From: Zoogloea sp.
Lineage (GTDB): Bacteria; Pseudomonadota; Gammaproteobacteria; Burkholderiales; Rhodocyclaceae
Assembly: GCF_023150065.1 (NCBI RefSeq)
Contig: NZ_JAKLLN010000028.1
Location: 1-53,593 of the forward strand
DNA length: 53,593 bases
Reading direction: 5' to 3'
Shown: positions 1 to 53,593 of the stretch, in pieces
Layout of the letters: every line of letters begins with the position of its first letter
Position numbering within the stretch: position 1 is the stretch's first letter
The notes under the pieces: model-generated
The model's input: the letters and a program-made list of their open reading frames with translations, nothing else
What the model was told of the DNA's origin: nothing
Databases searched by the model: none
Program-made: the position numbers and the translations under genes

Positions 1-73
1 TGCGGGGGCAGGATTTGAACCTGCGACCTTCGGGTTATGAGCCCGACGAGCTGCCAGACTGCTCCACCCCGCG
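1..73 (-). tRNA. initiator tRNA-fMet (CAT), 3' end cut by window edge
   Basis: Read on the minus strand this folds as a tRNA: the acceptor strand begins CGCGGGG, the anticodon loop is CTCATAA with anticodon CAT (plus-strand ATG at 37-39), and the T-loop is GGTTCAAATCC. The first acceptor pair is C-A rather than a Watson-Crick pair and the anticodon stem carries GGG/CCC. Both are hallmarks of bacterial initiator tRNA, which escapes peptidyl-tRNA hydrolase and is selected for the P site. The discriminator base and CCA tail would lie before position 1, so about four bases are missing. Confidence 0.97.
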
Positions 74-86
74 TCTGAGAAACGAG

Positions 87-115
87 ATATTAGACTACCA
101 CCCAGGTAGTGTCAA
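87..115 (-). promoter_or_regulatory. sigma-70 promoter of the tRNA-fMet gene
   Basis: On the minus strand a perfect -35 TTGACA (115-110) is followed by a 17-base spacer and TAATAT (92-87), about 14 bases before the mature tRNA 5' end. Spacing and position fit a strong stable-RNA promoter. Confidence 0.8.
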
Positions 116-319
116 ATTTATTTTGCAGCGCATCATCGAGGGCTTCCGCGTTCCTGCCCAAGAAGGGCGAAAAGGGCCGTGCTTGCGTGTTCTCGAGCCA
201 TCGTCCGGCCACTCGGGTATCCTCGTGCGGCGCGGAATCGCAGCGGGAGAAGTTCATACCGGAACGTACCGCGCAACAAAACAGCATTTCAAAAAATCAA
301 CGCAACAAGGAGCTACAGC

Positions 320-1168
320 ATGGCTATTCAGAACATCGGCGTGATCGGCGCCGGCACCATGGGTAACGGCATCGCCCAGGTCTGTGCCCTCTCGGGCGTC
401 AACGTGGTGATGGTGGACATCACCGCCGAGGCGGTAGAGCGCGGCATCAAGACCGTTTCCGGCAGCCTTGACCGCATGGTCAAGAAGGAGAAGATCTCCG
501 AGGCCGACAAGACCGCAGCCCTGGCCCGCATCAAGGCCACCACTGCCTATGCCGACCTGGCCGCAACCGACCTGGTGATCGAGGCTGCCACCGAGAACGA
601 GGGCCTCAAGCTGCGCATCCTCAAGGAGATCGACAGCATCGTGCCGGCCACTACCGTGATCGCCACCAACACCTCGTCCATCTCCATCACCAAGCTGGCG
701 GCAGCGGTGTCCACCCCGTCGCGTTTCATCGGCATGCACTTCTTCAACCCGGTGCCTCTGATGGCCCTGGTCGAGCTGATCCGCGGCCTGCAGACCTCCG
801 ACGAGACCGTGGCCGCTGTCCAGGCCTTCGCCAGCGCCATCGGCAAGACCCCGATCGCCGTCAAGAACAGCCCGGGCTTCGTGGTCAATCGCCTGCTCTG
901 CCCGATGATCAATGAGGCCATCTTCGCTCTGCAGGAAGGCCTGGCCTCCGCCGCCGACATCGACGAGGGCATGAAACTGGGCTGCAACCATCCCATCGGC
1001 CCCCTGGCCCTGGCCGATCTCATCGGCCTGGACACCATGCTGGCGGTGATGGAAGTGTTCTACGACGGCTTCAATGATCCCAAGTACCGTCCGGCGCCCC
1101 TGCTGCGGGAAATGGTGGATGCGGGTTACCTGGGTCGCAAGACCGGTCAGGGCTTCTACACCTACTGA
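320..1168 (+). CDS. 3-hydroxybutyryl-CoA dehydrogenase
   Basis: This 282-residue protein is the normal length for the short, stand-alone 3-hydroxyacyl-CoA dehydrogenases that interconvert acetoacetyl-CoA and 3-hydroxybutyryl-CoA with NAD(P). The N-terminal Rossmann motif VIGAGTMGNGIA spans residues 8-19. The family's catalytic residues are all in place: Ser119, His140 (in GMHFFNPVP), Glu152 and Asn190 (in NSPGFVVNR). The C-terminal domain ends with the typical GRKTGQGFY. The ATG at 320 is chosen because AAGGAG (307-312) sits seven bases upstream; an open frame continues further 5' but has no family similarity. It is monocistronic. A role in beta-oxidation, aromatic degradation or PHB metabolism is inferred; the phasin at 40339 makes a PHB link plausible. 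The names hbdA and paaH are both used for such proteins. Confidence 0.93.
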   Translation: MAIQNIGVIGAGTMGNGIAQVCALSGVNVVMVDITAEAVERGIKTVSGSLDRMVKKEKISEADKTAALARIKATTAYADLAATDLVIEAATENEGLKLRILKEIDSIVPATTVIATNTSSISITKLAAAVSTPSRFIGMHFFNPVPLMALVELIRGLQTSDETVAAVQAFASAIGKTPIAVKNSPGFVVNRLLCPMINEAIFALQEGLASAADIDEGMKLGCNHPIGPLALADLIGLDTMLAVMEVFYDGFNDPKYRPAPLLREMVDAGYLGRKTGQGFYTY

Positions 1169-1181
1169 TCCGGTCTGAAAG

Positions 1182-1207
1182 GCCTGCCCGGCCCTGGTCG
1201 GGCAGGC
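1182..1207 (+). terminator. hairpin after 3-hydroxybutyryl-CoA dehydrogenase gene
   Basis: GCCTGCCCG and CGGGCAGGC form a perfect 9-bp stem with an 8-base loop, 13 bases after the stop codon. There is no T-run after it, so it may be a weak or Rho-assisted terminator, or an mRNA 3'-end protector. Confidence 0.45.
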
Positions 1208-1290
1208 TCCGGGGAAGGGGTGGCGGCCCATGGTGCACGACCGCGCATGATTGTGTTCAGGTTTCCCTGCACAATTGACGATAAGCACTT

Positions 1291-2261
1291 ATGAAGGCCG
1301 TCATCCTGCCCTTCCTTGTGGCGCTCCTGCTTGCCCTTCCTGTTCGGGTCCACGCCGACACGGTGCTGACCCTGGGACACGCGCTGAGCGCCGACCACCC
1401 TCGCGCCCGGGCATCACACCACTTTGCCGAGGTGGTCAAGACCCGCAGTGGCGGGCGCCTCACCGTCGAGGTGCTGGGCGGCGCCAGCTTCGGTGACGAT
1501 GTGGCCATGCTCACGGCCCTGAGGGATGGCAGCCTCGACATCTCCGCCAACAGCCAGGGGCCCCTCTCGGCCTACGTTCCGGAGATCAACGCCTTCGGCC
1601 TGCCCTTCCTGTTCGACCGGCCCGAACGGGCCTTCCGGCTGCTGGACGGCCCTCTGGGCGATCATCTCGCCCAGCGCATGGCCGACGCCGGCTTCATCCT
1701 GCTGGGCTTCTGGGACAACGGCATCCGGCATTTTTCCAATTCGGTCCGCCCCCTGCTCAAACCCGCCGACTTCGCCGGTCTGAAGATCCGCACGCCGGCC
1801 GACCCGGTCACCACCGACATCGTCCGCGCCCTGGGGGCCCAACCCGTCGAAATCCGCTTCGCCGCCCTTTATCAGACCCTGCAAAAGCGCGCCGCCGACG
1901 GCCAGGAGAACCCCCTCATCAACTTCCGGACCGCAAGGCTTCAGGAGGTTCAGCCCTACCTGTCCCTGACTGCTCACAAGTACGAGATCACCCCCTTCGT
2001 GATGAGCCGCCGCACCTGGAACGCCCTTCCTGTCCCCGACCGGGACATCATCCGCGCCGCCGCAGCCGAAGCCACCACCCGCCAGCGGGCCCTGGCCCGG
2101 CGTGGCGAGGAGGAGGCACAGCAGGCGCTCGTCGCCAGCGGTATCCAGATCAGCCCTGTCAATCGGGCCGCCTTTGTCGAGGCAACCCGGCCCGTGTATG
2201 AGAAGTGGTACGCCAGCCCCGTCGGTGCGTACGTCAGGCGGGTCGTGGAGGCTGCGGCAGA

Positions 2262-2265
<4 letters not shown>
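1291..2265 (+). CDS. TRAP-type periplasmic solute-binding protein (DctP family)
   Basis: The 324-residue protein begins with a signal peptide (basic start, hydrophobic 4-18, cleavage probably after VHA at residue 22). It then has the DctP/TAXI-like layout: [10 protein letters not shown] near the mature N-terminus, [18 protein letters not shown], and [21 protein letters not shown], which contains the Arg that binds the carboxylate of organic-acid ligands in this family. TRAP binding proteins normally serve DctQ/DctM membrane subunits, but none is encoded nearby. Instead the stop codon overlaps the start of a hybrid histidine kinase (ATGA at 2262-2265), so the protein is more likely a periplasmic ligand sensor for that kinase, or both sensor and transporter subunit. 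The ligand is unknown; a carboxylate is likely from the family. Confidence 0.88.
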
Positions 2266-4196
<1,931 letters not shown>

Positions 4197-4849
4197 TCCA
4201 CGCCAGCCCGACGCAAGGCCACATGGGTGCGGATCAGGGCCGCGGCATCGGCACGGAAACGCTCATCCGGCCTGCCAGCCAGCCAGTGCTTGATCAGGCC
4301 ACCAACAAACAGGAAAGTGTCGTGGGCCAGATCGTCCGGTGCGATACCCGGGCGCAGCACCCCCCGAGCCTCTGCCCGACGATAGGCCTCCGTGAGCTTG
4401 CCCAGGAAATCCAGCTGACCGCCGGTGCATTGCATCATGTCACCAAGCTCATTCACATACTCGCACTTGAAGCTGATGATCTCGAAGGTCTCCCGCACCT
4501 CGGGCTGATCACCAAGGATGTGGAAGATTTCCCGCAGGGCGGTTTCGATGCCGTACAGGGGGTCGGAATCATCCTCCTTGAAGACCACCCGATCCACGAA
4601 AGGCAGAATGGCCTGCTCGCGCATGGCGAAGAACAGCTCGGTCTTGTTGCGGAAGTGCCAATACACGGCGCCCCGGGTCACCCCCGCAGTGGCAGCGATC
4701 TTCTCCAGGGTGGTGTGGCTGACGCCGCACTCCAGAAACACACGGCGCGCAGCATCGATGATCTGGCGGCGCGTGAGATCGGCTTCTTCCTTGGTTTTAC
4801 GAACCATTTGACATGCCTGTAATCACATCCGAACTGTGGCAAAAGCCTT

Positions 4850-4873
4850 TACATACATTCGTGAATGTATAAA
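4850..4873. promoter_or_regulatory. AcrR/TtgR-like operator between tetR and the efflux operon
   Basis: The arms ATACATTC and GAATGTAT (4852-4869) are perfect inverted repeats around a central GT. The wider site TACATACATTC...GAATGTATAAA is, from memory, nearly identical to the E. coli AcrR operator. The right arm runs into TATAAA (4868-4873), a possible -10 for the efflux operon, so repressor binding would block polymerase. Confidence 0.8.
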
Positions 4874-4918
4874 ATCATGCCCCAACACCAACTAAAAATC
4901 CAGCCCCCGGAGGCCTCC

Positions 4919-6115
4919 GTGACTGTCCACTCAACGCCCCTTCCCCGCGCCCTGCGCACCTCCCTCCCCGTCATCGCCCTGTCTGCCCTGGTCCTGTCGG
5001 CCTGTTCCGGCAAGGATCAGGCGCCCGCCGGGCCGCCGGGGGGCGCCATGCCGGCACTGCCCGTCACCGTGCTCGAAATGAAGCCGACCCGCGTCGACAG
5101 CAGCGTCGAGGCAGTGGCCCAAACCGAGGGCGCCCGCGAGGTGGAAGTCCGCGCCCGGGTCGGCGGCATCGTCATGAAGCGCCTGTTCGAGGAAGGCGCG
5201 CCCGTCCACGCCGGCCAGCCCCTGTTCCAGCTCGACAAGGCGCCCTTCGAAGTAGCCGTCGCCCAGGCCCGGGCCAACCTGGCCCAGGCCAAGGCCCGCG
5301 CCGAGCAGACCGACCGCGAGGCCGCCCGCCTGAAGGGCCTGCTGGCCGAACAGGCCATCAGCCAGCGCGAATACGACACCGCCGGCTCCGACAAGGCCGC
5401 CGCCCTGGCCGCCGTGCAGTCCGCCGACGCCGCCCTGCGCCAGGCCGAGCTCAACCTCGGCTGGTCCACCGTGACCGCCCCGGTGGCCGGCACCAGCGGC
5501 CGCGCCGTGATTTCTGAAGGCAACCTGGTGGCCACCAACAGCCTGGTGACCAGCGTGGTCCAGCTCAACCCCATGTGGGTGCGCTTCTCGGTCTCCGAGG
5601 CCGAACTCAACGCCGCCACCCCCAGCGGCCGCTTCAAGCCCCAGGTGGTGCGTGGCGTCGAGCTGATCCTGCCCGATGGCAGCACTTACCCGGTGCGCGG
5701 CAAGCTCAACTTTGCCGCCAGCCAGGTCAGCCCGACCCTCGGCACCCTGCAGCTGCGGGGCGAGTTCCCCAACCCCGACGGCACCCTGCTCCCCGGCCAG
5801 TTCGTGCGTGCCCGCCTGCTTACCGGCGAGCGTGATGGCGTCTTCCTGGTGCCTCAGAGCGCCGTGATGCAGAGCGACAAGGGTGCGGTGGTGATGCTCG
5901 CCAACGCCGACAACAAGGTGGAGCCGCGGCCCGTAAAGACTGGCCAATGGAGCGGCAATGACTGGGTGATCCTCGGCGGCCTGAAGGCCGGTGACAAGGT
6001 CATCATCGACAACCTGATCAAGACCCGCCCGGGCGCCCCGGTGGCCCCCCACGCGCCGGGTGAAGGCCCTGGCGCCAAGCCGGCTGCAGCGCCGGCCGCG
6101 CCGGCCAAGGGTTGA
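4919..6115 (+). CDS. RND efflux periplasmic adaptor lipoprotein (AcrA/MexA family)
   Basis: The membrane fusion protein that bridges the RND pump and the outer-membrane channel. A GTG start at 4919 is preferred: GGAGG (4909-4913) lies five bases upstream, and it gives a 398-residue protein with a compact lipoprotein signal ending in LSAC (lipid-carrying Cys29). An in-frame ATG at 4865 falls inside the repressor operator, so it is unlikely. Following the signal come the lipoyl half-motifs (EVRARVGGIVMKRLFEEGAPV and, after the hairpin, GWSTVTAPVAGTSG), a coiled-coil hairpin rich in Ala/Gln/Glu (about 115-180), and beta-barrel and membrane-proximal domains. The C-terminus is a Pro/Ala-rich tail. 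It is the first gene of a three-gene operon. Confidence 0.93.
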   Translation: MTVHSTPLPRALRTSLPVIALSALVLSACSGKDQAPAGPPGGAMPALPVTVLEMKPTRVDSSVEAVAQTEGAREVEVRARVGGIVMKRLFEEGAPVHAGQPLFQLDKAPFEVAVAQARANLAQAKARAEQTDREAARLKGLLAEQAISQREYDTAGSDKAAALAAVQSADAALRQAELNLGWSTVTAPVAGTSGRAVISEGNLVATNSLVTSVVQLNPMWVRFSVSEAELNAATPSGRFKPQVVRGVELILPDGSTYPVRGKLNFAASQVSPTLGTLQLRGEFPNPDGTLLPGQFVRARLLTGERDGVFLVPQSAVMQSDKGAVVMLANADNKVEPRPVKTGQWSGNDWVILGGLKAGDKVIIDNLIKTRPGAPVAPHAPGEGPGAKPAAAPAAPAKG

Positions 6116-6129
6116 GGGGGTCGCCGTCC

Positions 6130-9100
6130 ATGTCACGCTTCTTCATCAGCCGACCGATCTTCGCCTCGGTCATCTCCATCGTCATCGTGATCGCAGGCCT
6201 GATGGCCTCCCTCACCCTGCCGGTGGCCCAGTACCCCGAGATCACCCCGCCCACGGTGATCATCTCCGCCACCTTCCCCGGCGCCAACGCCGAAACCCTT
6301 TCCAAGACCGTCGCCGCCCCCATCGAGGAGCAGCTGTCGGGCGTGGAAGGCCTGATCTACTACAACTCCCAGAGCACCTCCAACGGTACGGTGAGCATCA
6401 CCGCCACCTTCGAGGTGGGCACCAACCCCGACACGGCGCTGATCGCCGTTAACAACCGGGTCAAGGTGGCCGAGCCGCGCCTGCCCGATGACGTGCGCCG
6501 CACCGGCGTGCTGGTGCAGAAGCGCTCCAACAACATATTGATGTTCGCGGCCCTGCGCTCCCCCGACAACACCTTCGACGCCCTTTACCTTTCCAACTAC
6601 GTACTGGTCAACGTCATTGAGGAGATCCGTCGCATTCCAGGCGTAGGCGACGCCCAGCAGTTCGACCCGGTCTACGCCATGCGTGTGTGGCTGAAGCCCG
6701 ACGTGATGGCCAAGATGGGCATCACCACCTCCGACGTGGCCGCCGCCATCCGGGTACAGAACACCCAGAACGCTGCCGGCAAGATCGGCGCCGAGCCGGT
6801 GATCAATGGCCAGCAGCTCACCTATACCGTCACTGCCAAGGGCCGCCTGCTGACCCCCGACGAGTTCGGAAACATCGTGCTGCGCGCCGACGGCGCCAAC
6901 GGCTTGGTACGCCTGAAGGACGTGGCACGCCTGGAGCTGGGCGCCGACGGCTACGACCGCAGCGCCCGCGTGAACGGCGCCCCGGTGTCCGGCATGGGCA
7001 TCTATCTGCAGTCGGGCGCCAACGCCCTGGACACCGCCAAGCGCGTCCGTGCCCGCCTGGATGAAATGTCCAAGCAGTTCCCCAAGGGGATAGAGTACTT
7101 CGTACCCTACGACACCACCCGCTTCATCCAGGAATCCGCCAAAGAGGTGACCCACACCCTCATTGAAGCAGCCCTCCTGGTGATCGCCGTGGTGTACCTG
7201 TTCCTGCAGAACTGGCGCGCCACTCTCATCCCCATTGTGGCGGTGCCGGTGTCCCTGATCGGCACCTTCGCCGGCATGTGGCTGTTCGGCTTCTCCATCA
7301 ACACCCTGACCCTCTTCGCCATGGTGCTGGCCATCGGCATCGTGGTGGATGACGCCATCGTGGTGCTCGAGAACGTCGAGCGCCTGATGAGCGAACGCAA
7401 GATGTCCCCCAAGGACGCCGCCATCGAGGCCATGCGCGAGGTCTCGGGCGCCGTCGTGGCCATCGTGCTGGTGCTGTGCGCAGTATTCGTGCCGGTGGCC
7501 TTCCTGGGCGGCATCGCCGGGGTGCTCTACAAGCAGTTCGCCGTGACGGTGGCGGTGGCGGTGGTGATCTCGGGCATCGTCGCCCTGACCCTCACCCCGG
7601 CCCTGTGCGCGCTGCTGCTCAAGCCGACCCACGAAGAGAAGCCCCTGTTCCGCCCCTTCAACCGCTTCTTCGACAGCTTCACCCGCAGCTACACCAACAC
7701 CGTCGGCCTGACCCTGCGCCACGGCATCATCGGCACCCTGGTGTTCCTGCTCACCATCGCCGCCGCCGCGGGCCTGCTGCGCATCGTGCCGGGCAGCTTT
7801 GTGCCGGCCGAAGACCAGGGCTACCTGTTCGGCTTCGTCACCCTGCCGGATGGCGCGTCCACCCAGCGTACCGGGGTGGCCGCGGAGCAGATGCGCCAGC
7901 GCATCATGTCCGACGACATCGAGAACATCTTCTTCATCAATGGCGTCGACTTCATCACCGGCAACGCCCGCCCCAGCGTGGCCACCACCTTCATCATCTT
8001 CAAGCCCTGGGACCAGCGGACGGTGACCACACCCGAGATGGCCGGCAAGTTCATGGGCATCGGCATGAGCCTGCCCGACGGCATGGGCCTGGTCTTCAAC
8101 CCGCCCCCCATCCAGGGCCTCGGCACCGCCGGTGGCTTCGAGGTGTACGTGCAGAACCGCGCCGACGGCGACCCGCGCACCCTGGCCACCGTCAACGCCC
8201 AGTTCGTCGAAGCCCTCAAGAAGCGCCCCGAGCTGACCGGCGTCAACACCTTCTTCCGGGTCACCGCGCCCCAGCTGTACGTGGAGGTGGACGAACCCAA
8301 GGCCCTGTCCATGGGCATCCCCCTGGAGAGCATCTACGCCACCCTGCAGGCCAGCACCGGCACCCTCTACGTCAATGACTTCAACCGCAGCGGCAAGACC
8401 TACAAGGTCCAGCTGTCGGCCGACGCAGCCTACCGCATGAAGCCGGAAGACCTGCTCAAGCCCTACGTGCGCACCGCCACCGGCACCATGGTGCCCCTGT
8501 CCGCCGTAGCCACGGTGAAGACCATCACCGGCGCCGAGATGGTGGAACGCTTCAACGGCTTCGTGTCGGCCAAGGTGCTGGGCAACGCCGCCCCGGGCTT
8601 CAGCTCCGGCGACGCCATCAAGGCCGTCGAAGAGGTTGCCCAGGCCAGCCTGCCCGAAGGCTACCGCACCGAATGGGTCGGCCAGGCCTTCCAGGAAAAG
8701 CGCACCGGCAGCGCCTCCATCATCGCCTTCGTGTTCGGCATCATCATGGTCTTCCTGATCCTTGCCGCCCAGTACGAAAAGTGGTCCCTGCCCCTGGCGG
8801 TGATCATGGCCGTGCCCTTCGCCATGCTCGGCGCCCTGGTGGCCGTGCTGATGCGCAACATGCCCAACGACATCTACTTCCAGATCGGTCTGGTGGTGCT
8901 CATCGGCCTGGCCGCGAAAAACGCCATTCTGATCGTCGAGTTCGCCGCCCAGAAGCAGGCCGAGGGCATGAAGGTGGTGGATGCGGCCATCGAAGCGGCC
9001 CGCCTGCGCTTCCGCCCCATCGTGATGACCTCCCTGGCCTTCATCCTCGGCGTGCTGCCCCTGGCCCTCTCGTCGGGCGCCGGCGCCGCGGCACGGCGCT

Positions 9101-9252
9101 CCATGGGCACCGGCGTGGTGGGGGGCATGATCGCCGCCACCTTCATCGCCACCATCTTCATCCCGCTGTTCTTCAAGTGGCTGAGCCGCAACACGCCGCG
9201 CCCCCCGACAGATGACCTGCCGCATGCCGGCACCCAGGAGGTGAAGCCGTGA
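6130..9252 (+). CDS. RND multidrug efflux pump, HAE1 family (AcrB/MexB-like)
   Basis: A 1040-residue inner-membrane, proton-driven trimeric pump. The start MSRFFISRPIFASVI at 6130 is the standard HAE1 N-terminus. Proton-relay residues are present: the Asp pair in GIVVDDAIVVLENVER (TM4) and the Lys in GLAAKNAILIVEFAA (TM10). TM1 lies at about 10-28, with the TM2-6 block near 335-500 and the TM8-12 block near 860-1020; two large periplasmic loops carry the porter and docking domains. Length and motifs match AcrB, MexB and TtgB, which export hydrophobic antibiotics, dyes and solvents; the actual substrate range is unknown. It lies 14 bases after the adaptor gene and overlaps the channel gene by four bases, so subunit synthesis is probably coupled. 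Confidence 0.95.
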   Translation: MSRFFISRPIFASVISIVIVIAGLMASLTLPVAQYPEITPPTVIISATFPGANAETLSKTVAAPIEEQLSGVEGLIYYNSQSTSNGTVSITATFEVGTNPDTALIAVNNRVKVAEPRLPDDVRRTGVLVQKRSNNILMFAALRSPDNTFDALYLSNYVLVNVIEEIRRIPGVGDAQQFDPVYAMRVWLKPDVMAKMGITTSDVAAAIRVQNTQNAAGKIGAEPVINGQQLTYTVTAKGRLLTPDEFGNIVLRADGANGLVRLKDVARLELGADGYDRSARVNGAPVSGMGIYLQSGANALDTAKRVRARLDEMSKQFPKGIEYFVPYDTTRFIQESAKEVTHTLIEAALLVIAVVYLFLQNWRATLIPIVAVPVSLIGTFAGMWLFGFSINTLTLFAMVLAIGIVVDDAIVVLENVERLMSERKMSPKDAAIEAMREVSGAVVAIVLVLCAVFVPVAFLGGIAGVLYKQFAVTVAVAVVISGIVALTLTPALCALLLKPTHEEKPLFRPFNRFFDSFTRSYTNTVGLTLRHGIIGTLVFLLTIAAAAGLLRIVPGSFVPAEDQGYLFGFVTLPDGASTQRTGVAAEQMRQRIMSDDIENIFFINGVDFITGNARPSVATTFIIFKPWDQRTVTTPEMAGKFMGIGMSLPDGMGLVFNPPPIQGLGTAGGFEVYVQNRADGDPRTLATVNAQFVEALKKRPELTGVNTFFRVTAPQLYVEVDEPKALSMGIPLESIYATLQASTGTLYVNDFNRSGKTYKVQLSADAAYRMKPEDLLKPYVRTATGTMVPLSAVATVKTITGAEMVERFNGFVSAKVLGNAAPGFSSGDAIKAVEEVAQASLPEGYRTEWVGQAFQEKRTGSASIIAFVFGIIMVFLILAAQYEKWSLPLAVIMAVPFAMLGALVAVLMRNMPNDIYFQIGLVVLIGLAAKNAILIVEFAAQKQAEGMKVVDAAIEAARLRFRPIVMTSLAFILGVLPLALSSGAGAAARRSMGTGVVGGMIAATFIATIFIPLFFKWLSRNTPRPPTDDLPHAGTQEVKP

Positions 9253-10691
9253 TCCGCCCCCGTCTGACCCTGCTCGCCCTCGCCATTCCCCTGGCCCTGG
9301 CCGGCTGTGCCATCGGCCCCGATTACCAGCGCCCCGACGCCCGCGTAGCGCTGCCCGACAGCTACGCCAATGAGCCCGTGGCGGCCGCGCCGGCCACCAC
9401 GCCGGCGCTTGCCGGCCGCTGGTGGACCCTGTTCGGCGATGCGCAGCTCGACACCCTGGTGGACCAGGCCCTGGCCAGCAGCCCGGATGCCCTGAGCGCC
9501 GCCGCCCGCATCGAAGAGGCCGACGCCGTACTGCGCCAGGTGAATGCCGCGCTGCTGCCCCAGATCGACGCCAACGCTGGCATCTCGCGCAGCCGCAGCA
9601 TCCTGCCCAACACCAACCCGCCCAGCGGGCTGGTGCGCAATACCAACAAGATCGGCCTGTCCACGTCCTTCGAGCTGGATGTGTGGGGCAAGCTGCGGCG
9701 CGCCTCCGAAGGCGCCCGGGCCCAGGCCCTGGGCACCCGCTACACCGCCGAGACGGTGTCCCTGAGCCTCGCCGCCAGCGTCACCCAGGCCTATCTCAAC
9801 CTGCGCGCCATCGACGCCCAGCTGCTGGCCAACCGCGACTCGGTGAGCAGCCAGGCCAAGAGCACCCAGCTGACCCGCATCCGCTTCGATCGGGGCTACG
9901 TGTCGCAACTGGATGTACAGCAGGCCGAAGGCGCCCTGGCCACCTACACGGCGGCCCAGGTACAGCTGGAGAAGAGCCGTGCCCTGGCCGAAAGCCTGCT
10001 CGGCCTGCTGGTCGGCCAACCCGGCCTCAAGCTGGCCCCGGGCGACCTGCGCAGCCTGCCGGTACCCCCGGCACCGCCGGCCGGCCTGCCCTCCAGCCTG
10101 CTCGAAGCCCGCCCCGACGTGCGCAAGGCCGAAACCGACCTGATCGCCGCCAACGCCCGGATCGGCGTGGCCAAGGCCGCCCTGTTCCCGAGCATCACCC
10201 TGACCGGAACCTTCGGCCGGGAGAGCCGCGACCTGTCCGATCTGTTCAGCCCGGCCGCCGCGGTATGGTCCATCGGCAGTGGCCTGACCCAGCCCATCTT
10301 CGAAGGCGGCCGTCTGCGCGCCCAGGTGGAACAGGTCAGCGCCCAGCAGAAGCAGAGCCTCGAGGCCTACCGCAAGTCGGTGCAGACCGCCTTCCGGGAG
10401 GTGAACGATGCCCTGATCACGGTGCGCCAGAACGGCGAGAGCGAGGTTGCCCTCAACCAGGCCATGCAGGCCGCCAAACGCAGCCTGCAGCTCGCCCAGA
10501 CCCGCTACGACAGCGGCTACTCGCCCTACCTGGAAGTGCTGACGGCCCAGCGCACCAGCAACGACGCCACCGTGGCCTGGGTGCAGAACCGCCAGGCCCG
10601 GCTGTCCTCGGCGGTGGATCTGTTCAAGGCCCTGGGCGGTGGCTGGAAGGACAGCAACGCCAGCGTCGCCCCCCAGGCCGCAGCCCGCTGA
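9249..10691 (+). CDS. outer-membrane efflux channel lipoprotein (OprM/NodT family)
   Basis: A 480-residue TolC-type channel. The GTG start at 9249 overlaps the pump stop (GTGA). The signal peptide ends in a lipobox LAGC (Cys20), followed by IGPDYQRP, the signature of the OprM/CusC/NodT family. Two repeated outer-membrane-efflux domains follow: the first half contains FELDVWGKLRR, the second LTQPIFEGGRLRAQVEQ and TRYDSGYSPYLEVLTAQR. It completes the tripartite pump. A strong bidirectional hairpin lies immediately downstream. Confidence 0.94.
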   Translation: MIRPRLTLLALAIPLALAGCAIGPDYQRPDARVALPDSYANEPVAAAPATTPALAGRWWTLFGDAQLDTLVDQALASSPDALSAAARIEEADAVLRQVNAALLPQIDANAGISRSRSILPNTNPPSGLVRNTNKIGLSTSFELDVWGKLRRASEGARAQALGTRYTAETVSLSLAASVTQAYLNLRAIDAQLLANRDSVSSQAKSTQLTRIRFDRGYVSQLDVQQAEGALATYTAAQVQLEKSRALAESLLGLLVGQPGLKLAPGDLRSLPVPPAPPAGLPSSLLEARPDVRKAETDLIAANARIGVAKAALFPSITLTGTFGRESRDLSDLFSPAAAVWSIGSGLTQPIFEGGRLRAQVEQVSAQQKQSLEAYRKSVQTAFREVNDALITVRQNGESEVALNQAMQAAKRSLQLAQTRYDSGYSPYLEVLTAQRTSNDATVAWVQNRQARLSSAVDLFKALGGGWKDSNASVAPQAAAR

Positions 10692-10696
10692 TGCTG

Positions 10697-10726
10697 ACTG
10701 AGGCGCCCGCCCCCGGGCGCCTCAGT
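10697..10726. terminator. bidirectional hairpin terminator between efflux and catabolic operons
   Basis: ACTGAGGCGCCCG and CGGGCGCCTCAGT form a perfect 13-bp stem around CCCC. It lies between convergent genes and its right arm contains the stop codon of the aldolase gene on the minus strand. There is no long T-run on either strand. Confidence 0.7.
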
Positions 10727-11522
10727 AGGAAGACCCCGGGGCGTCGCTCGACGCCCCGCCCTTGTACGACGCACACAGGCTGGACGTCGCCGCCGCCAGC
10801 AGCATCGAATCCACCCCCACGGCGATGAAACGCGCCCCGGCCTCCCGGTAGCGCGCCACCAGGCCCCGGTCGCCGCACAGCACGCCGCCGGCCTTTCCGC
10901 AGGCCGCCACCCGGGCCAGGCCCTGTTCGATCATGGCAACGATCTCCGGGTGATTCGACTCCCCGAGCAGACCATAGGACGCCGCCAGATCGGCCGCGCC
11001 GAAGAACACCCCATCCACCCCGTCCACCGCCAGGATTGCGTCCAGCTCGGCCATGCCGGCTCGGGTTTCCACCTGCACGAGCAGGCACATGGCGTCGTTG
11101 GCGCGCTGGGCATAGTCACCGATGCGGCCCCAGCGGGAGGCCCGGGCAATCGAGCTGCCCACCCCGCGGATGCCCGCCGGCGGGTAGCGCATGGCCTCCA
11201 CCAGGTGGGCGGCCTGTTCGGCCGACTCCACCATGGGGATCAGCAGGGTCTGCACCCCGGTCTCCAGGAGCTGCTTGATGAGTACATGGTCGCCCTGGGG
11301 CGGGCGCACCACCGGCTGGGACGCGTAAGGGGCAATCGCCTGGAGCTGGGCGAAGATGGTGCGCAGATCATTGGGGCCGTGCTCGGCGTCGATCAGCAAC
11401 CAGTCAAAGCCGGCGCCGGCACAGATCTCGGCGCTGAAAATCTCGGACAGGCCCAGCCACAGGCCGTATTGCAGGTCGCCGGCGAGCAGGCGCTGCTTGA
11501 AGGGGTTGTCGGGAAACTCCAC
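10722..11522 (-). CDS. HpcH/HpaI-family class II pyruvate aldolase
   Basis: A 266-residue aldolase of the HpaI/YfaU/GarL family, which cleaves 4-hydroxy-2-oxoacids to pyruvate or related ketoacids plus an aldehyde. Visible landmarks are the catalytic-base region LIDAEHGPND, the substrate-binding PVVRPPQGD, the metal-ligand Glu in LVQVETRAGM, and the metal-ligand Asp in VFFGAADLAAS. A GTG start at 11522 follows AGGAG. The upstream operon already encodes a DmpG-type aldolase, so this enzyme may accept another chain length or a substituted ring-cleavage product (inference). It lies 31 bases after the flavoprotein gene and probably shares its transcript, which is separated from the meta-pathway operon by the terminator at 12325-12361. 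Confidence 0.88.
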   Translation of the reverse strand: MEFPDNPFKQRLLAGDLQYGLWLGLSEIFSAEICAGAGFDWLLIDAEHGPNDLRTIFAQLQAIAPYASQPVVRPPQGDHVLIKQLLETGVQTLLIPMVESAEQAAHLVEAMRYPPAGIRGVGSSIARASRWGRIGDYAQRANDAMCLLVQVETRAGMAELDAILAVDGVDGVFFGAADLAASYGLLGESNHPEIVAMIEQGLARVAACGKAGGVLCGDRGLVARYREAGARFIAVGVDSMLLAAATSSLCASYKGGASSDAPGSSY

Positions 11523-11553
11523 GGGCTTCTCCTCTGGATCGTCGGTCAGGCCG

Positions 11554-12264
11554 TCAATCTACCGCAGCTTTGGGGCGCAGGTTCTGGTCATAGTCGGCCA
11601 GGGACGGAAAGCGCAGGGGCGCCCGGGCATCCAGGCTGAGCAGGTGCCGGCGGTAGCCGTCGAGGATCTCCGCCCGCTCGGCGTCACTCACATAGGGCAC
11701 ATGCCAGGCCACGTAGGGCGGCAGCACGGTGCAGCCCACATAGCCCAGCATGCCCCGCAAAATGGGCTGGAGCAGAACCTCCAGCTCGCCGTGGATGCCT
11801 TCGGGCCCGAACATGTGGGCCTGTCCGCCCAGGGACACGGCGAGCATCGCCTTCTTGCCCTTGAGCCCACCCTGGTCATAGATGCGCCGCCCGCCATAGC
11901 AGAAGCCCGACACGAAAACCCGATCCACCCAGCCCTTCAGGATGGCGGGCATGCCGTACCAGTAGATGGGAAAGTTGAAGAGGATCAGGTCGGCCCACTT
12001 CACCTTCTCCAGCTCGGCGGCGATGTCCGGCGCCAGGGTGCCGGTGTTGAAGGCATGGCGCTGCTCGAGGGCATACACCAGGTAATCCGGGTTGGCGCGG
12101 CTGCCAAAATCGGCGGCGCTGGCCACCGGGTTGAAGTTCATGGCGTAGAGGTCGGACACCTGCACCTGGTGGCCCTCCCCCTCCAGCACCCGCAGCGCCT
12201 CGTCCTTCATGGCGGCGTTGAAGGAGCGAGGTTCGTTGTGGGCAAAGACGATCAGTACGTTCAT
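11554..12264 (-). CDS. NAD(P)H:quinone oxidoreductase-like flavodoxin-fold protein (NQO1/MdaB family)
   Basis: A 236-residue protein of the flavodoxin-like NAD(P)H dehydrogenase family. The N-terminal NVLIVFAHNEPRSFNAAM binds FMN/FAD phosphate, FNFPIYWYGMPAILKGWVDRV is the central family signature, and VSLGGQAHMFGPEG is the third flavin-contact loop. Such enzymes reduce quinones, nitroaromatics or azo compounds by two electrons. Beside a catechol pathway it may keep catechol- or hydroquinone-derived quinones reduced, but this is inference. A ribosome-binding AAGGAA precedes the ATG at 12264. Confidence 0.85.
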   Translation of the reverse strand: MNVLIVFAHNEPRSFNAAMKDEALRVLEGEGHQVQVSDLYAMNFNPVASAADFGSRANPDYLVYALEQRHAFNTGTLAPDIAAELEKVKWADLILFNFPIYWYGMPAILKGWVDRVFVSGFCYGGRRIYDQGGLKGKKAMLAVSLGGQAHMFGPEGIHGELEVLLQPILRGMLGYVGCTVLPPYVAWHVPYVSDAERAEILDGYRRHLLSLDARAPLRFPSLADYDQNLRPKAAVD

Positions 12265-12324
12265 GGGCTGTTCCTTCAGTGTTCAGCGGGACCGTAGGGT
12301 GGCTTCGGGCTTCAGCGCGGTCAC

Positions 12325-12361
12325 AAAAAAATCCCCTTCGCGAGCCGCCCTCGCGAAGGGG
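12325..12361 (-). terminator. Rho-independent terminator of the meta-cleavage operon
   Basis: Read on the minus strand, CCCCTTCGCGAG and CTCGCGAAGGGG make a perfect 12-bp stem with a 5-base loop (12361-12333), followed by T and a run of seven T at 12331-12325. It ends the transcript of the tautomerase gene and those upstream of it. Confidence 0.92.
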
Positions 12362-12419
12362 AGAACACGACCGAATTCCTGGGAGGAGAGGGTTTACTTC
12401 GGTCGAGGGAGACATGGGC

Positions 12420-12499
12420 CCCCACGCTCGCCCCACTGCGTGGGGGTCGCTGCCCCCCAAGGGGGCGGGCGCCTGCCTTGGGGCGGCCCGGCGGCAGGC
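12420..12499. repeat. G/C-rich intergenic hairpin cluster
   Basis: Three nested or adjacent inverted repeats lie between the terminator and the tautomerase gene: CCCCACGC/GCGTGGGG (12420-12445), CCCCC AA GGGGG (12454-12465) and GCCTGCC/GGCAGGC (12471-12499). The pattern resembles short G/C-rich repeats scattered in betaproteobacterial intergenic regions. A second copy is not evident in this window. Confidence 0.5.
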
Positions 12500-12510
12500 T
12501 GGGGCCCGGG

Positions 12511-12939
12511 CTAAGAGGGCGGGGTATTCTGGGCGGCGCGGGCGGCGACTTCGTCTTTGCGGACGACGCTGGCGGGTTCGCCGGCGATGGACCAGTCCTC
12601 GGGGGCGACGCGGCGGCAGCTGCCGCGGACGAGGTCGCGGCGCACGCCCAGGGTGTCCACCAGCAGGTCGGTGAAGCGGCGCATCAGGCAATGCCGGTCT
12701 TCCAGGGAGCGCCCTTCGAGCACGATGAACTCGAAATACGGCGCGTGCAGGCCGTTGTGGGCGCACAGGCCGCCGGCCGCGGCGAACTGGCCGGGGCGGT
12801 GGGGCGTGATGAAGGCGCGGATGCGCTCCATCGGAGCCTTCAACACCTCGGCATAGAGCTGGCAGGCACCGATCAGCAGGCGCTCGTCCTGCTCGGGGGT
12901 GCTCATGCCTTCAAGCACATGAAAATTGACGATGGGCAC
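12511..12939 (-). CDS. tautomerase-superfamily protein, fused (cis-CaaD-like) type
   Basis: A 142-residue protein whose second residue is Pro, giving N-terminal PIVNFHVLEG after Met removal; Pro1 is the catalytic base or acid of the 4-oxalocrotonate tautomerase superfamily. It is about twice the length of 4-OT. A second beta-alpha-beta unit starts near YFEFIVLEGRSLEDR and contains the Arg-rich helix typical of the cis-CaaD/Cg10062/MSAD branch. The GTG start at 12939 has GGAG eight bases upstream. It is the last gene of the operon before the terminator. A true 4-OT is encoded at 16708-16923, so this protein probably tautomerises, hydrates or dehalogenates a different intermediate; its substrate cannot be told from sequence. 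Confidence 0.8.
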   Translation of the reverse strand: MPIVNFHVLEGMSTPEQDERLLIGACQLYAEVLKAPMERIRAFITPHRPGQFAAAGGLCAHNGLHAPYFEFIVLEGRSLEDRHCLMRRFTDLLVDTLGVRRDLVRGSCRRVAPEDWSIAGEPASVVRKDEVAARAAQNTPPS

Positions 12940-12972
12940 GGTTGGGCTCCTGGGCGATGTCTATGGGTGCCG

Positions 12973-13731
12973 TCATGGCAGGCCGCGGCGGCGGCCGGAG
13001 TCCAGCATCAGGCTGGAGCCGGTCATGGCGTCGGCTTCCGGGGCCAGCAGCATGGACACGGCCCAGGCCACCTGTTCGGGGGTGGTGAAGCGGCCGATGG
13101 AGGAGTCCTCGAGCATCTCGGCCAGCACCTCGTCCACCGTGATGCCGCGCAGGGCGGCCCGGTCGGCGGCCACCCGGCGCAGGCGCTCGGTGTCGGCCGG
13201 CCCGGGGGCGACGAGGTGGGCGGTGATGCCCCGGTTGCCATAGGCCAGGCTCAGCTGCCGTACCACGTTGACCAGGGCGGCGTTGGCCACCCCGGCGGAC
13301 GCGGCATAGGCGGTGGGCTCGAAACCGTAGTGGCCGCCGATGGCGACGACGCGCGAACCCGGGCTGAGGCGCCCATCCACGGCGCGGGTGAGACGCAGCA
13401 GGCCGCCCACCTTGATGTTGACCGCGTCCACCATGGTGGCCGTGGGCGCGGTGAGGATGCCCCCCGCCACCGTCACGCCCGGCCCATGCACCACCATGCG
13501 CACGGGCCGGTCCACCACCGCCGCAATGGCCTCGATGGCGCTGTCGGCGGCGATGTCGGCCACGCAGGCCAGCAACCCGGGCACCCGGGCCTGCAGCGCC
13601 GCCAGGGAATCGGCACTGCGGGCCACCGCCACCACGCCCAGGCCGGCCGCGGCCAGGCGATCGACGATGGCGTTGCCAAAGGCGCCGGTGGCGCCCACCA
13701 CGACGGCCAGTTCAGTCGGGGAAGTGGTCAT
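12973..13731 (-). CDS. SDR-fold protein lacking the canonical Ser and Lys
   Basis: A 252-residue short-chain dehydrogenase/reductase by fold: cofactor-binding VVGATGAFGNA at 11-21, Asn105 in VNIKVGG, a PGPADTERLRR segment after the active site, and a C-terminal SSLMLDSGR. The classical catalytic triad is broken. The usual Ser position reads IGGHYG, and the YxxxK motif is YAASA, with Tyr142 kept but Lys146 replaced by Ala. The enzyme may use altered chemistry, bind a metabolite without reducing it, or be decaying. It starts four bases after the dioxygenase stop, so it is clearly part of the meta-cleavage operon, yet no standard step of that pathway needs an SDR. Confidence 0.8.
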   Translation of the reverse strand: MTTSPTELAVVVGATGAFGNAIVDRLAAAGLGVVAVARSADSLAALQARVPGLLACVADIAADSAIEAIAAVVDRPVRMVVHGPGVTVAGGILTAPTATMVDAVNIKVGGLLRLTRAVDGRLSPGSRVVAIGGHYGFEPTAYAASAGVANAALVNVVRQLSLAYGNRGITAHLVAPGPADTERLRRVAADRAALRGITVDEVLAEMLEDSSIGRFTTPEQVAWAVSMLLAPEADAMTGSSLMLDSGRRRGLP

Positions 13732-13735
13732 GGGG

Positions 13736-14671
13736 TCAGCCCGTCAGTACGGTCAGGAAGCTCTCGCGCACCACGTTGTCCTGGGCAAAGGTGGCGTGGC
13801 CCAGTTCGGTGGTGTCCCAGGTCAGGGTCGGGGTGTCCGGGTAGTGCACATAGCCACCGGAAAACACCTCGTTGCGGTTGCCCGAGGGATCGAAGAAGTA
13901 GATGGTGGCGCCGCGCGTGACACCATGGCGGTTGGGGCCCACGTCCACCGGGATGCGGTACTTGCCGATGAGGTCGGCGGCGTGGATCACGTCGGTCACC
14001 GATTCGAGCAGGAAGGAGACGTGGTGGAAGCGCCCCGGGGTGGGCTGCAGCACGAAAGCGATGTCGTGGGGCTTGGTGGAGCAGCTCAGGAACAGGGCCA
14101 GGGACTGGCCGCTGTCGGCGTCGATGAGGCGCTCGCTCAGGTCAAAGCCGAACACCTCGGTAAACAGCCGCGCCGACTCGTCGATGTTCACGCCCCCCAC
14201 CAGGGCATGGTCGAGGCGGTTGATGCGGAAGCCGCGGATCACCCCCTCGTCGGGCATCACGCCGGGGTTGAGCAGGGGCAGGTTGTTGCCGGTCTGCTCC
14301 TTGTGGGCATACAGCTGCATCACGTGGCCGCTGGGCAGCGTAAATTGCAGGCGCCGCCCGCTCTTGGGGTACACGCCGGCCTCGATGTGCTCCACCTGCA
14401 GGCCGAAGGCGCGGATCTTCGGCTCCAGCGCATCCAGGGTGGCGTCGTCGAAGACCTTGAAGGCAAAGTAGTCCATGCCCGACGACTCCGCCTCGCGCAG
14501 CACCAGGCAGTGGTGGTCGTGCTCGTCCCAGGCCTTGAAATAGACCTGGCCGGCGGCGTCGGTCATGACCTCGTGCAGGCCCATGCGCTTGCCGTAGTGC
14601 TCGCGGGCTTCGCCCATGTCGAGTACGCGTATCGCCACTTCGCCCATGCGAAGCAATCCTCTGAGTGCCAT
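13736..14671 (-). CDS. catechol 2,3-dioxygenase (extradiol, type I)
   Basis: A 311-residue enzyme that opens catechol next to the diol to give 2-hydroxymuconic semialdehyde using Fe(II) and O2. It has the two-domain vicinal-oxygen-chelate fold, and the opening ALRGLLRMGEVAIRVLDM is characteristic of XylE/DmpB. Predicted iron ligands are His155 (NRLDHALVGG), His216 or His217 (GRFHHVSFLLE) and Glu268 (NRNEVFSGG); the extradiol signature runs around HGVTRGATIYFFDPSGNR. GGAG precedes the ATG. It is the ring-cleavage step of the operon, though it is encoded downstream of the later steps. No XylT-type reactivating ferredoxin is visible next to it. dmpB/xylE are the equivalents. Confidence 0.95.
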   Translation of the reverse strand: MALRGLLRMGEVAIRVLDMGEAREHYGKRMGLHEVMTDAAGQVYFKAWDEHDHHCLVLREAESSGMDYFAFKVFDDATLDALEPKIRAFGLQVEHIEAGVYPKSGRRLQFTLPSGHVMQLYAHKEQTGNNLPLLNPGVMPDEGVIRGFRINRLDHALVGGVNIDESARLFTEVFGFDLSERLIDADSGQSLALFLSCSTKPHDIAFVLQPTPGRFHHVSFLLESVTDVIHAADLIGKYRIPVDVGPNRHGVTRGATIYFFDPSGNRNEVFSGGYVHYPDTPTLTWDTTELGHATFAQDNVVRESFLTVLTG

Positions 14672-14737
14672 CTTTGTCTCCGTTGGTGGATGGGGGTGCT
14701 ACCGCAGGGTGCCTGCATGGGCACCCCGTCCGTGTGT

Positions 14738-15781
14738 TCAGGCCGCCACGGCCTTCAGCAGGCCGCGCTCCCTGGCCATGGTCATGGCGGTGTCCATGAT
14801 CATGTCTTCCTGGCCGCCGATCATCTTTTTGCGGCCCAGCTCCACCAGGATGTCCCGGGCCGGCACACCAAAGCGGTCGGCGGCGCGCTTGGAGTGGAGC
14901 AGGAAGGTGGAATACACGCCGGCAAAACCCAGGGTCAGGGATTCGCGATCGACGCGCACCACGTGCTCCATCATCGGCACGATGATCTCCTCGGCCACGT
15001 CCATGAGCTTGAAGAGATCGACGCCGGTGTCGATGCCCATGCGCTCGCACACGGCGGCAAAGACTTCCAGCGGCGTGTTGCCCGCCCCCGCCCCCAGCCC
15101 GGCCGCCGAGCCATCGATGCGGGTGGCGCCGGCCTCGATGGCGGCGATGGAGTTGGCGATGCCCATGCCCAGGTTGTGGTGGCCATGAAAGCCGATCTCG
15201 GTTTCCGGCTTGAGCACGGCGCGCAGGGCGCCGATGCGGGCCTTCACGTCGTCCGGCAGCATGTAGCCGGCGCTGTCGGTGACATACACCGTGTGGGCGC
15301 CGTAGCCTTCCATCAGCTTGCCCTGGCGGGCGATGCCCTCGGGGTCGTTGAGGTGGGCCATCATCAGGAAGCCGGTGGTGTCCATGCCCAGCTTGCGGGC
15401 AAAGGCGATGTGCTGGGGCGCGGTGTCGGCCTCGGTGCAGTGGGTGGCCACGTGCACGCTGCGGGCGCCGCAGTCGTAGGCCGACTGCAGCTCCTTCATG
15501 GTGCCCAGGCCGGGGATGAGCAGCACCGACACCTTGGCCTGGGTCATCTTCGAGGCCACGGCGGAGATGTATTCCTCGTTGCTGTGGGGCGCAAAGCCGT
15601 GCTGCAGCGAGTTGCCCCCCAGGCCGGCGCCGTGGGTGACCTGGATGTAGGGCACGCCGGCCGCGTCCAGAGCGGTGGCGACCTTGACCATCTGGTCGAG
15701 GCTGATCTGCTCGCGCTTGGCATGCATGCCGTCACGCAGGCACATGTCGTGCAGGATGATTTTCTTGCCTTTGAGATCCAT
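14738..15781 (-). CDS. 4-hydroxy-2-oxovalerate aldolase
   Basis: A 347-residue DmpG/BphI/MhpE-type aldolase that splits 4-hydroxy-2-oxovalerate into pyruvate and acetaldehyde. The HMGL-like TIM barrel begins [19 protein letters not shown], with the metal-binding Asp and catalytic Arg; [15 protein letters not shown] supplies the two metal-binding His residues. The C-terminal domain, which contacts the dehydrogenase partner, is full length. The ATG at 15781 is chosen because GGAG lies six bases upstream; a TTG four codons earlier overlaps that site. It lies 21 bases after the dehydrogenase gene, its known complex partner that receives acetaldehyde through a channel. Equivalent to dmpG. Confidence 0.95.
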
Positions 15782-15802
15782 GGGATTCTCCAATCTGTGG
15801 GA

Positions 15803-16711
15803 TTACGCGACGGCGGTCAGCCTGATGCTGCCCTTGAGGATCTCCTCGGCGAACATCTCGGCAGTACGGGTGGCGGCGGCGGTCATGATGTCCAGGTTGC
15901 CGGCGTAGCGCGGCAGATAGTCCCCCAGCCCGGCCACCTCCATGAACACCTGCACCTTGTTGCCGTCGTAGATCGGCCCATTCACCAGGCGGTAGCCCGG
16001 CACGTACTTCTGCACTTCCTTGATCATCTGCAGGATGGACTCGGTGATCCGGGCCTCGTCCGGCGCCTCGTCGGTGAGGCAGGAGATGGTGTTGCGCATG
16101 ATCATCGGCGGCTCGGCCGGGTTGATGATGGCCAGGGCCTTGCCCTTGCGCGCGCCGCCCACCTTCTCGATGGCGCCGGAGGTGGTGTAGGTGAACTCGT
16201 CCAGGTTGGCCCGGGTGCCGGGGCCCACCGACTTGGACGACAGGCTGGCCACGATCTCGGCGTAACCCACGCCCTGGGTGCGCGACACGGCATTGACGAT
16301 GGGAATGGTCGCCTGGCCGGCACAGGAGATCATGTTCACGTTCATCTCCACCTTGTCGGCGTGCTGGCGCAGGTTCACCGGCGGCACGCACAGGGGGCCG
16401 ATGGCGGCGGGCGTCAGGTCGATCATCATCACGCCCAGGGCGTTGAGCTTGCGGCTGTTCTCCGCATGCACGTAGGCGCTGGTGGCGTCGAAGGCGATCT
16501 GGATGTTGTCCTCCAGCACGTGGGGCAGCAGCCCATCCACGCCGTCGGCGGTGGTCTTGAGGCCCATCTCCCGGGCCCGGGCGAGGCCTTCGGAGGCCGG
16601 GTCGATGCCCACCATCCACACGGGCTCCAGCACCGGGCTGCGCTGGATCTTGTAGATCAGGTCGGTGCCGATGTTGCCCGAGCCGATCAGGGCGCAGCGG
16701 ATCTTCTTCAT
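15803..16711 (-). CDS. acetaldehyde dehydrogenase (acylating)
   Basis: A 302-residue DmpF/BphJ/MhpF-type enzyme converting acetaldehyde, CoA and NAD to acetyl-CoA. [18 protein letters not shown] is the NAD-binding start, and the catalytic Cys lies in [13 protein letters not shown]. Start at 16711 follows a good AGGAG and overlaps the stop of the tautomerase gene (ATGA). A longer upstream frame is only the tautomerase region read in another frame. Together with the aldolase it forms the channeling complex that ends the meta pathway. Equivalent to dmpF. Confidence 0.95.
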
Positions 16712-16923
16712 GCCGTTTTCTCCTGGGCCCGGGCGGCGGCGCGCTGGGCCATGGTCTGGCCGGCCACGTAGAAGCCGTCGGTGGCGTGTTCGGTGATCAG
16801 GATGCGCACCGTGTCGGCGCTGCATTCCAGGCTCTTCGCCACCGCCTCGGTTACCGCAACGGCAACCTTGTTCTTCTGCTCGGTGGTACGGCCCACCATC
16901 ATGTGCATCTCGATAATTGGCAT
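16708..16923 (-). CDS. 4-oxalocrotonate tautomerase
   Basis: A 71-residue protein beginning [17 protein letters not shown]. Met removal exposes catalytic Pro1; residues RILITEH near position 46 fit the second conserved strand. It isomerises 2-hydroxymuconate to 2-oxo-3-hexenedioate, the step between the semialdehyde dehydrogenase and the decarboxylase. Small 4-OT proteins are 60-72 residues and hexameric. It lies 49 bases after the fusion gene and overlaps the acetaldehyde dehydrogenase start by four bases. Equivalent to dmpI/xylH. Confidence 0.92.
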
Positions 16924-16972
16924 GGGTCTCTCTCCATGGGATGGGTTGGGGCGATTGCTGTTTTTTCTGCGA

Positions 16973-18619
16973 CTACGCGACGAAGCGCATGGACACGCTG
17001 CCCAGCTCCTGGAAGCGGGCGATGACGCTGTCACCGGGCTTGACCGCGATGGCCTCGGTGATCCCGCCGCTCATCACGAAGCTGCCCGCCGGCAGGCCCT
17101 CGCCCAGCTCGGCCAGGATGTTCACCAGCATGGCGATGGCCTCGGCCGGGTGGCCCAGCACGGCGGCCGCGCTGGCCATGGCCACCAGCTCGCCGTTCTT
17201 CTCCATCACCACGCCCAGGGTGGCCAGATCCACGTCGTCCACGTAGCGGGCCCGGCCACCGCCCACGAAGCGGGCCGACGAGCCGTTGTCGGCCACCACG
17301 CTGGGCAGGTCGAACTTGAAGCCGGAAAAGCGCGAGTCGATGATCTCCACCGCCGGCAGCACGTAGTCGGTGGCGTCCAGCACGTCCTGGCGGGTGCAGC
17401 CGGGGCCCTGCAGGGCCTTCTTCATCACGAAGGCCACCTCGCACTCGACGCGGGGATGCACCAGGTCGGCGGTGGAGATGGCCGAGTTCTCGGGGCGGGC
17501 CATGCGGTCGGTGAGAAAGCCAATGGACGGCACGTTGACGCCCATCTGGATCATCTTGGCCTTCGAGGTCAGCCCGGCCTTCCAGCCCACCTGCTTGTGG
17601 CCTGCGGCCAGGAAGCGCTGGCGCAGGGCCAGCTGCACGGCATAGCCGTCGCCGATGGTCATGCCCGGGTATTCGTCGGTGAGCTTGGGGATGGCGCGGG
17701 CCCGGGTCTGGGCGCCTTCGATGCGCTCGCACAGGCGCACCACGTCCTCGCGGCCCAGGGTCAGGTTCATGCCGGCGGTGCCACTGCCCGGTCGGGCTTC
17801 GCTGCCAGGCGCAGCCGCGCTGGCGGTGGTGCTCTGCCCGGCAAACTTCACCCGGCAGCTGCCCAGGCCGCCCACCGTACACACCAGTTCGTCCCCGTCC
17901 ACCACCGGCACCAGGGCCGACTGGGAGCCGGACAGGATCACCTCGCCGGCCTTGAAGGGGATGCCCAGCTCGCCCAGGGTGTTGGCCAGCCAGGCCACCG
18001 CGTTGGCGGGGGAACCCTGCACGGCGGCGCCGACGCCGGTGGAGAACAGCTCGCCGTTCTTCTCCAGCACCATCCCGGCCAGGGTGATGTCCAGCTTGCG
18101 CGGGTCGCCCTTGGTCTTGCCCAGCACATACACGCCGCAGGAGGCGTTGTCCGCCACGGTGTCCTGGATCTTGATCTTCCAGTCGGTGATGCGCGAATCG
18201 ACGATCTCGAAGCAGGGCAGCACGTAGTCGGTGGCGCGGATCACGTCCATGGCGGTGATGCCCGGGCCCTTCAGGTCTTCCTTGAGCACGAAGGCCAATT
18301 CGGCCTCGGCCTTGGGCTGGATCAGGGTGCCCAGGTCGATGGTGTCGCCCTCGCTGTACACCATGCCCGACAGCAGGATGCCGAAATCCGGCTGATAGAC
18401 GCCCAGGAAGTCCTGCACCGGCTTGCTGGTGGCGCCGATCTTCTTGCCGATCACCCGCTCGCCGGCCGCCACCCGGCGGGCCACGAAGCGCTCCTGGATG
18501 CGGTAGGCGTCGGCGATGGTGATGTCCGGCTCACGCTCCAGCAGCGGGCGGATCGCGCGGCGACTGACGAAAGCCTCGTAGAGCTCGTCGCCGTATTGGT
18601 GGATCTTTTCTTCGTTCAT
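16973..18619 (-). CDS. bifunctional fusion: 2-oxopent-4-enoate hydratase / 4-oxalocrotonate decarboxylase
   Basis: One uninterrupted 548-residue frame holds two tandem members of the hydratase/decarboxylase (FAH-like) family. Residues 1 to about 260 resemble the hydratase (DmpE/XylJ): GKKIGATSKPVQDFLGV, QPKAEAELAFVL, FEIVDSRITDWKI. After a Ser/Ala/Gly/Pro-rich linker (about 261-283), residues 284-548 resemble the decarboxylase (DmpH/XylI): GWKAGLTSKAKMIQMGV, HPRVECEVAFVMK, VEIIDSRFSGFKFD. Each half keeps the paired Glu metal ligands. The second half still begins with Met (codon at 17770) but has no clear internal ribosome site. In pseudomonads the two enzymes are separate but form an obligate complex, because the decarboxylation product is unstable. 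The start at 18619 is preferred over ATG 18625 because AAGGA is seven bases upstream. Which half performs which step rests on similarity. Confidence 0.9.
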   Translation of the reverse strand: MNEEKIHQYGDELYEAFVSRRAIRPLLEREPDITIADAYRIQERFVARRVAAGERVIGKKIGATSKPVQDFLGVYQPDFGILLSGMVYSEGDTIDLGTLIQPKAEAELAFVLKEDLKGPGITAMDVIRATDYVLPCFEIVDSRITDWKIKIQDTVADNASCGVYVLGKTKGDPRKLDITLAGMVLEKNGELFSTGVGAAVQGSPANAVAWLANTLGELGIPFKAGEVILSGSQSALVPVVDGDELVCTVGGLGSCRVKFAGQSTTASAAAPGSEARPGSGTAGMNLTLGREDVVRLCERIEGAQTRARAIPKLTDEYPGMTIGDGYAVQLALRQRFLAAGHKQVGWKAGLTSKAKMIQMGVNVPSIGFLTDRMARPENSAISTADLVHPRVECEVAFVMKKALQGPGCTRQDVLDATDYVLPAVEIIDSRFSGFKFDLPSVVADNGSSARFVGGGRARYVDDVDLATLGVVMEKNGELVAMASAAAVLGHPAEAIAMLVNILAELGEGLPAGSFVMSGGITEAIAVKPGDSVIARFQELGSVSMRFVA

Positions 18620-18635
18620 GGTCATGTCCTTGCGG

Positions 18636-20096
18636 TCACAGCTTCACGCACACGTTCCGTGTCTCGGTGTAGAACTCCAGGGAATGCACCCCGCCCTCGC
18701 GGCCGATGCCCGACTGCTTGGAGCCGCCGAAGGCCGTGCGCAGGTCACGCAGGAACCAGCTGTTGATCCAGGTGATGCCCACCTCGATGTGCGCGGCCAT
18801 GCGGTGGGCGCGGGCCAGGTTGGTGGTCCAGATGGTGGTGGAGAGGCCGTAGTCGGTGTCGTTGGCCAGGGCCACCACCTCGTTCTCGCTGTCGAAGGGG
18901 CGGATGTGGCAGCACGGGCCGAAGATCTCCTCCTGCACCACGGCGGCGCTCTCGGGCAGGCCGGTCCAGATGGTGGGCTGCACCCAGGCGCCCTCGGCCA
19001 GCTCGCCGGGCATGTCGGGCACGCCGCCGCCGGTCACCACCGTGGCGCCCTCCTCCACCGCCTTGCGGTAGTAGGACAGCACCTTCTGGCGGTGCTCCTG
19101 GCTGATCAGCGGGCCGTAGTTGGCGGCGTGGTCCTCGGGCCGGCCAAACTTCACCGCCTCGGCCTTTACCTTGAGGGCGGCGACGAAGCGCTCGAAGATC
19201 GGCCGCTCCACATAGACCCGCTCGGTGCCCAGACACACCTGCCCGGTGTTGAGGAAGGCGGAGCGGAAGATGCCATCCACCGCCGCGTCGAAATCGGCGT
19301 CGGCAAACACGATGCCGGCGTTCTTGCCGCCCAGCTCGAAGGACACGTCGCGCATGCCGTCGGAGGCGGCCTTCATGATGGCGGCGCCAGTGCGGGTCTC
19401 GCCGGTGAAGGTGATGGCATCGACGCCCGCGTGACGGGTCAGGAACTCGCCGGCGGAGTCGGGCCCGAAGCCGTGCACCACGTTGTAGACGCCCTTGGGG
19501 ATGCCCACCGCGTTCATCACCTCGCCCAGCAGGGCCGCCGTGTGGGGCGACTCCTCGGAGGGCTTCACCACCACCGTGTTGCCACAGGCCAGGGCCGGGC
19601 CCACCTTCCAGGTCATCAGCAGGAAGGGGGCGTTCCACGGGCTGATCACGCCCACCACGCCCTTGGGCACGCGGACGGCGTAGTTGAGCGCGCCCCGGCC
19701 GTCGGGCGTGGACATCTGGAAGGACTCGGTGGGCACGTTCTTGACCACATCGGCAAAGACCTTGAAGTTGGCCGCGCCGCGGGGGATGAAGACGTGGCGC
19801 ATGACGTGGGACGGCTGGCCGGTGTCGGCCATCTCGGCGGCCACGAAGTCTTCGAAGCGGCGGGTGATCTCGTCGGCCACGCCGTAGAGCAGATCGACGC
19901 GCTGCTCCAGGGTCAGGCCGCCCCACTCGCCGTTCAGGGCCGCACGGGCGGCACACACCGCCGCATCCACCTCGTCCCGCCCCGCCTCGGTGATGCGGGC
20001 GATGACGCTGTTGTCCAGGGGCGAACGCTTCTCGAAGGTCTTGCCGCTGAGCCCGGCGGTGTATTCGCCGCCGATGAAATTCTGGATGAGACGCAT
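18636..20096 (-). CDS. 2-hydroxymuconic semialdehyde dehydrogenase
   Basis: A 486-residue NAD-dependent aldehyde dehydrogenase that oxidises the catechol ring-cleavage product to 2-hydroxymuconate. Catalytic Glu254 (FELGGKNAGI) and Cys288 (NTGQVCLGTERVY) are intact, and ISPWNAPFLLMTWKVGPAL is the cofactor-binding stretch. The start and end of the protein (RLIQNFIGGEY and the REGGVHSLEFYTETRNVCVKL region) fit the DmpC/XylG subgroup. It is the first gene of the operon, 16 bases upstream of the fusion gene. With no hydrolase present it commits the pathway to the oxalocrotonate branch. Confidence 0.93.
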   Translation of the reverse strand: MRLIQNFIGGEYTAGLSGKTFEKRSPLDNSVIARITEAGRDEVDAAVCAARAALNGEWGGLTLEQRVDLLYGVADEITRRFEDFVAAEMADTGQPSHVMRHVFIPRGAANFKVFADVVKNVPTESFQMSTPDGRGALNYAVRVPKGVVGVISPWNAPFLLMTWKVGPALACGNTVVVKPSEESPHTAALLGEVMNAVGIPKGVYNVVHGFGPDSAGEFLTRHAGVDAITFTGETRTGAAIMKAASDGMRDVSFELGGKNAGIVFADADFDAAVDGIFRSAFLNTGQVCLGTERVYVERPIFERFVAALKVKAEAVKFGRPEDHAANYGPLISQEHRQKVLSYYRKAVEEGATVVTGGGVPDMPGELAEGAWVQPTIWTGLPESAAVVQEEIFGPCCHIRPFDSENEVVALANDTDYGLSTTIWTTNLARAHRMAAHIEVGITWINSWFLRDLRTAFGGSKQSGIGREGGVHSLEFYTETRNVCVKL

Positions 20097-20205
20097 GCTT
20101 GAACCTCGATCAATGGTCTGAAGTGTCCGAACCCGCAGGCCCGGTATGGGAAGCAGTCTATGAATGGGGAAACATACCGTCCAATACTTAATAACTTTAT
20201 TTTCA

Positions 20206-20220
20206 ATACCTGCCAGGTAT
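20206..20220. promoter_or_regulatory. inverted repeat upstream of the meta-cleavage operon
   Basis: ATACCTG C CAGGTAT is a perfect 7-1-7 palindrome lying 110-124 bases before the first gene of the operon, in an A/T-rich island that stands out from the G/C-rich surroundings. Spacing and symmetry fit an operator for a dimeric regulator of MarR or GntR type. No regulator gene is adjacent, so the binder is unknown. Confidence 0.5.
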
Positions 20221-20322
20221 CAAAAACGAAGTCCGCAGTCGAGCTCATCCGGCCTCCCCCCGTTGAACGATCAACCTGCCCGCCCCTTGACGTCTGGCGC
20301 GTCTGGCCGCGAGAATGGGGCC

Positions 20323-20421
20323 ATGCCTTGCCTCTATACCGCCTATCCCCTGCTGCCCGCCCGTCGTCGCGCCCTGCGCGCCTGGCGCGTGGCCGTCCGT
20401 CCGGGGCCGGGATCGGGTTGA
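20323..20421 (+). CDS. possible 32-residue leader peptide upstream of EamA exporter
   Basis: A short ATG frame encodes MPCLYTAYPLLPARRRALRA followed by WRVAVRPGPGSG, rich in Arg (seven of 32). It ends just before two RNA hairpins and the exporter gene. TTGACG (20287-20292) and GAGAAT (20311-20316), 18 bases apart, would place the transcript start at or near its AUG, making it leaderless. The layout (peptide, hairpin ATCGGT/ACCGAT at 20421-20439, terminator, gene) resembles translation-controlled attenuators. No homology is recognised, and chance open frames are common at this GC content. Confidence 0.35.
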   Translation: MPCLYTAYPLLPARRRALRAWRVAVRPGPGSG

Positions 20422-20447
20422 TCGGTTAGTTGCACCGATTTCACGAC

Positions 20448-20477
20448 AGGCCGCGGATTTCCCTCCGCGGCCTTTTT
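20448..20477 (+). terminator. Rho-independent terminator in the EamA leader
   Basis: AGGCCGCGGA and TCCGCGGCCT pair in a perfect 10-bp stem around TTTCCC, followed by TTTTT CATTTT. It lies only 19 bases before the exporter start and no convincing gene ends upstream on this strand, so it probably acts as a conditional (attenuation) terminator. Confidence 0.8.
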
Positions 20478-20495
20478 CATTTTCAGGAGTCCCCC

Positions 20496-21398
20496 ATGTC
20501 ACTGCCCGCTGCCTACCTCGGCATCATCCTGATCTGGTCCACCACGCCCCTGGCCATCCAGTGGAGCACCGAAGGCACCGGTTTCGCCTTCGCCGTGCTC
20601 GCCCGCATGGCGATCGGTGCGCTGGTGGCCGGGCTGCTGGTGCTGGTGTGGCGCATCGGCTTTCCCCTGCACGCCCGGGCGCGACGGGCCTACCTGTCGG
20701 GCGGGATCGGCCTGTTCGGGGCCATGGCGCTGACCTACTGGGGTGCGCGCTACGTTAACTCCGGCCTGGTGGCGGTGCTGTTCGGCCTGTCGCCCCTGTT
20801 CGCGGCGGTGCTGGCGGCCGTTTTCCTGGGCGAACGGGCCCTCACCCCGGCGCGCCTGGCCGGCACCCTGCTGGGCGCAGCCGGGCTGGGCGTGATCTTC
20901 GTGCACGGTGACAGCCTGGGCGGCGAGCATGCGCTGCAAGGCCTGGTGGCCCTGCTGGCGGCGGTGCTGGTGTATTCGGGCAGCCTGGTGTCCCTCAAGC
21001 ACATCGGCGACGACAGCCCGCCCCTGGCCACCACGGTGGGCACCCTGACCGTCTCCCTGCCCTTCTTCGCCCTGGTGTGGCTGCTCAGCGACGGGCACCT
21101 GCCCAGCGCGGTGCCACCCCGCGCTGGCGCGGCCATCGTCTATCTCGGGGTATTCGGGTCGGTGCTGGGCTTTGCCCTTTACTACTACGTGATCAAGCAC
21201 CTGGACGCATCCCGGGTGGCGCTGATTACCCTGATCACGCCGGTGCTGGCCCTGCTGCTGGGGAATCTGCTGAATGGCGAGGTGATCGGCCTGCGCCTGT
21301 GGGCGGGCACCGGGCTGATCCTGCTCGGCCTGGCGGTGCACCAGGGCGAGATGTGGCGGCCGCTGCTGCGCCGCCTGACGGCCGGGAGCGGCGGCTAG
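20496..21398 (+). CDS. EamA-family (DMT superfamily) transporter
   Basis: A 300-residue inner-membrane protein with about ten hydrophobic segments arranged as two repeated EamA halves. Typical motifs are IILIWSTTPLAIQWS at the start, RYVNSGLVAVLFGLSPLFAAVLAAVFLGE at the end of half one, and HLDASRVALITLITPVLALLLGNLLNGE in half two. DMT exporters move amino acids or other small metabolites; the substrate is unknown. The start at 20496 follows AGGAG. A terminator hairpin and possible leader peptide lie directly upstream. Its stop codon overlaps the stop of the convergent acetyltransferase gene (CTAG, 21395-21398). Confidence 0.88.
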   Translation: MSLPAAYLGIILIWSTTPLAIQWSTEGTGFAFAVLARMAIGALVAGLLVLVWRIGFPLHARARRAYLSGGIGLFGAMALTYWGARYVNSGLVAVLFGLSPLFAAVLAAVFLGERALTPARLAGTLLGAAGLGVIFVHGDSLGGEHALQGLVALLAAVLVYSGSLVSLKHIGDDSPPLATTVGTLTVSLPFFALVWLLSDGHLPSAVPPRAGAAIVYLGVFGSVLGFALYYYVIKHLDASRVALITLITPVLALLLGNLLNGEVIGLRLWAGTGLILLGLAVHQGEMWRPLLRRLTAGSGG

Positions 21399-21949
21399 AC
21401 GGCAGAAAAAGCCGCGTGATACTCGACGCAGCCGGCCAGCCCGTCCAGGTGGCCGGGCTGCAGTTCGAGGATCATGTAGGCCTCGTCCGGCACCTCGCCG
21501 GAATCCATGTAGGAACAGCGGATGCCGTGGCGCGACGCCGGCACGAAGCCGAAGCGCGGGTAGTAAGCCGGATGGCCGAGCACCACCACCGCACCGGCGC
21601 CGGCCTCGCGGGCCCGCTCCAGCCCGGCCTCCACCAAAGCCGACCCCACCCCGCTGCGCTGGTAGCCCGGCAGCACGGCCAGGGGCGCCAGGGCCATCAG
21701 CCGCGCCCGGGGGTGGCCGGGCAGATGCACGGGGGTGAACAGGATGTGCCCCGCGATCACCCCCTTGTCGTCGGCCACCAGGGACACGTAGGGAAAGGTG
21801 TGACCGCGCAGGGCCTCCACCAGATCGGCCTCGGCATTGCCTTCGAAGGCGGCCACAATCAGTGCATGCACGGCGGCGGCATCGGCCGGGGTTTCATTGC
21901 GGATCAGCACGACAGCGGACAGTCTCGGAACATCAGGGCCCGGCAGCAT
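21395..21949 (-). CDS. GNAT-family N-acetyltransferase
   Basis: A 184-residue acetyl-CoA-dependent acetyltransferase. The fold begins at LIRNETPADAAAVHAL; the acetyl-CoA-binding motif A is LAVLPGYQRSGVGSALVEAGL, and GHPAYYPRFGFVPAS is the characteristic C-terminal strand of the YhbS subgroup. YhbS-like proteins have no settled substrate. The true start may be a few codons inside the frame, close to the first strand. The last codons overlap the exporter gene tail-to-tail. Confidence 0.85.
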   Translation of the reverse strand: MLPGPDVPRLSAVVLIRNETPADAAAVHALIVAAFEGNAEADLVEALRGHTFPYVSLVADDKGVIAGHILFTPVHLPGHPRARLMALAPLAVLPGYQRSGVGSALVEAGLERAREAGAGAVVVLGHPAYYPRFGFVPASRHGIRCSYMDSGEVPDEAYMILELQPGHLDGLAGCVEYHAAFSAV

Positions 21950-21977
21950 GCCCCACGCAGCCGGGCCCCGTCCAGCG

Positions 21978-22955
21978 TCAGCCTCGCTGCGCCGAGCTTT
22001 CCAGCCGCTCCTTGCGCAGGGACAGCACCACCGAGGTGGCGATCAGCAAGGCCACCACGCCCAGGGAGATGCCCACCGGAATCTTCACCACGTCCAGCAG
22101 CAGCATCTTGGTGCCGATGAACATCAGCACCGCCGCCAGGCCGTACTTGAGCAGCGAGAAGCGCCCGGCAAAATCGGCCAGCAGGAAGTACATGGCGCGC
22201 AGACCCAGGATGGCGAACACGTTGGAGGTGAGCACGATGAAGGGGTCGGTGGTGATGGCGAAGATGGCCGGGATCGAATCCACCGCAAAGATCACGTCGG
22301 AGATCTCCACCAGCACCAGGGCCAGGAACAGGGGCGTGGCGTAGCGCACCCACTTGCCGCCCTCCTCCTTCATCACGAAGAAGCGCTCGTGGTGAAACTC
22401 GCTGGTGATCTTCATATGCCCGCGCAGCCAGCGCAGCAGGGGGTTCTTGTCCAGGTTCTGCTCATGGTCGGCAAACCACATCATCTTGGCGCCGGTGAGC
22501 AGCAGGAAGGCACCGAACACATACAGCACCCAGTGAAACTGGCTGATCAGCCAGGCGCCGGCGAAGATCATGCCGGTGCGCATCACGATGGCCCCCAGCA
22601 CGCCATACACCAGCACCCTCTTCTGCAACTCGGGGGGCACGGCGAAGAAGGAGAACAGCAGCAGCCAGACAAACACGTTATCGACGGCCAGGGCCTTCTC
22701 GATCAGGTAGCCGGTGACGAACTCCAGGGTCCGGGCATTGGCCACCTCGCGGCCTGCCGCCCCATCCAGGTACCACCACAGGGCGCCGGCAAAGAGCATC
22801 GCCACGCTCACCCACACCACGGTCCAGATGCCGGCCTCGCGGACCGACACCTTGTGCTCCTTGCCGCCGCCCACCACAAACAGGTCGATCGCCAGCATCA
22901 CCAGCACCACGACGGCAAAGCCCGCCCACATCCACCACGTACCGATACTTTCCAT
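21978..22955 (-). CDS. TerC/Alx-family membrane protein under riboswitch control
   Basis: A 325-residue integral membrane protein with about nine hydrophobic segments. The TerC signatures are present: [12 protein letters not shown] with its membrane Asp, [26 protein letters not shown], and [19 protein letters not shown]. The Glu/Asp residues in these helices are thought to bind Mn2+ in Alx/MeeF/TerC exporters. The ATG at 22955 follows GGGAG. A longer frame reaching upstream is not real, because it reads through the riboswitch and terminator. Manganese export is strongly supported by the Mn-type yybP-ykoY element in the 5' leader. Confidence 0.92.
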
Positions 22956-22982
22956 CACGTCTCTCCCAAATCGGAACCAAAC

Positions 22983-23016
22983 AAAAAGGCCTTTCGTCCG
23001 GCAATGACGAAAGGCC
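22983..23016 (-). terminator. riboswitch-controlled intrinsic terminator before terC
   Basis: On the minus strand GGCCTTTCGTC and GACGAAAGGCC form a perfect 11-bp stem (23016-22988) with a 7-base loop, followed by TTTTTGTTT. It lies between the aptamer and the ribosome-binding site, so it is the expression platform: ligand binding should favour read-through. Confidence 0.88.
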
Positions 23017-23067
23017 CTTGAGTTGGTCCGGCAGGGGAGCCGGATTGCCTGAAGACACTTCGCCATC

Positions 23068-23196
23068 GCGGCAAAGGTCTTGCTCACAGTCACCCTAAAA
23101 ACCCGGCGACTGCCTGGCGGCCGGAAGAACCCCGCAGACATCGCGACATTCTTCGTACTGACGACCTACCAGCGTGGAGCTACTCCCCCTTGGGAC
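23068..23196 (-). ncRNA. yybP-ykoY (manganese) riboswitch aptamer
   Basis: The minus-strand leader contains the conserved segments in order: GGGGGAGTAGC (23189-23179), GTCGTCAGTAC a short distance later, a variable G/C-rich arm, and AGCAAGACCTTTGCC near the 3' side (about 23083-23068). These match the two loops of the yybP-ykoY class that jointly bind Mn2+. It lies between a promoter and a terminator and precedes terC, a classic target. Edges are approximate. Confidence 0.88.
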
Positions 23197-23202
23197 TCCC
23201 GA

Positions 23203-23231
23203 ACTATAGAAGCCCCCGGCGGCGGTTTCAA
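23203..23231 (-). promoter_or_regulatory. sigma-70 promoter of the riboswitch-terC transcript
   Basis: TTGAAA (23231-23226) and TATAGT (23208-23203) on the minus strand are separated by exactly 17 bases, each with one mismatch to consensus. The predicted start near 23196 lies just before the aptamer. Confidence 0.8.
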
Positions 23232-23239
23232 GGAAAAAC

Positions 23240-23761
23240 TCAGCCCTCCTCGGGCAGCATGTCCATGAAGCGGGTCTCGATGGTCGTCACGTGGGCCACA
23301 CCCACCTCGGCGGCGATGACGCGGCAGCGGGCGAAGGCCTGCAGCAGTTCATCCCGGGTGGTGGCCTGGCGCAACTGCTCGCGGATGGCCACGTCTTTGG
23401 TACGCAGGCTCTGCTCCATGGCGTCGAGCAGGTAGAAGCGCGCCAGCGCCAGGGAGCGCCGCCGGTCGGTGGGAGCCGCGGGGCGGGTCTTCGGTTCCAG
23501 CGAGGCCCGGCTGGCAGGCTCGCTGGCGTGGGGTGGATGGGGGGGAGGCACCGGTCGGGGCGTGATCAGGCCCCGCTCCAGCAGCTCGACAAGGCCCTCG
23601 CCCACCGCCGGATCGGCCACCAGCTCGGCCAGCTGGCCCAACGTGCGCCGGCCGTCCACCAGGATCAACAAGGTCCGCAGGCGCGGCGGCAGACGCCGGC
23701 CACGCGTGGCAATCTCTTCCACCCCGGCCGCCGTCTTGCCCGGAATCCAGTCCTTCTGCAT
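23240..23761 (-). CDS. hypothetical protein, two-part, Pro-rich linker
   Basis: A 173-residue soluble protein of unknown function. Residues 1-68 contain LPPRLRTLLILVDGRRTLGQLAELV, a helical winged-helix-like segment that I associate with uncharacterised betaproteobacterial proteins. A Pro/His/Arg-rich linker follows (about 69-100), then a helical C-terminal half containing FYLLDAMEQSLRTKD. No signal peptide or membrane segment is visible. It lies upstream of the terC promoter and is probably monocistronic. Codon bias matches its neighbours, which supports a real gene. Confidence 0.65.
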   Translation of the reverse strand: MQKDWIPGKTAAGVEEIATRGRRLPPRLRTLLILVDGRRTLGQLAELVADPAVGEGLVELLERGLITPRPVPPPHPPHASEPASRASLEPKTRPAAPTDRRRSLALARFYLLDAMEQSLRTKDVAIREQLRQATTRDELLQAFARCRVIAAEVGVAHVTTIETRFMDMLPEEG

Positions 23762-23859
23762 GGCGCCCTCCGCGTATTACTGAACCGGAGAGCAGAGTAC
23801 GGCATGAATAATTCAGCACGGTGACACCCGGTCGAAGGCACTCGACCCCACGGACGCGC

Positions 23860-24237
23860 CTAGCCTCCGCCGGGCCGGCGGTGACGGAAGCTGGCGGGGG
23901 CGTGGGCGAAGATCACGGAGAACACCAGGATGGACCAGAACAGCAGGGGCCGCGCGCTTTCATCGGCCACGAACCAGCCCAGCAGGGCAAACTTGACGAG
24001 CAGGGACAGGCCGGCGTACTCCCGCAGCCACACGGGGTTGGACCAGGCGTCCAGGGCGGCCATGGCGATGCCCGAGGCCACCATCAGCCTTACGAAGCCT
24101 TCGAATGGATGCCCCGACGGGGCCAGCAGCCCGGCGCCCACGCCCACCACACCGGCGATGTGGGCGGCGCGCAGCACCACCACCAGCCAGCGCCGGCCGG
24201 GAAAGTCGCGATAGCCGCAGGCCGCGTCCTTGCTCAC
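23860..24237 (-). CDS. small membrane protein, four predicted helices
   Basis: A 125-residue hydrophobic protein with probable membrane segments near 17-40, 48-64, 76-90 and 97-111. No functional motif is recognised. The GTG start abuts the stop codon of the upstream molybdopterin-domain gene with no gap (TGA then GTG), so the two are almost certainly co-translated. It is the last gene of a three-gene operon (25755 to 23860). Confidence 0.7.
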   Translation of the reverse strand: MSKDAACGYRDFPGRRWLVVVLRAAHIAGVVGVGAGLLAPSGHPFEGFVRLMVASGIAMAALDAWSNPVWLREYAGLSLLVKFALLGWFVADESARPLLFWSILVFSVIFAHAPASFRHRRPGGG

Positions 24238-25011
24238 TCAGAGGCTCCGGGCCGGCTCCCAGGCGTAGCCGCGCTGGCTCATCTCGGCGGTGATCAGGGC
24301 CATGGCCTGCTCCACCCGGGCCGCGGGGCCCTTCATGCCCAGCTCGATGTGACGACGCCCCCCCTCGCCGCCCACGCTGGGCAGGCTGAACAGGGTCGCA
24401 TCGGGGAAATCGGCAGTGATGCGTTCCATGAAGTCGATGAGATGCCCTTCCAGGGCGTCCCACACGATGATGGACGCCTCCACGTAGTCGGCCTTGTGGT
24501 GCAGATGGGCAAAGCGCGTATCGAGCACCCACTCCACCATGGGCCAGGCCATCACCGGAAAGCCCGGCACGAAGAAGTGCTTGCGGATGGAGAAGCCCGG
24601 GATCCGGTTGTAGGGGTTGGGGATGATCTCGCTGCCTTCCGGATAGACGCCCATCTGCAGGCGCTGGGGCGTGGTCTCGTCGCCGAAGCGGGCGCGGATT
24701 TCGGCCTCGGCCTCGGGGTGCAGGGCCAGAGGCAGGCCCAGGGCCTCGGCGGCGGCCTGGCGAGTGTGGTCGTCCGGCGTCGCGCCGATGCCGCCAAAGC
24801 TGAACACGATGTCGCTGGCGGCAAAGCTCTCCTTGAGCGTCTGGACCAGGCGCGGGCGCTCGTCGCCCACGTAGCGTACCGACGCCAGGCGCAGCCCCCG
24901 GGCCTTGAGCAGTTCCAGCACCTTGCCCAGGTGCTTGTCTTCCCGACGGCCGGACAGCAGCTCGTCACCAATGATGATTGCGCCGAAGGACGGCACCGCG
25001 TTGTCGGTCAT
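24238..25011 (-). CDS. molybdopterin-binding (MoaB/CinA N-terminal) domain protein
   Basis: A 257-residue protein with the MoCF-biosynthesis/CinA N-terminal fold: FGAIIIGDELLSGRREDKH at the start and FSFGGIGATPDDHTRQAAAEAL, the conserved GGxGxTPDD loop. It lacks the C-terminal deamidase domain of full CinA. Stand-alone CinA-like proteins of this size are widespread and largely uncharacterised; the fold alone does not prove a molybdopterin role. It begins directly after the TAA of the upstream EI24-type gene, and the next gene begins directly at its own stop. Confidence 0.82.
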   Translation of the reverse strand: MTDNAVPSFGAIIIGDELLSGRREDKHLGKVLELLKARGLRLASVRYVGDERPRLVQTLKESFAASDIVFSFGGIGATPDDHTRQAAAEALGLPLALHPEAEAEIRARFGDETTPQRLQMGVYPEGSEIIPNPYNRIPGFSIRKHFFVPGFPVMAWPMVEWVLDTRFAHLHHKADYVEASIIVWDALEGHLIDFMERITADFPDATLFSLPSVGGEGGRRHIELGMKGPAARVEQAMALITAEMSQRGYAWEPARSL

Positions 25012-25755
25012 TTACGTTACCTCGATGATGTTCTCGCCCTGCCGGCTCACGCGCAGGGCCGACAGGAGGTAATGGACAAAGGCCAGGCCGGAGAGTGCCG
25101 GCGCAAACAGATTGACCAGGGGCACATGGGCCATCGCCGCGCCCAGCAGACCCACCCCGAACAGCCCGCTGGAGTGGCGGGCGGGCAGATCCTTCATCTC
25201 GAAGCCGTCGGCGTGGGCCATCAGGGCGTCGTAGCGGAAGGCACGCTGGTTGAGCCACGCGGTGAGCACCAGGGAGATGATCAGCCCGACGCCCGGAATC
25301 AGCCACAGGGGCAGGCTCAGCACCAGCAGCAGCAGGAACTGGAGCACGGCCACCAGCGCGTTCCACACGCTGCCCGCCTGACTTCCGCCCTTGCGTCGGG
25401 CGATATCGGCGTAATCCTGGGCGGCCACCTTGTCGGCCATCAGGGGCAGGGCCACGGCTGCCACCAGGAAGGCCGCCGTCACGTAGATGATGGGCAGGGC
25501 CAGCACCACCAGGCCGATCTTGAACATCACCAGCGCCACCATCAGGGCACTGTCGGTGCTGGCCAGCCAGCCACCCACGAGGGGCATGGCGGTGATCAGG
25601 CCCGAACCCAGCTCGATCAGGCTGCCCCAGCTGGAGATCAGCAGGGCTGTCCAGATGCCGGTTGCGAGCAGGGTCGGCCACATGAGATGCCACAACACGC
25701 CCGGCCGGGTCAGGCTGCGGGCGGCGGAAAAATAGGAGAGCAGGACGGTTTTCAT
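25012..25755 (-). CDS. EI24/CysZ-like membrane protein
   Basis: A 247-residue membrane protein of the EI24 (formerly DUF540) family, which includes the sulfate transporter CysZ. It starts LLSYFSAARSLTRPGVLWHLMWP, a typical EI24 opening. Hydrophobic segments lie near 25-48, 70-105, 130-170 and 195-230, and the motif LTAWLNQRAFRYDALMAHAD sits before the final helices. Assignment to sulfate transport is not safe. First gene of a tight operon with the molybdopterin-domain and small membrane proteins. Confidence 0.8.
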   Translation of the reverse strand: MKTVLLSYFSAARSLTRPGVLWHLMWPTLLATGIWTALLISSWGSLIELGSGLITAMPLVGGWLASTDSALMVALVMFKIGLVVLALPIIYVTAAFLVAAVALPLMADKVAAQDYADIARRKGGSQAGSVWNALVAVLQFLLLLVLSLPLWLIPGVGLIISLVLTAWLNQRAFRYDALMAHADGFEMKDLPARHSSGLFGVGLLGAAMAHVPLVNLFAPALSGLAFVHYLLSALRVSRQGENIIEVT

Positions 25756-25819
25756 GGTGATGGGCGAGGAAGCCTGTCAGTGCGCGCGGATGGCATTCTG
25801 GCCGATCCGGCGCCGGCGG

Positions 25820-26584
25820 TCACGGGGCGGCCGCCACACCGCAGCGCTGCAGCCCGTCCAGCACCGCGTCGGCGGTGAGGGCCCGGCGCTCGGGCGTGGC
25901 CAGGGCGCGCTCCTCGTCGCGGTTGATGATGACCCCGGCCTCCAGCAGTACCGCCGGCACCGTGGCCGTCTTGAGCACCACCAGGTTGTCGTAGAAATAC
26001 ACCCCGTTGGCCTCGTCGGCCCAGGGCCGGGCGACGCCCTCCGACGACACCCCATGGTGGGTGGCCACCGGCAGCCCGGCCCGGCGCAGGGCCGCGCCGA
26101 TGGCGCTGGCGCAGGCCAAGCTCTCGTCCAGCCGGGGGTTGAGGCGCGACACGAACAGGGAGAAGCCGGCAAAACCCTCGGCGTGGCGCAGGGGCCGCCC
26201 CTGCCAGACCCAGGGCTGAAGGTACACCTCCTTCACCGAGTCGTGGTGCACCGACAGGAAGAAGCCCGCCCCCGCCGCCTCGGCCTCCCGCGGGCGGGCA
26301 CGCAGGTCGGCCATCTCGCCCCGGTGGCCGATCAGGCGCACCGGCGTGCCGGCCGTGGTCAGCCGGGCCGCGATCACCCCCGCCAGGGCGTGGTTGTATT
26401 CAAACTCGGTGATGCCGTAGGCGCTGGTGGCGCCGGGCTTGTCCAGGTAGTGGCCGACGTCGACGGCCACCGGCACGCCGGCGATGGCCGGTGTAGCCAT
26501 CAGGGCCAGGGCCAGCCACGCCGCCCTGCGCCACGCACCTGCCGGTAGCGGCAGCCCAGCCGCAGGTTTCAAGATGCCGTCCAT
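25820..26584 (-). CDS. N-acetylmuramoyl-L-alanine amidase (Amidase_3)
   Basis: A 254-residue exported murein amidase that cuts the peptide stem from N-acetylmuramic acid. A signal peptide covers about residues 1-36 (cleavage near PAIAG). Zinc ligands appear to be His45 (VAVDVGHYLD), Glu60 or Glu62, and His113/His114 (FFLSVHHDS), with catalytic Glu in VLLEAGVIINRDEE. Only the catalytic domain is present; there is no AMIN or LysM targeting domain, so it may work in the periplasm with a partner. GGGAG precedes the ATG. Confidence 0.88.
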   Translation of the reverse strand: MDGILKPAAGLPLPAGAWRRAAWLALALMATPAIAGVPVAVDVGHYLDKPGATSAYGITEFEYNHALAGVIAARLTTAGTPVRLIGHRGEMADLRARPREAEAAGAGFFLSVHHDSVKEVYLQPWVWQGRPLRHAEGFAGFSLFVSRLNPRLDESLACASAIGAALRRAGLPVATHHGVSSEGVARPWADEANGVYFYDNLVVLKTATVPAVLLEAGVIINRDEERALATPERRALTADAVLDGLQRCGVAAAP

Positions 26585-26606
26585 GGGCGCTCTCCCGGTG
26601 TGCGGA

Positions 26607-27521
26607 TCAGTCCCCGGCTGCAGAGGCTTCCACCTGTTTCAGGGTGTAGCCCCGCCGGGTGAGCTCTGCCAACAGCCCCGCCGGGCCGCCAAAGTGCCCG
26701 GCGCCCACCGCCACAAAGGGCCGCCCGCCGCCCTCCAGCCGGCGCAGCAGGGTATCCGCCATCTCCCGGTTTCGCCGGTCGAGCATCTCTTCGAAAAGGG
26801 GGGCCATGGCGGCGCTGGACATCTCCTCCCGCAGCAGCACATCCAGGGCCGCCACATCGCCGTACCGCCAGGCGTCGAGCATGCGCTGGAAGTAGACCCG
26901 GGCCTCGCCCGACTCGATCAGCTCGATCACCTCGGTCAGGCTGGCCACCTGGGCAGCATCACCGCCCCCGGCCATGGCCTCGATCTGCCGCTCCACGGTT
27001 TCCAGGGCCCACAAGGGCTTGCCCTGGGTCCGAGCCTGGCGCGCCAGCCACAGATCCACCCCCTGATCGGTGCGAAAGCCCACCATTTCCGCCACCCGTA
27101 TGGTCAGCAGGGTGCTCGCCATCCAGGGCTGCAGGCGCTGCACCATCTCGGGCGGCAGGCCCATGCGGGTGGAGGCCAGCACCAGGCGTGGCCGCAGGGC
27201 CGCCGGAAGCTGGGTATCGAGCTGCATCCCGACCGGCAGCATCGCCGCCTCACCGAGGCGCCGCATCACCGCCGGGTCTTCCAGGTCCAGCTCCAGGGCC
27301 AGGCTGTCGGCCTGGGCCAGCGCGCCCCGCACCGGCGCCGGCAGCGGAAAGCAGGCCACATCGCAGACGTGGATGGTGCCGTAGAGCCAGGCCCTCAGCC
27401 CGCCCGCGCCGTCCCGGAGCTCCCACAGAAACAGCGGACTGGCGGCGCCCGCCAGCCCCGCCCACAGCATCAGCCACACCACCACCAGGGCCCGCCAGGC
27501 CCCGCTCATCCTCATGCTCAC
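26607..27521 (-). CDS. TraB/GumN-family protein
   Basis: A probable exported or membrane-anchored protein of about 304 residues. It starts with a hydrophobic leader ([18 protein letters not shown]) and has the TraB signatures GTIHVCD near the N-terminus and [23 protein letters not shown] near the C-terminus, which carry the conserved GxxH residues thought to bind a metal in Tiki/TraB proteases. GTG at 27521 is preferred: GGGAGG lies nine bases upstream. Two ATGs follow within five codons. It is divergent from miaA with a 47-base shared promoter region. Confidence 0.82.
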
Positions 27522-27568
27522 AGGGCAAGCCCTCCCGCTACAATGCGCGTCCAATCGAAAGGCGCATC

Positions 27569-28525
27569 ATGCCCCAAACCTCCCCGCTTCCGCCCGCCAT
27601 CCTGCTCATGGGGCCCACCGCCAGCGGCAAGACCGCCAGCGCCCTGGCCCTCGCCCGCAGCCTGCCGGTGGAGATCATCAGCGTCGATTCGGCCCTGGTG
27701 TACCGGGACATGGACATCGGCACGGCCAAGCCCAGCCGCGACGAGCAGGCCGCCTGCCCCCACCACCTCATCGACATCCTCAGCCCCGAAGAGGCCTACT
27801 CCGCCGCCCGCTTCTGCGAGGACGCCCGGCGCCTGATGGGCGAGATCAGCGCCCGGGGGCGCGTGCCCCTGCTGGTGGGGGGCACCATGCTGTATTACAA
27901 GGCCCTGCGCGAAGGCCTCTCCGACCTGCCCGAGGCCGACCCGGTCCTGCGCCGGGAGATCGAGGATGCCGCCGCCCGGGACGGCTGGCCGGCCCAGCAC
28001 GCCGAACTCGCCCGCCTCGACCCGGACGCCGCCGCCCGCCTGGAGCCCAACGACGCCCAGCGCATCCAGCGCGCCCTCGAGATCGTGCGCCTCACCGACC
28101 AGCCCCTGGCCGCCAGCTACGCCCGCCGCGAGAGCGCCGCCGACACCCACCGGCTCATCCCCCTGGCCCTCACCCCCGGCGACCGGGCCGTGCTCCACGC
28201 CCGCATCGAAAGGCGCTTCGACGCCATGCTGCTGGCCGGTTTTGTGGACGAGGTGGAGCGCCTGCGCCGCCACTACCAGCTCGACGCCAGCCTGCCCTCG
28301 ATGCGCTGCGTCGGCTACCGCCAGGCCCTCGAATACCTGGAAGGCCACTGCAGCCTCGCCACCTTCCGCGACAAGGGCATCTTCGCCACCCGCCAGCTGG
28401 CCAAGCGCCAGATCACCTGGCAACGCAACTTCCGCGACAACTGGGGAGACCTGGTGGAGCTGGACTGCCTCGCCCCCGACCTGGAAACCCGGGTGGCCGG
28501 GGAAGTGATGGCCAGGCTGGGCTGA
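27569..28525 (+). CDS. miaA: tRNA dimethylallyltransferase
   Basis: A 318-residue enzyme that adds a dimethylallyl group to A37 of tRNAs reading UNN codons. The P-loop [15 protein letters not shown] (residues 12-26), the substrate-binding [28 protein letters not shown] and the C-terminal [13 protein letters not shown] are all standard. The length fits the family. An earlier in-frame extension lacks family similarity. It is followed by an 85-bp repeat element. Confidence 0.96.
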
Positions 28526-28559
28526 GCAGACAGGTCAGCATCTCCCGCAGGGGCGACTT

Positions 28560-28644
28560 GTAGGGGCGACTTCAGTCGCCCGCGGACTTCGATGCGCGGC
28601 AGGCCGGTGATCGGCGCACGATGGGCGACTGAAGTCGCCCCTAC
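28560..28644. repeat. 85-bp inverted-repeat element, copy 1
   Basis: The ends are 22-bp perfect inverted repeats. Each end itself folds as a hairpin (GGGCGACT TC AGTCGCCC). The spacer carries GGCCGGTGATCGGCGC, shared with the other copies. An extra partial end (GGGGCGACTT) precedes it at 28550-28559. It lies between miaA and the S9 peptidase gene. Confidence 0.92.
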
Positions 28645-28698
28645 AGCCCTTCCAGCCCACCTATGCCATCCGCAAACCATGTTACGATCCGGCGCAAT

Positions 28699-28713
28699 CG
28701 ATAACAATTCTCA
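28699..28713. promoter_or_regulatory. Fur-like box upstream of S9 peptidase
   Basis: CGATAACAATTCTCA fits the 7-1-7 Fur consensus TGATAAT N ATTATCA at 11 of 14 positions. It lies nine bases before the start codon, where repressor would block initiation. Iron control is inferred only. Confidence 0.45.
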
Positions 28714-28722
28714 ATACTCGAA

Positions 28723-30672
28723 ATGCGTCATCTCCCGGCCCTGGCCCTTGTCGCCCTGCTGCACGCCCTCCCCGCCCTCTCTGCCCCCGCCACACCACCG
28801 CTCAGCGCCGAGCAGCTGGCCCGGCTGCCCTTCCTCAACGGGGTCACCCTCTCCCCCGACGGCAAGCACATCGCCGGCCTCATGAACCTGCCCGACGGCA
28901 CGGTGCTGGTCACCCAGGGCACCGACGGCGGCGCCATCCGCAACCTGCTCTTCTCCGACAACAAGACCGTGGCGCTGGGCTGGGCGCGCTGGGTATCCAA
29001 TGACCGGCTCATCGCCAGCGTCCACTACCGCAAGCAGAAGAGCGGCACCCAGACCCGCCTCGTGGCCATTGACCGGGACGGCGGCGAGCGGCAGGACCTG
29101 AGCGAGCTGGACGACGCCGGCCTGCGCGCCGGCCAGCAGATCCAGGACGAGGTGATCGACCTCCTGCCCGGCGATGGCCGCCACATCCTGCTCGCGCTGG
29201 AAGCCCCCACCGCCCGCAGCCCCGCCGTTTACAAGCTGGATATCGAGTCCGGCAGCCGTCGCATGGTCGAGCCGCCCCAGCGCCGGGTCGGCCGCTGGAT
29301 GACCGACGCCCAGCACCGGGTCCGTCTGGGCATCCGCCAGCAGGGCGAGCGGATCGACATCATCACCCGCGACCCGGACGGCCACGCCTGGCGCACCCTG
29401 TGGTCCTACCCCCTGTTCTCCGCCGAGAGCGTCATCCCCCTGGGGTTCGACAAAGACCCATACACGCTCTTCATCATGGCCCTCCACGAAGGCCGCGACG
29501 CCGTCTTCAGTGTCAATCTGCGCGACCCGGCCCTGCCCCGGGTACTGCGGCTGGCTCACCCCGAACAGGACCTGGACGGCCGCCTGGTCCGCTCGCCGCT
29601 GACCGGCGAGGCCCTCGGGCTGATGGGTGACGCGGACGAGGACGGCCAGACCAGCCGCTTCTGGGACCCAGAGCTCGCCGCCCTGGCCGGTGAAATCGAC
29701 AAGGCCCTGCCCGGCCGCTTCAACCGGCTGCTTGAACTGAGCCGGGACGAAACCCGCTACCTCGTGCGCTCCAGCGGCAACGGCCTGCCCGGGCAGTACT
29801 ACATCGGCGACCGCGAGAACGGCCGCCTGGCCCTGCTGGCCGAGCAATACCCCCATATTCCAAAGGCGCAGCTGGTGGGCAAGCAGGCCGCCCGCATCAC
29901 CGCCCGGGACGGCCTGCCGCTGCGCGCCTGGCTCACCCGCCCCAAGGCTGCCGGCACGGCCCCCGGGCCCCTGGTACTCATGCCCCACGGCGGGCCCCAT
30001 ACCCGCGACAACAACGACTTCGACCCCATGACCGAATTCCTCGCCAGCCGGGGCTACACGGTGCTGCAGGTCAACTTCCGGGGCTCATCGGGCTACGGCC
30101 ACAGCTTCGAGATGGCCGGCCTGCAGCGCTGGGGCCTGGAGATGCAGGACGACCTCACCGACGCGGTGCAGTGGGCCATCCAGCAGGGCATCGCCGACCC
30201 CGGGCGGGTGTGCATCGTCGGCGGCAGCTACGGGGGCTATGCCGCCCTGATGGGCACCATCCGCACCCCCGACACCTACCGCTGCGCCGCCAGCATCAAC
30301 GGCGTCACCGACCTGGAGGCGCTCATCCACCACCTGCGCAGCCGTGGCGGGCGCAGCCTGGCCCGCCTGCAGTTCGGCAGCTTCTGGAGCGACAGCGCCC
30401 GCCTGCGCGCCACCTCGCCGGTGTTCCACACCCAGGCCATCAAGACGCCCCTCCTCCTCATCCAGGGCGACGCCGACCAGACCGTGCCGGTGGAGCAGGC
30501 CCGCAGCATGGCCGAGGCCCTCACCCGCTCCGGTCGGCGCCACGAGTACATCGAGATCAAGGGCGCCGGCCACAGCCTCGGCAACCCCACCCACCGGCGC
30601 CAGTACCTCGAGGCGCTCGACGGGTTTCTGGGGCGGCACCTGGGGGACGAGGGGAAGAAAGCGGCCGAGTGA
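28723..30672 (+). CDS. S9-family prolyl oligopeptidase / acylaminoacyl-peptidase-like, exported
   Basis: A 649-residue serine peptidase with a signal peptide (residues 1-20, cleavage near ALSA), an N-terminal beta-propeller (about 25-390), and a C-terminal alpha/beta-hydrolase domain. The nucleophile is Ser502 in GGSYGGYAALMG; the acid lies in GDADQTVPVEQ and the His in GAGHSLGNPTHR. The oxyanion region includes LMPHGGPH. It probably digests short peptides in the periplasm. No Shine-Dalgarno is visible before ATG 28723, and a Fur-like site sits just upstream. Confidence 0.9.
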   Translation: MRHLPALALVALLHALPALSAPATPPLSAEQLARLPFLNGVTLSPDGKHIAGLMNLPDGTVLVTQGTDGGAIRNLLFSDNKTVALGWARWVSNDRLIASVHYRKQKSGTQTRLVAIDRDGGERQDLSELDDAGLRAGQQIQDEVIDLLPGDGRHILLALEAPTARSPAVYKLDIESGSRRMVEPPQRRVGRWMTDAQHRVRLGIRQQGERIDIITRDPDGHAWRTLWSYPLFSAESVIPLGFDKDPYTLFIMALHEGRDAVFSVNLRDPALPRVLRLAHPEQDLDGRLVRSPLTGEALGLMGDADEDGQTSRFWDPELAALAGEIDKALPGRFNRLLELSRDETRYLVRSSGNGLPGQYYIGDRENGRLALLAEQYPHIPKAQLVGKQAARITARDGLPLRAWLTRPKAAGTAPGPLVLMPHGGPHTRDNNDFDPMTEFLASRGYTVLQVNFRGSSGYGHSFEMAGLQRWGLEMQDDLTDAVQWAIQQGIADPGRVCIVGGSYGGYAALMGTIRTPDTYRCAASINGVTDLEALIHHLRSRGGRSLARLQFGSFWSDSARLRATSPVFHTQAIKTPLLLIQGDADQTVPVEQARSMAEALTRSGRRHEYIEIKGAGHSLGNPTHRRQYLEALDGFLGRHLGDEGKKAAE

Positions 30673-30693
30673 ATTCGACCTCCGCCCGCCGGA

Positions 30694-31377
30694 TCAGGCG
30701 CTGACGGCAACGCTCCCGCGCTGGCGGCCTTCGTCACCGCTGTAGGCGCGCATCAGGTCCATCAGGCGCTGGGCCAGGGCGGCATCCGTGGTGGTGGTGG
30801 TGTCGGACGAGGATGTGCTGGCCGTAGTGCTGCCGCTGCTGCTCGCACTGGCACTCTTCCGCTCATAGGCCATCGCCTCCGACGCGCTCACCTTGCCGTC
30901 GCCGTTGGTATCAGCGGCTTCAAAGTTGTCCGCCACCTTGGAGATCAGCTCGGAGCGCTTGCTGTCGGTCGAGCCGATCTCTTCCAGCTGGCTGCTCAAC
31001 TCATCCTTGGTGAAGCCCGCGTCATCCCCCCCCTGGGGCGGCGGCGGAGGCGGCATGGCGCCGGCCATGCGGCTGCCGAAGGCCTGGCTGTCGAGGGCGT
31101 CGGCCAGCTTCTGCATGCTGCTGGAGAACTCGCTCTCCGTCACCTTGCCATCGCTATCCCCGTCCAGTGCCTTGAACAGGGCCGCGCTGTCGCTCTCGGT
31201 GCTGGTGGACGAGGTCGTGCTGATCTGGCTCAGGGCCGATTGCAGGTCGCTGGCCTCGATGTAACCCTGGCCCTTGGTATCCAGCTTCGAAAAGAGATTG
31301 CTCGCCATGCGGCTCGGGTCATGGCGTGACATGCCCGCCATGGAAGCCATGCTGTTACTGCCGATACTGCTGACCAT
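30694..31377 (-). CDS. EF-hand calcium-binding protein, low complexity
   Basis: A 227-residue protein with three EF-hand-type loops: a degenerate DTKGQGYIEASD (about residue 33), and two canonical DGDSDGKVTESE and DTNGDGKVSASE. Between and after them are Ser/Thr-rich stretches and a hexaproline segment. There is no obvious Sec signal; such proteins of the betaproteobacteria and xanthomonads are thought to be secreted or regulatory. The start at 31377 follows AAGGAT. The upstream in-frame extension has no supporting features. Function unknown beyond calcium binding. Confidence 0.82.
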   Translation of the reverse strand: MVSSIGSNSMASMAGMSRHDPSRMASNLFSKLDTKGQGYIEASDLQSALSQISTTSSTSTESDSAALFKALDGDSDGKVTESEFSSSMQKLADALDSQAFGSRMAGAMPPPPPPQGGDDAGFTKDELSSQLEEIGSTDSKRSELISKVADNFEAADTNGDGKVSASEAMAYERKSASASSSGSTTASTSSSDTTTTTDAALAQRLMDLMRAYSGDEGRQRGSVAVSA

Positions 31378-31690
31378 GATGCGATCCTTCGCAGAACTGA
31401 CCGGAAAACCGCCGGTCGATCCGGGCCGGAAGGCGGACTTGCCCCCGGCCCCCTCATGTAGCAATTTAGCGGCCGAAAAGCGGCGATCTTGCCGTTAACA
31501 GGCGTTAAGACGGGTAAAGTCCAGTTAAGGGGATTCGCCCAAAAACCCCTTTCCGACGCAGCCAGCGGGCATCGACCACTATCCGCGGCCCCTTTCCGGA
31601 AAAATCTGCCGGCGGCAGCAGACGGCTCATGCCGCGGCGCACACGGGGCCGCGCCCCCACCGCCGGGCAGCGGCGGCAGGAAATGCCGCC
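31378..31690. other. intergenic region between EF-hand and FMN glutamate-synthase-like genes
   Basis: No convincing gene. Four TTAA-containing boxes (GTTAA or TTAAC) occur at about 31494-31530, a possible binding-site array or promoter for the minus-strand EF-hand gene. The remainder is G/C-rich with no strong hairpin and T-run. Confidence 0.4.
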
Positions 31691-33205
31691 TCAGACCAGC
31701 CCGCCGTGCCGGCCGTGGGCCGCTTCGAAGGGTTCCGGGTAGGGATAGAGCATGTTGAAGGCCTCGCTGCGCCCTTCCGACTGCACCAGGCGCACATGCT
31801 CCCGGCGGAACTCCCGGGCATGCTGCAGGCCGCAGGCGTGGGCGATCATGTCGATCTCCCGGTTGAGGTTGCGGGCGTAGTTGGCCACCCGCAGGTATTT
31901 CTCTTCCACCACCAGGCCGCGCTGCAGCTTGACATTGTGGGTGGTGATGCCGGTCGGGCAGGTGTTCTGGTGGCAGCGCATGGCCTGCACGCAGCCCAGC
32001 GAGAACATGAAACCCCGCGCCGTATTCACAAAATCCGCCCCACAGGCCAGGGCCCAGGCGACCCGCGCCGAAGTCACCAGCTTGCCGGCGGCGATCACCC
32101 GGATGCGCTCCCGCAAGCCAAACTCGATCAGCGTATCCACCACCCGCGGCAGCGCCTCGTCGATGGACAGGGCCATGTGATCGGCCAGGGCCTGGGGCGC
32201 CGCGCCGGAGCCGCCCTCGCCCCCATCCACGGTGATGAAGTCGGGGGCCGAATCGAGCCCCCGGCGCAGGATCGCCTCGCACAGCTCATGCAGAAAACGC
32301 CGCCCGCCGATGGCCGTCTTGATGCCCACCGGCTTGCCCGTCACGCTGCGCACCCGCACGACCATGTCGAGCAGCTCGTTGACGTTGGCGATGTCCCGGT
32401 GGCGGTTCGGGCTGATGGAATCGACCCCCACCGGAATCCCGCGGATCGCCGCGATCTCCGGCGTCACCTTGCTGGCCGGCAAGACGCCGCCCTTGCCCGG
32501 TTTGGCCCCCTGGGACAGCTTGATCTCGAAGGCCTTCACCGCCCCATGGGCCGCCAGCTCGCGCAGGCGCGCGTCCGACAGCTGCCCCTGGGCGTCGCGC
32601 ACGCCGTATTTGGCGGTGCCGATCTGCAGCATGATGTCGGCGCCCCCCTCCAGGTGGGCCGGCGCCAGCCCACCCTCGCCGGTGCTCATCCAGCAGCCGG
32701 CCTCGGCCGCCCCCCTCGACAGGGCCAGCACCGCCGGGCCCGACAGGGCGCCGTAGCTCATGCCGCTGATGTTGATGATGGAGCGGGCCACGAAGGGCTG
32801 CGCCGCGTAGCCGTCGCCAATGGCCAGGGGTGGCGTGGGGGCCTGGTCCTCCTCCAGCACCGGAAAGCCGGCGTTCACAAAGATCAGCGCCCCCGGGTGA
32901 TGCAGGTCGTAGGTGGAGCCAAAGCCCACCACCCCGCCCTCGTTCTTGGCCAGCCGGTACACCCAGCCCCGGGTGGCCCGGTTGAAGGGCATCTCCTCCC
33001 GGTCATTGAGGAAGAAGTACTGCCGGAAATACTCGCCCATCTGCTCGAAAAAGTAGCGCAGATGGCCGATCAGCGGGTAATTGCGCAGAATGGCGTGCTT
33101 CTTCTGGGTGATGTCCTGGATATACCAGTAGATCGTACCCCCCACCAGCACCACCACGATCAGCACCCCCAGGCTGACCTCCAGCACGCCCATCATCGTG
33201 GTCAT
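31691..33205 (-). CDS. FMN-binding glutamate synthase family protein, membrane-anchored
   Basis: A 504-residue protein with an N-terminal membrane helix (about residues 7-28) and a glutamate-synthase central/FMN domain. GIKTAIGGRRFLHELCEAI, FITVDGGEGGSGAAP and the cysteine cluster CVQAMRCHQNTCPTGITT ([3Fe-4S] site in GltB) are clear. It lacks the N-terminal amidotransferase domain and the C-terminal domain of GltB, so it is not an ordinary glutamate synthase. Such archaeal-type or GltB2-like proteins have no firmly known reaction. GGGGGG precedes the ATG. It is divergent from nadC. Confidence 0.85.
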   Translation of the reverse strand: MTTMMGVLEVSLGVLIVVVLVGGTIYWYIQDITQKKHAILRNYPLIGHLRYFFEQMGEYFRQYFFLNDREEMPFNRATRGWVYRLAKNEGGVVGFGSTYDLHHPGALIFVNAGFPVLEEDQAPTPPLAIGDGYAAQPFVARSIINISGMSYGALSGPAVLALSRGAAEAGCWMSTGEGGLAPAHLEGGADIMLQIGTAKYGVRDAQGQLSDARLRELAAHGAVKAFEIKLSQGAKPGKGGVLPASKVTPEIAAIRGIPVGVDSISPNRHRDIANVNELLDMVVRVRSVTGKPVGIKTAIGGRRFLHELCEAILRRGLDSAPDFITVDGGEGGSGAAPQALADHMALSIDEALPRVVDTLIEFGLRERIRVIAAGKLVTSARVAWALACGADFVNTARGFMFSLGCVQAMRCHQNTCPTGITTHNVKLQRGLVVEEKYLRVANYARNLNREIDMIAHACGLQHAREFRREHVRLVQSEGRSEAFNMLYPYPEPFEAAHGRHGGLV

Positions 33206-33261
33206 GACGCTTTCCCCCCGGTGTTAGAATTCAAGGCCGGTAACATCTTAGGTGACTCCCG

Positions 33262-34110
33262 ATGGAATTTGCAGAACAGCTTCGCGTTGAAGTCCAGCGC
33301 TCCGTGGCCGCCTCCCTGGCCGAAGACATCGGCACCGGCGACCTCACCGCCCGCCTCGTGCCCGCCAGCCGCAACGCCCGTGGCCGCGTCATCACCCGCG
33401 AAGACGCCGTGCTGTGCGGCACCGCCTGGTTCGACGCCGCCTTTGCCGCGCTGGAGCCCGACGCCTCCGTGATCTGGCACGCCCGTGACGGCGAACGCAT
33501 CAAGCCCGGCCAGCTGCTCTGTGAGGTGGACGCCTCCGCCCGCGCCCTGCTCACCGCCGAGCGCACCGCCCTCAACTTCGTGCAGCTGCTCTCCGGCACC
33601 GCCACCCTCACCGCCACCTTCGTGCAGGCCGTGGCCGGCACCAAGGCCAAGATCGTCGACACCCGCAAGACCCTCCCCGGCCTGCGCCTGGCGCAAAAAT
33701 ACGCGGTCAAGGTCGGCGGCGGCACCAACCACCGCATTGGCCTCTACGACGGCATCCTGATCAAGGAAAACCACATCATTGCCGCCGGCAGCATCAAGGC
33801 CGTGATCGAGCAGGCCAAGTCCTTCGCCCCCTCCAACGTGTTCATCGAAGTCGAAGTCGAGAACCTCGAGCAGCTCGAGGAAGCCCTGGCCGCCGGCGCC
33901 AAGATGATCCTCCTCGACAACATGGACCTCGCCCAGATGCGCGACGCCGTGGCCATCAACAAGGGCCGCGCCGAGCTCGAAGCCTCCGGCGGCGTCAATC
34001 TGGAACGGGTGCGCGCCATCGCCGAAACCGGTGTCGACCGCATCTCCATCGGCAGCCTCACCAAGGACGTCCGCGCCATCGACCTGTCCCTGCGCCACGT
34101 CGAGGAATAA
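33262..34110 (+). CDS. nadC: nicotinate-nucleotide pyrophosphorylase (quinolinate phosphoribosyltransferase)
   Basis: A 282-residue enzyme converting quinolinate and PRPP to nicotinate mononucleotide in NAD synthesis. Conserved elements: LAEDIGTGDLTA, ERTALNFVQLLSGTATLT, VDTRKTLPGLRLAQKYAV with its active-site Arg/Lys, GGGTNHRIGLYDGILIKENHI, VEVEVENLEQL and SIGSLTKD. The length is standard. No other NAD genes lie beside it; the next gene, 24 bases downstream, is unknown. Confidence 0.96.
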   Translation: MEFAEQLRVEVQRSVAASLAEDIGTGDLTARLVPASRNARGRVITREDAVLCGTAWFDAAFAALEPDASVIWHARDGERIKPGQLLCEVDASARALLTAERTALNFVQLLSGTATLTATFVQAVAGTKAKIVDTRKTLPGLRLAQKYAVKVGGGTNHRIGLYDGILIKENHIIAAGSIKAVIEQAKSFAPSNVFIEVEVENLEQLEEALAAGAKMILLDNMDLAQMRDAVAINKGRAELEASGGVNLERVRAIAETGVDRISIGSLTKDVRAIDLSLRHVEE

Positions 34111-34134
34111 ACCCGGCGCCACGCCCCACCGACC

Positions 34135-35031
34135 ATGCACATCGACTTCGACGGCCCCACCTCCACCGCCAACGCCCACACCCTCCGGCAGGTGCTCGAA
34201 GCCCTGCTCGAACGCATCCAGGCCCGCGACGAAGACCTCGACCTGGCGGCCCTGTCGCGCATCCTCGTGGTTGACGACCTGGCCGCCACCGAGCAAAGGT
34301 TCGGCGTCACCCCGGCGGGTGCCGATCACCTGTCGCGCATCGTCTCCGACGAAGGCGGGCTGGCCCTGCTCTTCGACGGCAGCAAGCTGTGGCAGATCCT
34401 CTCCGGCGATGGCGCCGAGATCGCCCGCCTGATCCACCACCTGCACAAGGAATGCTGGCGCCTGCACGACTCCCGGGCCCCGGTGCCCGACGGCAATGAC
34501 GCGCCCCTGGCCCGTGCCCTGGCCCCCATCGTCGCCGCCATGTGGCAGGAATACCGCATCAACCGGCGCAGCGCCTGGTCGGTGCCGGCCGACTCCGACC
34601 TGCTCCTCAACCACCTGGCCGCCCTCATCCAGGCCCTGCCCGAGGGCATGCAGGAAGAGATCACCCTGTATTACGCCGCCCAGGATCTGGACGACCTCTT
34701 TGCCAAGAGCCTCGGCCGCATCGCCCACCTGATGCAGGCCGTCGCCCACGTGCAGGGCTACCTGGACGGCCTCGGCCAGCCCCTCAAGGCCGTCAGCGCC
34801 GAAATGCACGAGCTCGTCGCCGGCTCCTTCCTGTCGCCCATCTGGCTCACCACCGCCCAGCACCTGACCGCCGGCCATGCCATCGGCCCGGGCGAGCTCG
34901 CCGACATCCCCCTGCGCCGTGACGTGCAGGCCGCCTTTGCCACCTTCGGCCTGCAGATCCGCGAAAGCGAGGACGGCAGCGACGTGTGGCTCGACGTCCA
35001 GAGCCCCGAGCGCCCTGACACCCTGCACTGA
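34135..35031 (+). CDS. hypothetical protein downstream of nadC
   Basis: A 298-residue soluble, acidic, mostly helical protein. No signal peptide, membrane segment or known motif is recognised. Codon use and third-position GC match nadC, and the 24-base gap suggests co-transcription, so the frame is probably real. Segments such as LHKECWRLHDSRAPVPDGND and ALPEGMQEEITLYYAAQDLDDLF show no repeats. No function can be proposed. Confidence 0.65.
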   Translation: MHIDFDGPTSTANAHTLRQVLEALLERIQARDEDLDLAALSRILVVDDLAATEQRFGVTPAGADHLSRIVSDEGGLALLFDGSKLWQILSGDGAEIARLIHHLHKECWRLHDSRAPVPDGNDAPLARALAPIVAAMWQEYRINRRSAWSVPADSDLLLNHLAALIQALPEGMQEEITLYYAAQDLDDLFAKSLGRIAHLMQAVAHVQGYLDGLGQPLKAVSAEMHELVAGSFLSPIWLTTAQHLTAGHAIGPGELADIPLRRDVQAAFATFGLQIRESEDGSDVWLDVQSPERPDTLH

Positions 35032-35139
35032 AACCCCCGCCGCGCCCCCGCCCAGCGGGTGGCAAGGCGGTTTTTTTGCGCGCCGAAAAATGCCATTTGC
35101 ATTAACATCCACCCCCTACCTATTCCATTGGGGTCAAAA

Positions 35140-35796
35140 ATGCAGACACGGCAACGCGGCTTCACCCTGGTCGAAATCGCAGTCGTCCTGGTCATCATCG
35201 GGCTGCTCCTCGGCGGCGTGCTGAAAGGCCAGGAGCTCATCAACAGCGCCAAGGTGAAGAGCGTGGTCAGCGACTTCCGCGCCACCTCCACCTACGTCTT
35301 CAGCTACCAGGACCGCTTCCGCGCCATGCCCGGTGACGACCCGGGCGTCGCCAACCGCCTCACCGGCGCCATCCGGGCCAGCACCGGCGGCAGCGTGGGC
35401 AACGGGCGCATCGAGGGCGCCTGGAACTCCACCACCCCCACCGACGAATCCGTGCTGTTCTGGCAGCACGTGCGCCTCGCCAACTTCGCCACCGGCGATG
35501 GCCGCAGCCCGATCACCGAGGGCGTCACCCTCCAGGACTGGCTCCCCCGCAACGCGGTCGGCGGCCGCATCGGCGTCACCGGCACCCCGCCCATCACTGC
35601 CTGGGCCGGCACCTTCTTCATCTGTCAGGACAATCTCGCCGGCAACTTCGCCCGCCAGATCGACATCGCCATGGACGACGGCCTCCCCGCCAGCGGCTCC
35701 GTCCGCCTCCTCCCCGGCGGCGCCGCCAACGGCGCGGCCATCAACCAGGCAGAGCTGGTGGATGGCGGCATCTATACGGTGTGTGCGGCATTCTGA
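35140..35796 (+). CDS. type IV pilin-like / pseudopilin protein, orphan
   Basis: A 218-residue prepilin. The leader RQRG is followed by FTLVEIAVVLVIIGLLLGG, giving the prepilin-peptidase site (Gly8, Phe9), Glu5 of the mature protein, and a hydrophobic N-terminal helix. The remaining 180 residues are variable, with two Cys (FICQDN and TVCAAF) likely to form a C-terminal disulfide loop. ATG 35140 is the only start that gives a proper leader. No pilus assembly or secretion gene is nearby. Role (minor pilin, adhesin or secretion pseudopilin) is unknown. Confidence 0.85.
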   Translation: MQTRQRGFTLVEIAVVLVIIGLLLGGVLKGQELINSAKVKSVVSDFRATSTYVFSYQDRFRAMPGDDPGVANRLTGAIRASTGGSVGNGRIEGAWNSTTPTDESVLFWQHVRLANFATGDGRSPITEGVTLQDWLPRNAVGGRIGVTGTPPITAWAGTFFICQDNLAGNFARQIDIAMDDGLPASGSVRLLPGGAANGAAINQAELVDGGIYTVCAAF

Positions 35797-35799
35797 AAC

Positions 35800-35819
35800 G
35801 TCCCTGACGCGGCAGGGAC
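35800..35819 (+). terminator. short hairpin after pilin-like gene
   Basis: GTCCCTG and CAGGGAC pair around ACGCGG four bases after the stop codon. No T-run; it adjoins repeat copy 2, whose own hairpins could also stop transcription. Confidence 0.5.
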
Positions 35820-35820
35820 C

Positions 35821-35906
35821 GTAGGGGCGACTTCAGTCGCCCGCGGGCGCCAAGCAACGGCAAGCCTGTGATTGACGCACGGATGGGCGACTGAAGTCGC
35901 CGCTAC
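35821..35906. repeat. 85-bp inverted-repeat element, copy 2
   Basis: Same 22-bp ends as the other copies, with one change in the right end (CGCTAC for CCCTAC). A tandem partial end, AAGTCGCCGCTAC, follows to 35919. It lies between convergent genes. Confidence 0.9.
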
Positions 35907-35915
35907 AAGTCGCCG

Positions 35916-37889
35916 CTACAGGCCTTTGAACAGTCGGGTTTCGGCGGAGGCGAGCTGGGTGGGGGTGCCGAGGAGGACGAGGACGTCGTCGAGTTCCAGG
36001 CGGGTTTCGGGAGTGGGGTCGACGACACGGATGCGCTGGCGGCGGACGGCGCTGACTTCGACGCCGGTCTCGCGCAGGCGCAGCTCTTCAAGGCTGTAGC
36101 CGATGGCATGGGCGCCGGCGGCCATCACGACGGAGTGCAGGCGGGCCTGCTGGCGCTCTTCGAGCGCCTCCTCGTGCAGATGCTCACCACCCCGGTACAG
36201 GCCCCGCAGCAGGTGATAGCGCTCGGCCCGCACCTCGCGGATGCGCTTGAGGATGCGTGGCATGGGCACCCCCAGCAGGGCCAGGGCGTGGGAGGCGAGC
36301 ATCAGGGACGACTCCACCGCCTCGGGCACCACCTCGGCGGCGCCGGCCTGGCGCAGCTTGTCCAGGTCCACCTCGTCGGCGGTGCGCACCACCACCGGCA
36401 CATCCGGCCGGCAGGCGCGGATCTGGCTCATGGCACGCAGGGCAGCGTCGGTATCGGCGTAGGTCACCACCACCACCGACGCCCGGTTGATACCCGCGGC
36501 AATCAGCGTCTCGCGCTTGGCGGCGTCGCCAAACACCACCGTCTCACCGGCCGCCGCGGCCTCGCGCACCCGCTCCGGATCCAGATCCAGGGCGATGTAG
36601 GTGATGCCCTCCTGCTCCAGCATCCGGCCCAGGTACTGGCCGTTGCGGCCAAAACCGCACAGGATCGCGTGCTTGTCTACAAACATGGACTGGGTGGCGA
36701 TGTTGGTGAGTTGCAGGGAGCGCGTCATCCACTCGGACGGCACCAGCCGCAGCACCAGCTTTTCGCTGTACTGCACGACCAGCGGCGCCATCAGCATGGA
36801 CAGCACCAGGGCCGCCACCACCACCTGCGACAGGGCCGGCGGCAGCAGGCTGGCCGCATCGATCTGGCTCAGCAGCACAAAACCGAATTCACCCCCTGCA
36901 CACAGCCACAGGCCGGTACGCGCCGCCGTGCCCTGGGGGCTGCCCATCAGGCGCGACGCGGCCCCCACCAGCAAAAACTTGCCCAGCAGCAGCGCCGCCA
37001 GCATGGCCAACACGGCGGGCAGGCTGAGGATGATCTGCCCCACATCCAGGAACATCCCCACCGTCACAAAGAACAGGCCCAGCAGCACGTCACGGAAAGG
37101 CTTGATGTCCTCCTCCACGTGGTAGCGGTACTCGGTCTCGGAGATCAGCATGCCGGCCAGGAAGGCCCCCAGGGCCATGGACAGGCCGGCGATCTCGGTC
37201 AGCCAGGCCAGGCCCAGGGTGATGAAGAGCACGTTGAGCATGAAGAACTCGGCCGAGCGCTGGCGCGCCACCTGGAAGAACCAGCGACGCATCAGCTTCT
37301 GCCCCAGAAAGAGCACCAGCCCCAGCATCACCACCGCCTTCACGGTGGCCAGGCCGAGGGTGGTGAGCATCTCGTCGGCGGGCTTGGACAGGGCCGGGAT
37401 GAGGATCAGCAGGGGCACCACCGCCAGATCCTGGAACAGCAGCACGCCGATGGTCTCGCGGCCGTGCTTGGAATCCAGCTCCAGGCGGTCGGACAGCAGC
37501 TTGGAGAGGATGGCCGTGGACGACATGGCCAGGGTGCCGCCCAGGGCAAAGCTCGCCCCCCAGCTCAAGCCCGCCAGCCCCCCCACCAGGGTGACCACCA
37601 GCACGCAACCCAGCACCTGCATCGCCCCCAGCCCGAACACGATGCGCTTCATGCTGTAGAGCCGCGGCAGCGAAAACTCCAGCCCGATGGTGAACATCAG
37701 GAAGACCACACCGAACTCCGCCAGGTAGCGGGCGCCGCCCGTGTCGGGCATGAGATTCATCGCATGGGGGCCAACCGCCGCCCCGACCATCAGATAACCC
37801 AGGACCGGCGGAAGATTGAGGGAGCGGAAGATCCCCACCACCAGCACGGCACCGGCGAGGAGAACGAGAACGAGCTCGAAGGTATGCAT
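35916..37889 (-). CDS. Kef-type monovalent cation:proton antiporter (CPA2)
   Basis: A 657-residue inner-membrane protein. Residues 1 to about 385 form the Na+/H+-exchanger-like domain with about 12 membrane segments (NLPPVLGYLMVGAAVGP, GLEFSLPRLYSMKRIVFG and a LFFVTVGMFLDVG segment). A TrkA-N (RCK) nucleotide-binding domain follows from about 405 (HAILCGFGRNGQYLGRMLEQ and YIALDLDPERVREAAAAGE), then a TrkA-C domain at the end (VDPTPETRLELDDVLVLLG). This is the KefB/KefC/YbaL architecture, used for K+ efflux and pH or electrophile defence. It is divergent from kdsD with a 74-base gap. The last codons lie next to repeat copy 2. Confidence 0.92.
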   Translation of the reverse strand: MHTFELVLVLLAGAVLVVGIFRSLNLPPVLGYLMVGAAVGPHAMNLMPDTGGARYLAEFGVVFLMFTIGLEFSLPRLYSMKRIVFGLGAMQVLGCVLVVTLVGGLAGLSWGASFALGGTLAMSSTAILSKLLSDRLELDSKHGRETIGVLLFQDLAVVPLLILIPALSKPADEMLTTLGLATVKAVVMLGLVLFLGQKLMRRWFFQVARQRSAEFFMLNVLFITLGLAWLTEIAGLSMALGAFLAGMLISETEYRYHVEEDIKPFRDVLLGLFFVTVGMFLDVGQIILSLPAVLAMLAALLLGKFLLVGAASRLMGSPQGTAARTGLWLCAGGEFGFVLLSQIDAASLLPPALSQVVVAALVLSMLMAPLVVQYSEKLVLRLVPSEWMTRSLQLTNIATQSMFVDKHAILCGFGRNGQYLGRMLEQEGITYIALDLDPERVREAAAAGETVVFGDAAKRETLIAAGINRASVVVVTYADTDAALRAMSQIRACRPDVPVVVRTADEVDLDKLRQAGAAEVVPEAVESSLMLASHALALLGVPMPRILKRIREVRAERYHLLRGLYRGGEHLHEEALEERQQARLHSVVMAAGAHAIGYSLEELRLRETGVEVSAVRRQRIRVVDPTPETRLELDDVLVLLGTPTQLASAETRLFKGL

Positions 37890-37926
37890 AGGCAGCGGGC
37901 CCGCCGGACGGGCCGAATAGTCGTTC

Positions 37927-37935
37927 TGATATACT
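37927..37935 (+). promoter_or_regulatory. extended -10 promoter element before kdsD
   Basis: TG A TATACT is an extended -10 hexamer 29 bases before the kdsD start. No good -35 is seen, which extended -10 promoters can do without. Confidence 0.5.
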
Positions 37936-37963
37936 CCGGTGCCCGATTATACCCACGTCGCCC

Positions 37964-38956
37964 ATGAGCTCAGCCCCGATTGCCGCTGCCCATGCCCGCG
38001 TCCTCGCCCTCGCCCGCCGCGTCCTGGCCATCGAGGCCGAAGCCGTGCAGGCGCTCGCCGACCAGCTCGATGAAACCTTCACCCGGGCCGTCGACCTGAT
38101 CCTCGCGTCGCGGGGCCGCGTCCTCGTCTCCGGCATCGGCAAGACCGGCCACATCGGGCGCAAGTTTGCCGCCACCCTGGCCAGCACCGGCACCCCGGCC
38201 TACTTCGTGCACGCCGCCGAAGCCGCCCATGGCGACCTCGGCATGATCACCGCCGACGACGTGCTGGTGGCCATCTCGTACTCGGGCAGCAGCGAAGAGC
38301 TCCTCAAGATCGTGCCCCTGGTCAAACGCCAGGGCGCCCGGCTCATCGCCCTCACCGGCAACCCCGACTCGCCCCTGGCGCGGGAGGCCGACGTGCACCT
38401 CAACGGCGCCGTCAAGGAAGAGGCCTGCCCCCTCAAGCTCGCCCCCACCGCCAGCACCACCGCCGCCCTGGCCCTCACCGACGCCCTGGCCGTGGCCCTG
38501 CTCGACGCCCGCGGCTTCGGCCCCGACGACTTCGCCCGCTCCCACCCCGGCGGTGCCCTGGGCCGGCGCCTGCTCACCCATGTGGCCGACGTGATGCGCA
38601 GCGGCGCCGCCATCCCCCGGGTCGGCGAAGACGCCCTGCTGGGCGACGCCCTCATGGAAATGACCCGCGCCGGCATGGGCATGACCGCCATCGTCGGCAG
38701 CGACGACCGCATCATCGGCATCTACACCGACGGCGACCTGCGCCGCTCCCTGGCCAGCGGCTGCAACTTCTCCACCGCCCGGGTGGCCGACGTGATGAAG
38801 CGCGGCCCCCGCACCATCCAGGCCGGCGCCCTGGCCGTCGAAGCCGCCGAGATGATGGAGCGCCTGCGCATCAGCCAGCTGCTGGTGGCCGACGCCGAGG
38901 GCCGCCTGGTGGGCGCCCTCAACCACCACGACCTGATGCTCGCCAAGGTCATCTGA
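37964..38956 (+). CDS. kdsD: D-arabinose-5-phosphate isomerase
   Basis: A 330-residue enzyme making arabinose-5-phosphate from ribulose-5-phosphate for Kdo, the inner sugar of LPS. The SIS domain (about 1-195) includes VSGIGKTGHIGRKFAATLASTG, LVAISYSGSSEELL and GNPDSPLAREADV. Two CBS domains follow (about 205-330), one of them containing GIYTDGDLRR. It opens the kdsD-lptC-lptA unit, but kdsC, usually next, is absent. Confidence 0.95.
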   Translation: MSSAPIAAAHARVLALARRVLAIEAEAVQALADQLDETFTRAVDLILASRGRVLVSGIGKTGHIGRKFAATLASTGTPAYFVHAAEAAHGDLGMITADDVLVAISYSGSSEELLKIVPLVKRQGARLIALTGNPDSPLAREADVHLNGAVKEEACPLKLAPTASTTAALALTDALAVALLDARGFGPDDFARSHPGGALGRRLLTHVADVMRSGAAIPRVGEDALLGDALMEMTRAGMGMTAIVGSDDRIIGIYTDGDLRRSLASGCNFSTARVADVMKRGPRTIQAGALAVEAAEMMERLRISQLLVADAEGRLVGALNHHDLMLAKVI

Positions 38957-38965
38957 CCACAGCCC

Positions 38966-39550
38966 ATGAACAGCCGCGGCCACAGCCTCTTCCCCATCAT
39001 CGTGCTTCTCCTGCTGGCCGGTGTCAGCGTGTGGCTCGACCGGGTGACCCAGCAGGAAGAAACCGTCAGGGCCGACAAATCCCAGCACGAGCCCGACTTC
39101 ACCGCCGACAAGCTCACCCTGCGGCGCTTCGACCTCACCGGCAAGACCCAGTACATCCTGGTAGCCGACCGCATGGTGCACTTCGGTGACGACGAGAGCA
39201 CCGAACTCACCCGCCCGCGCCTCGACTACCTCAACCGGCCCGAGCCCGTGCGCATGGAGTCCGACTTTGCCACCGTCAGCAAGGACGGCGAGACCGTCGT
39301 GCTCAACGACAACGTCTACCTGCGCCGTGCCGCCCAGCCCGGCAAGCCCGAATCCACCCTCCGCACCGAACGCATGACCGTCTGGCCGGACGACGAAAAG
39401 ATGCGCAGCGACGCCCCCGTCACCCTCACCCAGGGCAAGACGGTGGTCACCGCCGACCGCATGGAAAGCGACAACATCGTCGGCAACATCCGCCTGCAGG
39501 GCCAGGTGCGCGGCACCCTTTACCGAAATACCCCGACGCCGAAACCATGA
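38966..39550 (+). CDS. lptC: LPS export protein LptC
   Basis: A 194-residue bitopic protein that joins the LptBFG ABC transporter to periplasmic LptA. An N-terminal membrane anchor (LFPIIVLLLLAGVSVWL) is followed by the beta-jellyroll (LRRFDLTGKTQYILVADRMVHFGDDESTELTRP and YLRRAAQPGKPESTLRTERMTVWPDD regions). It begins ten bases after kdsD and its stop overlaps the lptA start (ATGA). Sequence conservation in LptC is low, so gene order is an important part of this call. Confidence 0.9.
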   Translation: MNSRGHSLFPIIVLLLLAGVSVWLDRVTQQEETVRADKSQHEPDFTADKLTLRRFDLTGKTQYILVADRMVHFGDDESTELTRPRLDYLNRPEPVRMESDFATVSKDGETVVLNDNVYLRRAAQPGKPESTLRTERMTVWPDDEKMRSDAPVTLTQGKTVVTADRMESDNIVGNIRLQGQVRGTLYRNTPTPKP

Positions 39551-40092
39551 AAACAGCACGCCGGCAGTTCACCCTCCTCGCCCTCCTCGCTCTGGCCGTT
39601 CCCTTTGCCCACGCCGAAAGGGCCGACCGCAGCAAGCCGGTCAACATCGCCGCCGACCGCGTGACCGTCGACGACAAGAACAAGATCCACATCTTTGAAG
39701 GCAAGGTCGTCCTCACCCAGGGCACCCTCACCATCCGCAGCGACAAGCTCGTCGTCAGCCAGGACGTCGAAGGCTATCAGCGCGGCGTCGCCACCGGCGG
39801 CGAAGGCGGGCTGGCCCACTTCCGCCAGAAGCGCGAAGGCAAGAACGAATGGGTCGAGGGCGAAGGCGAGCGCATCGAGCACGACGCCCGCAGCGAACTC
39901 TCCCAGTTCTTCCAGCGCGCCAAGGTCCGCAGCGGCGCCGACGAAGTGCGCGGCCAGTACATCCAGTTCAACGGCCTGACCGAAACCTACGTGGTCACCA
40001 ACGGCCCCAACGCCACCACCGTACCCAGCCAGCAAGGGCGTGTACAGGTCACCATCCAGCCCAAGAAAAAGGACGGCGACGGCGCCAACTGA
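39547..40092 (+). CDS. lptA: LPS transport periplasmic protein LptA
   Basis: A 181-residue periplasmic bridge protein. The signal peptide (residues 1 to about 24, cleavage after AHA) precedes the OstA-like jellyroll with its diagnostic segments PVNIAADRVTVDDKN, FEGKVVLTQGTLTIRSDKLVV and YIQFNGLTETYVV. It is the last gene of the unit: no lptB follows. A C-terminal Lys-rich tail (PKKKDGDGAN) is typical. Confidence 0.92.
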   Translation: MKTARRQFTLLALLALAVPFAHAERADRSKPVNIAADRVTVDDKNKIHIFEGKVVLTQGTLTIRSDKLVVSQDVEGYQRGVATGGEGGLAHFRQKREGKNEWVEGEGERIEHDARSELSQFFQRAKVRSGADEVRGQYIQFNGLTETYVVTNGPNATTVPSQQGRVQVTIQPKKKDGDGAN

Positions 40093-40211
40093 CCCCCCGG
40101 GCGGCCCGAGAACCGCATCAGGCCTTGATCTCCGCCAGATGCCCCCCTCGCCGCCCAATGCACAAAAAAACCTTTAGTTTTCAAGCAGGTTACGAAACCC
40201 AAAGTTTCTTG

Positions 40212-40220
40212 TGCGGCGCA
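40212..40220. promoter_or_regulatory. PhaR-like site TGC-N3-GCA, upstream
   Basis: TGCGGCGCA is a TGC-N3-GCA palindrome 11 bases before the -35 of the phasin promoter. PhaR repressors of PHB-producing bacteria bind TGC-N3-GCA-type sites near phasin genes. Confidence 0.5.
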
Positions 40221-40231
40221 GCAAAAAAATG

Positions 40232-40259
40232 TTGACAGCACTCTTTGTGTGCATATAAT
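40232..40259 (+). promoter_or_regulatory. consensus sigma-70 promoter of the phasin gene
   Basis: Perfect TTGACA (40232-40237) and perfect TATAAT (40254-40259), spaced 16 bases. This is the strongest promoter seen in the window, as expected for an abundant granule protein. Confidence 0.92.
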
Positions 40260-40270
40260 GGACTACATGT

Positions 40271-40279
40271 TGCAGCGCA
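40271..40279. promoter_or_regulatory. PhaR-like site TGC-N3-GCA, downstream
   Basis: TGCAGCGCA lies 11 bases after the -10 of the phasin promoter and is a second TGC-N3-GCA palindrome. The two sites flank the promoter symmetrically, an arrangement suited to repression. Confidence 0.5.
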
Positions 40280-40338
40280 CCAAACAGGGGCATTGCAAAC
40301 CCAGACAGTTATTTGTCCATTCACTCAAGGAGATTGTC

Positions 40339-40902
40339 ATGACCACCACCCCCGAGCAAATCGTCGCTGCCAACAAGGCCAACGTTGAAACCCTGCTGAC
40401 CCTGGCCAACACCGCCTTCGCCAGCGCCGAGCGCATCGCCGCCCTGAACCTGAACACCGCCCGCGCCGTTCTGGAAGACAGCGTTGCCTCCACCAAGGCC
40501 CTGCTGGGCGCCAAGGACGTGCAAGAGCTGCTGGCCCTGCAAACCTCCCTGGCCCAGCCCCTGGTCGAGAAGGCTGTTGCCTACTCCCGCAGCATCTACG
40601 AAATCGCCTCCCAGACCCAGGAAGAAGTGTCCAAGCTGGTTGAAGCCCAAGTGGCCGAAGCCAACAAGTCCTTCGCCGCCGCTCTGGACAAGGCTGCCAA
40701 GTCCGCTCCCGCCGGCTCCGACGTCGCCGTGGCCGCTGTCAAGTCCGCCATCGCCGCCGCCAACTCCGCCTACGACAGCGTGACCAAGGCCGCCAAGCAA
40801 GTCGCCGAAATCGCCGAAGCCAACGTTGCCGCCGCCACCAGCGCCACCGTCAAGGCCGTCAGCACCACCGCTCCCGCCAAGTCCTCCAAGAAGGCCGCCT
40901 AA
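40339..40902 (+). CDS. phaP: phasin (PHB granule-associated protein)
   Basis: A 187-residue helical protein, almost entirely Ala/Lys/Glu/Val/Thr-rich, with the phasin_2 pattern: PEQIVAANKANVETLLTLAN, then RIAALNLNTARAVLEDSVAS and a long amphipathic helix to LVEKAVAYSRSIYEIA. It ends KAVSTTAPAKSSKKAA, a low-complexity basic tail as in the betaproteobacterial PhaP proteins. Phasins coat polyhydroxybutyrate granules and control their size. AAGGAG precedes the ATG, and codon use is strongly biased, typical of a highly expressed gene. The promoter is flanked by two TGC-N3-GCA sites, suggesting PhaR control. It links with the 3-hydroxybutyryl-CoA dehydrogenase at 320. Confidence 0.95.
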   Translation: MTTTPEQIVAANKANVETLLTLANTAFASAERIAALNLNTARAVLEDSVASTKALLGAKDVQELLALQTSLAQPLVEKAVAYSRSIYEIASQTQEEVSKLVEAQVAEANKSFAAALDKAAKSAPAGSDVAVAAVKSAIAAANSAYDSVTKAAKQVAEIAEANVAAATSATVKAVSTTAPAKSSKKAA

Positions 40903-40923
40903 TCAGGCAAGCCCTCACGGAAA

Positions 40924-40943
40924 GGTGACGCCCCGGCGTCACC
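40924..40943 (+). terminator. perfect hairpin downstream of phasin
   Basis: GGTGACGCC and GGCGTCACC form a 9-bp stem with a two-base loop, 21 bases after the stop codon and ahead of the main terminator. It may stabilise the mRNA 3' end. Confidence 0.6.
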
Positions 40944-40955
40944 CGACTGGCCGGT

Positions 40956-40992
40956 AAAAAAACCCGCCCTGCGCAAGCACGGCGGGTTTTTT
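40956..40992 (+). terminator. Rho-independent terminator of phaP
   Basis: AAACCCGCC and GGCGGGTTT pair across a 12-base loop and run into TTTTTTG. The A-rich upstream arm would also make it work in the opposite direction. Confidence 0.92.
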
Positions 40993-41017
40993 GTTTCTCC
41001 AGTGACCCAGCCAATAC

Positions 41018-41103
41018 GCAGGGGCGACTTCAGTCGCCCGCGGACGGCAGATCAACGGCATGTCCGTGATCGACGCGTGCTGGGCGACTGAAGTCGCCCC
41101 TAC
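41018..41103. repeat. 85-bp inverted-repeat element, copy 3
   Basis: Same inverted-repeat ends (left end begins GCAGGGGCGACTTCAG; right end finishes GTCGCCCCTAC) and spacer with GGCATGTCCGTGATCGACGC. It lies between the phasin terminator and the 3' end of the MocR gene. Confidence 0.92.
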
Positions 41104-41133
41104 CGGGCCTGCGGCTCACGCGTGACAGACCGA

Positions 41134-42633
41134 TCAGCGGCACAGCGCGCCCAGCACATGTGCAAGTCTTTTGACGGCAGCATCCAGTTCATGCGGGGCG
41201 TGAGCGGCGAATCCCATCAGGAAGCCTGCCTTGTGATTGCTCGACATATATAGCCCCGTCAGTCCCAGCAGATCGATTCCGGCCCGGTGTGCCGACGCCA
41301 CGGCCTCGCGTTCGGGAATATCCCGGATGAACAAGCAGGGCATCTGCATGCCCCCGGCGGGAACCCGCGCTTCCACGAAGTCGGCCAGGTGCTGGCGCAC
41401 CAGCCGCGCCAGCACGTCACGCCGCTCGGCATAGACAGCGCGCATGGTGCGCACATGGGCGCCGAAGTGGCCACCATCGATGAAGCGCGCCAGCGTGAGC
41501 TGCGGAATCGGCGCGCTGTGCCCATCCAGCAGGGTGCGGGCCACCGTCATCGGGGCCACCAGCGGCGGCGGCAGCACCATGTAACCGATGCGCAGGCCGG
41601 GAAACAGCGACTTGGTGAAGGTGCCGATGTAGATCGTGCGCTCATGAGGATCTAGCCCCTGCACGCAGGCCGTGGGTTTGCTGGCGTAGTGGAACTCGCT
41701 GTCGTAGTCGTCTTCGATGATCCAGCCCTGGCGCAGCCTGGCCCATTCAATGATGGCCAGGCGCCGGTCCAGCGCCAGTTTCGCCCCGGTAGGGAACTGG
41801 TGCGATGGCGTCAGGAACACCGCTCCGGGTGCTTCGCCGGGCGCGTCACTGGCCTCCAGCAAACGATCTACCCGCAGGCCGTCCTCATCCAGCGGCACGG
41901 GCACGCATTCCAGCCCGGCGGCATCGAACGCCTTGCGAGCACCGTGGTACACCGGGTCTTCGATAAAGATCCGGTCCCCCGCGTCGAGCAAGACCGTGGC
42001 GCACAGGGTCAAGGCCTGCTGGGAACTGGTCAGCACCAGCACACGATCAGGTGTCGCGCGCGCCCCACGTTCGAGATTCACGTAGTCGGCGATCGCGCGC
42101 CGCAGCGGCTCCATCCCCTGGGGCGGGCTGTGCAGCAGCGCCAGGGTGCCGTATTCCTTCAACACCTGCCGCTCCAGTCGCTCCCAGGTCTGAAGCGGAA
42201 AACTGCGCGTCTCGGGCACACCTGGCGCGAACGGCCGTGGCGCCAGGAAGTCGCGTACGCCGCCGCCGTTGAACATGGCGCGGCCGCGCTGACTGAGGCG
42301 CGGTGTTGCCTTGCCATCCACACTCATTCCCCGTGGCTTGCCGCGCCCCGGCAGGCGCTGGACCCGCTCCGACACGAAAGTGCCACTGCCTACACGCCGT
42401 TCGATGAAGCCCTCCGCGTGCAACTGGCTGTAGGCCGACTCGACCGTATCGCGGGAAACCCCGAGCGACTTCGCCAAGGCACGTGACGCGGGCAATGGCC
42501 TGCCCACCTCCAGCGCACCGTCGAGAATCAACTGGCGAATGGCCCGCTGCACCCGCACGTGCAGAGGCAAGGCGCCATGCGCCGGGTCGCCGATCCAGGC
42601 TTTGACGGACTCAAGTTGAGCGTGCTTGAACAA
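41134..42633 (-). CDS. MocR-family (GntR-aminotransferase) transcriptional regulator
   Basis: A 499-residue regulator. Residues 1 to about 88 are a GntR winged helix (LPLHVRVQRAIRQLILDGAL, PLPASRALAKSLGVSRDTV and IERRVGSGTFV). After a basic linker (about 89-125) comes a fold-type I aminotransferase domain that binds PLP through Lys341 (IGTFTKSLFPGLRIGYM) and the IIEDDYDSEFHY motif. MocR/PdxR/GabR/TauR proteins sense PLP or amino-PLP adducts and control neighbouring genes. The apparent start is TTG with GAGGTG nine bases upstream; a slightly different start is possible. It is divergent from the transporter gene across a 108-base region. Confidence 0.92.
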   Translation of the reverse strand: MFKHAQLESVKAWIGDPAHGALPLHVRVQRAIRQLILDGALEVGRPLPASRALAKSLGVSRDTVESAYSQLHAEGFIERRVGSGTFVSERVQRLPGRGKPRGMSVDGKATPRLSQRGRAMFNGGGVRDFLAPRPFAPGVPETRSFPLQTWERLERQVLKEYGTLALLHSPPQGMEPLRRAIADYVNLERGARATPDRVLVLTSSQQALTLCATVLLDAGDRIFIEDPVYHGARKAFDAAGLECVPVPLDEDGLRVDRLLEASDAPGEAPGAVFLTPSHQFPTGAKLALDRRLAIIEWARLRQGWIIEDDYDSEFHYASKPTACVQGLDPHERTIYIGTFTKSLFPGLRIGYMVLPPPLVAPMTVARTLLDGHSAPIPQLTLARFIDGGHFGAHVRTMRAVYAERRDVLARLVRQHLADFVEARVPAGGMQMPCLFIRDIPEREAVASAHRAGIDLLGLTGLYMSSNHKAGFLMGFAAHAPHELDAAVKRLAHVLGALCR

Positions 42634-42741
42634 TTGGCCGGCACCTCAATCAGAAAGTGGCAGGGAACATCCGTCCATTCTAAATCTATAAATACACCTC
42701 GCACCCCGTTCATCCTCTGTATCAGGAGTCACCCTCAGGCC

Positions 42742-43983
42742 ATGTCATCCATCCGCTCACATTCATCCGTTCGCTGGAACGATCTCACCCACCCCGTCGT
42801 GGCGGGCCTGATCTCGGTCATCGTCAACTACGGCGGCACATTCATCCTGGTATTCCAGGCTGCCAAGATTGCGGGCCTGAGCCCGGAGCTGACGGCTTCC
42901 TGGGTATGGTCGATCTCCATCGGCGTGGGTGTGACGGGGATCATCCTGAGCTGGATGTCCCGCGAGCCGATCATCACCGCCTGGTCCACGCCTGCGGCGG
43001 CGTTCCTGGTCACCGCGCTGGCGACCACACCCTATGCCGAAGCCGTGGGGGCCTACCTGATCTCGGCAGCGGCTTTTGTGGTGCTGGGGCTGTCGGGTTG
43101 GTTCGAGCGCGTGATCCGTCTGATCCCGCCGGGCGTAGCCGCCGGGCTGCTGGCCGGCATCCTGCTGCAGTTCGGCATCAAGGCTTTTGGCGGCATGAAC
43201 ATCGACCCGCTGCTGGCCGGCGTGCTGGTCCTCGCCTACGTGGTGTTCAAGCGCTTCTCCGCACGCTATGCGGTGGTGGGCATCCTGGTGCTGGGGCTGG
43301 CCTTCCTGCTGGTCCAGGATCGCGTCGATCTGTCGGGGCTGCAATTGCAGCTGGCCACGCCAGTCTTCACCATGCCCGCCTTTTCGCTCAACGCTTTGTT
43401 GAGCGTGGCGCTGCCCCTGTTCCTGATCACCCTGACCGGCCAGTACATGCCCGGCATGCTGGTACTGCGCAATGACGGCTTCAAGACCAGCGCCAACCCC
43501 ATCGTCACGGTGACGGGACTTGGCTCGCTGCTCATGGCACCGTTCGGCTCCCATGCCTTCAACGTCGCCGCCATCACGGCCGCCATCGCCACGGGCCGCG
43601 AGGCCCACGAAGATCCGTCCAAGCGCTGGATCGCGGGCATCGCCGCCGGCGTGTGCTACGTCCTCGTCGGCGTGTTCGGCGTGACACTGGCGGCCGTCTT
43701 CATGGCCTTCCCCACCACCTTCATCACCACACTGGCGGGACTCGCCTTGCTGGGCACCATCGGCGGCAGCCTGGCCACCGCCCTGGCCGACGTCCGGACG
43801 CGTGAAGCCGCGTTGATCACCTTCCTGGCGGCCGCCGCCAACATCAACCTGCTGGGCATCGGCGGTGCCTTCTGGGGGCTGGTGATCGGGCTGCTCGCCC
43901 ATGGGATCCTCAATGGCAGCCTGCCACAGAAGGCGAGCGCACCCGCCATGGCCCCCACGCCTATCAACAGCGGGGTGAACTGA
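42742..43983 (+). CDS. BenE-family transporter
   Basis: A 413-residue inner-membrane protein of the benzoate:H+ symporter (BenE/YdcO) family with about 12 hydrophobic segments. Typical motifs: PVVAGLISVIVNYGGTFILV at the start, WSTPAAAFLVTA, IPPGVAAGLLAGILLQFG and FGSHAFNVAAITAAIATGREAHEDP near the last third. BenE moves aromatic acids, but this gene sits among PLP enzymes and not with benzoate genes, so its cargo may be an amino acid or B6 vitamer. AGGAG lies upstream. It overlaps the next gene by one base (TGATG). Confidence 0.9.
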   Translation: MSSIRSHSSVRWNDLTHPVVAGLISVIVNYGGTFILVFQAAKIAGLSPELTASWVWSISIGVGVTGIILSWMSREPIITAWSTPAAAFLVTALATTPYAEAVGAYLISAAAFVVLGLSGWFERVIRLIPPGVAAGLLAGILLQFGIKAFGGMNIDPLLAGVLVLAYVVFKRFSARYAVVGILVLGLAFLLVQDRVDLSGLQLQLATPVFTMPAFSLNALLSVALPLFLITLTGQYMPGMLVLRNDGFKTSANPIVTVTGLGSLLMAPFGSHAFNVAAITAAIATGREAHEDPSKRWIAGIAAGVCYVLVGVFGVTLAAVFMAFPTTFITTLAGLALLGTIGGSLATALADVRTREAALITFLAAAANINLLGIGGAFWGLVIGLLAHGILNGSLPQKASAPAMAPTPINSGVN

Positions 43984-44798
43984 TGCCCGCGCCATTCGAC
44001 ACCCAGACTGGCCACGCACAGCACGGCCGCTACCCCGAGGCCAGGACGGTCGAGGATTTTCAGCGCAACCTGACGGCGGTGCAGGCGCGGATCGAGGCCG
44101 CCTGCCGCCGGGCAGAACGCGACCCGGCAACGGTGCGCCTGCTGCCGGTGAGCAAGACCAAGCCCGAAGCCAGCCTGCGCCTGGCACACGCGGCAGGCTG
44201 CCGGATGCTGGGCGAGAACAAGCCGCAGGAGGCACACCGAAAATGGGAGGCCATGCAGGATCTGACCGATCTGCAATGGTCGGTCATCGGCCACCTGCAA
44301 ACCAACAAGGCCAGGCTGGTGGCGCGCTTTGCCGCCGAATTCCAGGCACTCGACAGCCTGCGCGTGGCCGAGGCGCTGGATCGTCATCTGCAAGCCGAAG
44401 GGCGTTCGCTGGATGTATTCGTGCAGGTCAATACGTCCAACGAAGCCAGCAAGTACGGGCTGCTGCCCGAGGGCGTGCCGGCCTTCATCCAGGCGTTGCC
44501 GGCGTTCTCGGCGCTGCGCGTGCGCGGCTTGATGACCCTGGCGCTGTTTTCCAGCAACGCCGAGAGAGTGCGCCAGTGCTTCGAGCGGCTGCGCAGCCTG
44601 CGCGACCGGCTACGCCAAAGCGCACCGGCAGGCATCGCACTGGATGAACTGTCGATGGGCATGTCCGGCGATTTCGAGATCGCCATCGAAGAAGGCGCCA
44701 CCGTGGTGCGCGTCGGCCAAGCCATTTTTGGTGCCCGCCCTTTGCCAGACAGCCACTACTGGCCCGGCGAACCCAACACAGAGGAGTCGCAACCGTGA
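43983..44798 (+). CDS. PLP homeostasis protein (YggS/PROSC family)
   Basis: A 271-residue alanine-racemase-like single-domain protein that binds PLP through Lys in LPVSKTKPEASLR. The family motifs LGENKPQEAHRKW, WSVIGHLQTNKARLV, VFVQVNTSNEASKYG, ALRVRGLMTLAL, ELSMGMSGDFEIAIEEGATVVRVG and IFGAR are all intact. It is longer at both ends than the usual 230 residues. PLPBP members balance PLP and amino-acid pools rather than catalyse a known reaction. Its stop overlaps a 17-residue downstream frame. Confidence 0.93.
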   Translation: MPAPFDTQTGHAQHGRYPEARTVEDFQRNLTAVQARIEAACRRAERDPATVRLLPVSKTKPEASLRLAHAAGCRMLGENKPQEAHRKWEAMQDLTDLQWSVIGHLQTNKARLVARFAAEFQALDSLRVAEALDRHLQAEGRSLDVFVQVNTSNEASKYGLLPEGVPAFIQALPAFSALRVRGLMTLALFSSNAERVRQCFERLRSLRDRLRQSAPAGIALDELSMGMSGDFEIAIEEGATVVRVGQAIFGARPLPDSHYWPGEPNTEESQP

Positions 44799-44848
44799 AA
44801 GCCGCCATCTGGACGCCGAAGACCTCGGCCCTCTGGAACCCCTACTAA
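44795..44848 (+). CDS. possible 17-residue peptide between yggS and aminotransferase
   Basis: GTG at 44795 overlaps the yggS stop codon (GTGA) and has GAGGAG eight bases upstream. It encodes MKAAIWTPKTSALWNPY. The strong ribosome site and stop-start overlap argue for translation. It could be a leader or coupling peptide, or the relic start of an alcohol-dehydrogenase-like gene. No homology can be checked here. Confidence 0.35.
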   Translation: MKAAIWTPKTSALWNPY

Positions 44849-44895
44849 GGTCACGCGCTTATGCCCTGCGCCATCTCAAGAACAGGATTTTCCCC

Positions 44896-46074
44896 ATGCA
44901 AGCTACACGCTCTCATCTGATGCGGGCCTATGCCCGTCAACCTGTGTCCTTCGTACGCGGGAGCGGTGCGCGGCTTTGGGACGCAAACGGCGTGGAGTAC
45001 CTCGATGCCATCGCCGGTATCGCCGTCACCAGCCTGGGGCACGCTCACCCGGAGATTGCCGCCGTCATCGCGGAACAGGCCGGAATGCTGCTGCACACGT
45101 CCAACGTCTTTCGTATTGACTGGCAGGAACGGCTGGGCGAGCGCCTGTGTGCGCTGACGGGCATGCAAAGGGCCTTTTTCTGCAACTCGGGGGCCGAGGC
45201 CAACGAAACCGCGCTCAAGCTGGCCAGGCTGCACGGCCATCGCAAACAGATCGCGGCCCCCAAGATCCTGGTGATGGAAAACGGCTTTCATGGGCGCACC
45301 ATCGCCACCCTCTCGGCCAGCGGCAACCCTGCAAAACAGTCCGGCTTCGCGCCAATGCTGCCAGGCTTCCTGCGTGTTCCCTACGACGACATCGACGCAG
45401 TTCGCCTGGCGGCCGATCAATCGGCAGACATCGTGGCGGTGCTGATCGAACCCGTACAGGGCGAAGGTGGCATACGGGTTGCCAGTGCCGACTACCTGCG
45501 CAAACTGCGAGCACTCTGCGACCAGCACGACTGGCTGCTGATACTCGATGAGATCCAGGCCGGCTTGGGGCGTACCGGAGCCTGGTTCGGCCACCAGCAC
45601 GGGGGCATCACGCCCGATGTGATGACACAGGCAAAAGCCCTCGGCAATGGTTTTCCCATTGGCGCCTGCCTGGCGCGGGGCGCAGCGGCGGATCTGTTCT
45701 CACCCGGGCAACACGGCTCAACCTTTGGCGGCAACCCGCTCGCCTGCCGGGTGGCCTGCACGGTGCTCGACATCATGGCGCGCGACAAGCTGCACGAACG
45801 CGCAGCGCTGCTGGGCGCGAGGCTGCTATCAGGACTACACAAGGCACTGGACGACCACCCGAACGTCATTGCCATTCGTGGCCAGGGCCTCATGGCCGGC
45901 ATCGAGCTGGACAGGAGCTGCAAGGAGCTGGTGGGACGGGCACTGGAAGAACAGCGCCTGCTCATCACGGTGACCCGGGATACCGTCATCCGGCTGCTGC
46001 CGCCACTGGTTTGCGACGAGTTGCAGATCGACGACATCGTGGTGCGTCTTGCCCGCCTGCTATCAGCGACCTGA
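44896..46074 (+). CDS. class III aminotransferase, acetylornithine aminotransferase-like (ArgD family)
   Basis: A 392-residue PLP aminotransferase with Lys247 as the Schiff-base residue (TQAKALGNGFPIGA). FCNSGAEANETALKLAR, ENGFHGRTIATLSASGN, LIEPVQGEGGI, LILDEIQAGLGRTGAWFG and GSTFGGNPLACRVA are standard ArgD motifs. The N-terminal YARQPVSFVRGSGARLWDANG also fits. It may act on ornithine or N-acetylornithine, or on 4-aminobutyrate or another omega-amino acid; its isolation from arginine genes favours a catabolic role. The start at 44896 gives a standard length. Confidence 0.9.
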   Translation: MQATRSHLMRAYARQPVSFVRGSGARLWDANGVEYLDAIAGIAVTSLGHAHPEIAAVIAEQAGMLLHTSNVFRIDWQERLGERLCALTGMQRAFFCNSGAEANETALKLARLHGHRKQIAAPKILVMENGFHGRTIATLSASGNPAKQSGFAPMLPGFLRVPYDDIDAVRLAADQSADIVAVLIEPVQGEGGIRVASADYLRKLRALCDQHDWLLILDEIQAGLGRTGAWFGHQHGGITPDVMTQAKALGNGFPIGACLARGAAADLFSPGQHGSTFGGNPLACRVACTVLDIMARDKLHERAALLGARLLSGLHKALDDHPNVIAIRGQGLMAGIELDRSCKELVGRALEEQRLLITVTRDTVIRLLPPLVCDELQIDDIVVRLARLLSAT

Positions 46075-46173
46075 CCCGAGCGGTGCGCCATCGCTTGGAT
46101 CTGGATGTGCCCGAACAGGATCACGCCCTCAAACCCAAACCTCCCAAACCTCCCAAACCACAGGACAGATCCC

Positions 46174-47463
46174 ATGTATGCCCCATCCCTGACGCTCACC
46201 GATTTCGATCCTGAACTGGCCGAAGCCGTCCGGCAGGAAGAACGCCGCCAGGAGGATCACGTCGAACTGATCGCCTCCGAAAACTACGCCAGCCCACTGG
46301 TGATGGCCATCCAGAACTCGGTGTTCACCAACAAATACGCCGAGGGCTATCCCGGCAAACGTTACTACGGCGGCTGCGAGCATGTGGACGTGGCCGAGCG
46401 TCTGGCTATCCAACGGGTCAAGGCCCTGTTCGATTGCGACTACGCCAACGTCCAGCCCCATGCAGGCGCCCAGGCCAACGCGGCCGTGTTCCTGGCACTG
46501 ACGAACCCCGGCGACACCGTGATGGGCATGAACCTGGCCCAGGGCGGCCATCTGACACACGGCAACCCGTCCAATTTCTCCGGCCGTCACTACAGGATCG
46601 TGCCCTATGGCCTTGATCCCGAAACGGGCCTGATCGACTACGACGAGATGGAGCGCCTTGCGTTGGCGACCCGGCCGAAGATGCTGATCGGCGGCTTCTC
46701 CGCCTATTCGCGCCACAAGGACTGGGCGCGCATGCGCGCCATCGCCGACAAGGTGGGCGCGATCTTCTGGGTGGACATGGCGCATGTGGCCGGCCTGGTG
46801 GCGGCGGGCGAATACCCCGACCCCCTGCCCCATGCCCACGTGGTGACCAGCACGACCCACAAGACCCTGCGCGGCCCGCGCGGCGGCATCATCCTCTCCA
46901 AGGGGCAGGATCATGAGTTCTACAAGAAGCTCCATTCCGCCGTATTTCCCGGCATCCAGGGCGGCCCGCTGATGCACGTGATCGCCGCCAAGGCCATCGC
47001 CTTCAAGGAAGCGCTGCGGCCCGAGTTCAAGGCGTATCAGCAGGAGGTCGTGGCCAACGCACGTGCCATGGCGGCCACGCTTCAGCAGCGCGGCTACAAG
47101 ATCGTTTCCGGCGGAACCGACAACCACCTCATGCTGATCGACCTGTCCACCCGGCCCTACACCGGCAAGGACGCGGACGCCGCGCTGACTGACGCCTACA
47201 TCACCGCGAACAAGAACTCGGTGCCGAACGACCCCCGTTCACCTTTCGTCACCTCAGGGCTGCGCATCGGCACACCTGCCGTCACCACACGCGGCTTCGG
47301 CGTGTCCGAGTGCGAACACGTGGCCGGCTGGCTGTGCGACGTGCTGGACGCACTGGAGACAGGTGGCAGTGCGCTGACGACAGTGCGTGATCGGGTGCGG
47401 GAAAATGTGGTGGAACTCTGCCGCCGCCATCCCGTGTACGTCAGATCAAGGGCATGCCGGTGA
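46174..47463 (+). CDS. glyA: serine hydroxymethyltransferase with repeat-derived C-terminus
   Basis: A 429-residue PLP enzyme that moves a one-carbon unit between serine and tetrahydrofolate. PLP-Lys230 lies in [64 protein letters not shown] and [17 protein letters not shown] regions are canonical. The usual end ELCRRxPVY is reached at 47440, where nearly all homologues stop within one or two residues. Here the frame runs on through VRSRACR, encoded by a fragment of the 85-bp repeat that supplies the TGA. A non-housekeeping role, or a paralogue acting on a different beta-hydroxy amino acid, is possible given the cluster. Confidence 0.9.
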
Positions 47464-47469
47464 TCGGCG
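47443..47469. repeat. repeat spacer fragment inside the glyA 3' end
   Basis: AGATCAAGGGCATGCCGGTG (47443-47462) followed by ATCGGCG matches the internal spacer of the 85-bp element in copies 1, 3 and 4 but lacks the end hairpin. It gives the last codons and stop of glyA. Confidence 0.75.
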
Positions 47470-47480
47470 GGGGTGGGCTC

Positions 47481-47565
47481 GTAGGGGCGACTTCAGTCGC
47501 CCGCGGACTTCGATCAAGGGTGTGCCGGTGATCAACGCGTGGAGGGCGACTGAAGTCGCCCCTAC
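47481..47565. repeat. 85-bp inverted-repeat element, copy 4
   Basis: Complete copy with both 22-bp ends and the spacer GATCAAGGGTGTGCCGGTGA. A tandem partial right end, AAGTCGCCCCTAC, follows to 47578. It lies between convergent glyA and the beta-CASP nuclease gene. Confidence 0.93.
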
Positions 47566-47613
47566 AAGTCGCCCCTACCGGGGGTGTGAACTGCGTCGCG
47601 TCTATCCGGAAGC

Positions 47614-49023
47614 TCACCCATTCATCACCTTCACCTTGCCGCCGGTGGCGTCCTGCAGCCTGATTGCCAGGGCTTGGCGGGCGTCGGGGTCGCCGTGGAT
47701 GAGGCGGACTTCGGTGGGGAGGTGGCGCATGCGGGTGACGAAGCGGACGAGGTCGTTCTGGTCGGCGTGGGCGGAGTAGCCGGAGAGGCTGTGGATGCCG
47801 GCGCGGATCTCGATGCGGTCGCCGTCAATGTCCACATAGCCGCCCCGGGGCCCGAAGGTCTGGATGGCGTTGCCGGGGGTGCCGCGGGCCTGGTAGCCCA
47901 CGAACAGCACGTCGTGGCGCGGGTCGTGGAGCATGGCCTTGAGGTAGTTCATCACGCGCCCCCCCGAACACATGCCGCTGGCAGCGATGACGACGGCCGG
48001 CTCGCCGCTGCGCGCCAGGCGGCGCACGTTGGCCTCGTGGTCGGTGTGCTCATCGATGGCCACCAGCTGCTCGAAGGCCAGTGGCTTGCGCCCAGCCCTC
48101 ACCCGGGCCAGGGCCTCGGCGTCCCAGTAGGGCTGCAGCTCGCGATACAGCTGGGTAAAGCGCCCGGCGAGGGGCGAATCCAGGTAGATGGGCAGCTTGG
48201 CCCAGCGCTCGGCAAAACGCCCCGGCTTCTGCCGCTGGCGATACAGGATGTCCTCAAACTCATACAGCAGCTCTTGCGTGCGGCCGATGCTGAAGGCCGG
48301 GATGATCACCGTGCCGCCGTTACCCAGGGCCTTCTCCACCACCGCCTGCAGACGCGCCCGCCGGACGCTGCGCTTTTCGTGCACCTGGTCGCCGTAGGTG
48401 CTCTCCAGCACCACCACGTCGGCCATCCAGGGCGACCTGGGCGCCGCCAGCAAAGGCGCATAGGGCGCGCCCAGATCCCCCGAGAACAGCACCCGCAGGC
48501 GCTCGCCGCCCGGCCGGGTGAGATCGCATTCCACATAGGCCGAGCCCAGGATATGCCCCGCCCGCTGCAGGCGGATGCGGCAGCTGCCCTTGGGGCCCGA
48601 AAACACCGGATACCAGGTGCGCCACGGAATCGGCCGGATGCGCGCCTCGACCATCCTGAGATAACGCTCCACCAGCCGCGCGTCGCGGGTCACGCCCACC
48701 GCAAAGGCATCGGCCAGCACCACCGGCAAGAGCCTGGCCGAGGGCTCGCTGCACAGGATGGGCCCCTTGAAACCCGCCGCCAGCAGCCAGGGGATGCGCC
48801 CCACGTGGTCGATGTGCACATGGGTGGCCACCAGGGCCTGCACCCGATCCACCGGAAACGGAATCTCCAGCCTGTCCGCCCCCGACACCCCATCCGGCGC
48901 CGTCTCGGCCCCCTGGAACAGGCCACAGTCGATCAGCAGGCTGTTGAGCTCATCAATGAACAACTGGTGACACGACCCCGTCACCCCCTGAAACGCGCCG
49001 TGATGGATGATGTTTGCATTCAT
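47614..49023 (-). CDS. beta-CASP metallo-beta-lactamase-fold RNA exonuclease-like protein
   Basis: A 469-residue hydrolase. The metallo-beta-lactamase signature THVHIDHVGR lies near residue 67, followed by the second His (RAGHILGSAYVE), the Asp (LFSGDLGAPYAP), and the beta-CASP motifs A (VVVLESTYGD), B (IPAFSIGRTQELLYEFEDIL, DSPLA) and C (SGYSAHADQNDLVRFV). This is the CPSF73/RNase J-like arrangement used for RNA processing and decay. Bacterial members of this branch (YsxC-independent 'RNA-specific MBL') are poorly studied. The stop codon faces repeat copy 4. It is divergent from fcl. Confidence 0.9.
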   Translation of the reverse strand: MNANIIHHGAFQGVTGSCHQLFIDELNSLLIDCGLFQGAETAPDGVSGADRLEIPFPVDRVQALVATHVHIDHVGRIPWLLAAGFKGPILCSEPSARLLPVVLADAFAVGVTRDARLVERYLRMVEARIRPIPWRTWYPVFSGPKGSCRIRLQRAGHILGSAYVECDLTRPGGERLRVLFSGDLGAPYAPLLAAPRSPWMADVVVLESTYGDQVHEKRSVRRARLQAVVEKALGNGGTVIIPAFSIGRTQELLYEFEDILYRQRQKPGRFAERWAKLPIYLDSPLAGRFTQLYRELQPYWDAEALARVRAGRKPLAFEQLVAIDEHTDHEANVRRLARSGEPAVVIAASGMCSGGRVMNYLKAMLHDPRHDVLFVGYQARGTPGNAIQTFGPRGGYVDIDGDRIEIRAGIHSLSGYSAHADQNDLVRFVTRMRHLPTEVRLIHGDPDARQALAIRLQDATGGKVKVMNG

Positions 49024-49056
49024 GGCGGGGGATTGTAGTTGCTGATGGCATTTTCT

Positions 49057-49078
49057 GGGCGACTGAAGTCGCCCCTAC
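49057..49078. repeat. solitary right end of the 85-bp repeat
   Basis: GGGCGACTGAAGTCGCCC followed by CTAC is identical to the right 22 bp of the complete copies. The left end and spacer are missing. It lies between divergent genes. Confidence 0.88.
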
Positions 49079-49113
49079 GAGGCGCGGGTCGCACACGCAG
49101 CTGCGCTGCCCCA

Positions 49114-49119
49114 TATAAT
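49114..49119 (+). promoter_or_regulatory. -10 box before fcl
   Basis: A perfect TATAAT lies 43 bases before the start codon. No recognisable -35 at 16-18 bases upstream, so an activator or weak promoter is possible. Confidence 0.4.
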
Positions 49120-49162
49120 TTCGGCATGTTTTTTTCACTTTTTTTGGGAAGCCGGGCACTCC

Positions 49163-50239
49163 ATGCGCAAGCAAGACAAGAAGATCTATGTCGCCGGCCA
49201 TCGCGGGATGGTGGGTGGGGCCATCGTTCGGCAGCTGCAGGCTGCGGGCTACAGCAACATCATCACCCGTCCCCACGCCGAGCTCGACCTCACCAGCCAG
49301 GCCGCGGTGAATGCCTTCTTCAGCACCGAAAAGCCCGACGAGGTGTACCTGGCGGCGGCCAAGGTGGGCGGCATCCATGCCAACAACGTTTACCCGGCAG
49401 AGTTCATCTACGACAACCTGATGATCCAGAGCAACGTCATCAACGCCGCTCACCACAACGGCGTGCAACGGCTGCTCTTCCTGGGCTCCAGCTGCATCTA
49501 CCCCCGCGCCGTGGCCCAGCCCATGCGCGAGGACGCCCTGCTCACCGGCATCCTCGAGCCCACCAACGAACCGTACGCCATCGCCAAGATCGCCGGCATC
49601 AAGCTCTGCGAAAGCTACAACCGCCAGTACGGGCGCGACTACCGCAGCGTGATGCCCACCAACCTCTACGGCCCGGGTGACAACTACCACCTGGAAAACA
49701 GCCACGTGCTGCCCGCCATGATCCGCAAGTTCCACCTGGCCAAGCTGGCCCGCCAGGGCGACGTGGACGCCATCCGGCGCGACGGCGAACGCTACGGCCC
49801 CATCCCCGCCGACATCCTTGCCATGATTGGCTTTGACACCGCCACCCAGACCCTCACCGGCCCGGCCAAGGTGGCCCTGTGGGGCACCGGCACGCCGTAT
49901 CGCGAGTTTCTGCACGTAGACGACATGGCCGCCGCCAGCATCTTCGTGATGGACCTGGACAACGACACCTACGCCCGCAACACCCAGCCCATGCTCAGCC
50001 ACATCAACGTGGGTTTTGGCAGCGACGTGACCATCCGCGACGTGGCCCGGACCGTGGCCGGCGTGGTGGGCTACGAAGGCGACGTGGAGTTCGACGCCAC
50101 CAAGCCCGACGGCACCATGCGCAAGCTCATGGACAGCACCCGCCTGGCCAATCTGGGCTGGAAAGCCAGCGTGTCACTGGAAGAAGGCCTCAAGCAGGCC
50201 TACGCGGCTTATCTGGGCGGGCAGGTGAAGGGCGGCTGA
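49163..50239 (+). CDS. fcl: GDP-L-fucose synthase
   Basis: A 358-residue SDR epimerase-reductase that converts GDP-4-keto-6-deoxymannose to GDP-L-fucose. The cofactor-binding [14 protein letters not shown] lies at residues 13-26. [11 protein letters not shown] contributes the catalytic Ser and [15 protein letters not shown] the YxxxK pair; [13 protein letters not shown] and EFLHVDDMA are family motifs. An insertion of about 40 residues (around 190-230) makes it longer than E. coli Fcl (321). It is convergent with gmd, whose product is its substrate; the two are usually in tandem. L-fucose is presumably for O-antigen or exopolysaccharide. Confidence 0.94.
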
Positions 50240-50300
50240 TGATCAATTAGGCCAAAGCTGACTTCAAGCAATCGACGCACTGAGCAGCGGGTAATCCGGC

Positions 50301-51428
50301 TTAACGCTCGGCAGGGACGGGAACGTAAAAGCCATGCTTTCTAAGGAGCGCATGCCTCCTGGCAGCCTCGAGATCGCTTGCGACCATCTCGGCGCACATC
50401 TGCCGGGCCGAAACCTCGGGAACCCATCCCAGCTTTTCTCTCGCCTTCGTTGCATCCCCCAGCAAGGTTTCCACCTCGGCCGGGCGAAAATACCGGGGAT
50501 CAATCCTGACGATCGTATCCCCCACCTTCAATGCCGGCGACTTGTCCCCCTCAACAGCGTCCACCAGGCCAACCTCCTCCACCCCAGTGCCCTCAAAGCG
50601 CAGGCGCACGCCCAGTTCAGCCGCAGCCCAGACAATGAACTCACGAACGCTGTGCTGTAACCCCGATGCAATGACGAAGTCCTCGGACTGCTCCTGCTGC
50701 AGCATCATCCATTGCATCCGCACATAGTCCCGTGCATGCCCCCAATCGCGCAAAGCATCTATGTTTCCCATAAAGAGACAGGTTTCCAGGCCTTGCGCGA
50801 TATTGGCTAAACCACGTGTAATCTTTCGCGTCACAAAAGTCTCCCCACGGCGGGGAGACTCGTGATTGAAAAGAATGCCATTGCAGGCGTAAAAGCCATA
50901 TGCCTCACGATAGTTGACCGTGATCCAGTACGCATAAAGCTTGGCTACGCCGTATGGGCTGCGAGGGTGAAAGGCGGTGCCTTCCTTTTGTGGCGTTTCC
51001 TGAACAAGCCCATAAAGCTCCGAGGTCGAAGCCTGATAAAAGCGCGTCTTTCTCTCGAGTTTCAGGAAGCGGATCGCTTCAAGCAGCCGCAAGGTCCCCA
51101 GTGCATCGACATCCGCGGTGTATTCCGGTGACTCAAAACTCACAGCAACATGAGACTGCGCACCAAGGTTATACACCTCGTCTGGCTGCACCTCACTCAT
51201 GATGCGGATCAGATTGGAGCTGTCGGTCAGATCGCCATAATGCAGCTTGAAGCGCGCATCATCGCTATGAGGATCCTCGTAGATGTGATCGATACGCTGA
51301 GTATTGAACAGGGATGCACGACGCTTGATGCCGTGCACCTCGTACCCCTTCTCCAAGAGAAACTCGGCCAAATAAGAACCGTCCTGGCCGGTAACGCCGG
51401 TGATGAGTGCAACTTTCCGAGTAGTCAT
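50301..51428 (-). CDS. gmd: GDP-mannose 4,6-dehydratase
   Basis: A 375-residue SDR enzyme producing GDP-4-keto-6-deoxymannose. The start [20 protein letters not shown] (51428) gives the normal length. [11 protein letters not shown] carries the catalytic Ser/Glu and [21 protein letters not shown] carries the Yxxx[20 protein letters not shown] and [14 protein letters not shown] are standard. Base composition is visibly more A/T-rich than the neighbours, which suggests acquisition by transfer. Tail-to-tail with fcl across 61 bases. Confidence 0.95.
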
Positions 51429-51514
51429 GGCATAACGCCCCAAATTGCTATTGATTCGACCCAACGGAATAAGCAGAGTCGTTGCTGCGACATTCAAGCA
51501 ACAGTCTCACCCCG

Positions 51515-51562
51515 TCAGCACGTGTCCTGGGCGATGTCGATCCCGAGTTGAATCGAATGCAT
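51515..51562 (-). pseudogene. short remnant resembling an IS110-family transposase start
   Basis: On the minus strand AAGGAG precedes ATG at 51562, and 15 codons read MHSIQLGIDIAQDTC before a stop. GIDIAxDT is reminiscent of the N-terminus of IS110-group (DEDD) transposases. No downstream transposase sequence or terminal repeats are visible, so this would be a scar. Chance similarity cannot be excluded. Confidence 0.3.
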
Positions 51563-51647
51563 GACGTGTCTCCTTTCAACCCTCTTTATGCGGGCCGCCT
51601 GCACACCGGGCCGAAATACGATTCCGTGTCTTGCTCAAGGGGCCTAT

Positions 51648-53297
51648 TCAGAAATCCCCGTGCTCCCGGCACCAAGCGATCAGCTCCCGGGTGGATTGAT
51701 CCAACCCCACGGTATCCCCCACGCCTTGCAGCGCGGGCAGCAGCCTTCCGGCCAATTGCTTGCCCAGCTCCACGCCCCACTGGTCAAACGAGTTGATGCC
51801 CCACACCACGCCCTGCACGAACACCTTGTGCTCGTATAGCGCCAGCAGCATCCCCAAATGGAAAGGGTCGAGGCGGGGCAGGATGATGGTGGTGGAGGGC
51901 TGGTTGCCGGCGAAGACCTTGTGGGGCAGCAGGGCCGCCATCTGGTCGGCGGGGATGCCGGCGGCTTCGAGTTCGGAGCGGGCTTCGGCTTCCGTCTTGC
52001 CAAAAGCCAGCGCCGCGCTCTGGGCCAGGAAGTTGGCCATCAGCGGGGCCTGGTGGCCGGGCAGGGGGAAGTCACTCTGGGCGCTGGCGATGAAATCGCT
52101 GGGCACCAGCCAGCCGCCCTGGTGGAGCAGCTGGAAGAAGGCATGCTGGCCGTTGGAGCCGATCTCGCCCCACACGATGGGGTTGGCCTGGCAGCTCAGG
52201 GGCTGGCCGTCGCGGCCCACCGTCTTGCCGTTGGACTCCATCTCCAATTGCTGCAGGAAAGACGGCAAAAAGCGCAGCGATTCGTTATAAGGCAGCACCG
52301 CGCTGGTGGAGGCCCCCAGGAAGTTGGTGTTCCACACCCCCACCAGCGCCATCAGCACCGGCAGGTTGCGCTCGAAGGGCGCCTCGCGAAAATGGTTGTC
52401 GATAGTCTGGGCGCCCGAGAGCAGGCGCTCGAAGCCGTTCATGCCGATGGCCAGGGCAATCGACAGGCCCACCGCCGACCACAGCGAATAGCGCCCGCCC
52501 ACCCAGTCCCACATCCGGAACACATTGGCCTCGGGCAGGCCAAAGGCCGCCGCCTTATCCACTGCCGAGCTCACCGCCACAAAATGCAGGGGCAGCGCCC
52601 GGGCCCAGTCTTCGCCCGCCGCCGCGCACAGCCATTCGCGTGCCGTGTAGGCATTGAGCATGGTCTCCTGGGTGGTGAAGGTCTTGCTGGCCACCACAAA
52701 CAGGGTGCGGCGCGGGTCCAGGGAATCCAGCAGCTTGGCCAGATGGGCGCTGTCGATGTTGGACACAAAGTGCATCCGCAGCCCCGGATGCTGATACGCC
52801 GACAGGCTGCGCACCACCATCTTGGGCCCCAGATCCGACCCGCCAATCCCGATGTTCACCACATCGCGGATCCCCTCGCCCGAAAAGCCCCGCCACAGCC
52901 CCCCACGCACCTTCTCGGAGAACTGCCGCATCTGCACCCGCACCGCCCGCACCTCGGGCATCACATCCTGCTCGGCCGACGGAAACGCCCCCAGCTTGAG
53001 ATGCCGCAAAGCCGGGTGCAGCACCGCCCGCTTCTCGCTGAAATTGATCTTGTCGCCCGAAAACAGCCTGTCACGCCATTCGGCCAGACGCGCCGTCTCG
53101 GCCAGGTCGATGAGCAGACGCAGCGCCTTTTCATCCAGCCGCTGCTTGGAGAAATCCACCAGCAAACCATCCAGCTCAACCGAAAAGCGCTTGAAGCGGT
53201 CGGGGTCGGCCGCAAAGAGGTCGCGCAGATGCAGACCGGAGATCTGGTCTCGGTGGGCCAGCAAGGCTTTCCAGGCGGGCGCGTTGATGTTGGGCAT
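51648..53297 (-). CDS. pgi: glucose-6-phosphate isomerase
   Basis: A 549-residue enzyme that interconverts glucose-6-phosphate and fructose-6-phosphate. The phosphate-binding NIGIGGSDLGPKMVVRSL, the first PGI signature VGGRYSLWSAVGLSIAL, the catalytic Glu/His regions QQLEMESNGK and NGQHAFFQLLHQG, and the C-terminal signature SFDQWGVELGKQLAG are all present. It provides fructose-6-phosphate toward GDP-mannose and UDP-GlcNAc, in keeping with gmd, fcl and glmU nearby. It is divergent from glmU. Confidence 0.97.
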   Translation of the reverse strand: MPNINAPAWKALLAHRDQISGLHLRDLFAADPDRFKRFSVELDGLLVDFSKQRLDEKALRLLIDLAETARLAEWRDRLFSGDKINFSEKRAVLHPALRHLKLGAFPSAEQDVMPEVRAVRVQMRQFSEKVRGGLWRGFSGEGIRDVVNIGIGGSDLGPKMVVRSLSAYQHPGLRMHFVSNIDSAHLAKLLDSLDPRRTLFVVASKTFTTQETMLNAYTAREWLCAAAGEDWARALPLHFVAVSSAVDKAAAFGLPEANVFRMWDWVGGRYSLWSAVGLSIALAIGMNGFERLLSGAQTIDNHFREAPFERNLPVLMALVGVWNTNFLGASTSAVLPYNESLRFLPSFLQQLEMESNGKTVGRDGQPLSCQANPIVWGEIGSNGQHAFFQLLHQGGWLVPSDFIASAQSDFPLPGHQAPLMANFLAQSAALAFGKTEAEARSELEAAGIPADQMAALLPHKVFAGNQPSTTIILPRLDPFHLGMLLALYEHKVFVQGVVWGINSFDQWGVELGKQLAGRLLPALQGVGDTVGLDQSTRELIAWCREHGDF

Positions 53298-53477
53298 GGT
53301 GTTCGGAGGTATCCAGAAGCCGAGCTGCGTGCTCGTACACAGCCCGCGATTCTATCAACAGTCGCCAGCGCTCGGGCCTGCCCTCCACCCCCACCGGAAC
53401 AAGGTGTGACGTATTTCCTTCCGCCCGACGCTTAACCCCAACGGCATGCTGCTTTGCAACAGAACTTAACATGCACC

Positions 53478-53486
53478 TGCTAGAAT
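53478..53486 (+). promoter_or_regulatory. extended -10 element before glmU
   Basis: TG C TAGAAT is an extended -10 hexamer 35 bases before the glmU start. No clear -35 is seen. Confidence 0.5.
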
Positions 53487-53521
53487 CCGGCGCGCATATA
53501 AATCAAGCTGAGAACACCCCT

Positions 53522-53593
53522 ATGGAAGTGATCGTACTGGCCGCCGGCCAAGGTAAGCGTATGCGCTCGGTGTTGCCCAAGGTCTTGCAGCCG
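53522..53593 (+). CDS. glmU: GlmU N-terminus, truncated by window edge
   Basis: The 24 codons MEVIVLAAGQGKRMRSVLPK and VLQP match the start of bifunctional N-acetylglucosamine-1-phosphate uridyltransferase/glucosamine-1-phosphate acetyltransferase: the LAAGxGKRM nucleotide-binding loop followed by LPKVL. It makes UDP-GlcNAc for murein and LPS. The rest lies outside the window. Confidence 0.93.
   Translation, partial: MEVIVLAAGQGKRMRSVLPKVLQP

Follow-up and report, generated by a model that had tools for sequence, protein, structure and literature searches.

The window analysed here, a stretch of 53,593 nucleotides from a Zoogloea sp., carries on its minus strand a frame (16973-18625) that is open throughout and that encodes a fused hydratase-decarboxylase gene (16973-18619) of 548 codons, from an ATG at 18619 to the stop codon at 16973-16975; an alternative ATG at 18625 would add two residues to the fused protein. 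Three parts can be distinguished on this strand: (i), a hydratase half of the DmpE/XylJ type (2-oxopent-4-enoate hydratase, residues 1-263, 17831..18619); (ii), a linker (residues 264-283, 17771..17830); (iii), a decarboxylase half of the DmpH/XylI type (4-oxalocrotonate decarboxylase, residues 284-548, 16976..17770). The linker, TTASAAAPGSEARPGSGTAG, is rich in Ser, Thr, Ala, Gly and Pro (18 of its 20 residues), and the old start Met of the decarboxylase is kept directly behind it as residue 284 (codon 17768-17770). Each half matches the Pfam family FAA_hydrolase, and their membership in DmpE and DmpH is given by scores that both exceed the NCBI equivalog cut-offs and outscore the sister families. 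The N half reaches 455.2 bits with TIGR03220 (dmpE, cut-off 408.8) versus 224 with TIGR03218 (dmpH), the next-best sister family being HpaH (247, under the HpaH cut-off of 351.5), while the C half reaches 428 bits with TIGR03218 (cut-off 350.55), followed by dmpE at 216.3, under 408.8; the lead of the own family over that of the other half is 231 bits for the N half and 212 bits for the C half. The original prediction, which had read this locus as two tandem hydratase/decarboxylase domains in one frame, joined by a Ser/Ala/Gly/Pro linker and with the old Met of the second half retained at this very junction, is thus borne out, including its naming of the two enzymes. Acidic triads are invariant in both halves (E105, E107 and E138; E392, E394 and E425) in an alignment of 22 rows, 20 of them distinct (2 repeats); we take these three residues (ExE...E) in each domain to be the metal ligands of FAH-superfamily metal-dependent enzymes.

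The fused gene sits in a meta-cleavage operon whose genes follow one another on the same strand: 2-hydroxymuconic semialdehyde dehydrogenase as the upstream neighbour (18636..20096; TIGR03216, 895.7 bits, cut-off 693.25), the fusion, a 4-oxalocrotonate tautomerase-type protein of 71 residues (16708..16923; Pfam Tautomerase, 42.6 bits, cut-off 22), acetylating acetaldehyde dehydrogenase (15803..16714; TIGR03215, 459.6 bits, cut-off 282.25), 4-hydroxy-2-oxovalerate aldolase (14738..15781; TIGR03217, 550.1 bits, cut-off 286), catechol 2,3-dioxygenase (13736..14671; TIGR03211, 367.4 bits, cut-off 320.2) and an SDR protein. The phenol/catechol meta cluster of Zoogloea oleivorans has the same order according to PMC7012976, with the difference that hydratase (ORF 18) and decarboxylase (ORF 19) are there separate, overlapping genes. 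The order is retained in the corresponding stretches from G019, G007, G011, G002, G001 and G013, where the nearest unfused relatives have separate genes at the equivalent operon position; the listings for G007, G001 and G013 have no close catechol 2,3-dioxygenase in the interval from aldolase to SDR, and the stretch from G011 stops within the SDR gene. The window's own genome (G000) holds further hydratase and decarboxylase copies that are unfused to each other, among them a pair at G000:C111:394379-395973 (L120 8376-9970) with 63-68% and 55-56% identity to the two fused halves, so that the fusion is dispensable for the chemistry. Beyond the catechol genes lies an RND-type efflux set (HlyD, AcrB-like and outer membrane efflux protein, 4865-10691), and an HpcH/HpaI aldolase-family gene (10722-11522) stands on the operon's strand beyond a flavodoxin-fold gene.

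The fused gene had been ascribed to a single bacterium, which proves too narrow. Single-frame copies occur in 4 of 23 genomes of the genus (the own genome, G007, G011 and G019), the other three proteins being 94-96% identical to that of the window, and their linkers measure 20, 22, 22 and 20 codons respectively, lengths that differ by whole codons. The orthologous pair is unfused in seven of the 23 (G001, G002, G003, G006, G013, G014 and G015), G012 shows just a partial decarboxylase at the edge of a contig, closest to the unfused G001, and no close pair is listed in the other 11, several of which are incomplete. In the domain trees (61 rows each) the four fused genes lie on one branch, with SH-aLRT values of 95 and 98, and each tree needs one change of state between unfused and fused. 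Judging from these trees, the fusion appears to be specific to this clade and to have originated once, inside Zoogloea. Searching for further fused copies, as had been proposed, therefore yielded three more within the genus and none beyond it: the window's own was the only single-frame copy among genomes sampled from the family (249), the order (399), the class (369) and the phylum (398), sets which partly overlap and each include the own genome, and of which the best 3-5 candidates per genome were scored at cut-offs of 1e-110, 1e-120, 1e-120 and 1e-110, where distant or reverse-order fusions would escape. Five other matches in these samples cover both halves of the query, each with one internal stop. 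A scan with exact peptide patterns of the window's protein, run on the best 80 of 572 relatives (79 loci), found only L028 and L029 fused, the same loci as G011 and G007, and among plasmids, where 542 records matched, the 40 rows among the matches listed are each made of two pieces. No paper reporting the fusion was found in the open-licence literature, as judged by titles and the opening lines of abstracts.

When modelled with AlphaFold as one chain (input alignment of 22 rows, 20 distinct), the protein forms two confident domains (mean pLDDT 87.9, pTM 0.86) connected by a stretch of very low confidence (residues 263-282, pLDDT <50). The modelled C half overlays the 4-oxalocrotonate decarboxylase NahK (5d2f) with 1.0 Å over 263 residues, the putida G7 NahK entries 5d2f and 5d2i contributing decarboxylase chains only to the matches; other close folds are the complex 8ih6, MhpD and HpcG. 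Of the comparison of such a model with the separate complex that had been suggested, this covers one chain, with both domains well folded and 8ih6 among the close folds. The XylI/XylJ, DmpH/DmpE complex (crystal structure 8ih6, from Pseudomonas sp. AP-3) represents both enzyme families of the fusion and covers its two pathway steps; it is built of two polypeptides, whereas the Zoogloea protein is one. One study of the separate enzymes reports that the decarboxylase (4-OD) stays fully active when combined with a hydratase mutant that is itself nearly inactive. Meta pathways already offer a precedent for fusing two enzymes from this superfamily: HpcE/HpaG (1gtt, 1i7o), naturally built of two domains and sharing the fold, acts in steps of another meta pathway, although as an isomerase/decarboxylase it catalyses other reactions than the fusion described here. 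According to PMC12718150, it is a single protein in E. coli and split into HpaG1 and HpaG2 in other bacteria. A relationship to HpcE over both domains was not recovered by single-sequence phmmer (E 0.4, only 74 residues). Structurally, HpcE aligns along both halves of the model, with an rmsd of 21 Å over 363 residues and not as one rigid body, which suggests that the lobes of this one-chain model are arranged otherwise than in HpcE.

Both halves are under purifying selection, and hence likely kept as working enzymes, given their low dN/dS across the six pairs of fused genes (0.050-0.099 for the hydratase, 0.083-0.120 for the decarboxylase), while the linker, short and with few changes, gives 0.11-0.86. 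Elsewhere in the dN/dS comparisons, those of the L014 decarboxylase with L013, L015, L016 and L018, misaligned by one codon (dN about 3), are excluded. Z. oleivorans is 95% identical to the hydratase half and 89% to the decarboxylase half (its decarboxylase lies at G002:C39:54429-55301), and dN/dS values against it of 0.07-0.08 and 0.14-0.21, respectively, indicate that the decarboxylase half evolved faster. In the hydratase tree the fused genes group with Z. oleivorans (93-94), and the hydratase data reject placing them among the other Zoogloea (p-AU 1.7e-8) or with G001 alone (4.7e-5). In the decarboxylase tree they group with G001 (81-84), and these data are compatible with the Z. oleivorans grouping (p-AU 0.31). 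The identity scan along the fused gene showed no switch at the junction, and different histories of the two halves, with recombination at the joint, are not supported by these comparisons. Within the hydratase, the first ~330 bases (18287-18619) have an identity of 0.82-0.92 to Z. oleivorans versus 0.72-0.90 to G001/G013, a shift in similarity that suggests an old recombination inside the hydratase gene.

We consider it likely that the gene encodes a single-chain, clade-specific version of the known decarboxylase-hydratase complex, a protein that would be bifunctional for two consecutive meta steps. The C half would decarboxylate 2-oxo-3-hexenedioate, and its product, 2-hydroxypenta-2,4-dienoate, would be hydrated to 4-hydroxy-2-oxovalerate by the N half, with the tether setting a 1:1 ratio and holding the two partners together, presumably in an assembly like that of the separate complex. 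Tethering may also bring a kinetic benefit, including faster transfer of the dienol. Alternatively, the joining could be neutral, both halves working while the tether, without kinetic gain, only fixes their ratio or persists by drift; this explanation is compatible with a single chain, and we give it a substantial chance, somewhat short of even. It would agree with the survival of unfused orthologous pairs in seven other genomes of the 23 and in other relatives, and with a linker that evolves faster than the domains, and it is opposed by the retention of the fusion in all four clade members seen, across synonymous distances of up to 0.31.

The single-chain reading draws further on the junction, which we compared with unfused pairs in a survey of 106 loci; after removal of 8 repeats and of 10 loci with one half missing, cut or elsewhere, it comprised the 4 fused genes and 84 unfused pairs, 58 of them close (decarboxylase at least 70% identical) and 26 distant. 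In all 58 close pairs the end of the hydratase overlaps the start of the decarboxylase, by exactly 4 bases in 53, and the ribosome-binding site of the decarboxylase lies within the last codons of the hydratase. The sequence upstream of the decarboxylase start is GGAAGGAG in 24 of these pairs, GGGAGGAG in 15, GGCAGGAG in 5 and another in 14. The four fused genes all read GGGCAGAGC at the old site, with the old Met behind the linker, and ~60 bases of linker stand in place of the gene overlap. In the window the remnant is visible as codons GGG CAG AGC (Gly-Gln-Ser; 17831..17839, minus strand), identified by junction alignment and anti-Shine-Dalgarno pairing, where the close relatives mostly have GGA/GGG AGG AGC/T (Gly-Arg-Ser). 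Pairing energies, calculated for fused and unfused genes alike from the start with the strongest pairing, range from -12.0 to -6.6 kcal/mol in the 58 close pairs (median -8.0) and from -1.8 to -2.2 kcal/mol in the fused genes. The latter is background strength: across 17 genes of the window, the in-frame ATGs inside the gene (166 in all) have a median of -2.5, and 14 of them reach -6.6. We therefore propose that the ancestor was an overlapping pair whose second gene started from a ribosome-binding site in the last codons of the first; an in-frame linker of ~60 bases would then have supplanted the stop/start overlap and the site would have decayed, although the mutational steps may have come in another order. 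Since the site is at background in all four fused genes and the Met stands behind the linker, the decarboxylase has probably lost its independent translation, and the enzyme would now be made mainly or only within the fused chain. As to a copying of the linker from elsewhere in the own genome, a DNA search of that genome with 98 bases returned, among the 40 matches listed, the locus itself and short matches, the best non-self match among these having an E of 0.005 over 37 bases.

A second alternative is that the fused frame nevertheless yields two proteins, either because the kept Met starts some free decarboxylase or because the linker is cleaved after translation. Met 284 or its counterpart is retained in all four fused genes, the very low model confidence of the linker is typical of disordered stretches, and decarboxylase genes can have weak sites: 21 of the 26 distant unfused pairs fall below the strength of -6.6, two of them being no stronger than the fused genes, and the presumed starts of the 17 window genes pair at -11.6 to 2.6 (median -5.1), so that an internal start at some level could still occur. 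With a site present in every close unfused pair and reduced to background in every fused gene, we nevertheless regard a two-product locus as quite improbable. The third alternative, an assembly or sequencing error that deleted a stop codon (a refutation that the original prediction had named for itself), has a negligible chance even in a draft genome of 251 contigs, and we rule it out as the source of the fusion, since the same in-frame fusion recurs in four genomes with linkers differing by whole codons, the three other proteins are similar to the window's without being identical to it, the junction carries ~60 extra bases rather than a lost stop, and one fused copy sits in a contig of 1,982,819 bases. 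The proposal of a channelling complex fixed in one chain is partly supported: there is a true fusion of the right enzyme types, in a small clade rather than one bacterium and with a degraded ribosome-binding site, whereas the putative activities of the halves, a channelling of 2-hydroxypenta-2,4-dienoate and assembly into the complex are drawn from the known biology of the separate pair.

A stronger version of the single-chain reading would make the protein an obligate metabolon, in which the unstable dienol passes within one assembly from decarboxylase to hydratase better than in the separate pair, and would read the loss of the internal site as a sign that the cell can do without free decarboxylase; this we hold to be doubtful. 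Nature has supplied a matched pair in the fused genes and the close unfused relatives of Z. oleivorans, with which one can test cleanly whether a covalent tether improves the transfer of an unstable intermediate and, more generally, whether partner enzymes work together better when joined. The junction itself preserves a record of the way in which overlapping genes can turn into a fusion. Other configurations occur at this junction elsewhere. In Aromatoleum diolicum (L061, near 6800-6900), a separate insertion of ~99 bases lengthens the hydratase and the two frames are kept. In 20 distant loci (L030-L046, L084, L109 and L114) the two genes are in-frame with one stop (17 loci) or two (3 loci) between them, so that loss of stops could fuse them; all 20 retain at least one.
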